DNA from: Candidatus Altimarinota bacterium
GTDB taxonomy: Bacteria > Patescibacteriota > Gracilibacteria > BD1-5 > UBA6164
NCBI GenBank assembly: GCA_028691535.1
Contig: JAQUZB010000001.1
Span: 1 to 64,000, forward strand
DNA length: 64,000 nt
Direction: 5' to 3'
Shown: in pieces, positions 1-64,000 of the stretch
Numbering within the stretch: position 1 is the stretch's first letter
How the letters are laid out: the number at the start of each line of letters is the position of its first letter
Notes under the pieces: model-generated
What the model was told of the DNA's origin: nothing
The model's input: the letters and a program-made list of their open reading frames with translations, nothing else
Database searches by the model: none
Program-made: the position numbers and the translations under genes

Positions 1-99
1 TTGTTTTCCTCTATAATTATTTGCATAACAAATAACCCCAGCATCTTTTAGGTTTTGTATTTTTTCTTGTCTATCAATCGACTCTCTAGAGTAATCCAT
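1..99 (-). CDS. lysS: Lysyl-tRNA synthetase, N-terminal fragment (runs off the window)
   Basis: Only the first 33 codons are present, starting with the ATG at 99-97 and reading off the left edge. The peptide begins MDYSRESIDRQEKIQNLK and continues with an AG..CYANNYRG pattern. This matches the N-terminal arm of class II LysRS, where an R..K...L...G...Y...F stretch precedes the OB-fold anticodon-binding domain. LysRS charges tRNA-Lys in the cytoplasm. The gene is divergent from glyS, so 100-427 carries both promoters. The call rests on a short stretch; another class IIb synthetase (AspRS or AsnRS) is a weaker alternative. Confidence 0.6.
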   Translation of the reverse strand, partial: MDYSRESIDRQEKIQNLKDAGVICYANNYRGKQ

Positions 100-192
100 A
101 TCTTAATTTTTACTATATAAATTTTGTATATTATTGTAAATATATTAAAAAAAGAGTAAAAATCAATCTTATTACAATAAATTTAAAAAATC

Positions 193-220
193 TTGAAAAA
201 AATAAAACTCTTATTATAAT
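193..220 (+). promoter_or_regulatory. Sigma70-like promoter of the glyS leader
   Basis: A TTGAAA box (193-198) and a TATAAT box (215-220) are separated by 16 bp. Transcription would start near 227, just before the first strand of the leader stem at 229. The position fits the T-box leader and terminator downstream. Confidence 0.6.
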
Positions 221-226
221 AATCTT

Positions 227-390
227 AAGTAAAAAATATTTTTCCAAAAAGATGGCTTGGAACCCATTTAAAATATTTATTTACAAAAGTAAAAATTCTG
301 GGTGGAACCGTCCTAAATTAAATTTTAAAAAAGGACCCTAGAGATATATTTTCGAAAAGAAAAAAATATCTTTAAGGTCTTTTTTCTTTT
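227..390 (+). promoter_or_regulatory. T-box riboswitch leader of glyS
   Basis: The leader contains the T-box core GGGTGGAACCG at 300-310. It folds as a canonical antiterminator: helix A1 pairs 297-302 with 337-342; a 7-nt bulge TGGAACC (303-309) follows; helix A2 pairs GTCC (310-313) with GGAC (333-336). In T-boxes the UGGN of the bulge pairs with the tRNA NCCA end. N is A here, which fits the U discriminator usual for bacterial tRNA-Gly. Upstream, 229-241 pairs with 271-284 as a short stem I, capped by TTCC/GGAA (242-245/259-262) with GGC at 254-256 in its loop. The GGACC segment is shared with the downstream terminator, so the two folds exclude each other. Expected logic: uncharged tRNA-Gly stabilises the antiterminator and glyS is transcribed. 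The specifier assignment is inference. Confidence 0.88.
333..390 (+). terminator. Intrinsic terminator of the glyS T-box leader
   Basis: GACC (334-337) pairs with GGTC (376-379). The stem continues through 339-347 with 366-374 around a T/A-rich apical part and is followed by a T-rich tract at 380-390. Its left arm re-uses the 3' strand of the antiterminator, so termination and antitermination are alternatives. Confidence 0.85.
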
Positions 391-427
391 TCTAAATATT
401 TTTTTTATTTTTATAATTTATTGTCAT

Positions 428-1849
428 ATGACTAATGTTACAATGAAAGATATAGTAAATCTATCTCAAGCTAGAGGTTTTGTCTATGCTTGAAGTGAGA
501 TTTACGGATGACTTGCTAATTCTTGGGATTATGGTCCTTATGGTTCACTTTTGAAAGAAAATATAAAAAACTTATGGATCAAAGAATTTGTACAAAAAAA
601 AGATGAGATGATGTTACTTGATAGTTCTATCTTACTTAATCCAAAAGTTTGGGTTGCAAGCTGACATGTATGAGGTTTTAGTGATCCTTTAATTGATGAT
701 AAAAATACAAAAGAAAGATTTAGAGCTGATAAATTACTTGAAGCTTTGATTGAAGAAATGTGCGAAAATGCTAGTTCATTACAAGCTAAATATTCTGTAA
801 ATAACTTAATTCCAGAATCATGGGATTTAGAAAAACAAACTGAAGTTATGAGAGGTGAAAATGTTAAAAATCCAAATACTTGAGAAGTTGGTGATTGGAC
901 AGAAGCAAAAAAATTCAATCTTATGTTTCAAACTTCACAATGAGTAACTCAAGATTCTAGTTCAGTTATTTATTTGAGACCAGAAACTGCTCAAGGTATA
1001 TTTGTAGATTTTGCAAATGTAGCTAGAACAAGTAGAAAAAAAATTCCTTTCGGAGTTGCTCAAGTTGGTAAAGCTTTTAGAAATGAAATTACTCCAGGTA
1101 ATTTTATATTTAGAACTAGAGAATTTGAACAAATGGAAATAGAATATTTCTGTGAACCAGGAACAGATTTAGAATTACATGCAAAATGGAAACAAGATTG
1201 TATGAATTTCTTACAAAATACTCTTTCTCTAAATCCTGAAAATCTTAGATTTAGAGATCATGATGCTGATGAACTTAGTTTTTACAGTAATGCAACAACA
1301 GATATAGAATACCGCTTTCCATTTGGTTGGTGAGAATTATGGGGAATTGCAGATAGAACTGATTATGATTTAAAAGCACATATGTCAGAATCAAAAGCTG
1401 ATATGAGTTATTTTGATCCAGTAAATAACAAAAAATATATACCTTATGTAATTGAACCAAGTGTTGGTTTAAATAGATTATTCCTAACTTGTTTAGCTGA
1501 TAGTTATACAGTTGATTGAGAAGGTGAAGAAGCTAGAAATTATTTAAAACTTGATCCAAAAGTTGCTCCAATAAAGGTATGAGTTCTACCAGTTGTTAAA
1601 AAAATAGGTGATTTAGCAAAACAAGTTTATGCACAATTAGCTGAAGATTTTGTTTGTGAATATGATGAAGTTTGAACAATTTGAAAAAGATATGCTAGGA
1701 TGGATGAAATTGGTACACCATTTTGTGTAACTATTGATTCTACTAATTTCGAAGCTGGAAAAGTTACAGTTAGATTTAGAGATAGTATGGAACAAGAACT
1801 TGTTGAAATTTCAGAGTTAAATGAATTTATAAGAAAAAGAATTAAATAA
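428..1849 (+). CDS. glyS: Glycyl-tRNA synthetase (alpha2 type)
   Basis: 473 aa, class II alpha2-type GlyRS, which charges tRNA-Gly. The N-terminus (RGFVYAGSEIYGGLANSWD) matches the family motif after the start. [10 protein letters not shown] lies near residue 183, and the motif-3-like [10 protein letters not shown] near residue 342. A C-terminal anticodon-binding domain follows. Several glycines are TGA: codon 22 reads TGA inside the conserved GSEIYG segment. In this code GlyRS must supply glycine both for GGN codons and for the reassigned TGA, presumably through an extra tRNA-Gly(UCA). The gene stands alone between the T-box leader and a strong terminator at 1851. The ATG at 428 is the only start preceding the conserved N-terminus; no Shine-Dalgarno is visible. 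Confidence 0.96.
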
Positions 1850-1850
1850 T

Positions 1851-1877
1851 AAAAAACGCGACTTCGTCGCGTTTTTT
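1851..1877 (+). terminator. Rho-independent terminator after glyS
   Basis: CGCGAC-TTC-GTCGCG hairpin (1857-1871) flanked by six A and six T, immediately after the glyS stop. Confidence 0.9.
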
Positions 1878-1949
1878 ATTATTATACAAAAATTGACTAT
1901 TTTATTTTTTTATATATATTATAAAAAAATAATTTTTAAAAATAATAAA

Positions 1950-3302
1950 ATGAGTAATGAAATAATGAAAGTTAATTCACTTGATTCAATAATGAAGGTT
2001 GATGAACTAACTGTAAATTTAGATTTATTTGAAGCTATTTTTGATAATATGAAAGTTGAAGAAACTTCAACATTAAAATGTAAAAAATCATATTTTTTAT
2101 TTATCTTTGAGCAAATTTTATTAAGTTCTTGAAGTATTTCAGAATTAGAAGCAAATGATTTTATTTCACTTATAAAATCAAGAACTTTTTTAGATTCATA
2201 TATTGAAATAGTAACAAATTTATCTTATAAAACAGAAAACTTAAACTTTACAGTATTAGATTGAGATAAAATTTCTAGAAAAAATAATCCTTTATTTAAG
2301 CTTTGAGATTTGGAAGCTAAATTGAATACATTTATTATTAAATCAAGATTAAATGATTCATTGAACAATAAATCAGAATTTGCATCTTTAGATTGAGAAA
2401 CATTTGTAAAAATAAATAATGAAGATTTTAAAATTAAAGAAAATATAGAAGGATATTTTATACTGATTAATATAGAAAATTGAACTTCATGATTGTTTAA
2501 AAAAGTTTGAACTTGATATGAAAAATTAGTTGATTGATATAAAGATATAGAATTTGATTTTGTTTGAGAAAATAAATTTGCAAGATTAAAATGATGAAAA
2601 ACAAATACTTTATTTGATTTAGAAAAATGAGAAGTAGTTATTTTGTTTGATAAAATATTATCATATACAAATATTTGAAATAGATTGCTTGTAAATTATA
2701 TCTTTGATTGAAATAATGTTATTTATGATATAACACATAATGATGAATTATTTTTATATTCAAATGCATATTATGATTTAAAAATCAGCGAGGTAATTAG
2801 TGATAGATTTCTAATTTTAGAAGATAAAAATGATTGACTTGCTTTATTTGATATAAAAAGAAAAAAATGTATTAAGAGAAATATAGAAGAATTTCATATA
2901 GATAAATATTGATTTTTTCATTACAAAGTGGATAATGAATTTATGCTTTATGATTTAGATAAGGCTGAAGAAATTGCATATTCATTTATATCTTATTGTG
3001 AAGTTATAGAAATAGGAGGTGTTTTGTATATAAAATTTATAGATATTAGATGAGATTGATTAACTAATATAAAAACTTGAAAAAAAATTTTTGAAAAATC
3101 AAAATTAAAAATGCATAATTTTTGAAATAAAATTTATATTGAGTTTAGAGATAAAGATTGATTTTGAATCTGTGAAGTACTTCCAGAAGATTTTTTAATT
3201 ATTTTAGAAGGAAAAAAAGAATTAAATGTAGATGAAGAAACTTGAAAAGTTATATATAAAGATAATTGATTTTTAAAACTTTATAAAGAATTGAGTTTAT
3301 AA
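1950..3302 (+). CDS. Unknown beta-rich repeat protein (WG-repeat-like)
   Basis: 450 aa, with many in-frame TGA=Gly codons. I see no signal peptide or membrane segment. Residues 1-150 look helical and acidic. From about 160 on, short units of 25-40 residues recur with patterns such as NGFLKLY, KNDGLALFD and KDGFGICEV. They have aromatic/hydrophobic strands and a G-F/L-K turn, which resembles WG/KWG-type beta-propeller repeats but is too degenerate to assign. It has its own terminator at 3312 and no functional partner nearby. No function is assigned. The ATG at 1950 is the start because the sequence upstream is AT-rich non-coding. Confidence 0.8.
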
Positions 3303-3311
3303 AATCGAAAT

Positions 3312-3337
3312 AAAAACGCGACTTAGTCGCGTTTTTA
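3312..3337 (+). terminator. Terminator after the 1950-3302 gene
   Basis: CGCGAC-TTA-GTCGCG stem with A5/T5 flanks. The stem is the same as the glyS terminator at 1857-1871. Confidence 0.9.
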
Positions 3338-3655
3338 TTATTTTGTTATACTTCATAATTTATATAAAATATCTCAGTCTAAATCAATGGCTCTATTTAT
3401 TGCTTCTTCATACTTATTTATGTAAAACATAGCAGTTCAAAATAATGCTTCTGCTTTTCATTTTCTTCTTAAAGGACTTACTCTTAGTAAATTTTCAACT
3501 TTTCTTTTTAATTCTTGGCATTGAATATTTACACTTTGAATTACTATATAATTTCTTGGATTTTCTTTATTAAAAGAAGTTCTAAGAGCTCTTTCAAAAT
3601 CTCATATTTCTTTTTCTATTTTATTGGATGATTTCTCAAATTCTTCAATTTCCAT
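3338..3655 (-). CDS. Small hypothetical helical protein
   Basis: 105 aa, starting MEIEEFEKSSNKIEKE. It is predicted soluble, charged and alpha-helical, with LKRKVENLLR and EALFGTAMFYINKYEEAI; the latter faintly resembles one TPR-like helix pair. Three or more glycines are TGA. It converges on the 1950-3302 gene and ends right at the shared terminator. I do not recognise the family. Confidence 0.72.
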
Positions 3656-3811
3656 TTTTATATATTTATAAATATAAATTGTGAGAATTATTCTTATTTA
3701 TATTAAATATTTTAAATTTAAAGTCAATAAAACTAATTTTTTCACTTATTCTTGAATTTAAACCAAACTTAGCTATTATTAAAAATATTTAATATTATTA
3801 ATTTTAAAAAT

Positions 3812-5032
3812 ATGTTACAATTATCTAAATTTCCAGTAAAAACACTTAAATCTAGTCCAAAAGTTAGTGATAATAAATCAACTTCTTTTTTATTACAAGC
3901 TTGATTTATTAGACAAGAAATGGCTTGAGTTTACAATTATCTACCATTTTGACTAAAAGTTTTAAGAAAGATTGAAAATATTGTTAGGGAAGAGATGAAT
4001 GCAACTTGAGCACAAGAAATACTTATGCCAGCTTTATGAAGCAAAGATCACTGGGAACAAACAGGTAGATGGAATAGTATAGATGTACTTTTTCACTTAC
4101 CAGCTAGTGATAATAAAGAATATGCATTAAATCCAACACATGAAGACTTAGTAACTCCACTTATGAGTGAATTTGTACAATCATATAAGGATTTAGAATT
4201 TTGAGTTTATCAAATTCAAAATAAGTTTAGAAATGAAAAAAGAGCAAAATCATGACTTTTAAGAGGTAGAGAATTTTTGATGAAAGATTTATATAGTTTT
4301 CATAAAAGTGAAGAGACTCTTTTGGCTTATTACAATGAAATGAAAAAAGCATACAAAAAAGTATTTGATAGATTATGATTATGAGCTGATACTTATGAAA
4401 CTCTGGCTTCTGGTGGTGATTTTACAACTCTAAATTCTCATGAATATCAAACTGTTTTAGGTATTTGAGAGGATGAAATTTATATTTGTGATGAGTGTAA
4501 AACTTCTCATAATAAAGAAGTAGTTGATTTAGTTAATTGATTTTCTTGTAGTAAATGTAATAGTAAAAACCACAAAATAGAAAAAGCCTGTGAAGTATGA
4601 AATATATTTCCACTTATGACTAAATTTACTGATGCTTTTGATATGAAATATACAGATTCAGATTGAAAAGTAAAAGAGGTTTATATGTGATGTTATGGTA
4701 TAGGTATTTCAAGACTTATGTGAGTAATTGCAGAATATTTTATGGACTCAAAATGACTTATTTGGCCAGAAAATATAGCTCCAGTAACTCATTATATGGT
4801 AGTTATGTGAGATAATTTAGAAAAAGCTAAAGAATTAGCGAAAAAACTAGAATCAGAATGAAAAGAAGTTATCATAGATGATAGAGAAAAAGTTTGATTT
4901 TGACAAAAAGCAAGTGATGCTGATTTACTAGGTATTCCTTATAGAGTTGTTGTTTCAGATAAAACTTTGGAAGCTGGTTGATATGAATTAAAATCAAGAA
5001 TAAGTGATGAAACTCAAATTATTTCAATATAA
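3812..5032 (+). CDS. proS: Prolyl-tRNA synthetase (short form)
   Basis: 406 aa class II synthetase charging tRNA-Pro. Motif 1 is near residues 25-60 (FIRQEMAGVYNYLPFG). Motif 2 is around 135-163 ([18 protein letters not shown]). A CDEC...CSKC pair at about 226-252 could bind Zn in the small insertion. Motif 3 is [13 protein letters not shown]. The anticodon-binding domain closes the protein. The usual bacterial ProRS is about 570 aa with a large editing (INS) domain between motifs 2 and 3; that domain is essentially missing, so cis-editing of Ala-tRNA-Pro is probably absent. It is monocistronic, with a terminator at 5031. A TTGAAT/TATTAT promoter candidate lies at 3752-3779. Confidence 0.95.
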
Positions 5033-5059
5033 AAAAACAATCTATTTGATTGTTTTTTT
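5031..5059 (+). terminator. Terminator after proS
   Basis: AAACAATC-TATTT-GATTGTTT hairpin followed by T residues; it overlaps the last bases of the stop codon. Confidence 0.85.
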
Positions 5060-5132
5060 ATTGTATTTTTGACAAATATATATTTTTCATTATTAATATA
5101 TTTAATTTTATATTTTATATTATTTATTTTAT

Positions 5133-6599
5133 ATGTCTGAAAGTTTAAGTTTAAAAAAATGGTGATGAGAAAATGCTGCAGAGCTTATTAAAAGTCCTCA
5201 TAATGTATTTATAGATCATATTAATTGAATAAAACAAGCAATTGTAGTATCAGCTATTAGATCAAGTGATTTTAATACGACAGATAAACTTATAGAAATT
5301 TGAGAATTAGTTAGAAAAAGAGCTAGTTTTTGAGAAACAAAAATTAAACTTATGGAAATAAGAAATTTTCATTTTTCTATAATTGATGAAAAACTTTCTT
5401 GAGATACAAGTGGATTAAAAGACTATATTAATAATGTATTTCAAGAATTACTTTATACTATTTTTTATTGATATCAAAATCAAGATAAATTAACGCCTAC
5501 AAAAGAAAATGATTATAGTATAAGTACGGAAAAATGACTTGTATCTATTGTTTGATTTTGAGAAGAATTATCAGCTTATGTTCATGAGCAAATAATAACT
5601 TTAAACTGAATAACTGCTAAATTTGTAGATCTAAAATGAGTTATACCAGAAAATAGTGATGAACTTAAAGAATGAGAACTTTTTGATGTTTTATCTTCTG
5701 AAATCGCATTAAGAGTTGATGTAATTTTGAAAGATAATAAAATACCAGTTATACCAGGTTATATTCCAGGATTTGCAAATGGTATAGAAAATGCAATTTG
5801 AAGAGGTTATAGTGATGCAACTGCTGCAATGACTTCTGTATGATTATCTAGATTGTCATATGATGTAACACTTGAAATTCAAAAATCAGTTTTAGGTATG
5901 CTTAGTAGTGATCCTAGAGTTGTTAAATGAAAGAAAAGAAAATTAATTGAACAAATTGATTATTTAACTGCAAAAGAAATAACAGGTATAAGATGAGCAC
6001 AAGCTAAACTTTTACACAATCAAGTACTTAGAAAAGAGCTTCAAGAAGCATGAATAAAAGTAAGACTTTTTGATCCATTTTCAAATAGTAGAGGTACACT
6101 TATAAGTAAATTAAAAAATCCTGATTCAAGTTGAGTTGAATTTATATGAGGTAGATCTTGAATAACATTTTTCTCTATTAGTTCTTGAAAAATGGCATGA
6201 GAGGGGATATTATCTCAAGTTTTTTCAATAGTAAAAGATTATGCATCAGTTGATATAATTTCTACAAGTGAAACTGAACTTAGTTTTACTATTGATGGAT
6301 GACTATCACAAAAAAAACTTGATGAAATGACTTCAAAAATTAGAAAATCATTAGAAATCGAAGAAGATTGATATGAAAATTTTGTAAAATATGAAAAAAA
6401 TAAAGCACTTGTTTTTTGTGTATGACAAAATTTATATCATAGCAAATGAACACTTTGAAAAGCATCATCGGCACTTTCAAAATGATGAATAAATATAGAA
6501 ATGGTATCACAATGAATTATGGAAAGGTCAATTGTTTTTTGAATAAATTCAAATGAATTGAATTTAGCAATTAATTTATTACACAATGAATTAATATAA
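5133..6599 (+). CDS. Divergent aspartokinase-like protein with ACT domains
   Basis: 488 aa with the layout of aspartate kinase (ATP-dependent phosphorylation of L-aspartate). The N-terminal LKKWGGENAAEL stands where the family has KFGGTSV. VVSAI..SDFNTTDKLIEIG corresponds to the VVVSA...TDKL motif, and GRGYSDATAA to GRGGSDTTA. GIRGAQAKLLH and KVRLFDPFS....TLIS follow, then two C-terminal ACT repeats (about 350-488). The lysine-glycine loop keeps K and GG but T-S-V is replaced by E-N-A, so activity may be altered. No other lysine or threonine pathway gene is nearby. It may be a true LysC, or a kinase of the same amino-acid-kinase fold with another substrate. There is no terminator before the next gene, which starts 70 bp on. 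Confidence 0.85.
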
Positions 6600-6669
6600 A
6601 ACATTTGACAAACTATATTTTTATATTATATTACAAACACAAAATTTTTATTTTATAAGTAATTTTTTT

Positions 6670-7857
6670 ATGAATAATTCTAAAATGACTACTGCTTCTG
6701 TTATTCTTGCATGAGCATTGGCATCTTCAAATGTTTCTGCTGATAATTCTAAACCACCTATCTTAGAATGAAATTTATCAAATGAAACTGTTACAATTTA
6801 TACTGATAAAACATCTTTAAATATTGCAGAAGTTGTTGCAGATAAAAAGTCATGAGTTTTATACTCTACTTGGTGTGCTGAAAATCCAGATGCTTGTAAA
6901 AGATTATGAGAAATTAAAAAAGAAGAAAAAAATTCAAAAATTGAACTTGCTGAAGCACCTAAAAATATAGATTTAATTGTAAATTGAAAAACTTTTTGAT
7001 TAGGTTTAGATACTAAAAATGTATATTGAGAAGTTACTTCAAATTTTGATGATGAACTTTGAGCTTGACTTGCATATAAAGATGAATCTTGATTAGTTGC
7101 ATGATGAAGTGTTGCTGGAAAAGAAAATGTAGGTTTACAAACTTGAGTTTGAGCTGGTTTTGTAAAAAACTTTGATAGTTCATATGTTTGAGCTTGATTA
7201 AAATATACTGAATTTAATGCAAAAGGTATATACGCAGATTCAAATTCTGTAAAAGCTAAAGTTATGTGAGCATATGAAGTTGCTCCATGATTATTTGCAG
7301 AAGCATGAGTTTCATATAAAACAGTAAGTGCTGATACATATGATAGAGAATCTAGAGTAGAAGGTAATTTATGAATTGCATATATGACTCCAGATTATAC
7401 TCTTAGAGTTTCATCTACTATAAATGAAGTAGATAATAGAGTTATGGCAACTTTAAGTTTCCCAATTGGTGGAAAAAACAAAGTTTCAGCTGCTAACTTA
7501 GGTCAATCAAGTATGGCTAGATTTGTTGCTGATAGTAGTTTTGATAAATGAATGGTAAAAGTTAAAAAAGTACCAGTAGTTGTTACAACTCCAGAAGTTC
7601 CACTTCCTGCACAAGTTGTTTCTATTTCTGCAATGGTTTGAGCTGTTTCAGTTGGTAGTACTGAAAATATATCTGCACCAAATTGACCAGGAGGTCCAGC
7701 AATAGTTGCATTAAGTGTAAATTCACCATATACATTATCATCTTCAAGTTTATCATTTAATCCATTACCATTTCCTCAAAGTGAAAGTCAAACTGTAAAT
7801 ATTTTACATAATTGAAATATTGTTTGAACAAAAACTATAACAGTTTCATGGTATTAA
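6670..7857 (+). CDS. Secreted protein with beta-barrel-like middle region
   Basis: 395 aa. Residues 1-23 form a signal peptide ending near SSNVSA. Residues 40-100 carry a STWC...DAC pattern that recalls thioredoxin-like sequences but lacks CxxC. Residues 115-270 are a series of amphipathic strands with Gly/Tyr/Phe at the edges (GAGLAYKDESG, VGAGLKYTEF, EAGVSYKTV), ending TLSFPIGG. This is the pattern of a small outer-membrane beta-barrel. A Pro/Val linker and a Ser-rich tail follow. An outer-membrane-type barrel would be unexpected in this lineage; an S-layer-associated or pore-like beta protein is the alternative. A strong palindromic terminator follows. Confidence 0.82.
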
Positions 7858-7861
7858 TCCA

Positions 7862-7893
7862 TAAAAAAATAACCCCTAGGGGTTATTTTTTTA
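7862..7893. terminator. Bidirectional terminator between convergent genes
   Basis: Perfect palindrome TAACCCCTAGGGGTTA with A7 and T8 flanks. It serves both the 6670 gene and the convergent gene ending at 7891. Confidence 0.9.
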
Positions 7894-10203
7894 TGGTAAA
7901 TAATATCAAGCCCGAGCTTGATTCCTCCATGAAAAAGAAAAAAACCGTTTATATTTTTGACATTTAACATTTCAACCAGATCAATCATTATTTATATATA
8001 TATTTTTACAATATCTATTATCTCAGCTTTCTGTATGACCTAATCAATTACAATAACATCAATTTCATGAAGTATATGATCATCCTCAACTTGATGAACT
8101 TGAAGAAGAACTACTACTTGAAGAAGAACTACTACCACCACCTCAAACACTACTTTTTTTAAATACTCTTAAATCAGTAGCATTTTTTACTTTTAAATTT
8201 TTTCATTCTAATGCAATTGGTATAACTCAATTATTACTATTTATTAATAAACTTAGATCATCCCAATTTGTTCATTCAAATTTTAATTTTAATGTTTTAG
8301 TAGTATTTCCTAAATTACTAGAATATTTAATTACATTAGTAGGTCATTCTCAATTATTTGATAATTTTAATTTTTGATTTATAGAGTAAACTATATTTTT
8401 ATTACTTATACCATCAGATAAATAATCATTTTCATCTCAAGTTTGACTTACTCAATTTGTTGTAAAAACTAATCAGAACTTATCTCATAAATCTGTTCAT
8501 CATAAATTTGTTGTATTTAATAAGTAATCACTAGCCCATATTGGAACAACTTTTATTAAATCATAATCAACTCCAAATGGATTATCATAACATAATCAAT
8601 TTCAAGTATAAAAACTTTTTCAAGTTGCACATTTACATCCTCAAATTCAATCATCAACAAATCAACTTAAAGAATTACATGTTATGTTAATATAATCGTT
8701 TAATACTGAATATCATGCTCAATATTGATTACATTGAACTGATTTTGATAGAATTTTTGTTCAAACATCAAATCATCATAATTTTATTGATTCATTTTTT
8801 GTTACAATATCTAATTCTCATTCATTTTTTACATTTACTCATATGAATCAATTATAATTAAATGGAGGACATTGATTAGGTAATTTTACAACACAAGAAC
8901 TATATTTATATTGACTTAATCAACTTAATACTCAATTTGAACAAGTTTTTGTTTTTGGAGAATTACATGTATTTCAAAAATCTACATATTTTTTATCATA
9001 TGCTTGAACGCTATCTCAATCTTTTATTTCTATTCATTCTAAAAAACAACTTTTATTTGTTTCTGCTACTAAAACTTCATCATATATATTATTTTCAATC
9101 ACATTACTTATAACTTCTTCTAGATTATTTGTTTGTGTATTTGTAGTGGAAAATATAGGTTGAATTATATTAATAGTTGGTTCAGCTACTATATTAGAAG
9201 GAGTTAAAATAGGAGTGTTATATGCCTCTATTGTTTTTACTTCAACTCACTTAACAACATTTATTAATAAATTAGTGATTGGATTTCAATTTTTAATTAA
9301 TACACTTCATTCTACAACTATTACTTTTGTATTATAAGGTTGTTTTGTAACTTTAAAAATAGTTCATCTAACAGATGCAGTCATATCACTTGTATATACA
9401 TCAAAACTAGATTCTGTTCATAATTTTGTTGCATTTGTCCATATACTTCATGCTTGTAAAAATAATTTTACACTTGATACTAGATTATTTTCTTTTGGAA
9501 AATCTAATTTTTCAAGTGTTAATATTGAGCCACTTGCTACAATTGAAGTAGACCCATCTGAGAAAAATATCTCTAAGTCTGCTCATGAATTATTTGTAAT
9601 AGTATCTCATTCTTTATATATAGTTCAATCATAAGTAGTTGCGATTAATTTTTTTTCTTCTGGATTGTAAGGAAGATTTTCATGTTTATCTATTACATAA
9701 TTTGCTCAATTATATTCTCTAATTAGTGAATATACTCATTTTTCAGCACTATAATCTCAAATTACTTTAGCTACATAATTATCTTTTTCTCATATTACTC
9801 AAGCTATTTCAAAGAAATTAGTATTTTTTGTTATTCAGTAAGAATAATATGAATTACTTCTAGGATCAATAGGAGTTATATCAAGATATCTTTTTTCAAG
9901 TGTATCTTGTGTAAAACTACCATAAACTCAATAAGTCTCACTATCTTCATATGAGTGATTATAACTTCAATCAATTTTAAAATTATTGTTGTTACCACCT
10001 GGCATTACTATTATTTTATTTTCATTTTTATATGCAGTTAAAGCATTACTGATAGTATTTAGATCTGCGATAACTTTTGCATTATTTGAGTTATTTTTCA
10101 AATTATTACTTGTAGATGTAGCCACAATTCACAATATAATTATTATAGAAATACTTATAATTATTTCTATAAATGAAAAGGCTTTTTTATTCATTTTTTG
10201 CAT
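7891..10203 (-). CDS. Pseudopilin-like protein with FecR domain and Cys-rich tail
   Basis: 770 aa. The N-terminus (MQKMNKKAFSFIEIIISIS) is a type IV pilin/pseudopilin prepilin signal: a short basic leader, then F-x3-E and a hydrophobic helix with the E5-equivalent glutamate. Residues 40-190 look like a pilin head. Residues about 195-320 resemble a FecR domain (DGSTSIVASGSILTLEKL, TASVRGTIFKV, VIVVEGSVLIKNG). The rest has several Cys pairs (CSNGVLSG, CNGLGH), and a run of about 13 serines lies near 690-705. It is probably exported by the type IV pilus/type II machinery and shown at the surface. An alternative start is the ATG at 10194. No pilus assembly genes are adjacent. Confidence 0.88.
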
Positions 10204-10322
10204 ATTTTAGAAAACAAATTTTATATGTATATTCATTATATTTAAAAGAAAATTAATAGTTATTTATTTTTAAAAAATGCTTTGACAAAAAGATACTATA
10301 TTTTTTATTTAAAAAATATTTT

Positions 10323-10350
10323 TTGACAAAAAAATAAACTTCATTATATT
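10323..10350 (+). promoter_or_regulatory. Strong promoter of the small RNA/leader
   Basis: Perfect TTGACA (10323-10328), 16 bp spacer, TATATT (10345-10350). Start would be near 10357. There is no open reading frame before the terminator at 10480. Confidence 0.65.
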
Positions 10351-10356
10351 TATTTT

Positions 10357-10507
10357 AATATTTCTTAACAAGGCAACGTGAACCTAGCACAACTTGGAAC
10401 CATTACAACTCTTAATAATTCTATAAAATAGGATGATTTTTGTTGTACTAAAAAGAAATATAACTTTGATAAAAACAAAAACTCTTATTTTAAATAAGAG
10501 TTTTTTT
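10357..10507 (+). ncRNA. Putative small structured RNA or cut-off leader RNA
   Basis: About 150 nt bounded by a consensus promoter and an intrinsic terminator, with no coding potential. TAGCACAAC (10385-10393) pairs with GTTGTACTA (10442-10450) except for one C-A mismatch. TGGAACC (10395-10401), identical to the glyS T-box bulge, sits right inside that helix. AACTCTTA (10407-10414) duplicates the left arm of the terminator, so it could compete for the right arm. It may be a T-box-related leader once attached to thrS, now 440 bp away because repeat copy A lies between, or an independent small RNA. I do not recognise a known family. Confidence 0.5.
10480..10507 (+). terminator. Terminator of the small RNA
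   Basis: AACTCTTATTT / AAATAAGAGTT hairpin (10480-10502) running into seven T residues. Confidence 0.88.
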
Positions 10508-10523
10508 ATTTTGGAAAAAATGT

Positions 10524-10646
10524 ACTTTTGTACCAAATAATACACTTCCTACTTTTGTAACCAAAAGAAACCAGTATGTACTTTTGTGAAATATCTTAAT
10601 ACTTTTGTCACCAAAATAGACCATTCCTACTTTTGTAACCAAAAGG
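10524..10646. repeat. Cluster of ACTTTTGT(n)ACCAAAAG repeats left of element copy A
   Basis: Five directly repeated units begin at 10524, 10551, 10580, 10601 and 10629, spaced 21-29 bp. The fullest form is ACTTTTGTAACCAAAAG, itself a quasi-palindrome CTTTTG-N4-CAAAAG. The last unit is the left terminal repeat of copy A. No gene lies in 10508-10627. Confidence 0.8.
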
Positions 10647-10896
10647 TAGCAAAAGTTTTAGGGGTTTTCGAACTAGCTAGCTAAGATTTATTTCTTACGG
10701 CAAGTAATCACTATCTCAACCCCTAAGACCCCTGGATATTTCTAGAAGTTCTTTATTATTATTTTTTTTAAAAATATTAAAATAAAATGTTGCAATATAA
10801 CATTTAATGAGAATTCTCATCTGTTTTGTGCTCATTGCGGATTTTTAAGGCGGCATTAGCCTTAAAGACTTTTGGTACCTTTTGGTCACAAAAGTA
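10628..10896 (+). repeat. Structured interspersed element, copy A (269 bp)
   Basis: It is bounded by 21-bp terminal inverted repeats with one mismatch (10628-10648 and 10876-10896). It is clearly homologous to 18974-19252 in the same orientation. Inside are three hairpins: TTAGGGGTT/AACCCCTAA (10658-10666/10718-10726), AATGAG/CTCATT (10806-10811/10831-10836) and TTAAGGC/GCCTTAA (10845-10851/10859-10865). Stretches such as CATCTGTTTTGTG and CATTGCGGATTTTTAAGG are identical in both copies. G+C is higher than in the surroundings and there is no ORF. It could be a non-autonomous mobile element or a structured RNA gene; no transposase is present in the window. Confidence 0.82.
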
Positions 10897-10953
10897 CATA
10901 TACTTTTTAAAAAATAAGAATTATAAAAATATTTTATTAACTAATTTAATATT

Positions 10954-12834
10954 ATGATTGATTTATCTACAAAAAGACACTCGTTGTCACACATCATGGC
11001 ACAAGCCGTAAAGAGCCTTTATCCTGAAGTAAAAATAGCAACTGGTCCAGATACTGAAGATGGTTTTTATTATGATTTTGATTTCTGATCTACTGAGTTT
11101 AGTGAAACAAACTTAAAAGAAGTTGAGAAAAAAATGAAACAAATAATTACTCAAAACCAAGATTTTAAAAGATTTGAAGTAGATTATGATACAGCTAGAA
11201 AAGTTTTATTTTCTATGAACGAAGAATTTAAATCTGAACTTATAGATAGATTTGAAAGCTGAGATTTTAAAAACAAAGAAAAGTTAAGTGATAAAATCAG
11301 CTTTTATTTCAATGTTTCAAAATGAAAACCAAGTCCTTATTATGAAACTTTATCAAATTTTTTAAATGAAAATAATTTAGAAAAATTTTCTGAACTTGAT
11401 TGAGATCAAGTAAAAAATCTTAAATTTATAGATATGTGTACTGGTCCTCATGTAGCAAATACTAGAGAACTTGACGCAAATAGTTTTAAACTTGTTAGAG
11501 TTGCTGGAGCTTATTGGTTAGGAAATGCTGAAAATGCACAATTAACTAGGATTTATGCTTTTGCATTTAACAATAAAGAAGAACTTGACGCTCATCTACA
11601 TATGATAGAAGAAGCTAAAAAAAGAGATCATAGGATTATATGAGCAAAATTAAAACTTTTTACAATTTCAGATTTAATTGGTCCAGGTCTTCCTCTTATG
11701 CAACCAGCTGGGATGATTATCAGACAAGAAATAGAAAATTATCTTTGGGAACTTCACAAAACTAAAGGTTATGATAGAGTTTGGACTCCACATTTAGCAA
11801 AAGAAGCTCTTTATGAAACATCAGGTCATGCAGGGCATTATTTAGAAGATATGTTCAAGGTTTTTGGTTGAACAAGTAAAGAAACTTTTTTCTTGAAACC
11901 TATGAACTGTCCTCATCATATGCAACTTTTTGCTGATAATCAATTTTCTTACAGAGATATGCCAGTTAGATATTTTGAACCTGCAACTGTTTATAGAGAT
12001 GAAAAATCTGGTCAATTATCAGGGCTTACTAGGGTAAGAGCAATTACTCAAGATGATGGACATCTATTTTGTAGAGTTTCTCAAATAAAAGACGAAGTTA
12101 AATCAATAACTAATATTATAAAAGAGTTTTATACAACTCTATGAATGACTTCAGATTATTGGGTTAGTCTTTCTGTTAGATGAGATGATAAATCAAAATA
12201 TATTGGTTGAGATGATGTTTGGGAATTAGCTGAAAAATCTTTAGAATCAGCAGCAATTGAGCAAAAACTTCCATATAAAAGGGTAGAATGAGAAGCTGCA
12301 TTTTATGGTCCAAAACTTGATTTTATGTTTAAAGATGCTATTGGAAGAGAATGGCAATTAGCAACAATTCAATGTGATTTCAACTTACCAAATAGATTTA
12401 ATCTAAGTTTTACAAATGAAAATAACGAACAAGAAAGACCAGTTGTAATTCATAGAGCAATTTCATGAAGTCTTGAGAGAGGTATGTGAGTATTAATTGA
12501 GCATTTTGCTTGAGTATTTCCACTTTGGTTATCTCCAAGGCAAGTTATAATTGTACCAGTTTTACCAATGTTTGATGATTATGCAAGTGAAGTTTTAAAA
12601 ACTCTAAAAGATGCTTGAATAAGAGCAAGTGCTGATTTTTCAACAGACTGATTAAATAAAAAAGTTAGAAATGCTGAAAAAATGCACAATAATTACATAC
12701 TTGTTATTTGAGAACAAGAAGTTCAAAATAAAACTGTTTCTGTTAGAAATTATAGAACAAAAGAACAAAGTGTTGAGTCTTTAGAAGAATTTAAAACTAG
12801 AATAATTACTGAATTTAAAACTAGAAGTTTGTAA
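10954..12834 (+). CDS. thrS: Threonyl-tRNA synthetase without TGS domain
   Basis: 626 aa class II synthetase. It begins directly in the editing (SAD) region ([18 protein letters not shown] is the H-x3-H site), with [11 protein letters not shown] at 161-171. The catalytic domain has [10 protein letters not shown] near 316 and [13 protein letters not shown] as motif 2. The C-terminal anticodon-binding domain carries [14 protein letters not shown]. The usual N-terminal TGS domain of about 60 residues is missing. Glycines at several conserved positions are TGA. The ATG at 10954 is 57 bp downstream of repeat copy A, so its promoter must lie in or just after that element unless transcription reads through from the small RNA. 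Confidence 0.95.
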
Positions 12835-12865
12835 AAAAAATAAGTCATTTTGACTTATTTTTTTT
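12835..12865 (+). terminator. Terminator after thrS
   Basis: AATAAGTCA-TTT-TGACTTATT hairpin followed by a long T tract. Confidence 0.88.
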
Positions 12866-12932
12866 GTTTTTTATTGATAATCTGAAAAAAAAAGTAAACT
12901 AGTGGTTAGTTTATTATTTATAATATTTATTT

Positions 12933-13895
12933 ATGGTTTATATATTGTTTTTAATTTGATTTGTTATACTTATAAAATGAGCTGATTTACTTGTTTCTTG
13001 AGCAAGTTCAATAGCTTTGAAATTTAAAATTCCTGCAATTGTTGTAGGTTTAACAATAGTTGCATTTGGTACTAGTACACCTGAATTAGCTGTAAATATG
13101 TTTTCAGCAATTGATGGAAAAACAGATTTAGCAATTTGAAATATACTTTGAAGTAATATTGCAAACATACTTTTGATTTTGTGAATATCTGCAATTATTT
13201 ATCCTCTTAAAGCTCAAAAATCTACAATTTTTAAAGAAATACCTTTTGCACTTTTATGATTAATTATATTGTTTGTTATGGCAAATGATGTAATGCTTGA
13301 TTGAGGTTCTTCAAATATAGTTTCTAGAACGGATGGATTTGTATACTTAGGGTATTTTTTAATTTTTTTATTTTATACTTTTGGTATAGCAAAAAACACT
13401 CCACACTCCTCAGATTGAGATGAGGATATAAAAGAAATAGCACTTTGAAAATCAATTATATTTATTATTGTTTGACTTATTGGTCTTACTCTTGGTTGAA
13501 AATGGATAGTAGATTGAGCTGTTGAAATAGCTACTAAATTTGGTATGAGTGAATCTGTAATTGGTCTAACAGTTGTTGCAATTTGAACTAGTCTTCCAGA
13601 ACTTGCTACTTCAGTAGTAGCTGCTATGAAAAAACAAACAGATATAGCTATATGAAATGTAGTTTGAAGTAATATATTTAACGTATTTTGGATACTTTGA
13701 TTAACTGCTACAATTTCACCGCTTCCATTTAATAGTACTTCAAATATAGATGTTTTTATGTCTATATTTGCTACACTTATATTGTTTTTAATTATGTTTA
13801 TTTGAAAAAAATCTATTATAGAAAAATGGCAAGGTATATGTATGATTATTATGTATATTGCATATATTTGATACTTAGTTTTGAGTAATATTTAA
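12933..13895 (+). CDS. Na+/Ca2+ exchanger family membrane protein
   Basis: 320 aa and about ten hydrophobic segments in two inverted halves, as in the YrbG/CaCA family, which exchanges Ca2+ against Na+ or H+ across the cytoplasmic membrane. The two alpha repeats are visible: AFGTSTPELAVN near 43-54 with GNILGSNIANILLI, and AIGTSLPELATS near 217-228 with GNVVGSNIFNVFGI. The central loop is short and acidic (SSDGDEDIKE). Many of the signature glycines are TGA. The gene is monocistronic between two terminators. Substrate cannot be told from sequence. Confidence 0.93.
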
Positions 13896-13920
13896 AAAAA
13901 CTCCCGCAGGGAGTTTTTTA
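13894..13920 (+). terminator. Terminator after the exchanger gene
   Basis: ACTCCC-GCA-GGGAGT hairpin with A and T flanks. Confidence 0.9.
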
Positions 13921-14058
13921 TTTTGGCTTAAAATAAATGAAGTTTATTACATTTAATTGACAAAATACTTTTTTATATTAAAAGTATTGACAAATAAGAA
14001 AATATATTTATATTATATTTCTAAAATGTTAATTAACTATTAATAAACATAAAAAAAT

Positions 14059-15051
14059 ATGAATAAGCCATTAAATAAAATAGTTTCAGATCCAAAAATA
14101 AATAAGTTATTAATGCAAGCAACTGGTAGAACTTTGGAAGAATTAGTAGTATTATCTAGAGAAGATGATACAATGAAAATTCTAAATGAATATAGAGATT
14201 GATTAGCTTTGTGGGAAGAAGCAACTAGAGATACAAAAGATAAGGTTATAGTAACTCTTGACTGAAGAGATACAGCATGAAAATGAAGTAATATAAAAAG
14301 AGTTACTTATGATTTACCAAATGCTAGATTTACAGTAAAAGCATTTCCTAAACCAACATCATTTGAAAAATTTGAACATAATCATTTTATAAAATATATG
14401 TCACATTTTCCATTAAAAGATGGTTGAATAACTTTTTTTGATAGGTCATGGTATAATAGAGCTTGAGTTGAAGCAGCAATGTGATTTTGTACACAAGAAG
14501 AATATGATTGGTTTATGCAAAATGTTGCAAGTTTTGAAAAAGAACAAATAATCGAACAATGAATTAAATTTGTAAAAATATATTTATCAGTTACAAAAGA
14601 TACTCAAAAAGAAAGATTAGATTTAAGAAAACTAAGAATAAGAAAGAGAAATAAAATTTCTCCTATTGATCAAAAAGCACAAGAAAAATGGAGTTATTAT
14701 ACTCTAGCAAAAGCTAAAATATTAGAATTAACTGATAGTAATATAGCTCCTTGGACAGTTTTAGACTCAAATGAAAAATGGTTATCTGCAGTTGAAATTA
14801 TTAAATCAATTATAAATACAAATGAAGAAGTATCTAAAATTGTTTGAAGAAAATTAAATTTAGTTCCAGATAAATCTGTTGTTAGAACTGCAAAGCAAGA
14901 ATTAACTAGGATGAGAAAAATATGAGATATAAAAACTATGAAAGATCATTTTCATTTTAGAGAATTAGATAAAAAAGATCAAGTAGAATTAGATTGATTT
15001 AAAGAAAATTTAATTTTTGTTCCTGAAACTTATAGTTATAGATCAAAATAA
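14059..15051 (+). CDS. Polyphosphate kinase 2 family protein
   Basis: 330 aa. PPK2 enzymes transfer phosphate between polyphosphate and nucleotides. The Walker A region DGRDTAGKGSNIKR lies at about 68-81, the lid/Walker B motif FFDRSWYNRAGVE at 125-137, and the conserved RKLRIRKRNKISPID segment near 193-207. About 50 residues follow the kinase core at the C-terminus (MKDHFHFRELDKKDQ). For a cell with limited biosynthesis this suits phosphate-driven NTP regeneration, in keeping with a PiT transporter in the same window (59042). Whether it makes or uses polyphosphate cannot be decided here. Confidence 0.93.
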
Positions 15052-15076
15052 AAGACACAAAATGTGTCTTTTATTT
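15050..15076 (+). terminator. Terminator after PPK2
   Basis: AAAAGACAC / GTGTCTTTT hairpin (15050-15072) followed by T residues. Confidence 0.85.
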
Positions 15077-15130
15077 TGTTAAAAAGTTAGCTTTATATAT
15101 AATAAGGCTAACTTTTTTAAATAAAAAATT

Positions 15131-16258
15131 ATGATTTATGATGTTGTTATAGTTTGAGCAGGTGCCGCAGGTCTTTTTGCTTGAATTAATTTAGATAAAA
15201 AATACAAAAAATTGATACTTGAAAAAACTGCTAAACCAGGTATGAAAGTTTTGTTGTCTGGTTGAGAAAGAGCAAATGTTTCAAATTCTGATATAGAACC
15301 AACAAGAGATTATTTTACACAAAATAAGAAATTTTTACTAAGCATTTTTTCTCGTTATAATCAATGGGATATAATGAGTTTTTTTGCTCTAAAATGAATA
15401 AATATAGTAGAAGAAGATAGACATAGATTGATACTTGAAAGTTGAGACAGTAAGGAGCTTTTAAATTGTTTACTTGATGAAATAAACAAAAATAAATGTG
15501 AATTAAAAGTAAATCAAGATGTAAAAGATATAAATAAACTAGAAAATTGAAATTATGAAATAATTATAGAATCAGGAGAAAAATATTTTGCTAAAAATGT
15601 AATTATTTCAAGTGGTTGAAAGAGTTTTTCTCATATTTGAACAACTTGAGAAGGGTATAATATAGCACAAAAACTATGATTAAAATTAGTTGTTCCATAT
15701 AGGACACTTTGCTGAATGAGTACAAAAAAAGATATGAGTGAAGTTTCATGAGTAAGTACTGATTTGAGTATGATTTTGGTTGATAAAAATAATACAAAAC
15801 CAATTTATAGTGAAGCTTGACCTATGCTTTTTACTCATTTTGGAATTAGTTGACCAATAGTTCATAATTTATCAAATGCAATTTGAGAATATTTAAATAA
15901 TTTAAAACTTGAAGAAGTAGATTTTGAAAAATATATCATAGATAATTTGAGTTTAAATCTAACTTTTGATTTAGAAAAAACTCCAAAAAGATTAGTTAAG
16001 TTTTTTGAATTAAAAGAAGATAATATAGAAGTAAATTTAGAACTTCAAAATTGGAGAAGCTGGAAAGAAGCAAAAGCAACATGAGGTTGAATAGATACTG
16101 ATGAACTTGATAATCATATGCAATCAAAAAAATACCCATGACTTTATTTTATTTGAGAAGTGGTTGATGTAACTTGAAAAACAGGTTGATTTAACTTGCA
16201 GTGGGCTTGGAGTAGTGCTTATGTTGCTAGTGAAAACATAAATAAAAACTCGCAATAA
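15131..16258 (+). CDS. BaiN/HI0933-like flavoprotein
   Basis: 375 aa FAD-dependent oxidoreductase-like protein. The N-terminal Rossmann motif is DVVIVGAGAAGLFAG, followed by LEKTAKPGMKVLLSGG...ANVSN, typical of the YhiN/BaiN family. A second nucleotide-binding stretch, FAKNVIISSGGKSF, lies mid-protein. The C-terminal FAD motif GEVVDVTGKTGGFNLQWAW is near 335-353. The family includes 3-dehydro-bile-acid reductase, but most members have unknown substrates. It is followed by two YbjQ-type genes and an M48 protease on the same strand with short gaps and no terminator until 17133. Confidence 0.9.
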
Positions 16259-16320
16259 TTTTGTATTTATATAGTTAAATGCTATAATCATATTACTTTT
16301 ATTTTATTATTATATAAATT

Positions 16321-16644
16321 ATGATTTTATCTAATTTAGAATTTATTCCTTGAACAAAAGTTGATATTCATTATTGAATAGTTAATTGAAGTACTGTTAG
16401 ATCTAAAAATGTTTGAAGAGATATTATGGCTTGATTTAAAAATATTTTTGGTTGAGAATTAAAAGGTTATACAGAATTATTAGAAGAATCAAGAAAAGAA
16501 GCAATTGAAAGAATGAAAGCACAAGCAGTTGAATTAGGTGCTAATGCAATCTTAAATATTAGATTTTCAACTTCTTCAATTACTGCTTGAGCTGCAGAAA
16601 TTTACACTTATTGAACTGCTGTAAAATTATCTAAAGTAGCATAA
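16321..16644 (+). CDS. YbjQ/UPF0145-family protein
   Basis: 107 aa, matching the YbjQ family almost end to end: HYGIVNGSTVRSKNVGRDI, a short loop, ELLEESRKEAIERM, then ELGANAILNIRFSTS and a YGTAVKL strand. YbjQ forms a pentameric dodecin-like barrel with suggested metal binding and unproven function. The next gene is a membrane-anchored paralogue, so the two probably work together. Confidence 0.9.
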
Positions 16645-16666
16645 TTTATTTAATTATTTATAAAAA

Positions 16667-17113
16667 ATGTTAGATTTAATAATTCTAATTATATTACTTT
16701 GATTATGATATTTCTTTGGTCATAGAGCTGAAAAAAATCATTATAAAAGAATAATTGAAAAAGAAAAAGAACTTATTGATATAGTTGTTTTAACAAAAAC
16801 TGATGTCAAAAATCTAAATGCTGAAACTTGAGAAATTGTTTATTGAACTATTGTGGTATCTATTGATTATTTTAAAAAATTTATTTCTTCTTTTGTAAAA
16901 ATCTTTTGATGAAGAATAAATGCTTATGAATCCTTGCTTGATAGAGCTAGAAGAGATACTTTAGTAAAAGTTAAACAACAAGCAAAAGATGCTTGATGCA
17001 ATGCTATTGCTAATTTGAAAATAGAAACTTCAAGTATATCAAAATGACAAAAATGACAAATAGGTAGTGTTGAGATTTTATCTTATGCAACTGCTGTAAA
17101 AATAACAAATTAA
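16667..17113 (+). CDS. Membrane-anchored YbjQ-like protein
   Basis: 148 aa. An N-terminal membrane helix (LDLIILIILLGLGYFFG) is followed by a basic stretch and a YbjQ-like domain: LDRARRDTLVKVKQQAKDAG, CNAIANLKIETSS and YATAVKI. It begins 22 bp after the soluble paralogue. The anchored copy would place the domain on the inner face of the membrane, near the M48 protease encoded next. Confidence 0.85.
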
Positions 17114-17132
17114 TTGAAATAATCTTTTTTTT

Positions 17133-17169
17133 AAATAAAATCATTCTAATTATTAGGATGATTTTATTT
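17133..17169 (+). terminator. Hairpin between the YbjQ pair and the M48 gene
   Basis: AAATAAAATCAT / ATGATTTTATTT stem ending just before the next ATG. The T tract is weak, so it may terminate only partly or cover the start of the M48 mRNA. Confidence 0.55.
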
Positions 17170-17170
17170 A

Positions 17171-17932
17171 ATGAAAATAGAAAAAAAAGAAATAATTGAA
17201 AATTATAATATCTCAAAAGAATCAGACTGAGATATATTTTTAAAATGGATATCGATTTTAGTTTGACTAACTTTGTCTATTTTTGTATTTTTTTTATTGT
17301 TATGAAATATAATTGTTAATTTTGTTAGTTTAGATGCTGAAAAAAAATTATTTTTAGATTATAAAGATGATTTTACTATAGATCAAGAAAAAACTGATAA
17401 GTTAAAAAATATTCTTTGAAATGATTTTGAATATGAAATATTTGTAATAAAAAATTCCGAAGTAAATGCTTATACATTGCCATGATGAACTATAATTGTG
17501 AGTGATAGTTTACTTAGTGAAATTAAATATGAAAATAGTTTACTTTTCATATTATGACATGAAATATGACATATAAAAAACAGAGATGTTTTAAAATCTG
17601 TAGTTTCTGAATTTCCACTTAAAGTTATATTTGTTTTGATTTGAATTAGTTGAGATATAGATTTGTCATCACTTGCTAACTGAACTGAGTGAATATATTC
17701 AAAAAGTATAGAATCAAATGCAGATATTTATTGAATAGAATTTTTGAATAATTTAAAATGAAATGTATCTTGTTCATTATATTTTTTTGAAAAAAATAAT
17801 TTGATTTCGGATAATATTTCTACTTTTTTATCAGATCATCCAATGACAAATACTAGACTATTAAAATTAAAAGATATAATAAAATTAGATTGATATAAAA
17901 ATGATTTAGATTGTAAATTATTAAATTTTTAA
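17171..17932 (+). CDS. M48-family zinc metalloprotease, membrane bound
   Basis: 253 aa. One N-terminal membrane helix (about 28-52) is followed by a peptidase M48 domain. The zinc site GHEIGHIKNRD is near 128-138, and the third ligand is probably the glutamate in SIESNADIYG. YTLPGGTIIVSDSLL precedes it, as in Oma1/HtpX/LoiP relatives. The family degrades misfolded membrane or envelope proteins. Three of the glycines in the HEIGH/PGG segments are TGA codons. The start at 17171 lies right behind a hairpin. Confidence 0.92.
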
Positions 17933-17941
17933 AAACCAAAA

Positions 17942-18910
17942 ATGAAAAAAGTATTAACATGAATTAAACCAACTTGAAATGGTATGCATATTTGAAACTA
18001 TTTTTGAGCATTTAAGCCATTTTTAGATTTAGCAAAATGAAAAAAAGCTTATATTTTTATAGCAGATTATCATAGTCTAACTTCTGTTCATGACAAAGAA
18101 ATTATGGAAAGAAATAAACTTAGACTATTAAAAGAATACTTTGCACTTTTGCCAAGTGATAGTGAAATAGTTGTTTATGAACAATCAAAAATAAAACATA
18201 TAAATGATATAACATGGATTTTATCTAGTGTTACTCCATATAGTTTGATGCTTAGAGCTCATAGTTTTAAGGATTCGCAAAATAAAAATAGTGATATAAA
18301 TATGGCTGTTTTTAATTATCCTATTTTGATGGCTGCTGATATTTTGACTTATGATACTGATTTGGTTCCTGTTTGAAAAGACCAAACTCAACATCTTGAA
18401 TTTGCTCGTGATATAGCGGAAAATTTCAATAAAACTTATAAAACTGAGTTATTTAAATTACCACTTGCACATATAGAAAAAGAACTTGCAACTATTCCAG
18501 GAACTGACGGGCAAAAGATGAGTAAGAGTTATGATAATTTTATAGGTATATTTGATGACGAAAAAACACTAAAGAAAAAAGTGATGTCTATAGTTACTTG
18601 AAGTGAAACTTTGGAAGAACCTAAAAATCCAGAAAATTGTAATGTATTTGCACTTATAAAACTTTTTGCTACAAATGATGAGCAAAACATAATTGCAGCT
18701 AAATACAAGGCAGGGAATTATGGTTATGGTCATGCTAAACTAGAACTTCTTGATTTGATTTTAGAATATTTTAAAGAGGCAAGAACTAGATTTGCAAGTT
18801 TTGAAAATGATATGAGTTATATAGAAAAAAAATTAGAAGCAGGAAATAAAGAAGCCAATGATATGGCGAATAAAAAATATAATGAGATGATGAAAATAGT
18901 ATGATTATAA
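17942..18910 (+). CDS. trpS: Tryptophanyl-tRNA synthetase
   Basis: 322 aa class I synthetase charging tRNA-Trp. The HIGH-like motif is GMHIGNYFGA at about 15-24. Substrate-pocket segments [11 protein letters not shown] and [20 protein letters not shown] are present, and KMSKS is at about 191-195 ([13 protein letters not shown]). Length is normal. TrpRS keeps UGG decoding separate from UGA here: because UGA is glycine in this code, tRNA-Trp must not wobble onto UGA. The gene is closed by a strong hairpin, then repeat copy B. Confidence 0.95.
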
Positions 18911-18940
18911 AAAAGACAGTTTCTAGGAAACTGTCTTTTT
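18911..18940 (+). terminator. Terminator after trpS
   Basis: AAAAGACAGTTTC-TAG-GAAACTGTCTTTTT hairpin directly behind the stop codon. Confidence 0.92.
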
Positions 18941-18973
18941 TATATAGAAAATATATGTAGAAAATATATAATG

Positions 18974-19252
18974 TCCTTTTGTCACCAAAAGTACTAAAAG
19001 TGCTTAAGAGTTCGAACTTTCGCAGAGAGTTGATTTAATTTTTATTTCTCGTATCACGGCGAAATCTCACCCTTAAGAATCCCATTGATACATATCGAAA
19101 GATTTCTAAAAGTTTTTTTTGATTTATTTACATTAAAATAAAATATTGCAATATAACACTCAATGCGAATTGTCATCTGTTTTGTGATCATTGCGGATTT
19201 TTAAGGCTGCATAAGCCTTAAAGACTTTTGGTACCTTTTGGTCACAAAAGTA
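18974..19252 (+). repeat. Structured interspersed element, copy B (279 bp)
   Basis: Second copy of the 10628-10896 element, same orientation. Terminal repeats are at 18974-18993 and 19232-19252; the right one is identical to that of copy A. The stems recur with changed bases: CTTAAG-A-G against CCCTTAAG (19003-19010/19070-19077), a TTTCGC/GCGAAA inner stem, CAATG/CATTG, and TTAAGGCT/AGCCTTAA (19201-19208/19214-19221). Changes on both arms keep the pairing, which argues for selection on an RNA or single-stranded DNA fold. No ORF lies in 18941-19589. Confidence 0.82.
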
Positions 19253-19264
19253 CATATACTTTTT

Positions 19265-19396
19265 TACAAAAGTAGGAAGTATTCTCTTTTGGTCACAAAA
19301 ATAAGATAAAAGATAAAAATCTTTTCAGTTAATTATTTTTGTTTTCTTTTGGTCACAAAAGCATATATGTTCTCTTTTAACTACAAAAGTACATAT
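19265..19396. repeat. Cluster of CTTTTGG(n)ACAAAAG repeats right of element copy B
   Basis: Units at about 19265, 19286, 19346 and 19373 repeat the right terminal sequence of copy B (for example CTTTTGGTCACAAAAG at 19346-19361), partly with the following ACATATA. In copy A the array lies on the left; here it lies on the right. Confidence 0.75.
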
Positions 19397-19460
19397 ATTA
19401 CTATTTTCCAAAATATATAAAAAGTTTTTAACATAGACTTTATCTCTATATAAAGCCAAT

Positions 19461-19566
19461 AAATCACTTTTTAACAAATCTTTTTAATATTGTTTTGACT
19501 TTTTACTTTAAATAAGTAAAGTGATTTATGACAATATTCTTTAATAAACTAAAGTGATTTTATAAT
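19461..19566 (+). promoter_or_regulatory. Operator-like repeats and promoter of the trpR-like gene
   Basis: AAATCACTT (19461-19469) and two inverted copies AAGTGATTT (19519-19527, 19552-19560) lie upstream of the gene. The two forward copies are 33 bp apart, about three helical turns. A TATAAT box at 19561-19566 directly abuts the last copy, and an imperfect palindrome of TTTACTT/AAGTAAA lies between. This suits autorepression by the encoded TrpR-family protein. Binding is inferred. Confidence 0.5.
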
Positions 19567-19589
19567 AGTTTTTAACATTTTTTAACATT

Positions 19590-19880
19590 ATGAAAAAGAA
19601 CGAATTAGCTTATGAATTTGATTGAATTCTAATAGCTTTATCAAAGATGGATAGCAAAGAAAGAATCTTTGAATTTATGCTTGATCTACTTACAGAAAAA
19701 GAAATACTTGAATTTTCTCGTAGATTTGAAGTTGCAAAGATGCTTGAAGATGGTATTTCTTATGCTAGAATTGAGAAAAAAACTAGTATGAGTTCTACAA
19801 CTATAGCTCGTGTATCAAAAGCTCTTAATAGCGAAAATATGGGTTATAGAAATGCATTAAATATAGTTTCATGAATATAA
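19590..19880 (+). CDS. TrpR/YerC-family DNA-binding regulator
   Basis: 96 aa. It is all helical and matches the TrpR-like YerC/YecD family: LTEKEILEFSRRFEVAKML then DGISYARIEKKTSMSSTTIARVSKAL as the helix-turn-helix (about 52-77). Relatives either repress tryptophan genes or have unknown targets. The encoding gene follows trpS and repeat copy B and has repeated AAGTGATTT sites in front, so self-control is likely. No tryptophan biosynthesis gene is in the window. Confidence 0.88.
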
Positions 19881-19910
19881 AAAAACTAACATTTTAAAAT
19901 GTTAGTTTTT
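19881..19910. terminator. Bidirectional terminator between trpR-like gene and tsaC
   Basis: AAAAACTAACATTTT / AAAATGTTAGTTTTT perfect inverted repeat; T tracts appear on both strands. Confidence 0.9.
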
Positions 19911-20472
19911 ATTTTCTTATAAATTTTTGTTCTAGAGTTTCTCATACAAATTCAAATATTTCACTTGGTGGATTTTTTGGAATCACTCAAGTATTTTCTC
20001 AAACAAATTTTATATGTCATTTTTCTAGTGCTTCTGCAAATTTTTCTTTTATTTCTCTACTTGTGTATATTTCTGGTTCATTTGATATATTTGCACTTGT
20101 CATAAACATAGGTCCATTTTCTTTTAACAATCTATCTTGAGTCTTATTATTTGCTACTCTAAAAGCAAATTTTTCATAAACTCATCTATTTAAAAATTCT
20201 TCACCATTTTCATCATTTACGAAGTTTATCCAAACACTTACATGAGGACTTTCAGTCAAAATAGTAAATGGTTTATTGTATGTTTTTAAAAAATTTACTT
20301 GTTCTTTTGTCAGTTCAGTATTTTTTTCTAGCCAGTTAAAATCTGGAACCAATATAGCAAGAGGTTTATCTAAACTTCTTTTTTTTATCTTATAGATTCT
20401 TTCATAGCTTTTTATATCGTCTAAACCGCAAGCTATTCAAAAACAAGTGTCAGTTGGTAATATGTATATCAT
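19909..20472 (-). CDS. tsaC: Threonylcarbamoyl-AMP synthase (Sua5/YrdC/TsaC)
   Basis: 187 aa. The YrdC domain opens with YILPTDTCFGIACGLDD, the family PTDTxYG motif. YKIKKRSLDKPLAILV (K-R-x5-P-L) follows, and then GPMFMTSANISNEP, the SAN motif. TsaC makes threonylcarbamoyl-AMP from Thr, bicarbonate and ATP for the t6A37 modification of ANN-decoding tRNAs. The protein is the short TsaC form without a Sua5 domain. It sits 2 bp downstream of rsmG on the same strand, so the two tRNA/rRNA modification genes form an operon. Confidence 0.93.
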
Positions 20473-20474
20473 AA

Positions 20475-21161
20475 TTATTTTATAGGATTAAGTAATGGAA
20501 TTCCATCTTTTCTAGGGAATTTTGGATTTGTTTTTTCTAGTTTTTCAATCAAAACTATTGTTCTATCTTGTCATCAGATGTTATAATTTTTTACTTTTAA
20601 TATCTTTGCGCTAAGTCTACTTAATGCTTTTTTTGTGGATTTTAACTCTTCTTTATCGTCAAGTTTATAAGCACAAAATACTCAACCAACTTTTAAAAGA
20701 GGGACTACATATTCAAGCAAAGTAGGAAAAAATGCAGTTGCTCTACTAGTTACAAAATCAAAACTTTCTCTATAATCTAGGTTTTGTCATATTGCTTCAG
20801 CTCTACCATTTAGAGTTTTTACGTTTTTTATTTCTAGTTTTTCACAAAATTCTTCAATTGCTTTTAATTTTTTTCATACACTATCAATTCATACAAACTG
20901 AACTTCTGGATTTACAATTGCAAGAGGAATAAGAGGAAAACCTCAACCCGTTCACATATCTGCAACCTTTCATTCTAACTCAACAAAGACATTTAACATA
21001 ACTGAATCTATAAAATGTTTTTCTATGATTCAAGCGTCGTCTCTGATAGCACTTAGATTTATCACCGCATTTTTTTCTTTAAATATTTCTAGAAATTTTT
21101 CAAATTTCACAAGTTCATGTGGTTCTAGTTCTACATTGTACTTTTTAAATAATTCTTGCAT
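20475..21161 (-). CDS. rsmG: 16S rRNA (guanine-N7) methyltransferase RsmG
   Basis: 228 aa. The SAM-binding motif I is VADMGTGGGFPLIPLAI at about 74-90, with three of its glycines written TGA. GIDSVGKKLKAIEEF, LNGRAEAIG and FDFVTSRATA follow, as in RsmG/GidB. The enzyme methylates G527 of 16S rRNA. It is the first gene of the rsmG-tsaC operon, divergent from recG; its promoter would be in 21162-21280. Confidence 0.93.
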
Positions 21162-21280
21162 TTGGTTTTATTATTTTTAAATCGAGCATATTTTATCTTT
21201 TATATTTTAAAAAACAAGGAAAAGTTTGATTTTCTACTACAATTTATATAATTAGTATATATATTATTATTTTTTCTATA

Positions 21281-23293
21281 ATGCTTGGAGAAAAATTAAA
21301 TAAAACGATACTTAGAACAACAGATAATTACATAAAAGCTTTGGAAAAAGCTAGTATTTTAACTGTGAATGATTTACTTAATCATTTCCCAAGAGATTAT
21401 GAAGATAGAACCAATGTACTAGACTCTTTTTCACTTATAAATATCAAGGAAAAAAATACAATCATAGTCAAATTACTCAGTATAAATAGTCAAAAAACTG
21501 CCTGAAATAAATTGCTCACAAAGGCGGTTATAGAAGACAAAAATGGTTTTATGAGTGAAGCAGTTTGGTTTAATAGAAAATATTTAGCAAGTCAATTAAA
21601 AGCTTTTGAATGAAAAAAAGTTATATTTTCTTGAAGTGTAAAATATGCTTTTTGAAAAGTAACATTTCAGTCTCCAGATGTAGAAACTGATCTTGATAAA
21701 TTGGCCTGAGAAATAGTTCCAATTTATGCAGAATTAAATTATATTCCAAGTAAATGGATTGAGTGAAAAATAGAAATTTTAAAACAATTTATAAAAGAAA
21801 TTCCAGAAGATTTACCAGAAGATATAATCCAAAAATACAATTTTATAAGCAAGAGAGATGCTATTTATAGAGTACATTTCCCAAAAAATAAATTGGATAT
21901 AGAACAATCAAAATATAGGCTTGCATATGGAGAATTATTTGACATAAATTACAAGGCAATTGGCTCAAAAATGCAAGCTTTTAAAGAAAGTGAAGGTAGA
22001 AGTTTGGCAATAAAAATGAATCCAGATTTAGTAAAAGAATTGTTATCTTTTTTCCCATTTGAGTTTACAAATCATCAAAAAATTGTACTTTTTCAAATCT
22101 TAAAAGATATGGAAAAACCACACTCTATGCAAAGATTGCTTGAGTGAGATGTATGAACTTGAAAAACTGCAGTTGCTTTTGTTGCTGGAGTTCATGCCAT
22201 AATTGAGAGTGATAAAATTTGAAATCGTATCCAAGTTGCAATTATGACTCCTACTGAAATACTTGCTCGTCAACATTTTGAGTGAATGCAGGATTTTTTG
22301 ATGAAATTTGGTATAAGTTCACATTTACTTGTTTGAAGTTTGACAGCTAAACAAAAATCAGCAGTTAAAGCTGATATTAAATCAGGAAATATAGATCTAG
22401 TTATTTGAACTCATGCACTTGTTCAAGAAGATGTAGTTTTTAATAATCTATGATTTGTAGTTGTAGATGAACAACATAGATTTTGAGTAAAACAAAGAGA
22501 GGTTTTAGAAAAATGATTTTGAAATAAATCATGACTTGTTCCACATAATCTAAATATGACTGCAACACCAATTCCTAGAACTTTGGCTTTGACACTTTAT
22601 TGAGACCAAGATTTAAGTGTTATAAATGAATATCCAAAAGGAAGAAAAGATATATTTACAAAGGTTGCAAAAAATGAAGAAGAAAGACAACAAATAATAC
22701 TTTTTGTTAGAAGTGAACTTGAAAAGTGAAGACAAGTTTTTTGGATTTCTCCACTTGTAGAAGAATCTGAAAAGATAGATCTAGCAAATGCTGTTAATAC
22801 TTATGAAAATCTGCAAGCAATATTTCATCCATTTAAGGTTTGACTTCTTCATGGTAAGATGAGGCCAAAAGAAAAAGATGAAATAATGAAAGCTTTTGCA
22901 AACAATGAAATACAAATATTATCAAGTACAAGTGTTGTCGAAGTTTGAGTAAATGTTCCAAATTCTACAATTATGTGTATTGAGTGAGCTGAAAGATTTT
23001 GATTATCACAATTACATCAATTTAGATGAAGAGTTGGTAGATGAAGTGTGCAATCATATTGTTATCTTTTTCCAACTACTTGAAATAGTACAGATAGACT
23101 TAGAGCTATGGAAAAAACAAATAACTGATTTGAACTTGCTGAGATAGATTTAGAGCTTAGATGACCATGAGAAGTTTATGGAGTTAGACAAAGTTGAGTG
23201 CCTGATTTAAAGGTAGCAAGTCTTACTGATTTAGAATTAATAAGTCAAATAAGGGAAGATATAACTGAATTATTTGAAAAAAAAGATAAATAA
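21281..23293 (+). CDS. recG: ATP-dependent DNA helicase RecG
   Basis: 670 aa, full length. The N-terminal wedge/OB domain spans about 1-250 ([13 protein letters not shown] is family-typical). Walker A EGDVGTGKTAVAF is near 289-301, and all three loop glycines are TGA codons. DEQH ([15 protein letters not shown]) is near 394-408, [12 protein letters not shown] follows, and the C-terminal helicase motifs are [14 protein letters not shown] and QLHQFRGRVGRG. RecG remodels stalled forks and branched DNA. This gene is the clearest proof of TGA=Gly in the window. It is monocistronic. Confidence 0.97.
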
Positions 23294-23334
23294 ATATAAT
23301 AAGTTTATCTTTTTTTTATTTAACAAAAAAACAA

Positions 23335-24363
23335 ATGACACTACTTGAGTTTTTTTTCATAATTTCTTGAATAATCATTTTGATTATTGCTTTTGATATT
23401 GCTCGTAAACAGAAATTTAATGCTCTGCATTTTGTAGTATTTATTTGAGTATGATGAGGTTTATTATTATTTGCTTTATTTCCAAATATTTTAAATACTC
23501 TTTGAAATATATTTTGAGTTACTAGATGAGCTGATGTTTTGGTTTATGGAGCAATTATATTTTTACTTTATTTTGTTTTGTTATTATTAACTAAACATGT
23601 AGAAAATAAAGAAAGTATTACTAAACTTATAAGAGAAATTGCGATTGATAATAGTGATAAAAAAATTATAACTTGAAATGAAGTTTTTTTAGTTAGAGCT
23701 TACAATGAAGCAAGTGTCATTAAGTGAGTTTTAGAGAATATTTATAATGCTTGATATAAAAATATACTTCTAATAAATGATGGTTCAAAAGATAATACAA
23801 AAGAAATACTTAAAAATTTTGCGGATAAGATATATATAGTAAATCATAGTATAAATATATGAGCTGGTGCAGCACTTGAAACTTGATTTGAGTATTTGAG
23901 AAGATATGGAGATGTAAAATATGTAATTACTTTTGATGCTGATTGACAACATGATATACTTGATGCAGTAAAATTTATAGATCTATTTGAAAAAGAACCT
24001 GATTTATGAGTTATTTTTGGTTCAAGATTTATGGAAAAAACTACTTCAAATGTGCCTTTTCTTAGAAAAATTACTTTATTTCTTTGAAAAATATTTACCT
24101 ATTTTATAAGTTGAATTAATCTAACTGATGCACATAATTGATATAGAGCACTTAGATTAGATGTGGTAAAAAATATTCATTTAACTATTGATACTATGGC
24201 TTATGCTTCAGAACTTATAGATGAAGTACATAATAAAAAAATAAGATTTAAAGAAGTTCCAGTAAATATAACATATACTACTTACAGTTTAGCAAAATGA
24301 CAAAGATCTACAAATGCTATAAATATAGTTTTAAGAATAATTTGGAGTAAATTTTTCAGATAA
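23335..24363 (+). CDS. DUF2304 fused to a family-2 glycosyltransferase
   Basis: 342 aa. Residues 1-95 are three membrane helices with the DUF2304 signature (GVTRGADVLVYGAIIFLLYF). Residues about 122-330 form a GT-A domain: VFLVRAYNEASVI, LLINDGSKDNT, then the metal-binding TFDADGQHD and a DAHNGYRAL acceptor motif, like dolichyl-phosphate or undecaprenyl-phosphate sugar transferases (DPM1/GtrB type). In other genomes the two parts are usually adjacent separate genes. The product probably loads a hexose onto a lipid carrier at the inner membrane for cell-surface glycans. Confidence 0.92.
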
Positions 24364-24392
24364 AACCAAGCCTTTTAAGGCTTGGTTTTTTT
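24362..24392 (+). terminator. Terminator after the DUF2304-GT2 gene
   Basis: AAAACCAAGCCTT-TTAAGGCTTGGTTTT stem followed by T residues. Confidence 0.9.
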
Positions 24393-24467
24393 AATAAAGA
24401 TTTAATTTAATGCAAATTTAATGTGCTATGAGTATAATAAAAAAGCTCCCAAATTTATTATACTATT

Positions 24468-26798
24468 ATGAAAAATAAATACTATATTATTATATTTATT
24501 GTATCAATTATTTTATTTCAAAGAGTTTTTTGAAATTTCTCTATAAAAGAAGTTTTACCAAATACTGATGATGATACTGTTGAAGAATATGTTTGAATTA
24601 AGTATGATTGACAATGAAATAATTCACTTTCAGGATATACTCTTAGTGATCTATCTTGAAAAATTTATACTTTTGGAGATGATTTTTTTACAAATTGAGA
24701 AATAAAAAAATACTATAGACCAACTACAAAAATACTTTTAAATGATACAAATGAAACCTTGTATTTAAAAGATAATTTTTGAGTTTTAGTTGATACTTTT
24801 TCATATACTACAACTGAAAATTGAGTTGTTTATACAAAAGATGAAGAAATTATTGTTGATGATTCTAATCCAGTAGAGGAAATTATAGATACAGAAACAA
24901 ATTCATGAACAATAATTGATGAAGAAATACCTTTAATAGATGAAACTACATGAACTTGAGTTATAGACGAAATAACAAGTACTTGAAATATTATTGAAGA
25001 AACTGAAAATCCTATATCAGATGAAGATACTTGAACTTGAATTATAGTTGAAGAGATAAATATTGATGAAAATTTAGAAAATACTTGATCTGTAATAGAG
25101 GATGAATTGATTGAAAATACTTGAAGTACAATTGAAGATGAAATTACTTCTTCATGAAGTTTAGATGAAAATAATATAAATTCTTCTGTAGAAACTGAGC
25201 AAATAACTAAGAATTTATTTATTAAAAATACTTTTCAAAGTCCAACATATTTAAACGAAAAAGATATAGAATTAAGGAATAATTTAGTTTATAATTGTGA
25301 CAGAACAAAAGATGATTGTAGGATAAATTTAGATTTAAGATCTACATTTACTTGAGAAATAAAGGAAAGTGATTTCAATTGTAGTATAAATTTTTGATTA
25401 TCTTGAATAACTTGAGAAGAAAATAAATGTAATCCAAATACTATTATTTTTCCCGTTTGAAGTTATGAAATAAAGATTAAAATTATAAATAAACTTGATG
25501 TAAATTATTTTTGAGAACTAAATTTTAGGATTATAAATGATTGAAAATTAATTCAAACACAAACTCAAACAGTTACAAATTATGTTTCTACTTCTTCAGC
25601 TTCATCAATTATTGACACTCAAAAATTAGTTTTAAATGAGCCAATTATTAAAGTTCAATCAGGTTTAGATGATAAAAATATTTGTGATAAAAAAGAGTGT
25701 TCTATAAATTTTGATTCTGAAAATATCCCAAAAAATGTAACTTGTGAGTGGGATTTTTGAAGTGGTTCATATAATTCATGAAATGAAAAAAAATGTAATC
25801 CAAACACTGTTTATTTTTGACCAGGAATTCAAAATATATCTTTAAAAATTTGTGATGTAAATTATGAAGATAATTGTAAAAAATCTAATTTTTCTTTTGA
25901 AAATATTTATAAAAAGACTAAATTAGAAGCAATTATATCACTACAATGAAAGATAACAAAAAATAAGGTTTTAGAATGAAAAAAAATAATTTGTTATGAT
26001 GTTGACACTTGTAGTATAAATTTAGATTGATGAAATTCTAAATGAGAAGATATAAGTTTTTTCTGGGATTTTTGAGATTGAGATTTTTCAGAATCAAAAA
26101 ATCCTTTATCAAAAGTATTTAAAAAGTGAAGTTATATTATTATTTTGGAAATAACTGATGAAGATTGAGATTTGAGTGAAGATTTTTTAGAAGTAGAAGT
26201 AAGATGAAAAGGTAGTTCTATTCAAAATTTAGAGGAAGATAATATAGATTTAGGAGGAGAAAAATCTTTATCATCTGTAAAAGAGCAAGAATTACATTCT
26301 TTAAAAATTGATTTGCAGTGAAAACTCTGAGAAAATAAGATCTTAAATGCAGATAAATTAACATGTATAAAAACCTGCAGTATAAATTTAGATTGAAGTA
26401 AGAGTATTTGAAATTTTAAATCGTATTTTTGGGATTTTTGAAATGGAGAAACATATATTTGAAATAATCCATGATATATAAAATACGAAAAGTTTTGAAG
26501 TTATATAGTTTTGTTTTCAGCAGAAGATAGTGATTGAAATATATATGAAAAACAATTTTTTATAAATTTTATAGAAAAATTAAATAAGTTTGAAACAGCT
26601 TCTACAAAGAAAGTAGAAATATCATTAAATAATGAAGATTTAAATAGTGAAGAAATACCAGAAACTTATTTAGAAAACGATAATTCTCTTGTAAATGAGG
26701 AAAATAAGAGTTCAAAAAATAAATTTATTATATGATTTTTTACACTGATTTTTTCTATTTGAGCTTATATATTGATGCTTAGATATAAGATAATATAA
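24468..26798 (+). CDS. Surface protein with lamin-tail and PKD domains
   Basis: 776 aa. An N-terminal signal/anchor helix (about 5-22) is followed by a lamin-tail-like domain (about 34-120: GQGNNSLSGYTLSDLSGKIY). An acidic Thr/Gly/Glu linker (about 135-250) follows, with recurring ENTGS, IEDE and DTGTG units. Then come several Ig/PKD-like repeats, each with a Cys pair and the SINLD / FFWDFGDGD pattern (near 290, 420, 525, 640). A C-terminal membrane helix (IIGFFTLIFSIGAYILML) ends in a basic tail. It is probably displayed on the cell surface, anchored at the C-terminus, and used for adhesion to a host or prey cell. Confidence 0.9.
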
Positions 26799-26828
26799 AA
26801 AAAATAATCGCTAGGCGATTATTTTTTT
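26797..26828. terminator. Bidirectional terminator at the convergence with the GT14-like gene
   Basis: AATAATCGC-TA-GGCGATTATT hairpin with A and T tracts. It contains the TAG stop of the minus-strand gene. Confidence 0.88.
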
Positions 26829-27716
26829 GTTAAAATTTTCTTTTATAAAATCAATTATTTCAGAATCTTCATTGTCATCAAATTTACGAGCAAATAGATT
26901 ATTTTCTAAAGATAGAAAATTTATATCTTCTTTTGTAAATGTCTTAGGTCTAAGCTTTATATCTCAATCATTTACCCAAATTATAGATCTTTTATCATCA
27001 TTTATTATGTTTCAATCAAATGATGAATTCATTAAAAGTGTTTGAAAATATGATTCATCAGGAATTAGAGTATTTATATAATAATCTTCATATTTTTTTG
27101 TTTCTAAAGAGTTACATATAAATTCACAACATTTTCTATTTAATATCATCCATTGTCATCAAATATATGGAATAGTATCTTCTAAAAAATCTCTTTTTTC
27201 ATTTTTTATTTCATTTATATAATTTCAATTATCTATAAAATAATTTTCAATTCTGTTCATTGTATCTGGTCTTTCTGTTATTTGATTTGATACTTTTATA
27301 TAATTATTTTCTCTATTTTCTTTTAGAAAAATATTTATATCATTTTGAGATTTTACAGGATAATCTTGACCACTTAGATTTATAAAAAAATCCCAATTTA
27401 ATCATAATCCAAGTAGTTTTTTAATTCAATTTAATTCTACATTTACCATACTATATCATCACCAAACTATACTTTCACTTTCTAAAATATAAGTATTTTC
27501 AAAATCATTTATAAAATTTGTTATTTCCTTATGTAAATCTTTACTAGCTTTTTTATCTATATGAATTAAATAATAATTATTTGGATTGTATATTGATTTA
27601 AATAATCTTTTAAATTGTTTTGGAAGGCGATGCACAAGTATAAGATATGCAATAGTTATTTCTTTATTAAGGTTTTCATCTTTTATTCCACTTATATTTT
27701 TGGTCTTTGCTATCAT
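26811..27716 (-). CDS. Core-2/I-branching-type glycosyltransferase (GT14-like)
   Basis: 301 aa, ending at a TAG. It starts with a 20-residue leader, then IAYLILVHRLPKQFKRLFKS, HIDKKASKDL, WGGYSMVNVELN, the LSGQDYPVKS motif and LIPDESYFQTLLMNS. This order is typical of the Core-2/I-branching beta-1,6-N-acetylglucosaminyltransferase family, known in bacteria from capsule and glycoprotein loci. A relative is encoded at 35874-36779. The nucleotide sugar is unknown. The gene is divergent from galE; 27717-27903 holds both promoters. Confidence 0.9.
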
Positions 27717-27903
27717 TATTTTCAGGTTATGTTTCTAAAGAGTTTGTAAAATACTACTTACTCAAAATTTACTTTGCAATAGTATTGTATTATACACTTT
27801 TAAATACTTATTACAAGATTATAAAAAAAGGCTTTTTAAAATTTATATTTTGAAAAAATAATATTTATGGCTAAAATAATAAAGATTAATAATAATTACA
27901 ATT

Positions 27904-28929
27904 ATGAAACAAAAAACAATTTTAATAACTTGAGGAATCTGATATATATGAAGTCATGCAGTCGTAGCATTTGAACAAGCTTGATATAAAACAGTGATTG
28001 TAGACAACTTAGACAATTCTTGTCTATCAACATATAAAAATATTGGAAATATTTTATGATATAAACCTGATTTCTATGAAATAGATTTAAGGGATAAAGA
28101 TAAATTAGAAGATGTTTTTAAAAAATATAAGTTTGATTGAGTACTGCATTTTGCATGATTAAAAGCAGTTTGAGAATCTTGTGAAAAACCTTTACATTAT
28201 TTTGATAATAATATAGTTTGAAGTTTGAGATTATTTGAACTTATGCAAGATTATGGTGTAAAAAATATTATATTTTCTAGTAGTGCAACTGTTTATGATT
28301 GAATTATTTATGAAAATGAAACTTTTTCATGAGCTTTAGAAACTGATCAAACTTGAAATACTTCAAACCCATATTGAACAACTAAATTTTTACTTGAAAC
28401 TATTCTTACTGATTTATCTAAATTTTCTTGATTCAATGTTATAAATCTAAGATATTTTAATCCTGTATGAGCACATAATTCAGGTCTTATTTGAGAAAAT
28501 CCTGATTGAATTCCAAATAATTTATTGCCTTTTATTATGAAAGTTGCAACTTGAGAATTACCATATTTAAATGTTTATTGAGATGATTATGAAACTATTG
28601 ATGGTAGTTGAGTTAGAGATTATATAGATGTAGTTGATTTAATTGATTGACATTTAAAAGCATATGATTTACTTGAAAACCTAGATTTTTCAGGATTTAT
28701 AGATACTTTTAATTTATGAGTAGGTAAGTGAATAAGTGTTTTTGAAATGATTGAAGCATCAAGAAAAGCTACTTGAAAAGATATAACTTTTAAGATAGCT
28801 CCAAGAAGGGCCGGAGATTTGGCAAGTGTATATTGTAATCCTAGTAAAGCTAAGCATATACTTGATTGGACTGCAAAAACTTCGCTAGAAGATAGTTTAA
28901 AAAATAGTTGGAAGTTTTATAATAGTTAA
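27904..28929 (+). CDS. galE: UDP-glucose 4-epimerase
   Basis: 341 aa extended SDR protein interconverting UDP-Glc and UDP-Gal. TGGIGYIGSHAVVAFE is the NAD-binding GxxGxxG at about 8-23, with all three key glycines TGA. HFAGLKAVGESCEKPL, SSSATVY (catalytic Ser near 125), NPYGTTKF (YxxxK near 157-161) and LRYFNPVGAHNSGLIGE are all canonical for GalE. Length matches the family. It supplies galactose for the glycosyltransferases around it. The hairpin that closes it belongs to a duplicated 47-bp segment (see 28929 and 30315). Confidence 0.95.
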
Positions 28930-28975
28930 CTTTTTAACAAAAAACATTATTTATATTATTAAATAATGTTTTTTT
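28929..28975. repeat. 47-bp direct repeat (left) containing a terminator
   Basis: Identical to 30315-30361. It starts ACTTTTTAACAAAAAACATT and contains the ACATTATTTA/TAAATAATGT hairpin with T7. It closes galE on the plus strand and abuts the last codons of abiEii. The two copies bracket the toxin-antitoxin pair exactly. Confidence 0.92.
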
Positions 28976-28978
28976 ATT

Positions 28979-29680
28979 TTAAATTAAACTATGTAATAAA
29001 AATATAGTTTCATTTACAAGGTTATTTTTAACAAAGTTTTTTTGTTTTTCATCTAAGGTAGTTCAAAGTCAATCAAGAATATTATAATTATTTCATAAAT
29101 TTTCTAAAAAATTTATAGTATATCTTATAAAATCATTAAATGATTTTCAAGTTTTATCTTCTATATATTTTTTGTTTATTTCTAAATTATTTTTTAAAAT
29201 AAAGTGAATATCATAAATATCTCTATTTGCCAATTTTGATCTATTTGTTAAGGCTATAAATTTATTGGCACAAATATAATCTATGTCTAGTACTTTTATA
29301 TTTATTCACATAAAATTTTTTACACTATATTTTCAACTTACTCATCTTGTAGAAATTTCTATTTTTATATTGTGATCTATATCTCAATATGATATCAATA
29401 AAAATATCGTATTTCTTTTGATAAAACTATCTCTTATTTCTCAATATTTTTTTCATATATTTTCTATTTTTTTTAGTATTTCTTCTTTTTTATCATCTCA
29501 TTCTAAATCAAAATCTAGATCAGTAGAAAATCTATCCAATGAATAAAGTAAGAATAGACTAGTTCATCATTTAAAAATCAGTTTATTTTTTAATAATTCA
29601 TCTTTTGATATATCTAATAATATAGACATAAGAATTAACTTGTGTTTTTGCTTATCAAGTCTTGATATAACTGCTGTCAT
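28979..29680 (-). CDS. abiEii: AbiEii/AbiGii-family nucleotidyltransferase toxin
   Basis: 233 aa. The diagnostic motif FKGGTSLFLLYSL-DRFSTDLDFDL (about 43-67) is the DNA polymerase beta-like GS...DxD active site of type IV toxin AbiEii. NKFIALTNRSKLANRDIYDI (about 157-176) is the second family motif. AbiEii toxins act as NTP-dependent nucleotidyltransferases on tRNA acceptor ends and can cause abortive phage infection. The gene begins 2 bp after the stop of abiEi, the usual antitoxin-then-toxin order. Both signature glycines (GG) are encoded by TGA. Confidence 0.93.
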
Positions 29681-29682
29681 AA

Positions 29683-30249
29683 TTATTTTTTATTAAAATA
29701 AGATTTTATTTTTTTTTCTAAACTTTTAGATTTATATATTTCTAGTAATTCCAATATTTTTGTATAATCTAATCTTTCTAAATTATCAAAATAAATATCT
29801 CAATATAAATAAACAGTATCTAAAAAAGCTCTTTCCGCACTCGCTATAGAATAAAATCAATTATTTATAATTCAACTAGGATTTAATAAGATGCTTTTCT
29901 TAAGATTTTTTAATCTTATATTGAAATCAAGTATTTTTTTTGTATCAGATTTTTTGTATGCTAAATATATATCATCTTCATATTGAAATATAATAGAGTG
30001 ATGATATAAAGCTGTAAAAAATGAAATATAGCTAGGACTATATATTTTGTTTGCCAATTCAAATTTATTTATTTCCTTTCATTTTAAATTGTAGATTCAT
30101 CTTGTTATTCTTTCTAAAATTCATGATTTAACATAATAACTAAGTTTATTTTTAAAAACTTGATTATTTGTTTTTCAAAAAATATGCTTAAGTTCATCAA
30201 AAGTAAATACTGTGCTTTTTGATTGAGATAGTTGCAATATTATATTCAT
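29683..30249 (-). CDS. abiEi: AbiEi-like antitoxin/repressor
   Basis: 188 aa. It has an N-terminal winged helix (about 1-62: VFTFDELKHIFG, VKSGILERITRGIYNL) and a C-terminal domain with SPSYISFFTALYHH and SIASAERAFLDTVYLYG, as in AbiEi antitoxins (DUF4095/TAC family). AbiEi represses its own promoter by binding inverted repeats. A near-ideal inverted repeat starts right at the first codon (30249-30286). The antitoxin is translated first and directly coupled to the toxin. Confidence 0.9.
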
Positions 30250-30286
30250 ATACTGGAAGTAATTATATTATATTACTTCCAGTATA
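30249..30286 (-). promoter_or_regulatory. Perfect inverted repeat, probable AbiEi operator
   Basis: 15-bp arms TATACTGGAAGTAAT (30249-30263) and ATTACTTCCAGTATA (30272-30286) separated by 8 bp. It lies immediately upstream of the abiEi ATG and is much more GC-bearing than its surroundings. AbiEi proteins are known to bind inverted repeats at this place. Confidence 0.8.
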
Positions 30287-30314
30287 TACTATTTCTTAAA
30301 TAAATCAAGTTTTT

Positions 30315-30361
30315 ACTTTTTAACAAAAAACATTATTTATATTATTAAATAATGTTTTTTT
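30315..30361. repeat. 47-bp direct repeat (right) containing a terminator-like hairpin
   Basis: Perfect copy of 28929-28975. It lies upstream of the abiE promoter and 35 bp before the glycosyltransferase at 30396. No gene ends here, so as a terminator it has no obvious use; it looks like a duplication linked to arrival of the module. Confidence 0.92.
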
Positions 30362-30395
30362 TGTTATAATTATATAAATTAATTTATATAAAATT

Positions 30396-31553
30396 ATGAA
30401 TAAAATAAATATAATTCAGTTTATGCCATATTTTCCACCTCATAAATGATGATTGGAAACTGTTTGAGAAGAGATATGAATTAATTGGCAAAAAAATAAT
30501 CTATGATTTTTTGTAAATATTATTACTTCATTTGATCAAGAAAAAGAGATTGAAAATAATGAAAAAATAATATATAAAGACGAAGTAATTTGATATATAA
30601 AAAATAATATAACTCATCTAGTTATACCAAGTTTTGAAATAATCAATAATTTTCCTATGTATAAGTTTTGGGATAAAAAAACTAAACTTATTTTTGCACA
30701 TTTAAAAGAAAATTTTATAGAAAAATTTGATGTAGATTCTATTAGAGTTATAACTCATACTAGATTTTTTTTACCAAGTTTATTTGGATGAATTTTTGCA
30801 AGAAAACACAAATTAAAATGGATACATATAGAACATGGTAGTGATTATGTTAAATTATCTAGTAAGTTAAAAACAAATTTATCAATTATTTACGATAAAT
30901 TATTTTGAAAATGGATTTTTAAAAAAGCAGATATAGTTTTAGCTATAAGTGAAGCTTGTAAAAGATTTATAAATAATGAGTTTATAGATAGAGATTTAGA
31001 AGTGTTTTATAGATGAATAGATTTATGAAAAATTGATTTAGATAAAAAGTGAGATATAAAATTTGTATTTATTTGAAGATTAGTTTTGTTGAAATGAGTA
31101 TTAGATTTAATTGAAGTTTATAAAGAATTAAATATAAAAAATGAATTAATAATAATTTGAGATTGAGATGAAAGAAAAAATTTAGAGAAATTGTCTTTTT
31201 GATATAATATAAATTTTTTATGATTTAAAGATAAAGAATTTATATTGGATTTTTTATGAAAAAATAATTGTATTTGTATCAATGCTAGTTATATGGAATG
31301 ATTACCAACAAGCGTAATTGAATCATTAATAATGTGATGTCCTACAATAGCAAGCAATGTTTGATGAACTTCAGAAATATCAGATAAATCAGATCTAATC
31401 TTATTTGAAGCATGAAATAAAGATGAATTATGAAAAAAAATATTACAAGTTCTTGAAAATTACAATGACTTGAAATGAATAAGTAAAAATGAAATAGAAA
31501 AAAGATTTAAACGGGAAGAGAGTATTTTAAATTTATATAATTTTATTAAATAA
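30396..31553 (+). CDS. Family-4 glycosyltransferase
   Basis: 385 aa GT-B protein. The N-terminal Rossmann half has MPYFPPHKGGLETVGEE. IFIGRLVLLKGVLDLIEVY marks the start of the C-terminal donor domain (about 225). The donor-binding E-x7-E region is SYMEGLPTSVIESLIMGCP (about 305-323), then ASNVGGTSEI. It builds cell-surface or exported polysaccharide in the cytoplasm. Its stop overlaps the ATG of the next glycosyltransferase by one base, so the pair is translationally coupled. Confidence 0.93.
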
Positions 31554-32692
31554 TGAAAAATAAAAAAATAGCTTCTTTATTTGCATCATTAAAAGTATGA
31601 TGATGAGTTGAAAAAGTTCAAGCTAATTTAAGTATTTGATTAACAGATTTATGATATGATTTTTATCATATTTTAAGTGAAGATATATGAACAAAAAATG
31701 ATTATAAATGAAAAATTATTTCTTTAAATAGCCCATTTATACTTTGATTTTGATTTAAAAAAATACTATCACTTTTTGTAAACGCTTTTAAAATAACTCA
31801 AATTTGTAAAAAAGAGAAAATAGAAGTTTTAATATGACAAGGAGACTATTTTTTTATGCTCTCTTGATTGGTAAAATTATTATGATTTTCATGAAAAACA
31901 ATTGCAGTAGTTCATACTACTATTTGAATTTGGCCTAAGCAAATAAATTTATTACTTAGATTTTTTTTAAAATTGCATGATAAAATAATTCTGATTTCAA
32001 AAGAAGAATATCATACTTTTTTAAATGAATATAAATTTGATAAAAGTAAATTAGAAATAATTTATAATTCAATAGATATTTTAAAAATAGATAGATTAAA
32101 AGATGAAAAAGTTGAAGATATAAATTTCAATAAGTTTACATTTATAAATATAGGAAGGCTTACTTATCAAAAATGACAAGATAATCTTATAAAAGCATTT
32201 GATAAATTTAATCAAAAATACAATAATTCTCAATTAATTATTTTATGAGATTGAGAATTAAAGGAGAAATATAATAATTTAATATTATCATTAAAATCAT
32301 GAAATAATATTCATCTTCTAGGTAATAAAAAAAATGTCTATAGTTACTTATCAAAGTCAGATTGTTTTGTTTTAAGTAGCAATTTTGAAGGTTTTCCTAT
32401 AGTTTTAATTGAGACAATTAGTCTATGAATACCAATTATTTCAACAGATTGCAAAACTTGACCTAAAGAATTATTAAATTTAGACAATGATTTTTTTAAT
32501 ATTGAAAAAATAAAAAAAACTAAATATTGATATTTAGTTTGATTAGGAACTAATACAGTTGAAAATTTATTTTCAGCTATGGAGGAATATTACTTAAAAC
32601 AAAACATTAGTTATAATTTTTTAGAAATCAGAAATTTTTTTTCTATTGATGAAAATGTAAATAAATGGAATAATGTATTAAAAAATATCTAA
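31553..32692 (+). CDS. Family-4 glycosyltransferase
   Basis: 379 aa. GGGVEKVQANL sits near the N-terminus, VVHTTIGIWPKQINLLL in the acceptor half, FINIGRLTYQKGQDNLIKAF at about 198-217, and the donor motif SSNFEGFPIVLIETISLGIP at about 280-299. The layout is that of GT4 enzymes acting on lipid-linked or capsular glycans. It is coupled to the preceding GT4 (TAATG overlap). It converges with the minus-strand cluster; no hairpin is visible between the two stops (32692/32702). Confidence 0.92.
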
Positions 32693-32701
32693 ACTTTTAG
32701 T

Positions 32702-33436
32702 TTAAATATTTTTTGTAGTTTTAATATTATATACTCCTAATCTTGAAAATATAAGAGTTTTTAGTCTCATTAATTTAGATTCATCCATAATTCATCAAGC
32801 TCAATATTCTCATGAAAATATAGGATGTAAATTATTTATATTCATATTTACTCAAGATTGTTTTATTTTATCATAATATAAGTATTCTAAACTATTGTTT
32901 GGATAATTCTCTAATTGTTTATATTTTCAATAAAAATGTATTTTAAAATACTCTTTTGAAACCTTAAAAAAACAAGTATGAACTGTTTCCATTCAAATTC
33001 ATCATTTAATAAATACATTTTCCATATTTTCCCAAGATTTAATTATATTATTTATATTCTTTACTCAGTATCTTCATGTAATTTTATAAAATCATTTACT
33101 TCTTTTTAATATTTCAGAATTATCTAAAGCATATTCTATAATTTCTTGATCTCAATAAGCTCTAGTATATTTTTGAATCAATTTTTCATTTCATTTAAAT
33201 GATAAAAATTCTATTTTTTTTCAGTAAAAATCACATAATTTATAAAGCATATCTTTATCTTTAATATCTTCTAAAGAATTTTCACAAAATATAAATTCGG
33301 TAAAATTAGAATTTGATATTAAATTAACTAAGTTATTAATATATTGAAAATATCTTTTTTTAGTATCAGTAAGTTTTAATTCATAATTTGTTTGAGGTAT
33401 AATTGTTGCAGTTAAAAGTAATGGGTATTTATTCAT
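32702..33436 (-). CDS. Unknown protein of the glycan cluster, paralogue of 36782-37498
   Basis: 244 aa, cytoplasmic. Shared blocks with the paralogue are FIFCENS near 50, YTRAYGDQEIIEYALDNSEIL near 98-118, FYKITGRYGVKNIN near 125-138, and an ETVHTCFFKVSKEYF block. The layout (N-terminal beta-alpha, ENS motif, GYGEQEI, LTGRY) suggests a nucleotide-sugar-dependent or related transferase specific to surface-glycan loci. I cannot name the family. It is the last gene of a minus-strand run that starts with rfbB. Confidence 0.82.
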
Positions 33437-33445
33437 AAATTTTTA

Positions 33446-34102
33446 TTATTTGTTATTTAAAAATTCTAAATTATAATTTTTTCTTATTTTATTTATTTCC
33501 CAATCCCACCATTTAGAATTAATTAATTTTTTTATTATTTCGTCTGAAAATCTATATTTAATAATTTTAGCTGGATTTCATCAAACAATTGCATAATCTG
33601 GGACATTTTTAGTTACAATACTTCATGCTCATATTACAGCTCAATTTCAAACATTTACTCAAGGTAATATGATTACATTTTTTCATATCCATACATCATT
33701 TCATATAAATATTCATTTTCAAATATCTTCAGTTTTTGATATAAATATATTTCAATATTCAGGAGTATAGGAAGTTAACTTATTATAATTATGATCATTA
33801 AATGCTAATATAGATACTCAATTAGCAATAGAACAAAAAGATCAAATATTTATAGGGTTTTTATAAGATCAATTTAAAGAACAGTTTCATTCAATATAAG
33901 AATAATTTCAAATATTTATTTTTCCAGAAAAAGTACATCATTGTCTTATTCTGATACCTTTTCATAAAGAAATATCTTTGTTAATTAATTGATTTAAACT
34001 AAAATTTGATAAAATTCAAAATTTTATTTTTCATTTAGTTAACATAAATTTAATTAAATTTTTTATAATTTCAGGTAATAAGTTCCATATTTTATATAAC
34101 AT
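33446..34102 (-). CDS. Left-handed beta-helix acyltransferase
   Basis: 218 aa. Hexapeptide repeats are clear: INIGNYSYIEGNCSL, INIGSFCSIANGVSI, IFIGNDVWIGKNVIILPG, VNVGNGAVIGAGSIVTK. They are followed by VPDYAIVGGNPAKIIKYRF, the C-terminal signature of CatB/WbbJ-type O-acetyltransferases. A histidine in FNDHNYNK near 103 is the likely catalytic base. It probably acetylates a sugar or aminosugar of the surface glycan. Its start overlaps the end of the upstream glycosyltransferase by 11 bp. Most repeat glycines are TGA codons. Confidence 0.92.
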
Positions 34103-35039
34103 TTATTTTCTTTTTATAAATTATTTTACTAATTTTTATTATTATATATTTTACTATTTTATATATTCATATTTTTATAAGAAATTTTTCAACTTCTCAA
34201 TAAATATACATTTTTCTTATAAAATTTATCATTTCATTATTATAATCATTATTTTGAATAATATCTATTTTTTTGATATTATCAAAATTAATTTCAATAG
34301 ATTTTAAATTATGATATTTTCAAGGTCTAGAGTTATGTTCTCAAATATATCATATATTGCTTATTAAATTATATTTTGGAACTATTGTTTTTAAATTGTT
34401 AAAATAACAAACCATATACAAATCACTATCCCAAAATCATCAATTCATATATGTAATAATAGATTTTTTTTTAAAAAATCATTTTTCATCTATTTTTAAG
34501 TTTCAAGACTTTAATTTTTTTCTTATATCATTGTTTTGTTTAAAAAAAATCCATCTATCTTTCCAAGTTGCCCATCACCAAAGCAAAGGATTATGTTTTG
34601 TAAATAAAAAATCTTCTTTTATTTTACTTTCTGTTAAATAATTAGATAAAGATATTAATCAAATTTTTGAATTATCTTTATAAATGTCATTAATTTTATA
34701 ACAAAATTCAAATACAGAATTATTAGGAATACAATCATCTTCTAAAATTATTCAAAAATCAATATTTTCAAAGAACCAATCAATTCATCAAACCACTGCA
34801 TTATAACATCATAAATTTTTATCTCTATATAAATATTTTATTTTACAATCCCAATCTATTAAATTAAAAATTTTTCTAACTTCCAATATTTGCTTTAGAT
34901 CTTCAATATTTCTAGGTCAATCTTGAGAAATAAAAATATTTTTAGGTTTAATTTTCCTTAGTTTATTAACTAATATTTTTGTTGTATCAGGACGATTAAA
35001 GACTAATAACAATAATGGAATATCTTTATAATTTTTCAT
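34092..35039 (-). CDS. Glycosyltransferase, GT-A fold
   Basis: 315 aa. It begins IPLLLLVFNRPDTTKILVNK, a GT-A start seen in NRPD-type sugar transferases. ISQDGPRNIEDL, YRDKNLGCYNAV and the metal-binding GIILEDDCIPN (about 103-113) follow. GWATWKDRWIFF and GGFWDSDLYMVC complete the pattern. Related proteins occur in O-antigen and methyl-sugar clusters. Acceptor and donor are unknown. It overlaps the acyltransferase start by 11 bp, indicating translational coupling. Confidence 0.9.
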
Positions 35040-35040
35040 A

Positions 35041-35868
35041 TTAATTTTTGTATTGAAATAAGTAATATCATTCTTTTATTTTTTCTCAATGATAATATAC
35101 ACCCCCCATATACTCTAAAATTTCTTTTTCGTTATTTGTAATTTCACAAATTATTTTTAATACTTTGTTTTCTAATAACAAATTTTTCATTCAATTTAAA
35201 ACATTTAATTCATGTCATTCAACATCTATTTTTATTAATTTAATTAAATTTAAATCTATACTATTTTCTAAAATAAATTCATCTATACTAATAGTTTCTA
35301 TTATTGTAATATCTCATTTTATATCATCTTTATTTGTGGAAACTATTCTAGATATTCAAGTATCTTTTTTACTTTCTAAAAATGAAATTGTTCATTTTTT
35401 ATCAGAAATTCATTTATTTATAGCTTTAATATTACTTAAGTCATTTTTAATTATATTTATTAATAATGACTTATAAGTTGTTTTATTTGCTTCAAAAGAA
35501 TATACAAAATTATTATTATTTTGTTTTGCTATTTTAATTGAATATTTTCATATATGTGTTCATATATCTAAAAATATTCAATTATCTAATTTAAAATAAC
35601 TATCTAAATCATTTTCAAATAAACTACTCACTATATATTCATCATCAGTATTGTTTCTTATATGAAAATATCAAATTTCATTTTTTATAATATAATCAAA
35701 ATCTATTATATTAAAACTATTTTGATAATTAGATTTAATTCTTAGTTTTATTAATATAAATAAAAAAAAATTTATAATTTTCTGTATAAAAAATAAAATA
35801 AATAGCATTTTACTGTATTTAAAAATAAATTTTAAATAACTTAAGTTTTTCTTTATATAAGTAAACAT
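35041..35868 (-). CDS. FkbM-family methyltransferase, membrane-proximal
   Basis: 275 aa. Residues 1-45 are basic and hydrophobic (FILFFIQKIINFFLFILIKL), probably a membrane anchor. The FkbM domain has FLDIGTHIGKYSI (SAM-binding, near 97-109), VYSFEANKTTYKSLLINI, and IKIDVEGHELNVLNGM near 213-228. FkbM enzymes O-methylate sugars or polyketides; with glycosyltransferases on both sides, sugar O-methylation is most likely. The gap to the next gene is one base. Confidence 0.92.
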
Positions 35869-35873
35869 AAAAA

Positions 35874-36779
35874 TTAATTAATTATTTTATAAAATATTTC
35901 TTTATCAACTTGTAAATCAAATTTTCTTGCAAACAATTTATCAGACTTTTTAATTTCCTCTAAATCTGTTACATCTAAAATTCTAGGTAATCAAGGTCAT
36001 TTTTTCCAATCTATATACCAAAGAACATCATTTATAATATTATTTTTTTCTTCAGTATTTAAAAGTAAAGTTTGAAAAAAAATCTCATCTGGTCAAGCTA
36101 CGGTTTTAAATCCCTTAACAAATTTTTTTCATTTTTTTGTATTGCAAAAATTTATTATTAGATCTATATGATTCTTACTTATTATCATCCAAGAAGATCA
36201 CCAGTATAATTTATAATTATTATATAGGTATTTTTTTACTGGCATAAAAAAGTTAACAAATCTTTGAAAAATAAAACAAAATACTTGATTTCTTAGTCAA
36301 GAAGTATCAAAAAATAATCAAACAATTTTTTTAATGAAATTATCAATATAATTAGGTATAATTAAATCATGAAAATGGTATTTAATTATTCTGTTTAATA
36401 TATTCCATTCATTATTTGGTTGTATTCTATATTCTAAAAAACTTTTTCATATGTAATTATTTAAAAATTTATTTATAAAATCTTGAGATTTTATTGGTAA
36501 ATCTTGTCAACTCATTATAACTAAATGATCTTTTTCAGACATATTTTTTAATATTTCTTCAAAAGCACCTAAAGTTCAATCTACCATACTGTATCATCAC
36601 CGTCTAATTTTTACTCTTTTTTTAATAAATATAGCTTTATTTTTCAAATAGTTAAATTCATCAATATTAGAGTTTCAATCAATATGTACATATACTTTAC
36701 TTTTAGTAGAAGATAATTTATTTATTAGTATTTCAAGTTGTTCAGGATTTTTATGTGTTAAAATCAAATAATGGATCAT
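35874..36779 (-). CDS. Core-2/I-branching-type glycosyltransferase (GT14-like)
   Basis: 301 aa, paralogue of the 26811-27716 product. It has HYLILTHKNPEQLEILIN, YVHIDGNSNIDE, RRGGYSMVDGTLGAFEEIL, then MSGQDLPIKSQDFI and GPDEIFFQTLLLNT. GGYSMV, SGQD and PDE are the family marks. It is 5 bp upstream of the FkbM gene in transcription order and 2 bp after the unknown gene at 36782. The donor is probably a UDP-sugar; acceptor unknown. Confidence 0.9.
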
Positions 36780-36781
36780 AT

Positions 36782-37498
36782 TTATATTTTATAAAGTCAT
36801 AATATATTTAGAATATTTTTTATACTATCTTTTAAAAAATTTTCTTTTAATTTATATCAACTACCAGTATTAGCTTCAAATATAGGAAGTTTTTTAAAAT
36901 TACTGAATTCTCATTTATTTAACAATAATATATTTCTATATACTCATTCTATTTGGTTATTTTCTCAAAGTTCATCATTAATTTTTTCTCAAATACCATA
37001 AAAATTTTTTTTAAAAAATTCTATATTTGATTTAAAAAATGCAGTAGAACACCTATTATCTAGAGGAGACATTTTAACAAAAATATTTTTATTATTAGCT
37101 TCTAAACTAACAATTTCATTTATATTTTTTACTTTATATCTTCAAGTTAATTTATAAAAATCATTTTCTCAATCCAAAAGTTTAGAGTTATCTATAAAAT
37201 AATTTAAAATTTCTTGTTCTCAATATCATCTTCAATTTGTTACAACTTTTTTAGAATTTCATAAAAAAGTTATATATTCAAATTTTTTTCAATAAATTTG
37301 TGCTAATTTTTCAATAAATAATAATATATCAGAATTATAATTAGAATTTTCGCAAAAAACAATTTTTTTAATATTTGTTTTTGTTATTAAAAATAAGATA
37401 TTTTCTAAATAGTCTTTTAATCTTACATTTTCATTAATTATTTTTAAATTTTTAATATTTTTTGGTGGTAAAATAGTTCAAGTTAAACAAATTATCAT
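36782..37498 (-). CDS. Unknown protein of the glycan cluster, paralogue of 32702-33436
   Basis: 238 aa. It starts MIICLTGTILPPKNIKNLKI. Conserved blocks with its paralogue are IVFCENSNYN, GYGEQEILNYFIDNSKLL, FYKLTGRYKVKN and CSTAFFKSNIEFF. No signal peptide or membrane helix. The placement between rfbD and glycosyltransferase genes, and the duplication inside one locus, point to a transfer or sugar-modification step. No family name assigned. Confidence 0.82.
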
Positions 37499-37600
37499 TT
37501 TTTCTAAATCATTAATTAATATTTATTTAAGTTTTTAAATAACATATATTATTTAAAAATAAATCAATTTATATACTTTATATATTATATTTATATTTTC

Positions 37601-38449
37601 CTATAAATTATCTATATAATCACTAATTCACTCTTTCCAGTTTCTCAATTTAATATCACTATTATTTATTAAACTACTAAAATTTGGTCTCTTAGCCTTT
37701 GTAATAAACTCACTACTAATGCAGGGAATTAAACTTATATTTTTTCCAGAGAGTTTAAAAACTTCACTTGCAAAATCAAACCAAGTTATAGGTTTATCAG
37801 ATGAATTTGAAAAATGTAATATTGTTCATTTCAAATTATTTATTTTTTCAATTGTTTCTTTTATAGCAAAACTTAAATCTTTTGTGTATGTTGGAATTCA
37901 AAATTGATCATTTACAACTTTTAACTCGTTTCTTGTTTCACTAAGTTTTAACATAGTATTTACAAAATTTTTAAATTGTTTTCATCATCAATAAAGCCAA
38001 CTAGTTCTTATTATGATTGTATTTATATTTTCACTTAATGCCAATTTTTCAGCTAAATATTTACTCATTCAATACTCATTTATAGGATTACAATTAGCAT
38101 TTTCACTATATCAATTTTTATTTTCTCAATCAAAAACATAATCAGTAGATATAGTTATAAAATACATATTATATCTATTTGTTATTTTTGCTAGATTATA
38201 AACTCAAATGGTATTTATCTCATAATTTTTTAATTTTCATATATCTTCAGCATCATCAACTGCAGTATATGCAGCACAATTCAATACTATATCTGGTTTT
38301 ATCTCGGAGATAATTTTTTCAATTTCTTCAATATTTGTTATATCAAGATTATGTTTATCAAATGCATGTATTTTGAAGTCATTTCAGCAATACTTTACAA
38401 AATCAGTTGCAAGCATTCAATTTGATCATGTTAATAAAATAGTTTTCAT
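37601..38449 (-). CDS. rfbD: dTDP-4-dehydrorhamnose reductase
   Basis: 282 aa SDR-type enzyme for the last step of dTDP-L-rhamnose synthesis. TILLTGSNGMLATDF is the cofactor-binding loop, NCAAYTAVDDAE (about 66-77) is the RmlD signature, STDYVFDGENKNGYSENA holds the catalytic Thr, and EYGMSKYLAEKL is the YxxxK. RTSWLYGGGKQF and VVNDQFGIPTYTKDLS follow. It ends with TAG. It is separated from the other rfb genes by the ATPase gene at 38460, only 10 bp away, and is presumably on the same transcript. Confidence 0.95.
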
Positions 38450-38459
38450 ATTTAATGGA

Positions 38460-39674
38460 TTATTTACTATTATTATATATATAGTCTATGAGATTATATT
38501 GTTTTATTCACATATAATCTCAATCAATAAAATCATCTAGACTTAAAACTATTTTTTCGTAATTATCTTTTATTTCAAGAAGATTTCAAAATTCTCTTTT
38601 TTTTGTTTCTTCTGATTCAATAAGATAACAAACTTGTATATATTTTATATCACTTCACTTTTCAACAGTAAAATCTATTTCTTTTGTATTATTTTTTCAA
38701 ATATTTATTTTATATCAAAGTGATTTAAAATGTAAAAAAACAATATTTTCCATTATTTTTCATATATCAACTTGTTTATATCATCAAATAATTGAATTTC
38801 TTATTCATATATCAGAAAAATAAAATTTATCATTGATTTCAAAAATTTTTTTTCAAATAATTTCTTTTCTTTTTACTTTATTTAACAAATATACATTTGT
38901 AATATGATTTATGTATTCTAAAACCATATTTGTACCTATATCAATTTTTTGAGATTTAAGATATTTTGAAATATTATTCGCAGTAAACAAACTTCAAATA
39001 TTATCAGATAAATAATATATAAGCTTATCTAAGAAATCAATATTTCTTACATTGTATCTTTTAACTATGTCTTTTAGTAATATAGTATTATAAACATTTT
39101 TTATATAATCATATACAATTTCTTCATCTAATATCAGATTTTTTAAATATGGAAGTCATCAAAATTTCATATAACTCAAAAAACTTTCTTTTCATTTCTC
39201 TAAATTATGAAAATCTAAAAATTCTCAATAATTTAGTGGGTAAATTTCAAATTCTATATATCTTCATGTTAAAAATGTAGCAATTTCACTTGATAACATA
39301 TTTGCATTGCTTCAAGATATATAAATATCATAATTTCATAATGCTTGTAAATCTCTTAGAGCTTTTTCAAAATTTGATATATCTTGTATTTCATCAATAA
39401 ATATATATTTTTTCTTATTTTTTTCTAATCATTTTTTTATATAAATAAGTAAATCATTGTAATCTTTTATGAAATCAAACTCATTTAATTCTTTATTTAT
39501 ATAAATTATATCTTTTTCATCTACTCAGAAATTATTTTTTAATTCATCAATTATTTGAAATAATATATAACTTTTTCATACTCTTCTTTGTCATATAAGT
39601 ACTTTTATAATGTCTTTATTTATAAATGGAATGATTTTTTTGATATATATAGGTCTTTTATTATATATTTTCAT
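38460..39674 (-). CDS. AAA ATPase with DUF4143-type C-terminus
   Basis: 404 aa. The N-terminal AAA domain has IKVLIGQRRVGKSYILFQ (Walker A, about 20-37), KKKYIFIDEIQDISNFEKAL (Walker B with DE, about 85-104) and IYISGSNANMLS (sensor 1), then a LTGRYIEFEIYPLNYGEF turn. This is the typical sequence of the ATP-binding/DUF4143 family common in bacteria and archaea, of unknown role. A winged-helix/nuclease-like C-terminus follows (ILLKDIVKRYNVRNIDFLDK). It sits inside the rhamnose operon between rfbC and rfbD without a visible link to sugar metabolism. Confidence 0.9.
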
Positions 39675-39740
39675 TATGTTGAAAATTTAGCAATATAAAA
39701 ATTATATTTTCAGTATATTGAAAAGTCTAAAAAATACAAA

Positions 39741-40301
39741 TTAAAATAGATTATTTTTTCAAAAATCTTTTAGTGTTATTTGTTTTTTATCTTTTTCAGA
39801 AATTATTAGCTTATTTATATCAAAATATTTTCACCAATCTATATTTAAATCAGGGTCATCATATTTAATCCCTCAATCTCAAACTGGATTGTAAAAATCA
39901 TCACATTTATATACAAATTCAGTATCATCTTCTAGTGTTAAAAATCAGTGAGCAAAACCTTTTGGTATAAAAAATTGTTTTTTGTTTTCATTAGATAATA
40001 CTACTCAATACCATTTTCAATAAGTAGATGAATTTTTTCTTAAATCTACAGCAACATCATACACACTACCTGAAATTACTCTAACAAGTTTACTTTGAGT
40101 ATTTATAGTTTGAAAATGTAATCATCTTAAAACTCAAGCTTTTGATTTACTATGATTATCTTGAATGAAATTAACATTTATTCAAGCATTTTTGAATTCT
40201 TTTTCATTGTATGTTTCCATAAAAAAACCTCTTTCATCTCAGAATACTTGAGGCTCTATTATAGTAAGTCAGTCAATTGAAGTTGCTATAAAATTAAACA
40301 T
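39741..40301 (-). CDS. rfbC: dTDP-4-dehydrorhamnose 3,5-epimerase
   Basis: 186 aa cupin-fold enzyme. PQVFGDERGFFMETYNEKEF, FIQDNHSKSKAGVLRGLHFQ (catalytic His in RGLHFQ, near 61), VRVISGSVYDVAVDLRKNS, and FIPKGFAHGFLTLED are all family hallmarks. Length is standard. Its start codon overlaps the stop of rfbA by one base (TAATG). It converts dTDP-4-keto-6-deoxyglucose to dTDP-4-keto-L-rhamnose. Confidence 0.96.
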
Positions 40302-41173
40302 TATTTTAATAATTTTAATAAATATTTTCAATAATTACTTTTCATAAGTGGTTTTGCCAGTTCGCTCAATTGGTCTTTTGAAATCCAATTATTTGCATAA
40401 GATATTTCTTCAATACATCCTATTTTTAATCCTTGTCTTGCTTCAATAATTTGTATAAAGTTTGCAGCATCAAGCATACTTTCATGAGTTCAAGTATCTA
40501 GCCATGCAAATCATCTATTCATTATTTCAACACTTAAATTTCAATTATTTAAATATTGTTCATTAACTGTAGTTATTTCCAATTCTCATCTTTCACTTGG
40601 TTTAATAGTTTTTGCTATATTTATTACATCATTTGTATAAAAATACAATCATACTACTGCGAAATTTGATTTAGGATTTTTAGGTTTTTCTTCTATAGAA
40701 ATAGCCTTTTTATTATTATCAAATTCAACTACTCAATATCTTTCTGGATCTGTAACTTCATATCAAAATACAACAGATTTTCTTTCTTCTTCTACTTTTT
40801 TTACAGCATTTTGTAATAAATTACTTAATCATTGACCATGAAAAAGATTGTCTCAAAGAATCAAACAAGCATCATCTTTTCAAATAAATTTTTCTCATAT
40901 TATAAATGCTTGGGCTAATCAATCTGGACTTGGTTGTACCTCATAAGTTAGATTTATTCACAATCTTTTTCAATCTCATAATAACCTTATAAATCATGCT
41001 TGATCTTCAGGAGTAGTTATTATTAAAATATCTTTTATTCCAGAGAGCATTAAAACTGATAATGGATAATATATCATCGGTTTGTCATAGATTGGCATCA
41101 ATTGTTTAGATATTCACATTGTAATAGGGTATAGTCTAGTTCAACTTCCACCTGCAAGAATGATTCATTTCAT
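40301..41173 (-). CDS. rfbA: Glucose-1-phosphate thymidylyltransferase
   Basis: 290 aa, the usual length. [20 protein letters not shown] is the nucleotidyltransferase start; the glycine in MKGI and the one in GSGTR are TGA codons. [46 protein letters not shown] and [15 protein letters not shown] complete the signature. It makes dTDP-glucose, the first step of rhamnose supply. It lies 2 bp after rfbB and is coupled to rfbC by overlap. Confidence 0.97.
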
Positions 41174-41175
41174 AA

Positions 41176-42126
41176 TTATTTTTTTAAATAATATTTTATC
41201 GTACTTATTATTCAATTTTCAAATTTTATCTTTGGTTCCCAATTTAACTCATTTTTTATTTTAGTTGCATCAATTGCATATCTTACATCATGTCATTTTC
41301 TATCTTCAACAAAAGTTATATAACTTTCATTTTTTCACATTTCTTTTAATATAAGTTTTGTTATTTCTAGGTTTGTATATTCGTTATTTCAACCTATATT
41401 ATAAATTGATTTATTTTCTGCTTTTGTAAATACTTCCCAAATTGCATCACAATGGTCTTCTACATAAAGCCAATCTCTTATGTTTGATCAATCACCATAA
41501 ACTGTAACTGGTTTATTATTTTTTAATAAATCAATAAAATGAGGTATAAGTTTTTCATTGTCTTGATTAGGTCAATAATTATTTGAACATCTAGTGATTA
41601 CATAATTAATTCAAAAAGTTCTACCATAAGCTTTAACTATTAAGTCTGAACTTGCTTTTGATGCACTATATGGGCTAGAAGCATTTATAGGTGTAATTTC
41701 TGTAAAAAATCAACCATTTGGTAGGTCTCAATATACTTCGTCAGTTGAAATATGATGAAATCTATTTAAAGAAAATTCTTTATGACAATCAAGCAAATTT
41801 TGAGTTCCTATTACATTTGTCTCAGTAAAAATAATAGGATTTTTTATACTATTATCTACATGACTTTCAGCTGCAAAGTGTATGATATCAGTAGGATTAT
41901 ATTTTTTATAAATTTCTCTTAAAGCTTCTTTGTCTCTAATATCTACTTTTTCAAAAAAGTAATTTGGGGCATTTGTTACTTCATTTGAAATATTTTCTAA
42001 TTTTCATGCATAAGTAAGAGCATCTATATTTATAAAATCAATTTCTTTATTTAGTAAAACATATTTATTTAAAAAATTTGAACCGATAAATCAAGCTCAA
42101 CCAGTTATAATTATCTTTTGAGTCAT
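41176..42126 (-). CDS. rfbB: dTDP-glucose 4,6-dehydratase
   Basis: 316 aa extended SDR. KIIITGGAGFIGSNFLNKY is the NAD loop, HFAAESHVDNSI follows, and HISTDEVYGDLPNGG holds the catalytic T-D-E. SSPYSASKASSDL is the YxxxK, and RCSNNYGPNQ ends the active-site wall. It is first in the operon rfbB-rfbA-rfbC-ATPase-rfbD and then a run of glycosyltransferase genes down to 32702. The promoter must be in 42127-42316, an AT-rich stretch with no other feature that I can see. Confidence 0.97.
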
Positions 42127-42316
42127 ATATTTTATTTATTAACTATTATTAAATTTATATGAAAAAACAACCAAAATTCAAACTTATTTAAAAAAGTATG
42201 TTAAAAACTAAAAAACAAAAAACTCAATCTAAAAATTTTTTTTATGTCACTTTTTTTTATATAATCGTTATACTATTTGTGAAAAACATTTATTTTATAT
42301 TATTAATTATTTATTT

Positions 42317-42907
42317 ATGAAAAAATTATTAGCTGTTATCTTATTTCTATCTTTTACTATGACTTCTTTTGCTCAATATATAGAGTGACAAGAACCTAGC
42401 ACTTGAAGTGGTATTACTACTATGATGGTTTGAAATGATAGAGATGAACATGGTTGTATTGGTTCAGCATGATATACTTGGGATGAAAATTCTAATCAAT
42501 GTGTTAGACCATGGGAACAAAAAGAAGAAGCAAGAATTTGTACTATGGATTACAATCCAGTTTGTGCTGAAGTTCAAGTTCAATGTATAAAAGCTCCATG
42601 TTTTCCTGTAAATCAAACATTTTGAAATGCTTGTGGTGCAGGTGATAACAAGGTTATATACCAATGAGAATGTATTAATTCAGATAATTCTGCTACATAT
42701 AAAAGATATCAAAAGTATGAAGATGTATTACTGAAAAAATTAGTAAATATTTCTACTCAAAAATTGGAAAAAATGCTAGAATTAACAAATAAAATGATAG
42801 AACAAACTCCTTTGTTGAAAATGGCTAAATGGGCTTTAGAAAGAAGAACTACTCAATTGGTTTTTATTAAAAATTTAATTCAAAAAGAATTAAGTACTAG
42901 ATATTAA
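42317..42907 (+). CDS. Secreted Kazal-like cysteine-rich protein
   Basis: 196 aa. Signal peptide at about 1-19 (LLAVILFLSFTMTSFA). Residues 45-65 contain HGCIGSAGYTWDENSNQCV, a short disulfide motif common in bacterial secreted proteins. Residues about 74-120 resemble a Kazal/follistatin-type inhibitor fold: CTMDYNPVCAEV, CIKAPCFPV, FGNACGAGDNKV, GEC. A helical C-terminal half follows. A secreted protease-inhibitor-like domain would fit a host- or prey-associated life, but inhibition is only inferred. Confidence 0.85.
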
Positions 42908-42982
42908 TCAAATATAGTCAATTTCTTGCTTTTTTATTAAAGATATGTGATAATATATATTATTTCACATATCTTTTTATTT

Positions 42983-45925
42983 ATGCCTGAATTAGAAAAT
43001 AAAGATTCTCAGGAATCAAATAATCAAAAAAAACAATCACTTTCTGAAACATTTAACTGGTTTTCAAAAAATAAAAATTTCATACAAGATGTATGAGATA
43101 TTTTATCTGCTCAAGAAAAATGACAAAATGAGCTAAATAATCTAAAAAAAGAGTATGAAAATAGATTAGAAAATACAATTTATAAAAAACATTTTAATTC
43201 TCTTATTTTTATTATAGATTATATAAATAAAGAAGAATGAAATGTTTATGTAATTTCTACAATAAAAGAATTTGTAGAAAGTTCAATTAATTCTAAAAAT
43301 AAAAGAAGTGAATTACAAAGAGAAGTAGAATCTAATCCAAAGCAAAGACAAGTAACTAAAAAAACTTCTGATATTTGAAAAATATCACCTGAAAAACAAG
43401 AAAAATTAGTAGAAAAAAAAGATAATGCAAAAATACTTTCTAATTATAAATGACAAGTTATATCAGTTTTAAAAAATTTAGAAGATATAATTGCAAATCG
43501 TGATGAAAATACTTGATTTGTTAATGCTTTAATTGATGATGGAGTTCATCTTATAAATAATATAAGTGGGTCAACTGTTGAAACTTGAAAACAAATATAT
43601 CAACAATCTTTTGATCAAGTAAAATCAAGAATTTTTCAAATAGAAAAAGAAATATTAAAAGTAGATTTTAATACTCTTTCACCAGAAGAAAAATTGAGAT
43701 ATAATGAAATTTTGGTTTCAATAAAGGAAATTAAAGAAATGAAAATAGGAGATGTTTGAGTATTAAATAGTATTATTGCATCTATAAAAAGTACGCCAGA
43801 AAGTTTAGAAAGTGCATATTATTGAGCAGTTTGAACTTGAGAGTGAGTTATAGAATGAACTAAAAACATGATAACTTGAGTTTTTGATATAACTGTATTT
43901 ATTTTAAAATATAGTTGAAGTTTAGTTTGAATTGATAGTAAATATAAAACAGAAGTAAATAATCAAGCTTCAAAAATATGGGATTTTATGCAAAAAGAAG
44001 GGTTTTCATGATTGTCAGATGAAGTATACAACGCAATCTGAAAAGAAATGGATAATATAGCTAAATTACCAAAAAATGAGCAAGCTGAAGCTATTTGAAA
44101 ATTAAGCTGAAAAGTAATTTCATTATTATTAGTTATAAAATGAGCTGTTGCTGCTTCTTGAAAAGTTTGAGAAATGACTGGAAAAATATGAAGAATATCT
44201 AGATTACTAGAAAAACTTTCAGTAAAATGAGCTTCATGAAGTAACCGTGCTATGAAATTAGCAGAGTTTTTTAATACAGCAAGTAAGATAAAAAATATAT
44301 CATATGCAATTGAAGTATTTTTAAATTGACCTGCTGAAACTGTTATATGAATAGCTTGAGCTAAAACTTTTAGCGCATTATTTATGTGATTAAAAACTAA
44401 AGGTGCATCAACTTTAGAATTTAAAAAACTTGCTGATGAAATAGTTGAGTTCTCAAAAACACCGAGTAAAGATTTAGAACCTCACTTTTCAAATCATCCA
44501 TTAAAAAAATGGTTTGAAAAAGAATGAATATCTAAATCACCAGAAGATGTATTAAAAGAGCTAGATTTTTGGCAAAAAAATATATGAAATTTCCCAAAAG
44601 AAATACATAATAAATTGGCTCAAGATCCAGAATATTTAAGATATCTTATTCATTTATGAGAAATAAAACATAAAGCTTTATGAGATATTATCTCTGCATT
44701 AAAAAATCCTGATAATGAACCATGGACTATTATTAATTTTGTTAAAATTAATGAAAAAAATTATAGATGACTTAGTATTAAAAATGAACCTGATATAAAT
44801 CATAGTGAAAGTTGAGATGATTTTGATTTTTGAAGTTGAAGTGATAATGAAGTATTATGGGATAAACCAACTAAATCAGCTGAACAAGCTTGAAATAATT
44901 CAAGTGATATAATTGATATTGATGCAGTTAGTGAAGCTGATGTTTGGCTTTCATATGGTAGATATGATTGAGCTATATCATTTTTAGAATCAGCAATTAA
45001 GAGAGAACCGGATAAACTAGATTATTATAAAAAATTATTGGAAGTTTATACAAAAATGAATGATACTAAAAAAATAGAAGAAATTAGTGCTATTATTAAG
45101 AGTAAAAGTTCTGTTTGAGAAAGTGTGAAAATAGAAAGTAAAAGTGCTAATGCTACAATTGATTCAATTGATAATATAAATAAAAATTGAGCATTAAAAT
45201 TAGATGAATTAAATTTAGAAGTATTGGAAAAATTTGATTCAATTCCTAGAATTATAGAAATTTCTGAATGAAAATATGTATCTGTTGTAAAAACAAGTGT
45301 TACTGCAGATTGAAAAAGTGTTTTTACAGTTAGGTATTGAATAAAAAATTCAACTTCAAAATTTCCTCCTTTTGAGTGAGTTTCTACATTTATAGTTGAT
45401 AAAAATAAAATTTCAATTATAAGTCCTAAAACTCGTTTAGAAAATAATGATTATGAATCTATACAAAAAACTTTGCTTGATAAAATATGATGAAATAAAT
45501 CTATAGTTGATGAAAATCCTCTAGAAAAAGTATCTTCATGAAATGTTTGAACTAAGATAGAAGAAACAAAAAGTATATGAGATTTAGAAATATTAAAAGC
45601 ATGAATAAATAATAAATGACAAGATGTTTTTCTTGTAAATGTTAAAGATGTAAATTGAAAATGATTATCACAATTTGAAATAAATGTATACCAAGAATGA
45701 AAAGATTTAGTATTTTATTTATGATCAATGGCTAAAAATTCTAGTACATTTAATATGAATGATTTATTTAAATTTATACCAAAAATAGCTGATTTAACAA
45801 AAGGTTTCTCAAATATAGATTTATATAAAATAGAATATTTAAGAATTGATTGAACTTGAGAAGTTTGAAAACTAAAAACAATACCAATAAAACCAGAATC
45901 ATTGAAAGATTGATTTAAAATATAA
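42983..45925 (+). CDS. Large unknown protein with FimV-like C-terminal motif
   Basis: 980 aa, no signal peptide. The N-terminal 250 residues are coiled-coil-like and charged. Residues about 275-480 hold hydrophobic helices (SLLLVIKGAVAASGK, VIGIAGAKTFSALFMG). An acidic region near 615-640 precedes SEADVWLSYGRYDGAISFLE...REPDKLDYYKKLLEVYTKM (about 651-700). This closely resembles the C-terminal TPR-like domain of FimV, which is linked to type IV pili and polar organisation. The tail after 760 is beta-rich. It is 25 bp upstream of the small gene at 45951. Function unknown. Confidence 0.86.
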
Positions 45926-45950
45926 AAATATTTATTTAATTTACAAAAAT

Positions 45951-46451
45951 ATGAAAAATAAGTTAGATGTAAATTCTAAAAATTCAAATAAATCTTTTTT
46001 TGAATTTTTATCTCAAATAGAAAATAGCTTTTTCCATGATTTTAATCTTGAAATGGATTTTGCTCAATGATGAATATTTGTTAAAATTTGAGAAGAAGAA
46101 AAAAGATATACTAGAGAAGATTTATTATTATGATTATTTAATAAAAAAATTTCTTTAACTGATTTTATATCATATCTTGGTTTAGATTTAAAAGAAATAA
46201 AAAACTTTTCTACTGATGAAATACAACATTTATTATTATATAGACTTCTTTTAAAATTTAATGAAGATGAGAGTAATGAATTATTTTTTAATGCATTTAA
46301 AGTAGAAAAATTTGCTATACTTTGATTTTATCAAAATACAGAAGATTTAGATAAAAAGAAAATCATAAAACAAATTCTATGAGAACCTCATCCTATGAAT
46401 ACTACTTGAGATGGTATAAAAAAATCAGTAGATTCTGTATTGAAAAAATAA
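45951..46451 (+). CDS. Small unknown acidic protein
   Basis: 166 aa. Soluble and mostly helical, with FFEFLSQIENSFFHDFNLEM, RYTREDLLLGLFNKKISLTD and GEPHPMNTTGDGIKKSV. It has no recognised motif. It follows the 980-aa gene by 25 bp and shares its terminator, so it is likely a partner of that protein. Confidence 0.78.
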
Positions 46452-46452
46452 T

Positions 46453-46503
46453 CTGAAACAAATAAAAAATGACTCGTAAGAGTCATTTTTTATTTGTTTC
46501 AGA
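46453..46503. terminator. Long bidirectional terminator
   Basis: 23-bp perfect inverted repeat with the core ATGACTC-GTAA-GAGTCAT and long A/T flanks on both strands. It serves the 45951 gene and the convergent RND gene, whose stop lies inside the stem. Confidence 0.93.
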
Positions 46504-49500
46504 TTCTAAGTAATGCTGGAATATAAAGTATTATCATAAGTGTTCAAAATATTAAACCTCACATAAATGCAATTGCTAATCAAGCCCACATTTCATCTTT
46601 TAATGCAAGAGTAACAAGTCAAGCAGTTGTTGTAAGTGTAGTTAAAAATATAGGTTTAACTCTAGAATTTACTGTTTCAAGTAATAAATCTAAACTAAAA
46701 ATCTTATCTCTGTCAAGTTTATCAATGTATGATTCTATAAGTAATATAGAAGTATTTACTCAAACTCATATTAATCAAAAAATTCATAATTGTGCAGCAA
46801 ATGAAAATGTTTGTCATAAGATTCATAATAATCAAAATGCTCAAACAAGTAAAAGAGGCAATGATGAAAGTATTATAAATGGATATTTAAAATTATTAAA
46901 TTGGTAAACTAAAACTCAAAACATTAAAAATATTCAAACTAAAAATGATAATCACATATCTTTTGAAGAATTTTGTTGTTCTCTTATATCAGATCCATAT
47001 GCGAAAGTTACTTTATCACTTGGATTATCTTTGATAATCTTATCAATTCATTCTGTAACTACTGATAATGGTATCCCATTTACTTGGTCAGCATCTATTG
47101 AAACAACTAAACTTCAATCTAGGTGATCTATAGTTTTTAATTCTGGTAAGAAATTTATTTCTTTTATAAAATTTGATAAATAAACTCAATTTATTTTTAA
47201 ATCTTCTATATTTCAATCAAAATCTAAAAATGTTTTAACTTGTAATTCTTCATCTGATAAATCATACAATTTTTTTATAGTAATCCCATTTGGTATATAA
47301 TTAGTTGTATTTTTCATTCACATAAGTAGTAAACTTAATCTATCAGCAGTTACGTTGTATTGTTTTAGTTTATTGTAATCCCAAACTATTTTTACTTTTC
47401 AATTTGTATATTCTACTGAATTTCACCAATTATATGCTCAATCAAGTTCTTTTAATTTTGGAAAAATTAGATTCATATATTCAACTATATCTCCAAGATT
47501 ATCTCAAATTAGATTAAACGCAATTGGTTTTCATGCTCATGGTCCAGCTTTCTCTGTTGTAACTAATATATCTTTTATATATTTACTTTTTATGTTTATA
47601 TCAACAAAATGCTGTATGTTTTCTTTTATTGTATATGATTTATATAAATTTCAATCAACTTTTCTTTTATTATCTTTATCTGCAAGTTTTATTGTTAATG
47701 TTGAATAATTATCACTTCAACTTGTTCAATACATAGCATTTTTCAGTGGATCTCAACCTGATTTTATTCATAAATCAACTCATATGTATTCTGAAATTTC
47801 TGGATAATTTTCATTTAAATAATTGTTTATCTTATTTGTTATATCATATGTTAATTCTCTATTTTTTTCTAAATCAATTCAAGGAGTATAGTTTAAGTTT
47901 ATGGTTATATTATTTGAATCAACTGAAGACATAAAATCAACTTTTATAACTTTCAAAACTACAAGTGCTATAGTAAATGCGAATAATAACCAAAAACTAA
48001 TTACTGTTAAAATTGCTCTTTTTTTATTTTTTAAAAATGGAAAAATATATTTTGAGATATTCCAATGAACTTCAACTTTTTTTTGTTTTGAATCAATTGG
48101 TAAAATATTCTTATTTTTTTTATCAAATAAATTTATAATTACTGGTAAAAATACAAGTGAAATAATTATAGAAATAATAAGATTTATTCATATAGTCACA
48201 GGCATAGATTTCATAAATGCTCACATCAAACCTGATAACATAAAATACAATGGTAAAAACATAACAATAGTTGTTAATGTTCAACTTATTAATGGTTGTC
48301 TGTAAGTGTTAATAGAATATGCAATTGCATCATTTTTTGATAATCATTTTTTAATTCAATCATCATATCATTCCGTTATAACTATCAATGAATCTACCAT
48401 TATTCATAGTGTCAGAATAAGTGAAAATGATACAATCATATTAAATGAATATCATATCATTTGCAATATTATAAATGTTGCAAGATAAACTAAAGGGAAG
48501 GCTATAGTAATAGCAAGAGATTCTCTAAAACCAATAAAATATATGATAATTAAAAATATAAAAATACTTGTTTGCCGAAAATTTCAAATAAAAGTATTAT
48601 ATGTATTATCTATTTTTTCTTTTTGTGATAAAACTTCGTAAAATCTTATATCTTCTGATTTAAGTTTTTCTTTTTGTATATCAAGATAAGCATTTATTTG
48701 AGATATTATTGTTAAAATATCGCCTCATGCAACTTTTTTAACTTGAAATGAAATTGCTCAATAAGTTGAATTATCATTATCATAAACAAAACTTTTTTTA
48801 TCTTCTTTTTCAACTCATAAATATACATCACTTACATCTGAAACTTTTATTATTTTTCAACTAGAATCAACTAAATTATAGTTTCTGATTTGTTCAACTA
48901 CATTGTTTACGTCTGTGTCATATGAAGAAACTTCAAAAGAAAATAGATTTCAATCTACATTTTTCTTATCTGCAGGTAATTTTACAAGTAAAGATTTTAT
49001 TTCATTTATAAAATATCCATAATCAATATTAAAATGATTTAATCTATCATAATCTGCAAGTATTTTTATTTGTGGATTAACTTTTCAAACTACAACTATA
49101 TCTGAAACTCATTGTATTTTTTTAAGATCATCTTCTATGTATTTTACTTTGTCATAAAGTATATTTGCCATATATCATCAAGCAATAGAAAAAGTGATGA
49201 TAGGAGAATCATCTAAGTTTACTTTTTTTACTATTGGATCTTCTACTCATTCGGGAAAACTAGACTTTACCTTATCAACTGCAGCTTTTATATCACTAGT
49301 TGCATCTTGTTTTGATTTACTAGTATAAAATTCAAGTGAAACAACTCATAGATTATATGCAGAAGTTCATTTCATTTCTTTTAATCAAGAAATAGAAGCA
49401 AATTCTTTTTCTAATCTATCAACTATTTGTGCTTCAATAGTTTTTGGATCACCACCTGGATAAACAGCAGTAACTACATAATTTGGTAAATCAATTTCAG

Positions 49501-49630
49501 GAGAGGATTCTTTTGGTAGAGTTATAAATGATATGATTCATAAAATAAATGAAAAAATCATTATAATCAACAATATTGATTGATATTTTTTGAAAAAAGG
49601 TTCTTCTTCATGTTTTATTATTTCTGACAT
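46490..49630 (-). CDS. RND-family efflux transporter (AcrB/SwrC type)
   Basis: 1046 aa and about 12 membrane helices. The start FFKKYQSILLIIMIFSFILG, LPKESSPEIDLPNYVVTAVY and PGGDPKTIEAQIVDRLEKEF are typical of HAE1-type RND pumps. The TM4 proton-relay segment is FSLILTLGIMVDSLIVITEG near 400-420; an AcrB-like D-D pair is reduced to one Asp there. A second large extracellular loop follows around 545-830. The gene is third in a tetR-adaptor-pump operon; the adaptor stop is 9 bp before its ATG. The pump normally drives drugs or lipids out using the proton gradient. Confidence 0.94.
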
Positions 49631-49639
49631 TTTTTTATC

Positions 49640-51481
49640 TTATTTAATTAATGTATCTCATAATTGTAATCATTCTAATACTTGAATATTAGGAAGATTT
49701 ACTTCTCAAATTTTTACTTGTTTTTCAATTATTTCTCAACTTCAAGTTTGTGATTTTATGAAATATCAATTTAATCTTGGAGTAACATATTCGATAGGAA
49801 CTTCTATTATTTCATTGTTTAAATCAACATTACTTATATCTTTGTTTGGATAATCAATAAGTACTTTTAATTTATCTCAAACTTTGAATTCAATTTCTTC
49901 TGGCAATATAGTTTCATATGAATAATTTTGAGTCATAGTATCTATTTGAGGTAATAGAGTTAACTCTGAACCTGTAAATATAATATTGTTATCTTTTTCA
50001 ACTGAATAAATATATCCATCAGATAATTTATTTGCAGATGAAACTTTTAATTTTAAACTATTTTTTCAATTTGATTGTATTTCACAAATTGGAGAATTTG
50101 GAGAAACATTTGTATTTAAATATGTGTAATTATTGCTTATAGTTCAATCAATTCATGCATAAATATTTTGTGGAGATAAGTTTATAACTAAGTTATCTAT
50201 ATTTTGTCTTAATGATAATAATTGATTATCTAATTGTTTTGTAGTTATTTCTTTATTTTGGCTTAGTGATTTTAAGTTATTTTCTTGTGAATTAATTCAG
50301 CTTTCTAAAGAACTAATTTGAGATTTCATATTAGTTAAATTCACATCAATTGATAAAAGTGTAGATTCACTTTTATTGTTTTTAAAATTATCTATATTTC
50401 AATTTAAACTATCAATTGAAGTAACTATTCAAGCAATTTGAGTATCATAAGTATTTGTTATACTATCATTACTTTTTAATGCATTATCTAAATTTGTTTT
50501 TAAAACTAATAATCAATTTGAATATCATAATAGTGTATTATAATATGTGTTTATACTTGTTTCAGTAAATACATTTGCAACAGCAACCGATTTTTTAATT
50601 CAATTATTAGCTAATTTAATCAAATCATTTAAATCATTTTCAAAATTACTTAATTCTTCTCAAGATAAAGTTTTATAATCTAGATTATATAATTTGAAAA
50701 AATCAGTTTTTACATTTGTTTTTATACTTGAATCTTTTGCAGATAAATAAGTATCGTAATTTATTGTATTATTTTTATATTCTTCAGTTATTCAATAAAG
50801 TTCATTTATATATAAAAGTATATTATCTATCGTGCTATATGAAGTAGTTTTTATATTTTCAAGTGATGATTCAACTTTTGATAAATCTTCTATTTTTGAT
50901 TTTTCTAATATAGCTTTTTGTTTTTGTAAATTTTTTTCTTGTTCAACTAGAGTTTCAATTTGAGTAGATAAATCAGAACTAGTTAATCATTTTTGTTTAA
51001 CAAGTAAATCATAATTTGATTTACTAAGCTCTAATTGTTCATTTGAAGAAGATATATTAGAGTTTAGTGTAGAAATTTGTATGTCTAAATTATTAATAGT
51101 TGATAATTTGATTCATTCTAAATTTCAAAGTTGTAATTCTAAAGAACTTTTTGTATTTAATAATGATTTAATATTAGGATCAGTAAAATCAGGAGTAATT
51201 GTTGCAATTAGAGTTTCAGAATTTACTTCTTTTCAAGGTTCACAATTTAATTCACTAACTTTTCAAAGTATACTAGATGATTTTTTTATAGAATTATTTG
51301 ATAATATGTTTCATTCTAAAACTTTTGATTGTAAATTATTTCATCAAACAACAAAAGTTTCATAAGTTATAGGATTTATGTCGTTAGTAACTTCTTTTAT
51401 TTCTTGTTTAGTACAAGAGTTTAATATTAAAAGAAACATAGAAAAAATAAGGATTTTTTTGATTTTTAAATTAGAATTCAT
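49640..51481 (-). CDS. Lipoprotein periplasmic-adaptor-like protein (HlyD/MFP family)
   Basis: 613 aa. A lipoprotein signal with lipobox LNSC has its Cys at position 23. A short lipoyl/barrel segment (about 65-110: KKSSSILGKVSELNCEPG) is followed by a long coiled coil (about 120-430; many E/Q/K/S/N heptads). The second half of the lipoyl domain is NLSPQNIYAGIDGTISNNYT near 440. Beta-barrel parts and VGDKLKVLIDYP and QVLEGLQLGDTLIK complete the MFP pattern. The hairpin is far longer than usual. It couples to the RND pump encoded next. Confidence 0.9.
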
Positions 51482-51510
51482 TTTTTTAAATTATTTAATA
51501 AAGCTAGTTT

Positions 51511-52101
51511 TTATATTTTTATATTTTTATAATCAATTGTTTTTGATATACTTTCATAATCTGTAAATAATCAATTTACTAATATTCATGCAAATTTCTG
51601 TGCAAAATAATAAAATTCATCATCATTTTTAAATTGAGATTTTACATTTAATATATTTACATAAAAAAAAGAAATTTTTGATATTAAATTATAATCCATA
51701 GATTCATCATTTCAAAGTAATGGTTTTAAAAGTTTTAAATGTAGAGACTCTATATATTCTTTTGTCACTTTTCAGAAATAATAATTTTCATTTCAAAAAA
51801 TTATATTTCTAATAATATTATTTTGTTCAAACATTTTTAATGAATACATAATTTTAATTAATATCCTTTCTTTTATAATTGGATATTTTTTTATAAATTC
51901 ATCTTTTTTTGATTCTCAATATATGAAAATGTCATCAATAATTGTTTCATAAAGTTCTTCTTTATTTGAAAAATAAAGATAAAAAGTACCTTTTGCTATT
52001 TTTGCTTTTTTAACAATTTGATCAATTGATACCTTTTTAGGACCAAATTTTCAAAATAGATTAATTCATGCTTCAATAATTAATTCTTTCTTTGTTTTCA
52101 T
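51511..52101 (-). CDS. TetR-family transcriptional regulator
   Basis: 196 aa. N-terminal helix-turn-helix: KKELIIEAGINLFGKFG, KKVSIDQIVKKAKIAKGTFY, LYFSNKEELYETII (about 4-55), the standard TetR pattern. The C-terminal ligand domain is divergent. It is first in the operon with the adaptor (29 bp downstream) and pump. Two matched palindromes upstream (52107-52132 and 52167-52192) are its likely operators, so the efflux system should be derepressed by a ligand. Confidence 0.93.
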
Positions 52102-52106
52102 TTAAA

Positions 52107-52192
52107 ATGACTAAAAAGTAAAATATAGTCATATATTATTTTTTATTTTATTAAAATCAAATAATAATGACTAAAAAATTAGATATAGTCAT
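52107..52192 (-). promoter_or_regulatory. Two palindromic TetR-type operators
   Basis: ATGACTA-N12-TAGTCAT occurs twice, at 52107-52132 and 52167-52192, exactly 60 bp apart. The AT-rich spacers differ slightly while the arms are identical. They lie directly before the tetR ATG, so autoregulation of the tetR-adaptor-RND operon is the natural reading. Confidence 0.82.
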
Positions 52193-52219
52193 ATAATATA
52201 TTATTTTCCTGATAAAATC

Positions 52220-52263
52220 AAAATAAACCATACTTTTTTTTAAAAAAAGTATGGTTTATTTTG
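52220..52263. terminator. Long hairpin between tetR promoter and flippase 3' end
   Basis: Perfect inverted repeat with core AAACCATACTTTTTTT / AAAAAAAGTATGGTTT. It closes the minus-strand flippase gene (stop 52285) and separates it from the tetR promoter. Confidence 0.85.
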
Positions 52264-52284
52264 AGAAAATAAAAATATATATTT

Positions 52285-53796
52285 TTATTTTCTTAGTCTT
52301 TTTATTTCAAGAACAAAAAATCTAAAATCAGTATAATTTAATATTGCAAATATAGAGAAATAAATTGCAGAAACAAAGCAAAATAATAGTAATCAATAAA
52401 CTCTACTTAAATTTAAAAATATTGGATTTAAATAAGTATATAGAAAGTATCAAATAATTCATAATACAATTATATTTTTAAATATGTATTTGTAATCAAA
52501 ATGTACATTATAATCTTTTCATAAATGATATTCTCATAATCACCAAATTAAAATCCATCATATTCAAGTAGCTAATGCAGCTCAAGGAGCTCAAAATATA
52601 TTTATAAATATAATATTTGTAAAAAAATTAAATACTATTGCTATAAAAACTATTTTTAATCTTTCTTTTACTTTTCAGATACTAGCAAGTATGATTCAAT
52701 TCATTTGAAGTAAAAAATTGAAAGCAAGGAATAAAATAGAAAATTGTAATATAATTCAAGATGGTATAAATTTAGATCAAAAAAGTATATTTGTAAGACT
52801 ATCAGCAAATACAAAGAAAAGTATACTAAAAGCTATAGATAGTACTAAAAAATTTTTTTGAAATATAGATTTTACAAGTTTTATTTTCCCTAGTTCTCAC
52901 ATACTGTGCATTTGTGAAAACATAGGGTATAGTAGACCAAAAATTGGTCATATAAGTAAAAATGGTATTCAAATAATACTTAAATAAGTTGTATAATATC
53001 ATGCTGAAATACTTCATTTTATATATATTATCATCTGCATATCCATTTGAGATAAAAGTGTTCATGCTTGAACTCAGATATATATAGTTAATGAATATTT
53101 AAATATTTCGTTAAAAAGTTTTTTATCCCATAGTATTTTTTCATCTTTAAGATAGGGAATATAATACTTTTTAAAAAATAAAAATAAAGAAATAATAATT
53201 CAAATATACAATCAAAAAAGCCAAGCATATGAGAAATTTATTATATTTGATAGATCAAACATAAATACTCAAAGTACAAAAATTAATATAAATGACATCC
53301 TAAAAAAATCAATTATTTTATTTAGAAAAGTATTTTGTACAACCATGAAAAAAGTTGAAATAATTTGAAAAATATTTATTCACAAGAAGAAAAATGCAAA
53401 TATCTTAAGTACATTTTTGGCTTCTATTGAATTAAAATAATTATTAGCTAGATAATCTGCTCAGAAAAAAAAGAAAAATGCAATTGTAATTCAAGTTGTC
53501 ATTTGAGCAATTAAAGCATAAGTAAGTATAGATTTTACTTTATCATATCTTTTTTCTGTTATATATCTTGGTACAAAATAATTTAAACTATCTGTTAATC
53601 ATAAATCATTATATGCAGATGCAAGAGTTATTAAACTTACAACTCAATAAAGAATTCATACATCGCTTACATTCAACTCTCATGCTATAATTATCTTTGT
53701 AATATATCAAATTGGACCTATTATAAATGAAAATATATATAACCATATACCTTTTTTTACAAATTTTTCACTTAAACTTCCGTGTTCTTCTATCAT
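52285..53796 (-). CDS. Polysaccharide flippase (Wzx/MATE-like)
   Basis: 503 aa and 12-14 hydrophobic helices. IGPIGYITKIIIAGELNVSDVGILYGVVSLI at the start is the MOP-superfamily pattern; DGLTDSLNYFVPRYITEKRY-like charged loops follow (given in part: LNYFVPRYITEKRYDKVK). Such proteins flip undecaprenyl-linked oligosaccharides outward, which fits the glycan cluster at 26.8-42 kb. It may instead be a lipid-II-type MurJ relative, but the sequence is nearer to Wzx/RfbX. The malic enzyme gene lies 63 bp upstream in transcription order. Confidence 0.9.
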
Positions 53797-53859
53797 ATTT
53801 ATTTTTTATTAAATTTTTATATATTTTAAAAAAAAATAATATAAACACAATTATAATTT

Positions 53860-54993
53860 TTATTTTATAACACTTGCAATTATATTTGCTATATTTTTAT
53901 CAAGTGGACTTGGAATTATTTCATCAAAAGTAGGATTTTTTACATAACTAGATAATGCAAGTGCTGCTTGTATCTTGTGTTCATCAGTTATTTTTATCAC
54001 TCTATTTTCTAGTGCTCACTTAAAAAGTCCAGGGAAAACAAGTACATTGTTTAATTGATTTGGATAATCACTTCTACCAGTTGCAACTATTTTTGCTCAG
54101 GCTTCTATAGCATCTTCTGGCATTATTTCTGGAGTTGGATTTGCCATAGCAAAGATAATAGAATCTTTTTTCATAGAAGATACCATTTCTTTTGAAACAA
54201 CAAGTGGTGCTGAAACTCAAACAAAAACATCAGCTCAAATCATAGCATCTTTTAGAGTTCCAGATATATCATTTTTATTTGTTATATTTAGAATCTCTAT
54301 TTTTTCTTTGTTTAAATCAGATCTATTTTTTGAAATTATTCATTTGCTATCGCAAACAACTATATCTCAAACTCAATATAATCTAAATAATTTTATGATT
54401 GCAGTTCCTGCAGCTCAAAGTCAGTTTACTACTATTTTTATTTCATCCTTATTTTTTCCTACTACTTTTAAAGAGTTTATAAGTCAAGCTAAAGCTACTA
54501 TTGCAGTTCAGTGTTGATCATCGTGAAAAACAGGGATATTTAATTCTGCTTTTAATCTTTCTTCTATTTCAAAACATCTAGGAGCACTTATGTCTTCTAA
54601 ATTTATACCTCAAACAGTAGGGGAAATATGTCTAATTGTTGCAATTATTTCTTCAGTATCTTGAGTATCAAGAACTATAGGAAATGCATTTACTCAAGCA
54701 AATTCTTTAAATAATACACATTTTCATTCCATAACTGGAAGTCATGCAAGTCCTCAAATATTTCATAATCATAAAACTGCACTTCAATCACTTATAACAG
54801 CAACAGTATTTCATTTTATAGTATATTTGTAAGCATTTTCAGGGTCTTTTGCGATTTCTCTGCAAGGTTCTGCAACTCAAGGGCTATATGCAGTAGAAAG
54901 AAGTTCTCTACTATCAATTTTTACTTTTGAATTGAAATCAATTTTTCATTTTAATATTTCATGTAGTTCTAAACTTTTTTTAAAATAATCCAT
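53860..54993 (-). CDS. Malic enzyme (malate dehydrogenase, oxaloacetate-decarboxylating)
   Basis: 377 aa, the short bacterial/archaeal form. [19 protein letters not shown] (catalytic Tyr near 37), VISDGSAVLGLGNIGGLAGLPVMEGK (given in part: SAVLGLGNIGGLAGLP), [20 protein letters not shown] with the catalytic Lys, VFHDDQHGTAIVALAGL, and the NAD loop NGLGAAGTAI are present. It converts malate to pyruvate and CO2 with NAD(P)+, giving reducing power and pyruvate to a cell with a small metabolism. No other TCA-type gene is in the window. Confidence 0.95.
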
Positions 54994-55146
54994 ATTTTTT
55001 TATTTAAATTATATTTTTCACTATACTTTATATAGTAATTATATATATGATAATATTTTTTAACATAAAATCAAAACTTTTTCTTGTTTTATTTTTTTTA
55101 AAATATAAAATCTAATTAATTTAAAATATTATTTAATTTATTTAAG

Positions 55147-58100
55147 ATGCTTTTATACCTATTGAAGATTTTTTCTCTACTTTTGTTTTCATTTTTTATC
55201 TTATTTAATTATTATTTTGTTTTCCCTAATCATAGTGAAAATTTTGATTGATATATGTCACTTTTTATAGTTATATCAATTATTTATGCTATTTATAAAT
55301 ATTTTCAATTAAATATTTCAAAGGAAAAAGCAATCATATCTCTTAAATCAATAGTTAGTTATTTTTTCTTAACTTTATTTGTAGTTTGTTTTTACTTTTT
55401 TTCATTGTCATGAAACTCTATTTCTTTTTGATTTGAATTATTTTTCAAGATAATTTTCTTTTCTCTTCTACCTGTTTCAATTTTTACTATATGTTTATCT
55501 TTTGGTAAAAAATTACTTTCAAAATTACCAAATAAAGACGAGTTTTGAGTTTGAGTATTTTGGCTTTTAGAAATGATTATTTGATTTATTTCATTTATAA
55601 CTTTAGTAGTTATTTTTTGAATATTTTGATTTTATAATCTATATATAGTTTTTTGAATCCTTATAATATTTTCAATTTTTTCATATAAAGAGTTTGTTAA
55701 TATATATAATAATTTTATAAAAACTACTTATACTTTTGATATAAAAGAAGGTTACTATATGAAACTTTTTTCAGCAGAATTGTTTACTATTTTTGCATTT
55801 ATAGTTTTATCAACTTGATTGATGTCTGTAGTTAGACCTTTCCCAATTTGATGGGATGATTTATGAGTTTATATGAATTTTCCTCATTTGATGGCTGAAG
55901 CAGGTAGTTTACTTTCACTTTCAATGATGTATTCTTGGCAAACTTTTACTGGTATTTGATATATGTTTGGTAGCCCAGTTCCAGCTTTTTTCTTGAATAT
56001 TTCAGGTTTATTTTTAAGTTTTATTACCCTAGTTGTAGTTCTTTCGAATCTTATAAAATCAATTGATCCATTAAAAAAATCATTTTTTAGTTTACCTGTT
56101 ATATTATCAAGTATTTTTATTGCACTTCCAATGGTGTGATTTCAATCTACAAAAGATTTGAAATTAGATGAATGATTATTTTTTATAACAGTTATTTCTT
56201 TATTTTTTCTATATAAATATTTTTTATTACTTAGAGAAAAGAAAAATATATCAATTATTTATTTATTTTTAATATGAATAATTGTTTGATTTGCATTTTC
56301 TGTAAAATTTACATCACTTTTACTTATAGTTTCTATAATCTGAGTTTTATCATTTGCTAGACTTTGAATAGTATGATTTTTATGATATTTATCTCTTTTC
56401 TTTTGAATCTTCACAATTTGAAATCTATGGAAGATGATGAATGTAGTTGTAAATCCAAATGGTATTGTTTGATTTGAAAAAATATTTGGTTCTATAACTA
56501 TTGTTTTATGAATATTGTTATTATGATATAGTTTTTTAAAAGATAAAAAATCTTTTATTTCATACTCAAAAGAATTAGCATTATTTTTAGTTTGACTAAT
56601 TGTAGTACTTATCCCTTGGATTTGAAAAAATATAAATGAATGATATCCAAATTTAAGTATAGGAACGATTATTTGATGAAAGTCAGATGATTTTACAGTA
56701 GATTTTAAAACTTTATATTCAGAAAAAGAATATAATGCTATATCAGAAGAAAAAAATAATATTAGAAAAAAAGAAAATTCTATAACTACAAATGAAGATT
56801 TACTTAGATATTTCTGATATGAAAATTGAATTCTTGATTTTGTTTATATGCCTTGGAATTTGTCAATGCAAAAAAATCAATGATGAGAATATACAAATAT
56901 ATGATTTATATTTTTAGCTTTATTACCTCTTATTTTTATATTCTTACCATATAGAAAAAAGTATTATTTCGCACTATTTTTACTTATTTCAATTGTTCAG
57001 TTTATTTCATATAGTCAATTAAATTCAAAAGTTATTAAAATAAGTGATTTTAACAATATTTCTACATGAAGTTTAGTTTGAGTTGTATCAAATGATAATT
57101 ATGTTTTTAAAGATAAAAAAAATAATGATGATGTTTATGATGTAGATGTTTCAAAATATATAGATTGAGAAGTTATTACTTCTTGACTTGTAAAAGAAGA
57201 AATAGATACTAAAACTAAACAATATATAACAAATTTAATAAATGAAGAAACAACAAATCAATTTAGTTCTGTAAAAATACAAACACAAGAAGAATATTCA
57301 AAATTATTTCAAGAAAATAGTAAAAGATACATAGATAATTATAAAACTTTTTATGATATAGTTTATGAAAAAGAATTTAAAACTTTACAAGAGCAAGTAA
57401 TAAAAGCATTTTATGAAGAATTAAAATTGAAAGTTAAAGATTTATCTATATGAAATTGATTTACTTTTGTTTGATTAACTTTAGATGATACTGATTTTAC
57501 TTATATTAAAAAATTAAATAATTTATATTATTCAAATTATATATTTTCAGTTTGAGATATAGTTACTTTAAATGAAATATTAATTAAAAATAATTCATCT
57601 AAAGAAGATATAGAAAATATTAACAATATATGGAAAAATAATAGAAGTATAAATTGAGTGATGGTTGATTTTTTCGCAAAAACAAATCTACCTGTTTGAT
57701 ATATATTTATATTTTTATGATTTTTTGTACCAACTATATATTTACTTCTTACATTAAAAGAATGAAAACTTGTTTATATATTTAAATTAAATCTAGTTTT
57801 TGCTTCGCTTTATACATTTTTATGGTTAATATCTGCATTTTGAATTGTTTGGTATGGTATAACTATGTACTTTTCATTTTTACTTATGATTTGAATAGGA
57901 GCATTTTTTATATCAAATTATAAAGATAATGATTCTGAAAATACATACCTTTTTAAATTATTAGGTTCAGTAGTTTTTATAAGTATTTTGGCTATTTATT
58001 TTATAAATTCTTTAGTCCCATATACTTTTAATAATTTGAAATGATCTTCATATGAAGAATTTAAAACTTGAAAGTTTTCTCAAGCATCAGCTATATTTTT

Positions 58101-58935
58101 ATATCATGATGATTATAAAAAAGCACTTTTTAGTCTAAATATTGATGAAAATAAAAAAGAACAATTTTTACTTGCTAATATAACAAAAGATATATTTTCT
58201 GCAGTTGAAAAAATAGAGAAAAAAGATATAAATACAGTATTTGATATATTAAATAAATTAAAAACTGATCCTAATTTTAAAATTGCAGCAACAAAATCAC
58301 TTGAGAATTTATATGAAAATATACAAAATCCAAGTGATGAATTTAAAAATAAATGAAAGATTTATAGAATTGGTACATTTTTAAAGTATTATATTTCTGA
58401 AAATAATAATAGACTTTTTGATGATAGTTTATTGTTTTCATTTGATGATTATATTTATACTGATGATGAAAATCTATTAATTGATAGATTTAAAAAACTT
58501 TGATTAAATTATTTGCTTGTTGATTTAAATGCAGCTACAATTGATCAATCAGATACACATGATTTAACAAAAAGATATGAAAAACTTTTGAGTACTTTTA
58601 TTAATCCAAATTTTGAATTATTAGAGACTGATAGTGTTTGTTTACAACTTGCTTTAGATAATTATAAATCAAATTGAGACTTTGATGAATACTTTAAATT
58701 AGCAGGGGTTAATTATGATTGATATGATAAAAGTTGAAATAAAGTATTTAGACAAACAAAAAGAGCTTATTGTTCTGAACAAATAATTAAATTATTGGAT
58801 TGAAATCTAATAAATGAAACTAATTATTCTTATTTAATGAAATATAAAGCTCAAAATGATAATACTCCTATGACTATTGATCAAGTTAATAATATGATTG
58901 GTATGGCATATAAGGCAATATTTAAAATAAAATAA
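55147..58935 (+). CDS. Very large polytopic membrane protein, possible GT-C glycosyltransferase
   Basis: 1262 aa. The first 540 residues hold about 13 membrane helices. A conserved-looking loop VVRPFPIGWDDLGVYMNFPH (about 238-257) has the D-D in the first large external loop that GT-C enzymes use. An extracellular region with coiled-coil stretches is at 630-850. A second helical bundle lies at about 855-965, then a soluble C-terminal domain (about 970-1262), with DDYKKALFSLNIDEN as a TPR-like start and YLLVDLNAATIDQSDTHD. The layout recalls protein O-glycosylation or lipid-linked sugar transferases, but this is inference. Confidence 0.82.
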
Positions 58936-58938
58936 AAA

Positions 58939-58980
58939 ATAAAGAAAAAACCTATATTTATATAGGTTTTTTCTTTATTT
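58939..58980 (+). terminator. Terminator after the 1262-aa gene
   Basis: AAAGAAAAAACCTATA / TATAGGTTTTTTCTTT hairpin plus T tract. Confidence 0.9.
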
Positions 58981-59041
58981 TTTTTACAAAAAATCATAAG
59001 TGTGTTTTAATATATATAATAATAATTAAATTAAATATATT

Positions 59042-60505
59042 ATGATTTTTTGATTAGATATATGAGTTTTTATATTTATGATTTTATGCTTACTTTTAGT
59101 AGGTATTTTTGAGTTTATAAATTGATTTCATGATACTGCAAATGCAGTTGCACCAGTTATATATACTAAATCATTAAAAGCTAAAAAGGCAGTTTTAATA
59201 GCGTGAATTATGAATTTCTTATGAGTAGTTTTTTGAGGTATATGAGTAGCAATGGCAATTATCCATCTTTTACCACTTGATGCAATAAGTTTTCAATCTG
59301 AAGTTTTTTGAATTTCTGTAGTTATATCACTTTTATTATCAGCAATAATTTGGAATTTTTCAACTTGGTATTTTGGTTTACCAGCATCAAGTTCACATTC
59401 TTTGATTTGAGCAATTCTTTGAGTTACAATAGTAATGATGTTTTTACCAATTAATTGAAATGTTGAAGTTGTTCCAAATTGGCAAAAAGCATTAGAAGTA
59501 ATTGAATCGTTGCTTTTTTCTCCATTTATTTGATTTTTATTTGCTTCAATAATAATGTTATTTTCATTAAAATATATTAAGAATAAATATTATTTTTCAA
59601 CACCTTCAAAAAAACATAATTCAGCACCTACAAGATGACTTCGTAGTATTCTTATTGTTACTTCAGCTTGGGTTAGTTTTGCACATTGAAGTAATGATTG
59701 ACAAAAATGAGTTTGATTAGCTATGCTTATATTAGTTATTTTAGCACCAAATATTTTTGCAATAAATCCTGAAATAAAAATAGATGATTTAAATAAAAAT
59801 ATAATTTGAATACAAAATAATTTAAATTCTATTAATTTAAATTTATTAAATGAAACTGAATTAAATAATATTTATAATACTCATATTGATTTAAATTCAA
59901 TTAGAGAAAAAATTAACTCTACTTGAAGTTATGATAAAAAAGAACTTAGGAAAAGTGTTTTATCATTTAGTAATAATATTAAAAAATTAGATTTAATTTT
60001 TTCTAATAATACACTAGCAAGTAATTTATATATAGTTTCTGTAGTAAATAGTGATAATATTATAGAAAAAAATTTAAATAAATCAGATTTAACACTAAAT
60101 GATAATATTTCTTGAATTCTTAAAATAATTGATTATGCACCTATTTGGGTAGTTTTGTTTATATCAATTTCTCTTTGACTTTGAACAATGATTTGACGGA
60201 AAAGAATAGTTATTACAATTTGAGAAAAAATTTGAAAAACTGATATGAATTATGCTCAAGCTACAACTTCAGCTTTTATTACTGCAATAACTATTACAAT
60301 TGCATCAAAATTTCACCTACCAGTTAGTACTACACATATACTTTCTTCAAGTGTTGCTTGAACTATGAGTGTATGACCTAAAAGTGCTTGAGTTAGATCT
60401 TGAACTGTAAGAAATATATTACTTGCATGGGTTTTAACTCTACCAGTTACTATGTTTCTTTCGGGATGAATATTTTTTATAATGTGGACAATTTTAGTAA
60501 AATAA
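59042..60505 (+). CDS. PiT-family inorganic phosphate transporter
   Basis: 487 aa. Both halves of the PiT signature are present: [17 protein letters not shown] near 27-43 and SFAHGSNDGQKGVGLAML near 220-237. [14 protein letters not shown] and [18 protein letters not shown] are the paired S-S-S-H / S-T-T-H motifs. About 110 residues of hydrophilic helix (about 255-370) are inserted between the halves. It moves phosphate with H+ or Na+ as a metal complex. A PPK2 kinase at 14059 could use or feed the same phosphate pool. Confidence 0.95.
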
Positions 60506-60538
60506 AAAATAGTAATTTTTAAAATTACTATTTTTTTT
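60505..60538. terminator. Bidirectional terminator between the PiT gene and ribF-like gene
   Basis: AAAAAATAGTAATTTT / AAAATTACTATTTTTT inverted repeat. It contains the TAG stop of the minus-strand gene. Confidence 0.9.
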
Positions 60539-61271
60539 CTTTTAATAAACTTGATTTAAAAATATCTTCTTTATATGGTTTTATTCTAATTACTTCAATA
60601 TCTAATTTATTTTTTTTGATATATGCTTCAAGTTCTTTTGAAAATCACATTTGATCATAACCAAGACATATAATTTTAGGCATATACATATCTATCCATT
60701 TTAACGGATTTTCTTCATCTCAAGATATAATTATATTTGAAATAGATAAATCTTTCACATGGTTTACTCTTTCTTCTATATTATACAATGGATCACTACC
60801 TTTAAATTTTTTTATATTTTTATCAGTTGCTAGTACAGTTACAAGTATATCTCAATATTTTTTTGCTTCAGATAAAAAATATTTATGTCATTCATGAACT
60901 AAGTCAAAACTTCAAAAAGTAAGAATGTAGTTATTCTTTTCCTTTATTATTTTTAAATCTTCTTGAATTTGATTTTTTAATTCTTCAAGATTATTAAATT
61001 TATAATTATTTCTTATTTTTTCAAGTATTATAACTTCAATTTCTTTATCATAAATACTTTCATTAAAATCAAATATAAAACTTTCAAATAATCATTTATC
61101 ATTATTTGCACTTCATGCTCAGTGATATATTTTGGTATCAATGATAATATTTATTTTATATGTTCCATCCTCTATTGTATCTTTTTCCAATCTTATATTT
61201 GCAGTAGGAAATCATATAGTTCTTCATAATTGATTTCATTTAATGATAACTCATTTTATTTCTTTAATCAT
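60528..61271 (-). CDS. Riboflavin kinase fused to an FAD-synthetase-like nucleotidyltransferase, reversed domain order
   Basis: 247 aa, ending at TAG. The N-terminal part (about 1-110) is a riboflavin kinase domain: IKGNQLGRTIGFPTANIRLE is its nucleotide-loop motif, and NNLEELKNQIQEDLKII its C-terminal helix. Residues about 115-240 are a cytidylyltransferase-like domain: LTFGSFDLVHEGHKYFLSEA with an HxGH motif, TVLATDKNIKKFKG and KIICLGYDQMGF, closest to archaeal RibL/TagD-type FAD synthetases. In standard RibF the nucleotidyltransferase comes first and the kinase second. It should turn riboflavin into FMN and FAD. ribH starts 28 bp upstream. Confidence 0.9.
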
Positions 61272-61299
61272 TATTTTTTAATAAAGTTTAAATCTTTTA

Positions 61300-61770
61300 T
61301 TATTTTTTTGAATTTTTTACTTTTTTTCTTTCAGCCAATAAATTTAATCCAGAAAGAGCATATATTGGGCTTATTCTAGCTTTTACTTGTTCTTCATTTT
61401 CACAAGTTAATATTCAATTAATATATGCTGTAGAATTTTTATCTTCTATACTTATATTCATGATTCCTCTTGCTGATTCTCATGCTACCATTTCGTAATG
61501 AGTAGTTTCTCATCTAATTACAACTCAAAAACATATAATTAAATCAGGGTTTAATTTTTGTTTTACAAGTTTTACAAATGCAGGTATTTCAAATGCTCCA
61601 GGAACAAGAAATTTTTCTACATTATTAAATCAATTAACTCTCAATAATTCTTCATTTATATCTTCTAGTGCTTTTGTAAAATCTCTATTAAATTCAGCAG
61701 TAACGAAAACAACTTTCATATTTTTATCAAGTTTTGAATAATCTCAATTTTGCATTTTATAATTAGACAT
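61300..61770 (-). CDS. ribH: 6,7-dimethyl-8-ribityllumazine synthase
   Basis: 156 aa. VVFVTAEFNRDFTKALEDI, LVPGAFEIPAFVKLV, CFGVVIRGETTHYEMVAGES and GIMNISIEDKNSTAYINGIL follow the ribH pattern; the catalytic His is in ETTHYE near 92. Residue identities at the substrate loop are typical. It condenses 5-amino-6-ribitylaminouracil with 3,4-dihydroxy-2-butanone 4-phosphate. It is downstream of ribE by only 4 bp and upstream of the ribF-like gene, an operon of late riboflavin/FAD steps. RibBA and RibD are not in the window. Confidence 0.95.
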
Positions 61771-61774
61771 ATTT

Positions 61775-62353
61775 TTATTTGTTAGATTGTAATTTATTTA
61801 TATATTTTCATAGAATATCAAATTCTAAATTCACTGTATCTCAAACTTTTAAAATTCATATATTAGTTATAGATTGAGTATGTGGAATAATTGATACACT
61901 TAGGTAATCTTTTCAATCTTCTACAACTGTCAAACTAACTCAATTTATAGTTATACTTCATTTTTCAATTACTAAATTATTATACTTATTATCATATTTT
62001 ATAAAATAGTATTTAGAATTATCAGCGTTTTCTATTATTTTTTCTACTATTCAAGTAGTATCAACATGACCAGAAACAAAGTGTCAATCCATAGTATCAC
62101 TAAGTTTTAGACTTCATTCAACATTGAAATAATCTCAAATATGCTTTGTTTTAAAGTTTGTTTTTTTAATAGATTCTTCCATTACAAAAAAACTATATTT
62201 TTCATTATCACTTTCTATAATTGTCATACAGGCTCAATCATGAGCTATACTTATACCTTTTTTTAGAGATTTTTTAAATATATTTTCAACTGTATAAGTT
62301 CAATTATTTATATTTAAAATACGAGCTTTATTTTCTATTATTCAAGAAAACAT
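61775..62353 (-). CDS. ribE: Riboflavin synthase, alpha chain
   Basis: 192 aa. It has two tandem lumazine-binding beta-barrels: MFSGIIENKARI, ISIAHDGACMTIIES, MDGHFVSGHVDTTGIVEKI in the first; ITINGVSLTVVEDG, VSIIPHTQSITNI and VNLEFDILGKYI in the second. This is the usual RibE length. It dismutates two lumazines to riboflavin. It is first of the operon ribE-ribH-ribF; a tgt terminator lies just upstream. Confidence 0.95.
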
Positions 62354-62391
62354 ATTATTTTAATTACTATATAAATTATAGTTATTATAGA

Positions 62392-62430
62392 AAAAAAATA
62401 AATAAAAGCAAAGCTTTTATTTATTTTTTT
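62392..62430 (-). terminator. Terminator at the 3' end of tgt
   Basis: AAATAAATAAAAGC-AAA-GCTTTTATTTATTT hairpin with a T tract on the minus strand; it overlaps the tgt stop. Confidence 0.85.
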
Positions 62431-63617
62431 AATACATCTTTAGGATATTTTTCCCAAAATTTATTTCTAAATTCTTCGTATCTATTTTCAAGTATTGCTA
62501 CTCTTGCTTTTTTTGCTATGTGTATAAGAAAATGTAAGTTATGATAACTAAGTAATTGCATACCAAGCATTTCATCTTCTTGAATCAAATGTCTTAAGTA
62601 TCATTTACTATAATTTTTACAAACTTTACATTCACATTCTGGATCTAGAGGTGTTTTATCAAGTCTAAATTTTAAGTTTGTAATTTTTAAGTTTCAAGTG
62701 TAGGTAAAAGCTACTCAATGCCTACCAAGTCTTGTAGGTAAAACACAATCAAACATATCAATTCATCTATAAATTCATTCAACTAAATCTTCAGGAGTTC
62801 AAACTCACATAAGATATCTTGGTTTATTTTTAGGTAATTTATCTTTGATTACATCAAGAGTTTTATACATATCAAGTTTTGGTTCTCAAACTGATAATCA
62901 TCAAATTGCAACTCAAGGAGTATCTAAATTTCATATAAAAAGTGCACTTTCAGTTCTTAAATCTGCATAATTTACTCATTGAACAATAGGGAATAGTGCT
63001 TGTTCATAAGTTCATTCATTTCTTCTTTTTTCATTGTTTTCTTTCCATTTTTTTACACATCTTTCTGCCCATCTATGTGTTCTTTCCATAGCTTTTCTTG
63101 CATATTCTTTATTTGATTTTCAAGGTGCACATTCATCAAATGCCATTATTATATCTGCTCAAATATTACTTTGAATATCCATAACACTTTCAGCATCAAA
63201 ATAGTGTTTTGATCCATCAATAAAACTTCTAAAATGAACTCATTCTTCAGTTATTTTTACTAGAGATTCTTTTTTTTCTCAATGTTTTAATTCAGTAGTA
63301 GGTCTTAAATTTCAAAGCGAAAACACTTGAAATCAACCTGAATCAGTAAGTATTGGTTTATTATAATTTTGAAATTTATGAGCTCAACCAAATTCTTTTA
63401 GAGTTAAATCTCCTGGTCTTAGAAAAAGGTGATAAGTATTGTTTAAAATTATCTCAGCTCACATTTCATCAAGTTCTTCTCTATGGATTCATTTTACACT
63501 TGTTTTAGTTCAAACAGGCATAAAAACTGGAGTTTTAAAACTACCATGTTCTGTAAAAAATTCTCATGCTCTTGCAAAAGAGTCAGTATTTTCTAAATTA
63601 AACTTAAAATCAAACAT
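62421..63617 (-). CDS. tgt: tRNA-guanine transglycosylase
   Basis: 398 aa TIM-barrel enzyme. LTDSGGFQVFSL near 89-100 holds the general-acid Asp. [12 protein letters not shown] near 155 and YLMGVGTPEDLVEGIYRGID precede [14 protein letters not shown] (nucleophile Asp near 290). The zinc site is CECKVC...H near 325-350. Tgt exchanges G34 for a preQ1-type base in GUN-anticodon tRNAs. No queuosine synthesis gene is seen here, so the base may be salvaged from the host. Confidence 0.96.
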
Positions 63618-63680
63618 TTTTTTGTATTATTTTTAAAAATTTGGCAAAATATTAGGTTTTTTTTGTAAAAAAGCAAATAA

Positions 63681-63711
63681 AAAGAAGAAGGATTAAAATC
63701 CTTCTTCTTCC
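63681..63711 (-). terminator. Hairpin overlapping the 3' end of the HD-domain gene
   Basis: GAAGAAGGATT / AATCCTTCTTC stem (63684-63709) overlapping the last codons, followed by T residues on the minus strand. Confidence 0.75.
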
Positions 63712-64000
63712 AATTCATGTAACATTTTTTTTAGATTTTCAACTTTCTTTTTATCTCTTTCATATTTTTGAGAATTTGTTTTATATTTAAACTCTTTTAA
63801 TAATTCAACAGATGCATGTTTCCATTCTGGATCATTTATCTTTATATTTTTTACAATTTCTATTTCTCTTTTTATATCATTATTCTTTTGTAAAAAATCA
63901 TCTCTTCAAAGATTATCCATATCAGCATCTTTTATTATTTCTTCATAATAATTTTGAGGATTTTTATATGCTGGATCAGTTGCTAAAATTATTTTTTCAA
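63693..64000 (-). CDS. HD-domain phosphohydrolase, C-terminal part (runs off the window)
   Basis: 102 codons of the 3' end. KIILATDPAYKNPQNYYEEI and IIKDADMDNLGRDDFLQKN are the late motifs of a predicted metal-dependent HD phosphohydrolase family in which DADxDNLGR carries the metal-binding Asp. A helical charged tail with RDKKKVENLKKML follows. The start and the HD motif itself lie beyond the right edge, so substrate and full length are unknown. Confidence 0.7.

Follow-up and report, generated by a model that had tools for sequence, protein, structure and literature searches.

A putative minimal T-box leader with an apical glycine codon precedes glyS in a UGA-recoded lineage of Gracilibacteria

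The window, i.e. the whole stretch of 64,000 nucleotides analysed here, comes from a Candidatus Altimarinota bacterium with a genome of 1.26 Mb, beginning in its contig 17, and carries close to its start the glyS gene for glycyl-tRNA synthetase (GlyRS; 428-1849, forward strand, as are all features of the window described below), which encodes 473 amino acids under translation table 25 and contains 11 in-frame TGA codons. Directly upstream of glyS lies a candidate T-box leader of 170 nt (221-390), in which an antiterminator competes with a terminator, and its predicted fold beats 199 of 200 shuffles (z -3.0). The leader is preceded by a predicted sigma-70-like promoter (193-220), composed of the -35 element TTGAAA (193-198), a 16-nt spacer and the -10 element TATAAT (215-220), and from the position of this promoter transcription is predicted to start near 226-228, at the base of the first hairpin. 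The same promoter layout is common to most relatives, with a median distance of 93 nt between the -10 element and the T-box bulge.

The 3' half of the leader contains two alternative structures, an antiterminator at 296-343 and an intrinsic terminator hairpin at about 329-384 with a T-rich tail reaching to 390. In the antiterminator, helix A1 is built by the strands TTCTGGG (296-302) and CCTAGAG (337-343) with seven pairs, two of them G-U, followed by the bulge UGGAACC (303-309; TGGAACC in DNA) and by A2 with its loop (310-336), where GTCCT (310-314) pairs with AGGAC (332-336) in five pairs. The first four bases of the bulge, UGGA, can pair with the terminal UCCA of tRNA-Gly, which includes U73, hence the variable base of the bulge suits the cognate base 73, as in known T-boxes. 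Antiterminator and terminator are mutually exclusive, because the terminator, whose core pairs GACC (334-337) with GGTC (376-379), is built with the 3' strands of both A2 and A1 (overlap 329-343), the CCTAGAG strand being common to A1 and the terminator. Such use of antiterminator strands by a terminator, or else by a sequestrator, is a defining trait of T-boxes, and the terminator is the more stable fold with -21.1 versus -10.6 kcal/mol; a hairpin terminator overlapping A1 is present in nearly all leaders of relatives. The original prediction, a 7-nt TGGAACC bulge between A1 and A2 with a competing terminator, thus matches the sequence in its architecture, except that the helices of 6 and 4 bp proposed for A1 and A2 are to be read as seven and five pairs.

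Overlooked in that prediction was a short Stem I hairpin at 229-284, 56 nt in length and with eight nucleotides in its apical loop. In the minimum-free-energy fold it is composed of a lower helix (229-242 with 270-284), an internal loop (243-249) and an upper helix (250-255, AGATGG, with 264-269, CCATTT), which presents the apical loop CTTGGAAC (256-263) with the putative specifier codon GGA (259-261) flanked by U258 and A262. The end of this loop lies within a second copy of TGGAACC (258-264). A Stem I consisting of TTCCAA/TTGGAA with a GGC codon was considered and dropped; both in the fold and by comparison with the relatives, CTTGGAAC is enclosed by AGATGG/CCATTT, which makes GGA the codon. 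The assignment of the loop draws on a word count and on the glycine codons of the relatives. When 5-letter words were counted without bias in the Stem I regions of leaders representing 31 genera, TGGAA and TGGNA ranked at the top, with TGGNA occurring in 29 of the 31 versus 8.2 in shuffles. When hairpins around the specifier motif were scored in 64 leaders, 32 had a flank-shuffle fraction below 0.05, about three being expected. A GGN triplet lies within the apical loop in 64 of 66 leaders, the exceptions being those of the genomes G043 and G050, which are treated below.

Between Stem I and the antiterminator only the purine string AAAAGTAAAAA (285-295) is found, occupying the usual place of Stem III; no ordinary Stem III hairpin was found there in the window leader, and these 11 nt leave no room for a Stem II. 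In the window's genus an alternative hairpin TTTAC-AAAA-GTAAA is possible, which may be a Stem III in disguise, and it would take the 3' strand TTTAC of Stem I. Over the set of 66 leaders, 27 have a strict Stem III of the form RRRxG-hairpin-AA, about 10 have a hairpin with a flank other than RRRxG, and about 29, the window included, have an unbroken AAAAGURAAA-like purine string without a hairpin.

Comparison of related glyS leaders, which had been proposed as a check of the original prediction, showed that the bulge, A1 and A2 are all conserved and covarying. A GlyRS match was obtained in 53 of 60 relatives, and nearly all of the leaders fetched from them have GG(G)-TGGAACC-G with complementary arms. 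Over 36 aligned leaders the bulge is near invariant, pairing is retained in 97.7% of A1 and 99.3% of A2 cells, and changes on both sides of a pair are seen at 4 of 6 pairs in A1 and 3 of 4 in A2 (7 of 10 overall). The covariation score is 0.515, compared with 0.288 for column shuffles and at most 0.283 for slid controls; relatedness inflates the covariation counts and is retained in the slid controls. A covariance model, R1, was built from 36 training rows taken only from leaders of these genomes, the window site among them. In the source genome it reports the window site with E 7e-12, a value for a site that is itself a training row and with which the other 35 rows agree independently, and no other T-box, the next match having E 1.5. 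Across the order R1 matches 69 of 77 genomes (48 of the 50 of good quality), with a single match per genome in all but one of them, always at glyS or at an operon leading to glyS, and the genomes lacking a match are mostly incomplete. R1 also detects glyS T-boxes of Firmicutes (Lysinibacillus, Bacillus) that are known to the Rfam model RF00230, such as L271 with 86 bits and L283 over the cut-off.

Several relatives have the T-box before other genes (L138, L139, L140, L141, L143, L240, L244, L260), which judged by their protein starts are RidA-like, deaminase-like, Nudix-like, aldo-keto reductase-like or small membrane proteins, and in those checked glyS follows further downstream. A weaker R1 match (E 3e-5) lies at about 390-460 of L127 in genome G066, before a gene for a 202-aa membrane-like protein, not a synthetase.

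Glycine tRNAs found in the source genome are those with the anticodons UCC and UCA, both ending in UCCA (U73). Since tRNA-Thr(UGU) and tRNA-Cys also have U73, specificity must come from the codon. The specifier GGA pairs with the UCC anticodon, and UCA is barred by A36 against G. Across the order the specifier is mostly GGA, otherwise GGC, GGU or GGG, and UGA in none of the leaders; those of G036 and G055 were assigned as GGC by eye. Where a tRNA-Gly(GCC) was detected, which is the case in 12 genomes of the order, 9 of 11 leaders have the GGC specifier, versus 1 of 53 from the other genomes (Fisher 2e-8; 1e-4 when collapsed to genera), and the single GGC leader where no such tRNA was found belongs to a genome that is 77% complete.

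Taken together, the leader is best explained as a tRNA-Gly-specific T-box controlling glyS by transcription attenuation, to which we assign a probability of about 0.9. Directly supported are the parts themselves with their conservation and covariation, the identity of the codon, and the agreement with U73 and with the glycine tRNAs present; from these we infer that the leader binds tRNA, distinguishes charged from uncharged tRNA and regulates glyS accordingly. In the nascent leader the anticodon of tRNA-Gly(UCC) would pair with GGA in the apical loop of the short Stem I. If this tRNA is uncharged, its 3' UCCA would pair with UGGA of the bulge, so that A1/A2 would be held, the terminator would not form and glyS would be transcribed. 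With glycine attached, the end would be barred from the bulge and the more stable terminator would form. What speaks against a T-box is that K-turn, elbow-binding double T-loop and Stem II are lacking, that the window has no ordinary Stem III and that RF00230 is silent; the GGU specifiers of several relatives would furthermore require U34 to read U.

The original prediction had the T-box sense the charging of tRNA-Gly, whose demand includes the reassigned stop codon, and suggested that this may couple glycine supply directly to the reading of UGA. In a rival reading the T-box would sense the UGA decoder tRNA-Gly(UCA) and so achieve this coupling directly. That tRNA also ends in UCCA, its 3' end thus suiting the bulge, and it bears most of the demand, TGA making up 1010 (about 78%) of 1290 glycine codons in 48 long open reading frames of the window, followed by GGT 174, GGA 86, GGG 17 and GGC 3; these counts are approximate, the 48 longest frames having been picked mechanically. 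Against it stands a specifier position that is GGN throughout, with which the UCA anticodon would mispair (A36-G), and the case of G081, a genome from another family of the class, whose glyS leader (L134) is of the same short kind with the loop TTATGGAAC, in which tRNA-Gly(UCA) was not found and whose GlyRS frame is open in the standard code, without in-frame UGA. By this case the switch is independent of recoding, a single genome being thin evidence for its age. Direct sensing of tRNA-Gly(UCA) is therefore regarded as very improbable, and of the GlyRS T-box proposed for a UGA=Gly bacterium the T-box-type switch is retained as the likely reading, while its direct coupling to UGA is given up. 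Judged by codon-anticodon pairing, the switch listens to the UCC isoacceptor, which serves about a fifth of the glycine demand. Coupling to UGA demand would be only indirect, because one GlyRS charges both tRNAs and a shortage caused by UGA would still show; the sensor would watch the minor glycine tRNA with UGA using another, and the two tRNAs would hence compete for one regulated enzyme.

A decayed T-box, in which the terminator and A1/A2 persist as a constitutive attenuator inactive towards tRNA, would accord with the loss of Stem II and of the elements that bind the elbow and, in some members of the order, of Stem III as well. Decay would nevertheless have erased features that are kept across deep divergence in very AT-rich genomes, namely bulge, helices and specifier loop, as well as the link by which GGC goes with tRNA-Gly(GCC), and this explanation is accordingly given little credence. 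Least probable by far is an accidental likeness, a plain terminator hairpin beside a chance TGGAACC; the leader is AT-rich and hairpins form readily in it, but an element shared by 69 of 77 genomes, with compensatory changes and in every case at glyS or at an operon that leads to it, is not of this kind, chance being refuted by the covariation.

With the tRNA-Gly-specific T-box as the preferred reading, its anatomy can be set against known classes. The canonical transcriptional T-boxes (RF00230; glyS leaders of Firmicutes, glyQS) share with it A1, the 7-nt UGGNACC bulge, A2 and the competing terminator, together with a codon for the synthetase's own amino acid and, for glycine, UGGA matching U73. 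They differ in having a long Stem I whose tip binds the elbow and whose specifier lies in a side loop (PMC7583486), whereas the window has a short Stem I with an apical specifier; by inspection none of the long Stem I features (K-turn, side specifier loop, double T-loop elbow-binding tip) was seen in it. A specifier in the apical loop of an ultrashort Stem I is known from actinobacterial ileS T-boxes (Sherwood 2015, as reviewed in PMC7583486), apical specifiers being a feature of short Stems I, and this trait is found in the window. The ileS T-boxes are however translational and need a Stem II, whereas the window has a terminator and neither translational control nor a Stem II with S-turn. The thrS T-boxes from other families of the class are alike in phylum, discriminator and TGGAACC bulge and differ by a larger, more canonical Stem I with a likely ACC/ACU (Thr) specifier, being partly seen by RF00230 (L125, 44 bits). 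According to the review, Stem I is obligate, a long Stem I is generally needed by transcriptional T-boxes, a short Stem I without Stem II barely binds tRNA in the T-boxes tested, and Stem III with RRRxG and AA flanks is indispensable, an antiterminator without it binding poorly (PMC7583486). In terms of its predicted structure the window leader is a true T-box of new anatomy, transcriptional, with an ultrashort Stem I and lacking Stem II; an ordinary Stem III is also absent from the window's clade. Such natural minimal T-boxes offer a test of which parts are necessary, the long Stem I, Stem II and Stem III.

A further reduction is suggested by G043 (L025) and G050 (L048/L160), which represent two genera and in which the predicted promoter abuts the discriminator of the glyS T-box, squeezing out Stem I. 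Their near-consensus promoters (TTGACT-16-TATACT and TTGACA-17-TATACT, respectively) follow the preceding gene's stop codon after 3-5 nt, and their distance to the bulge is 45 and 38 nt, compared with a median of 93 nt in the other leaders. Downstream of the promoter only Stem III, A1, A2 and the terminator are present, and neither leader shows a GGN loop like those of the other genomes. The bulge of G043 is UGGGACC, and both genomes contain several tRNAs with U73 (Gly, Thr, Cys). A TGGAAA hairpin 86 nt upstream in G050 was rejected as Stem I, being inside the end of the preceding gene. No promoter-abutting T-box was found among 380 genomes of the phylum, so that the form without Stem I rests on two genomes. 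Discriminator-only T-boxes are thus possible in these two genomes, whose promoters are predicted, read-through from upstream being the alternative. Tentatively, and with the odds somewhat against it, the T-box may have been pared down stepwise in this lineage and still function, from a short Stem I with apical codon through the loss of the Stem III helix in the window's clade, where the purine string is kept, to the loss of Stem I in G043/G050, leaving a discriminator that would sense the uncharged UCCA end without reading the anticodon. If true, such a switch would contradict the view of Stem I as obligatory.

RF00230, whose use on the leader had been recommended, does not report the window site even at E 10, nor is there any match at its gathering cut-off, a miss that apparently reflects the derivation of the model from T-boxes with a long Stem I. 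Relatives of the element are weakly recognised (L134 with E 0.002, L027 with E 0.009), and other weak Rfam matches in the window and the leader (snoRNA, miRNA, trpB, Bacteroid-trp) were set aside as AT-rich noise. As to annotation, the whole group is overlooked by the Rfam model. The original prediction took T-boxes as known mainly from Firmicutes, Actinobacteria and a few other phyla and not from this lineage. They are not absent from the phylum, since RF00230 matches 127 of 380 sampled genomes of the phylum at E <= 0.001, 13 of them over the cut-off, and relatives in the class have thrS T-boxes. Weaker R1 matches within the class and outside the order are for the most part located in front of thrS; these thrS T-boxes (L124-L126, L128-L132, L135-L137) have a Stem I of larger size, and their specifier is likely ACC or ACU. 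The T-boxes catalogued in a survey of 2008 came exclusively from Firmicutes, Actinobacteria, Chloroflexi, Deinococcus-Thermus and two Proteobacteria (PMC2494555). Full-text searches, with most subscription journals outside their reach, returned no paper on T-boxes together with Gracilibacteria and no mention of T-boxes in the candidate-phyla papers that they listed, and T-boxes of the phylum, although present, seem not to have been published; canonical ones may already be included in Rfam or TBDB. Regulation of a synthetase by a T-box is apparently undescribed for the candidate phyla radiation, and for a recoded lineage.

The GlyRS of the order is 52-58% identical to Firmicutes enzymes, and some of the glyS leaders of the latter have T-boxes (L261-L340). 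A joint transfer of GlyRS and T-box between the order and Firmicutes is possible from these sequences; the scan of named genomes for GlyRS returned only Firmicutes and is biased, probably because the glycines of the search pattern are often TGA in recoded genomes. As for recoding in general, a reassignment of CGA/CGG to Trp has been reported in Absconditabacteria (PMC8629427). No tRNA for CGA was found in the source genome, and one tRNA, which ARAGORN types as Arg and whose anticodon is CCG, carries G73 (G000:C17:160753-160826; L144, 101-177, minus strand) and may be the Trp(CCG) tRNA behind such a reassignment.

Follow-up and report, generated by a model that had tools for sequence, protein, structure and literature searches.

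The leader upstream of glyS in a Gracilibacterium raises the question of which glycine tRNA such a short RNA could sense, and with which structural parts. The organism uses genetic code 25, with TGA read as glycine. In the 64,000-nucleotide stretch of DNA analyzed here (the window), the gene for glycyl-tRNA synthetase, glyS, occupies positions 428 to 1849 of the forward strand. Its translation contains 11 in-frame TGA codons, and the reading frame is uninterrupted only when these are read as glycine. Homologues of glyS were found in 69 of the 77 genomes of the order. The elements described below all lie on the forward strand, in the order promoter, stem I, A-rich linker and antiterminator with a competing terminator, ending with glyS at 428. 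Judged by its sequence, this leader is very probably a pared-down T-box that would sense uncharged tRNA and attenuate transcription.

Architecture of the glyS leader

A promoter was located by consensus scan at 193-220, with a -35 box TTGAAA (193-198), a 16-bp spacer and a -10 box TATAAT (215-220), and most relatives have a similar layout. The position of the -10 box predicts an RNA start at about 227. Because the RNA would start just 5' of stem I, there is no space for the IDTM or other distal modules, as stated in an earlier note on this DNA, which had seen no room for the modules that dock on the tRNA elbow. In most relatives, the specifier codon follows the -10 box at a distance of roughly 13-43 nt, so stem I appears to be complete as predicted.

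Even shorter arrangements were observed in other genomes. In G002 (L186, L101), 13 nt separate the -10 box from UGGCA, and stem I would be a mere 5-6 bp hairpin, UCUUC-CUGGCAC-GAAGA, beginning at the first transcribed base. G015 and G029 (L194, L195; also L277, L278) carry glyS T-boxes with a consensus promoter whose -10 box, TATACT, ends about 35-42 nt upstream of the T-box; a stem III, an antiterminator and a terminator are present, and neither stem I nor a specifier fits in the space. No further glyS T-boxes of this kind were found among 353 genomes of the class. A match in G048 was rejected, as it sits within a leader that has stem I.

Stem I (229-284) was obtained both as the MFE structure of 227-285 and in the unconstrained MFE structure of 227-343, which consists of stem I and the antiterminator. 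It comprises an outer helix (229-242/270-284, with one bulged A), a 5' internal loop (243-249) and an apical hairpin (250-255/264-269); the single compact stem with a small hairpin cap described in the earlier note was thus recovered. The apical specifier hairpin, AUGG-CUUGGAAC-CCAU (252-267), displays a loop of 8 nt (256-263), which has 9 nt in some relatives. No GA/GA signature was seen by eye at 243-251/268-269; some f3 relatives have UGAUGA..GGAG-like strands on both sides of the hairpin.

Folded as a single sequence, the region 222-290 gave a weak signal (z -1.55; 19 of 200 shuffles reach the same value), and the argument is therefore carried by comparison. RNAalifold on 16 leaders returned a consensus containing the apical hairpin and the antiterminator. 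Over 34 distinct relatives, the covariation score of the apical stem was 0.874 versus 0.217 in shuffles, and none of 500 shuffles reached 0.874; 87% of cells were paired, versus 52% when shuffled. A hairpin with a UGGN(A/G) loop scored above threshold in 49 of 55 leaders, compared with 1.2 expected in dinucleotide shuffles (P=0.007 for the window leader alone). The hairpin is also represented in a covariance model, R1, which was built from glyS leaders of the order and has the window leader among its training sequences.

Stem I is followed by an 11-nt A-rich linker, AAAAGUAAAAA (285-295), which by the spacing in the order occupies the place where stem II and stem III would be. In the MFE fold, stem II is absent: no helix separates stem I from helix A1 of the antiterminator. 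The distance from specifier to T-box is bimodal in the order, with 41-49 nt in 24 leaders, including that of the window, and 53-71 nt in 31. In the longer group (about 31 of 55), an extra hairpin is recognizable by eye and by spacing, and on visual inspection agrees with the RRRxG-stem III-AA motif of the literature. The window leader has neither stem III nor the purine string of this motif.

The antiterminator (296-343) was found in both the MFE structure and the alifold consensus. Helix A1 (296-302/337-343) and helix A2 (310-314/332-336) enclose a 7-nt bulge, UGGAACC (303-309), which is the UGGN-ACC bulge that characterizes T-boxes in general. Bulge base A306 is complementary to the discriminator base U73 of both glycine tRNAs found in the genome. 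At the base of A2, where a conserved G-U wobble is said to sense charging, the window leader has the pair G310-C336; the wobble is present in genus g33 and a few others. The intrinsic terminator (328-385; -22 kcal/mol, z -5.8, reached by 0 of 200 shuffles) has positions 332-343 in common with the antiterminator, and the two structures are mutually exclusive.

Specifier codon and tRNA match

Of the glyS leaders collected from the order, 55 have UGGN(A/G) in a hairpin loop 41-71 nt before the T-box. The loop assignment is less secure in G012, where it was set by hand, and in G020, G054 and G057, which have short or weak stems. The loop codon was GGN in all 55 leaders (GGA in 40, GGC in 10, GGU in 4 and GGG in 1), with a purine on its 3' side. 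In the window leader this codon is GGA (259-261), flanked by U258 on the 5' side and the purine A262 on the 3' side. The earlier note had assigned the specifier to the apical loop and not to a 3' internal loop, and had proposed a comparison of related leaders. This comparison supports the apical placement. It does not support the codon named there: GGC at 254-256 had been taken for the only glycine codon, overlooking GGA within the same loop, where the conserved GGN lies.

The tRNAs were read from their loci and by a pattern scan, which for tRNA-Gly required U73. tRNA-Gly(UCC) was found nearly everywhere in the order, and the pattern scan detected tRNA-Gly(GCC) in 12 genomes. The third base of the loop codon tracks the latter tRNA: leaders with GGC come from genomes with and without tRNA-Gly(GCC) in 9 and 1 cases, versus 2 and 43 for leaders with other codons (Fisher, 8.3e-8). 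The value of 5e-4 obtained at genus level is the fairer figure, since the genomes are related. Two genomes depart from the rule: G044 has a GGC leader although no tRNA-Gly(GCC) was found, and G004 has GGA in the loop despite its tRNA-Gly(GCC).

The glycine tRNAs found in the window genome are tRNA-Gly(UCC) and tRNA-Gly(UCA), both with U73. Loci and pattern scan revealed no tRNA-Gly(GCC) in this genome; as the genome is 94% complete, the absence is probable rather than certain, but the genus likewise lacks a match. Among the genome's tRNAs that were read, a match to at least 4 nt of the apical loop is limited to Gly(UCC) and Trp(CCA), and only the former has U73, which fits A306. Since the loop sequence UUGGAA is complementary to positions 33-38 of tRNA-Gly(UCC), this is most likely the isoacceptor sensed, and not GCC or UCA. 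The earlier choice between GCC and UCA was wrong because the codon had been misplaced; of the glycine tRNAs detected in the genome, UCC alone matches.

These sequences might be used differently. The free leader could pair 242-246 with 258-262 and 264-284 with 287-305, masking both specifier and T-box until tRNA binds. This fold includes the pairing of ACCCA (262-266) with TGGGT (299-303) pointed out in the earlier note. It is the MFE structure of 227-305 (-12.1 kcal/mol) and of 227-309 (-13.3 kcal/mol), with stem I alone at -9.9 kcal/mol; its pair probabilities are about 0.9, and it competes in transcripts of about 79-83 nt. Moreover, UUUAC-AAAA-GUAAA recurs in several relatives and genera, and the 3' strand of stem I (280-295 region) can pair to either side. 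However, in transcripts of matching length three of the four closest relatives (G051, G052 and G053, with G054 as the exception) keep the specifier largely unpaired, and it is unpaired at 0.82 on average over the 55 leaders. Within the genus, strong masking occurs only in G000 and G054, and the full-length MFE structure brings stem I back. The two sequences are present as noted and their pairing is energetically possible when the transcript ends at 305-309, but because the specifier is open in G051, G052 and G053 at the same stage, the masking helix is probably incidental. We consider such a masking switch unlikely.

The apical UGGA could also serve as a second site for the UCCA 3' end of the tRNA, with no contact to the anticodon. 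It is complementary to UCCA and, in the window leader, identical to the T-box bulge; the earlier note had listed a second TGGAACC at 258-264. The letters are indeed there, but they are the specifier loop itself, and ACC is not common to most relatives. An acceptor-end site would also be hard to reconcile with the final base of UGGN in the loop, which varies (A, C, U or G), while every tRNA-Gly found has U73 (the scan required it, and both tRNAs of the window genome do have it) and the T-box bulge base opposite the discriminator is A in nearly all leaders; a C in the loop accompanies tRNA-Gly(GCC). This second use of the acceptor end is very unlikely.

That GGC (254-256) is the specifier after all, and tRNA-Gly(GCC) the ligand, is highly improbable: it is a glycine codon adjoining the loop, but two of its bases, G254 and G255, form pairs of the apical stem, the stem sequence of relatives varies freely while the loop GGN is constant, and this tRNA was not found in the genome or genus. 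There is scarcely any chance that UGG (258-260) is the codon and tRNA-Trp(CCA) the ligand. Its loop UUCCAAA matches six loop bases, as well as Gly(UCC) does, but the downstream gene is glyS, tRNA-Trp has G73 whereas A306 fits U73, the base 3' of GG changes with the presence of tRNA-Gly(GCC), and a more distant glyS leader (L200) has CGGC in place of UGGC. Sensing of tRNA-Gly(UCA), which decodes the reassigned TGA, is just as remote; this tRNA is in the genome and has U73, but the apical loop contains no TGA, and fewer than 4 nt of it match the anticodon loop.

Proposed mechanism and known T-box classes

Taking GGA as the specifier and tRNA-Gly(UCC) as the ligand, the leader could work as follows. 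After the start at about 227, stem I would fold first and display GGA (259-261) in its 8-nt apical loop, with which the anticodon loop of tRNA-Gly(UCC) could form up to six consecutive pairs (UUGGAA:UUCCAA). If this tRNA is uncharged, its UCCA end would pair with the bulge positions UGGA (303-306); this would stabilize the antiterminator (296-343), block the terminator (328-385) and let glyS be transcribed. With charged tRNA-Gly(UCC), the terminator would win. tRNA-Gly(UCA), the reader of the reassigned TGA codons, would not be sensed. Comparison of the leaders shows the structure, the position of the codon and the tRNA match; tRNA binding, its dependence on charging and regulation of glyS by the leader are what we infer from them.

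Published T-boxes with a short stem I need stem II, the antiterminator alone reportedly does not bind tRNA without stem III, and the IDTM, stem II or both are held to be necessary for gripping the tRNA, with stem III required for sensing its charging (PMC7583486, PMC10482949). Because the window leader has neither stem II nor stem III, its binding of tRNA may be weak, or aided by an unseen factor. Our guess is that the extended loop-loop pairing makes up for the lost parts.

Four T-box classes have been published (PMC10482949). Like class II (B. subtilis glyQS), the window leader appears glycine-specific and to act by transcription attenuation; it has no stem II, carries a UGGN-ACC bulge and precedes a glycyl-tRNA synthetase gene. 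Class II leaders, however, combine a long, IDTM-bearing stem I with a specifier in an internal loop (PMC10482949), whereas only 229-284, about 56 nt, is available here after the promoter, and GGA is in the apical loop. With class III (N. farcinica and M. tuberculosis ileS), the leader shares a short stem I without the IDTM, an apical specifier and a purine 3' of the codon. Class III differs in having a 5-6-nt loop, in requiring stem II and in acting mostly by translational control (PMC10482949); the type described here has a loop of 8-9 nt (8 nt in the window), no stem II with its S-turn, and a terminator as output. Class IV (A. odontolyticus ileS) likewise has a stem I without the IDTM, but its specifier is in a side bulge and not in the apical loop; it is otherwise similar to class III and mostly translational (PMC10482949). 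Thus, by its function-defining parts the leader is a T-box and on paper works like one, and its predicted layout (apical specifier, no elbow-docking module, stem II or stem III, transcriptional output) fits none of the four published classes. The Rfam model RF00230 had no match in the window or in the whole genome, at gathering or permissive thresholds; matches to the Rfam families MIR and trpB were rejected, being accounted for by the terminator and by chance.

Distribution and significance

In most genomes of the order, R1 matches one element per genome (two in one of them). A few matches were obtained elsewhere in the class, mostly ahead of thrS. On a sample of the phylum, R1 matched in 26 of 379 genomes; of the matches that were read, five precede glyS and have an apical GGN loop (L199, L200, L203, L205, L215), and others precede thrS. 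Among 60 glyS upstream regions across the phylum, a T-box was found in 3 (G445, G459, G396); a motif match in G392 was rejected as it looks coding. Within the order this glycine type is frequent; beyond it, leaders of this kind are sparse and scattered.

Several further loci were encountered. A second GGTGGNACC site is present in the window genome (C10), where R1 finds one element. In other orders of the class (L166, L168, L169, L170, L171, L172, L174), T-box leaders precede thrS-like genes; they have a conserved hairpin resembling GGCUGAAA and a stretch similar to UACCACC, in which the Thr codon ACC could lie. In G330 (L173), the R1 match is ahead of an ileS-like gene. In L175, L176, L178, L181 and L183, the T-box heads an operon with glyS as its last gene, and a small protein with a RNKKVEADKAWE-like stretch recurs among the genes of this operon.

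In the open-access literature, with incomplete coverage, we found no relevant paper on T-boxes in Gracilibacteria, the candidate phyla radiation or Patescibacteria, and priority is not established. Altogether, we lean slightly towards a fifth T-box architecture, made up of transcriptional glycine T-boxes of Gracilibacteria and scattered candidate-phyla bacteria. These would rely only on the codon-anticodon contact in the apical loop and on the acceptor end, with neither IDTM nor stem II, often without stem III and, in G015 and G029, possibly without stem I. Such leaders escape the T-box models now in use (Rfam RF00230). A natural series that drops the parts of the T-box one by one, in tiny genomes where TGA encodes glycine, would show the minimum tRNA sensor, and would offer a direct way to learn whether loop-loop pairing over six base pairs can stand in for the missing parts.
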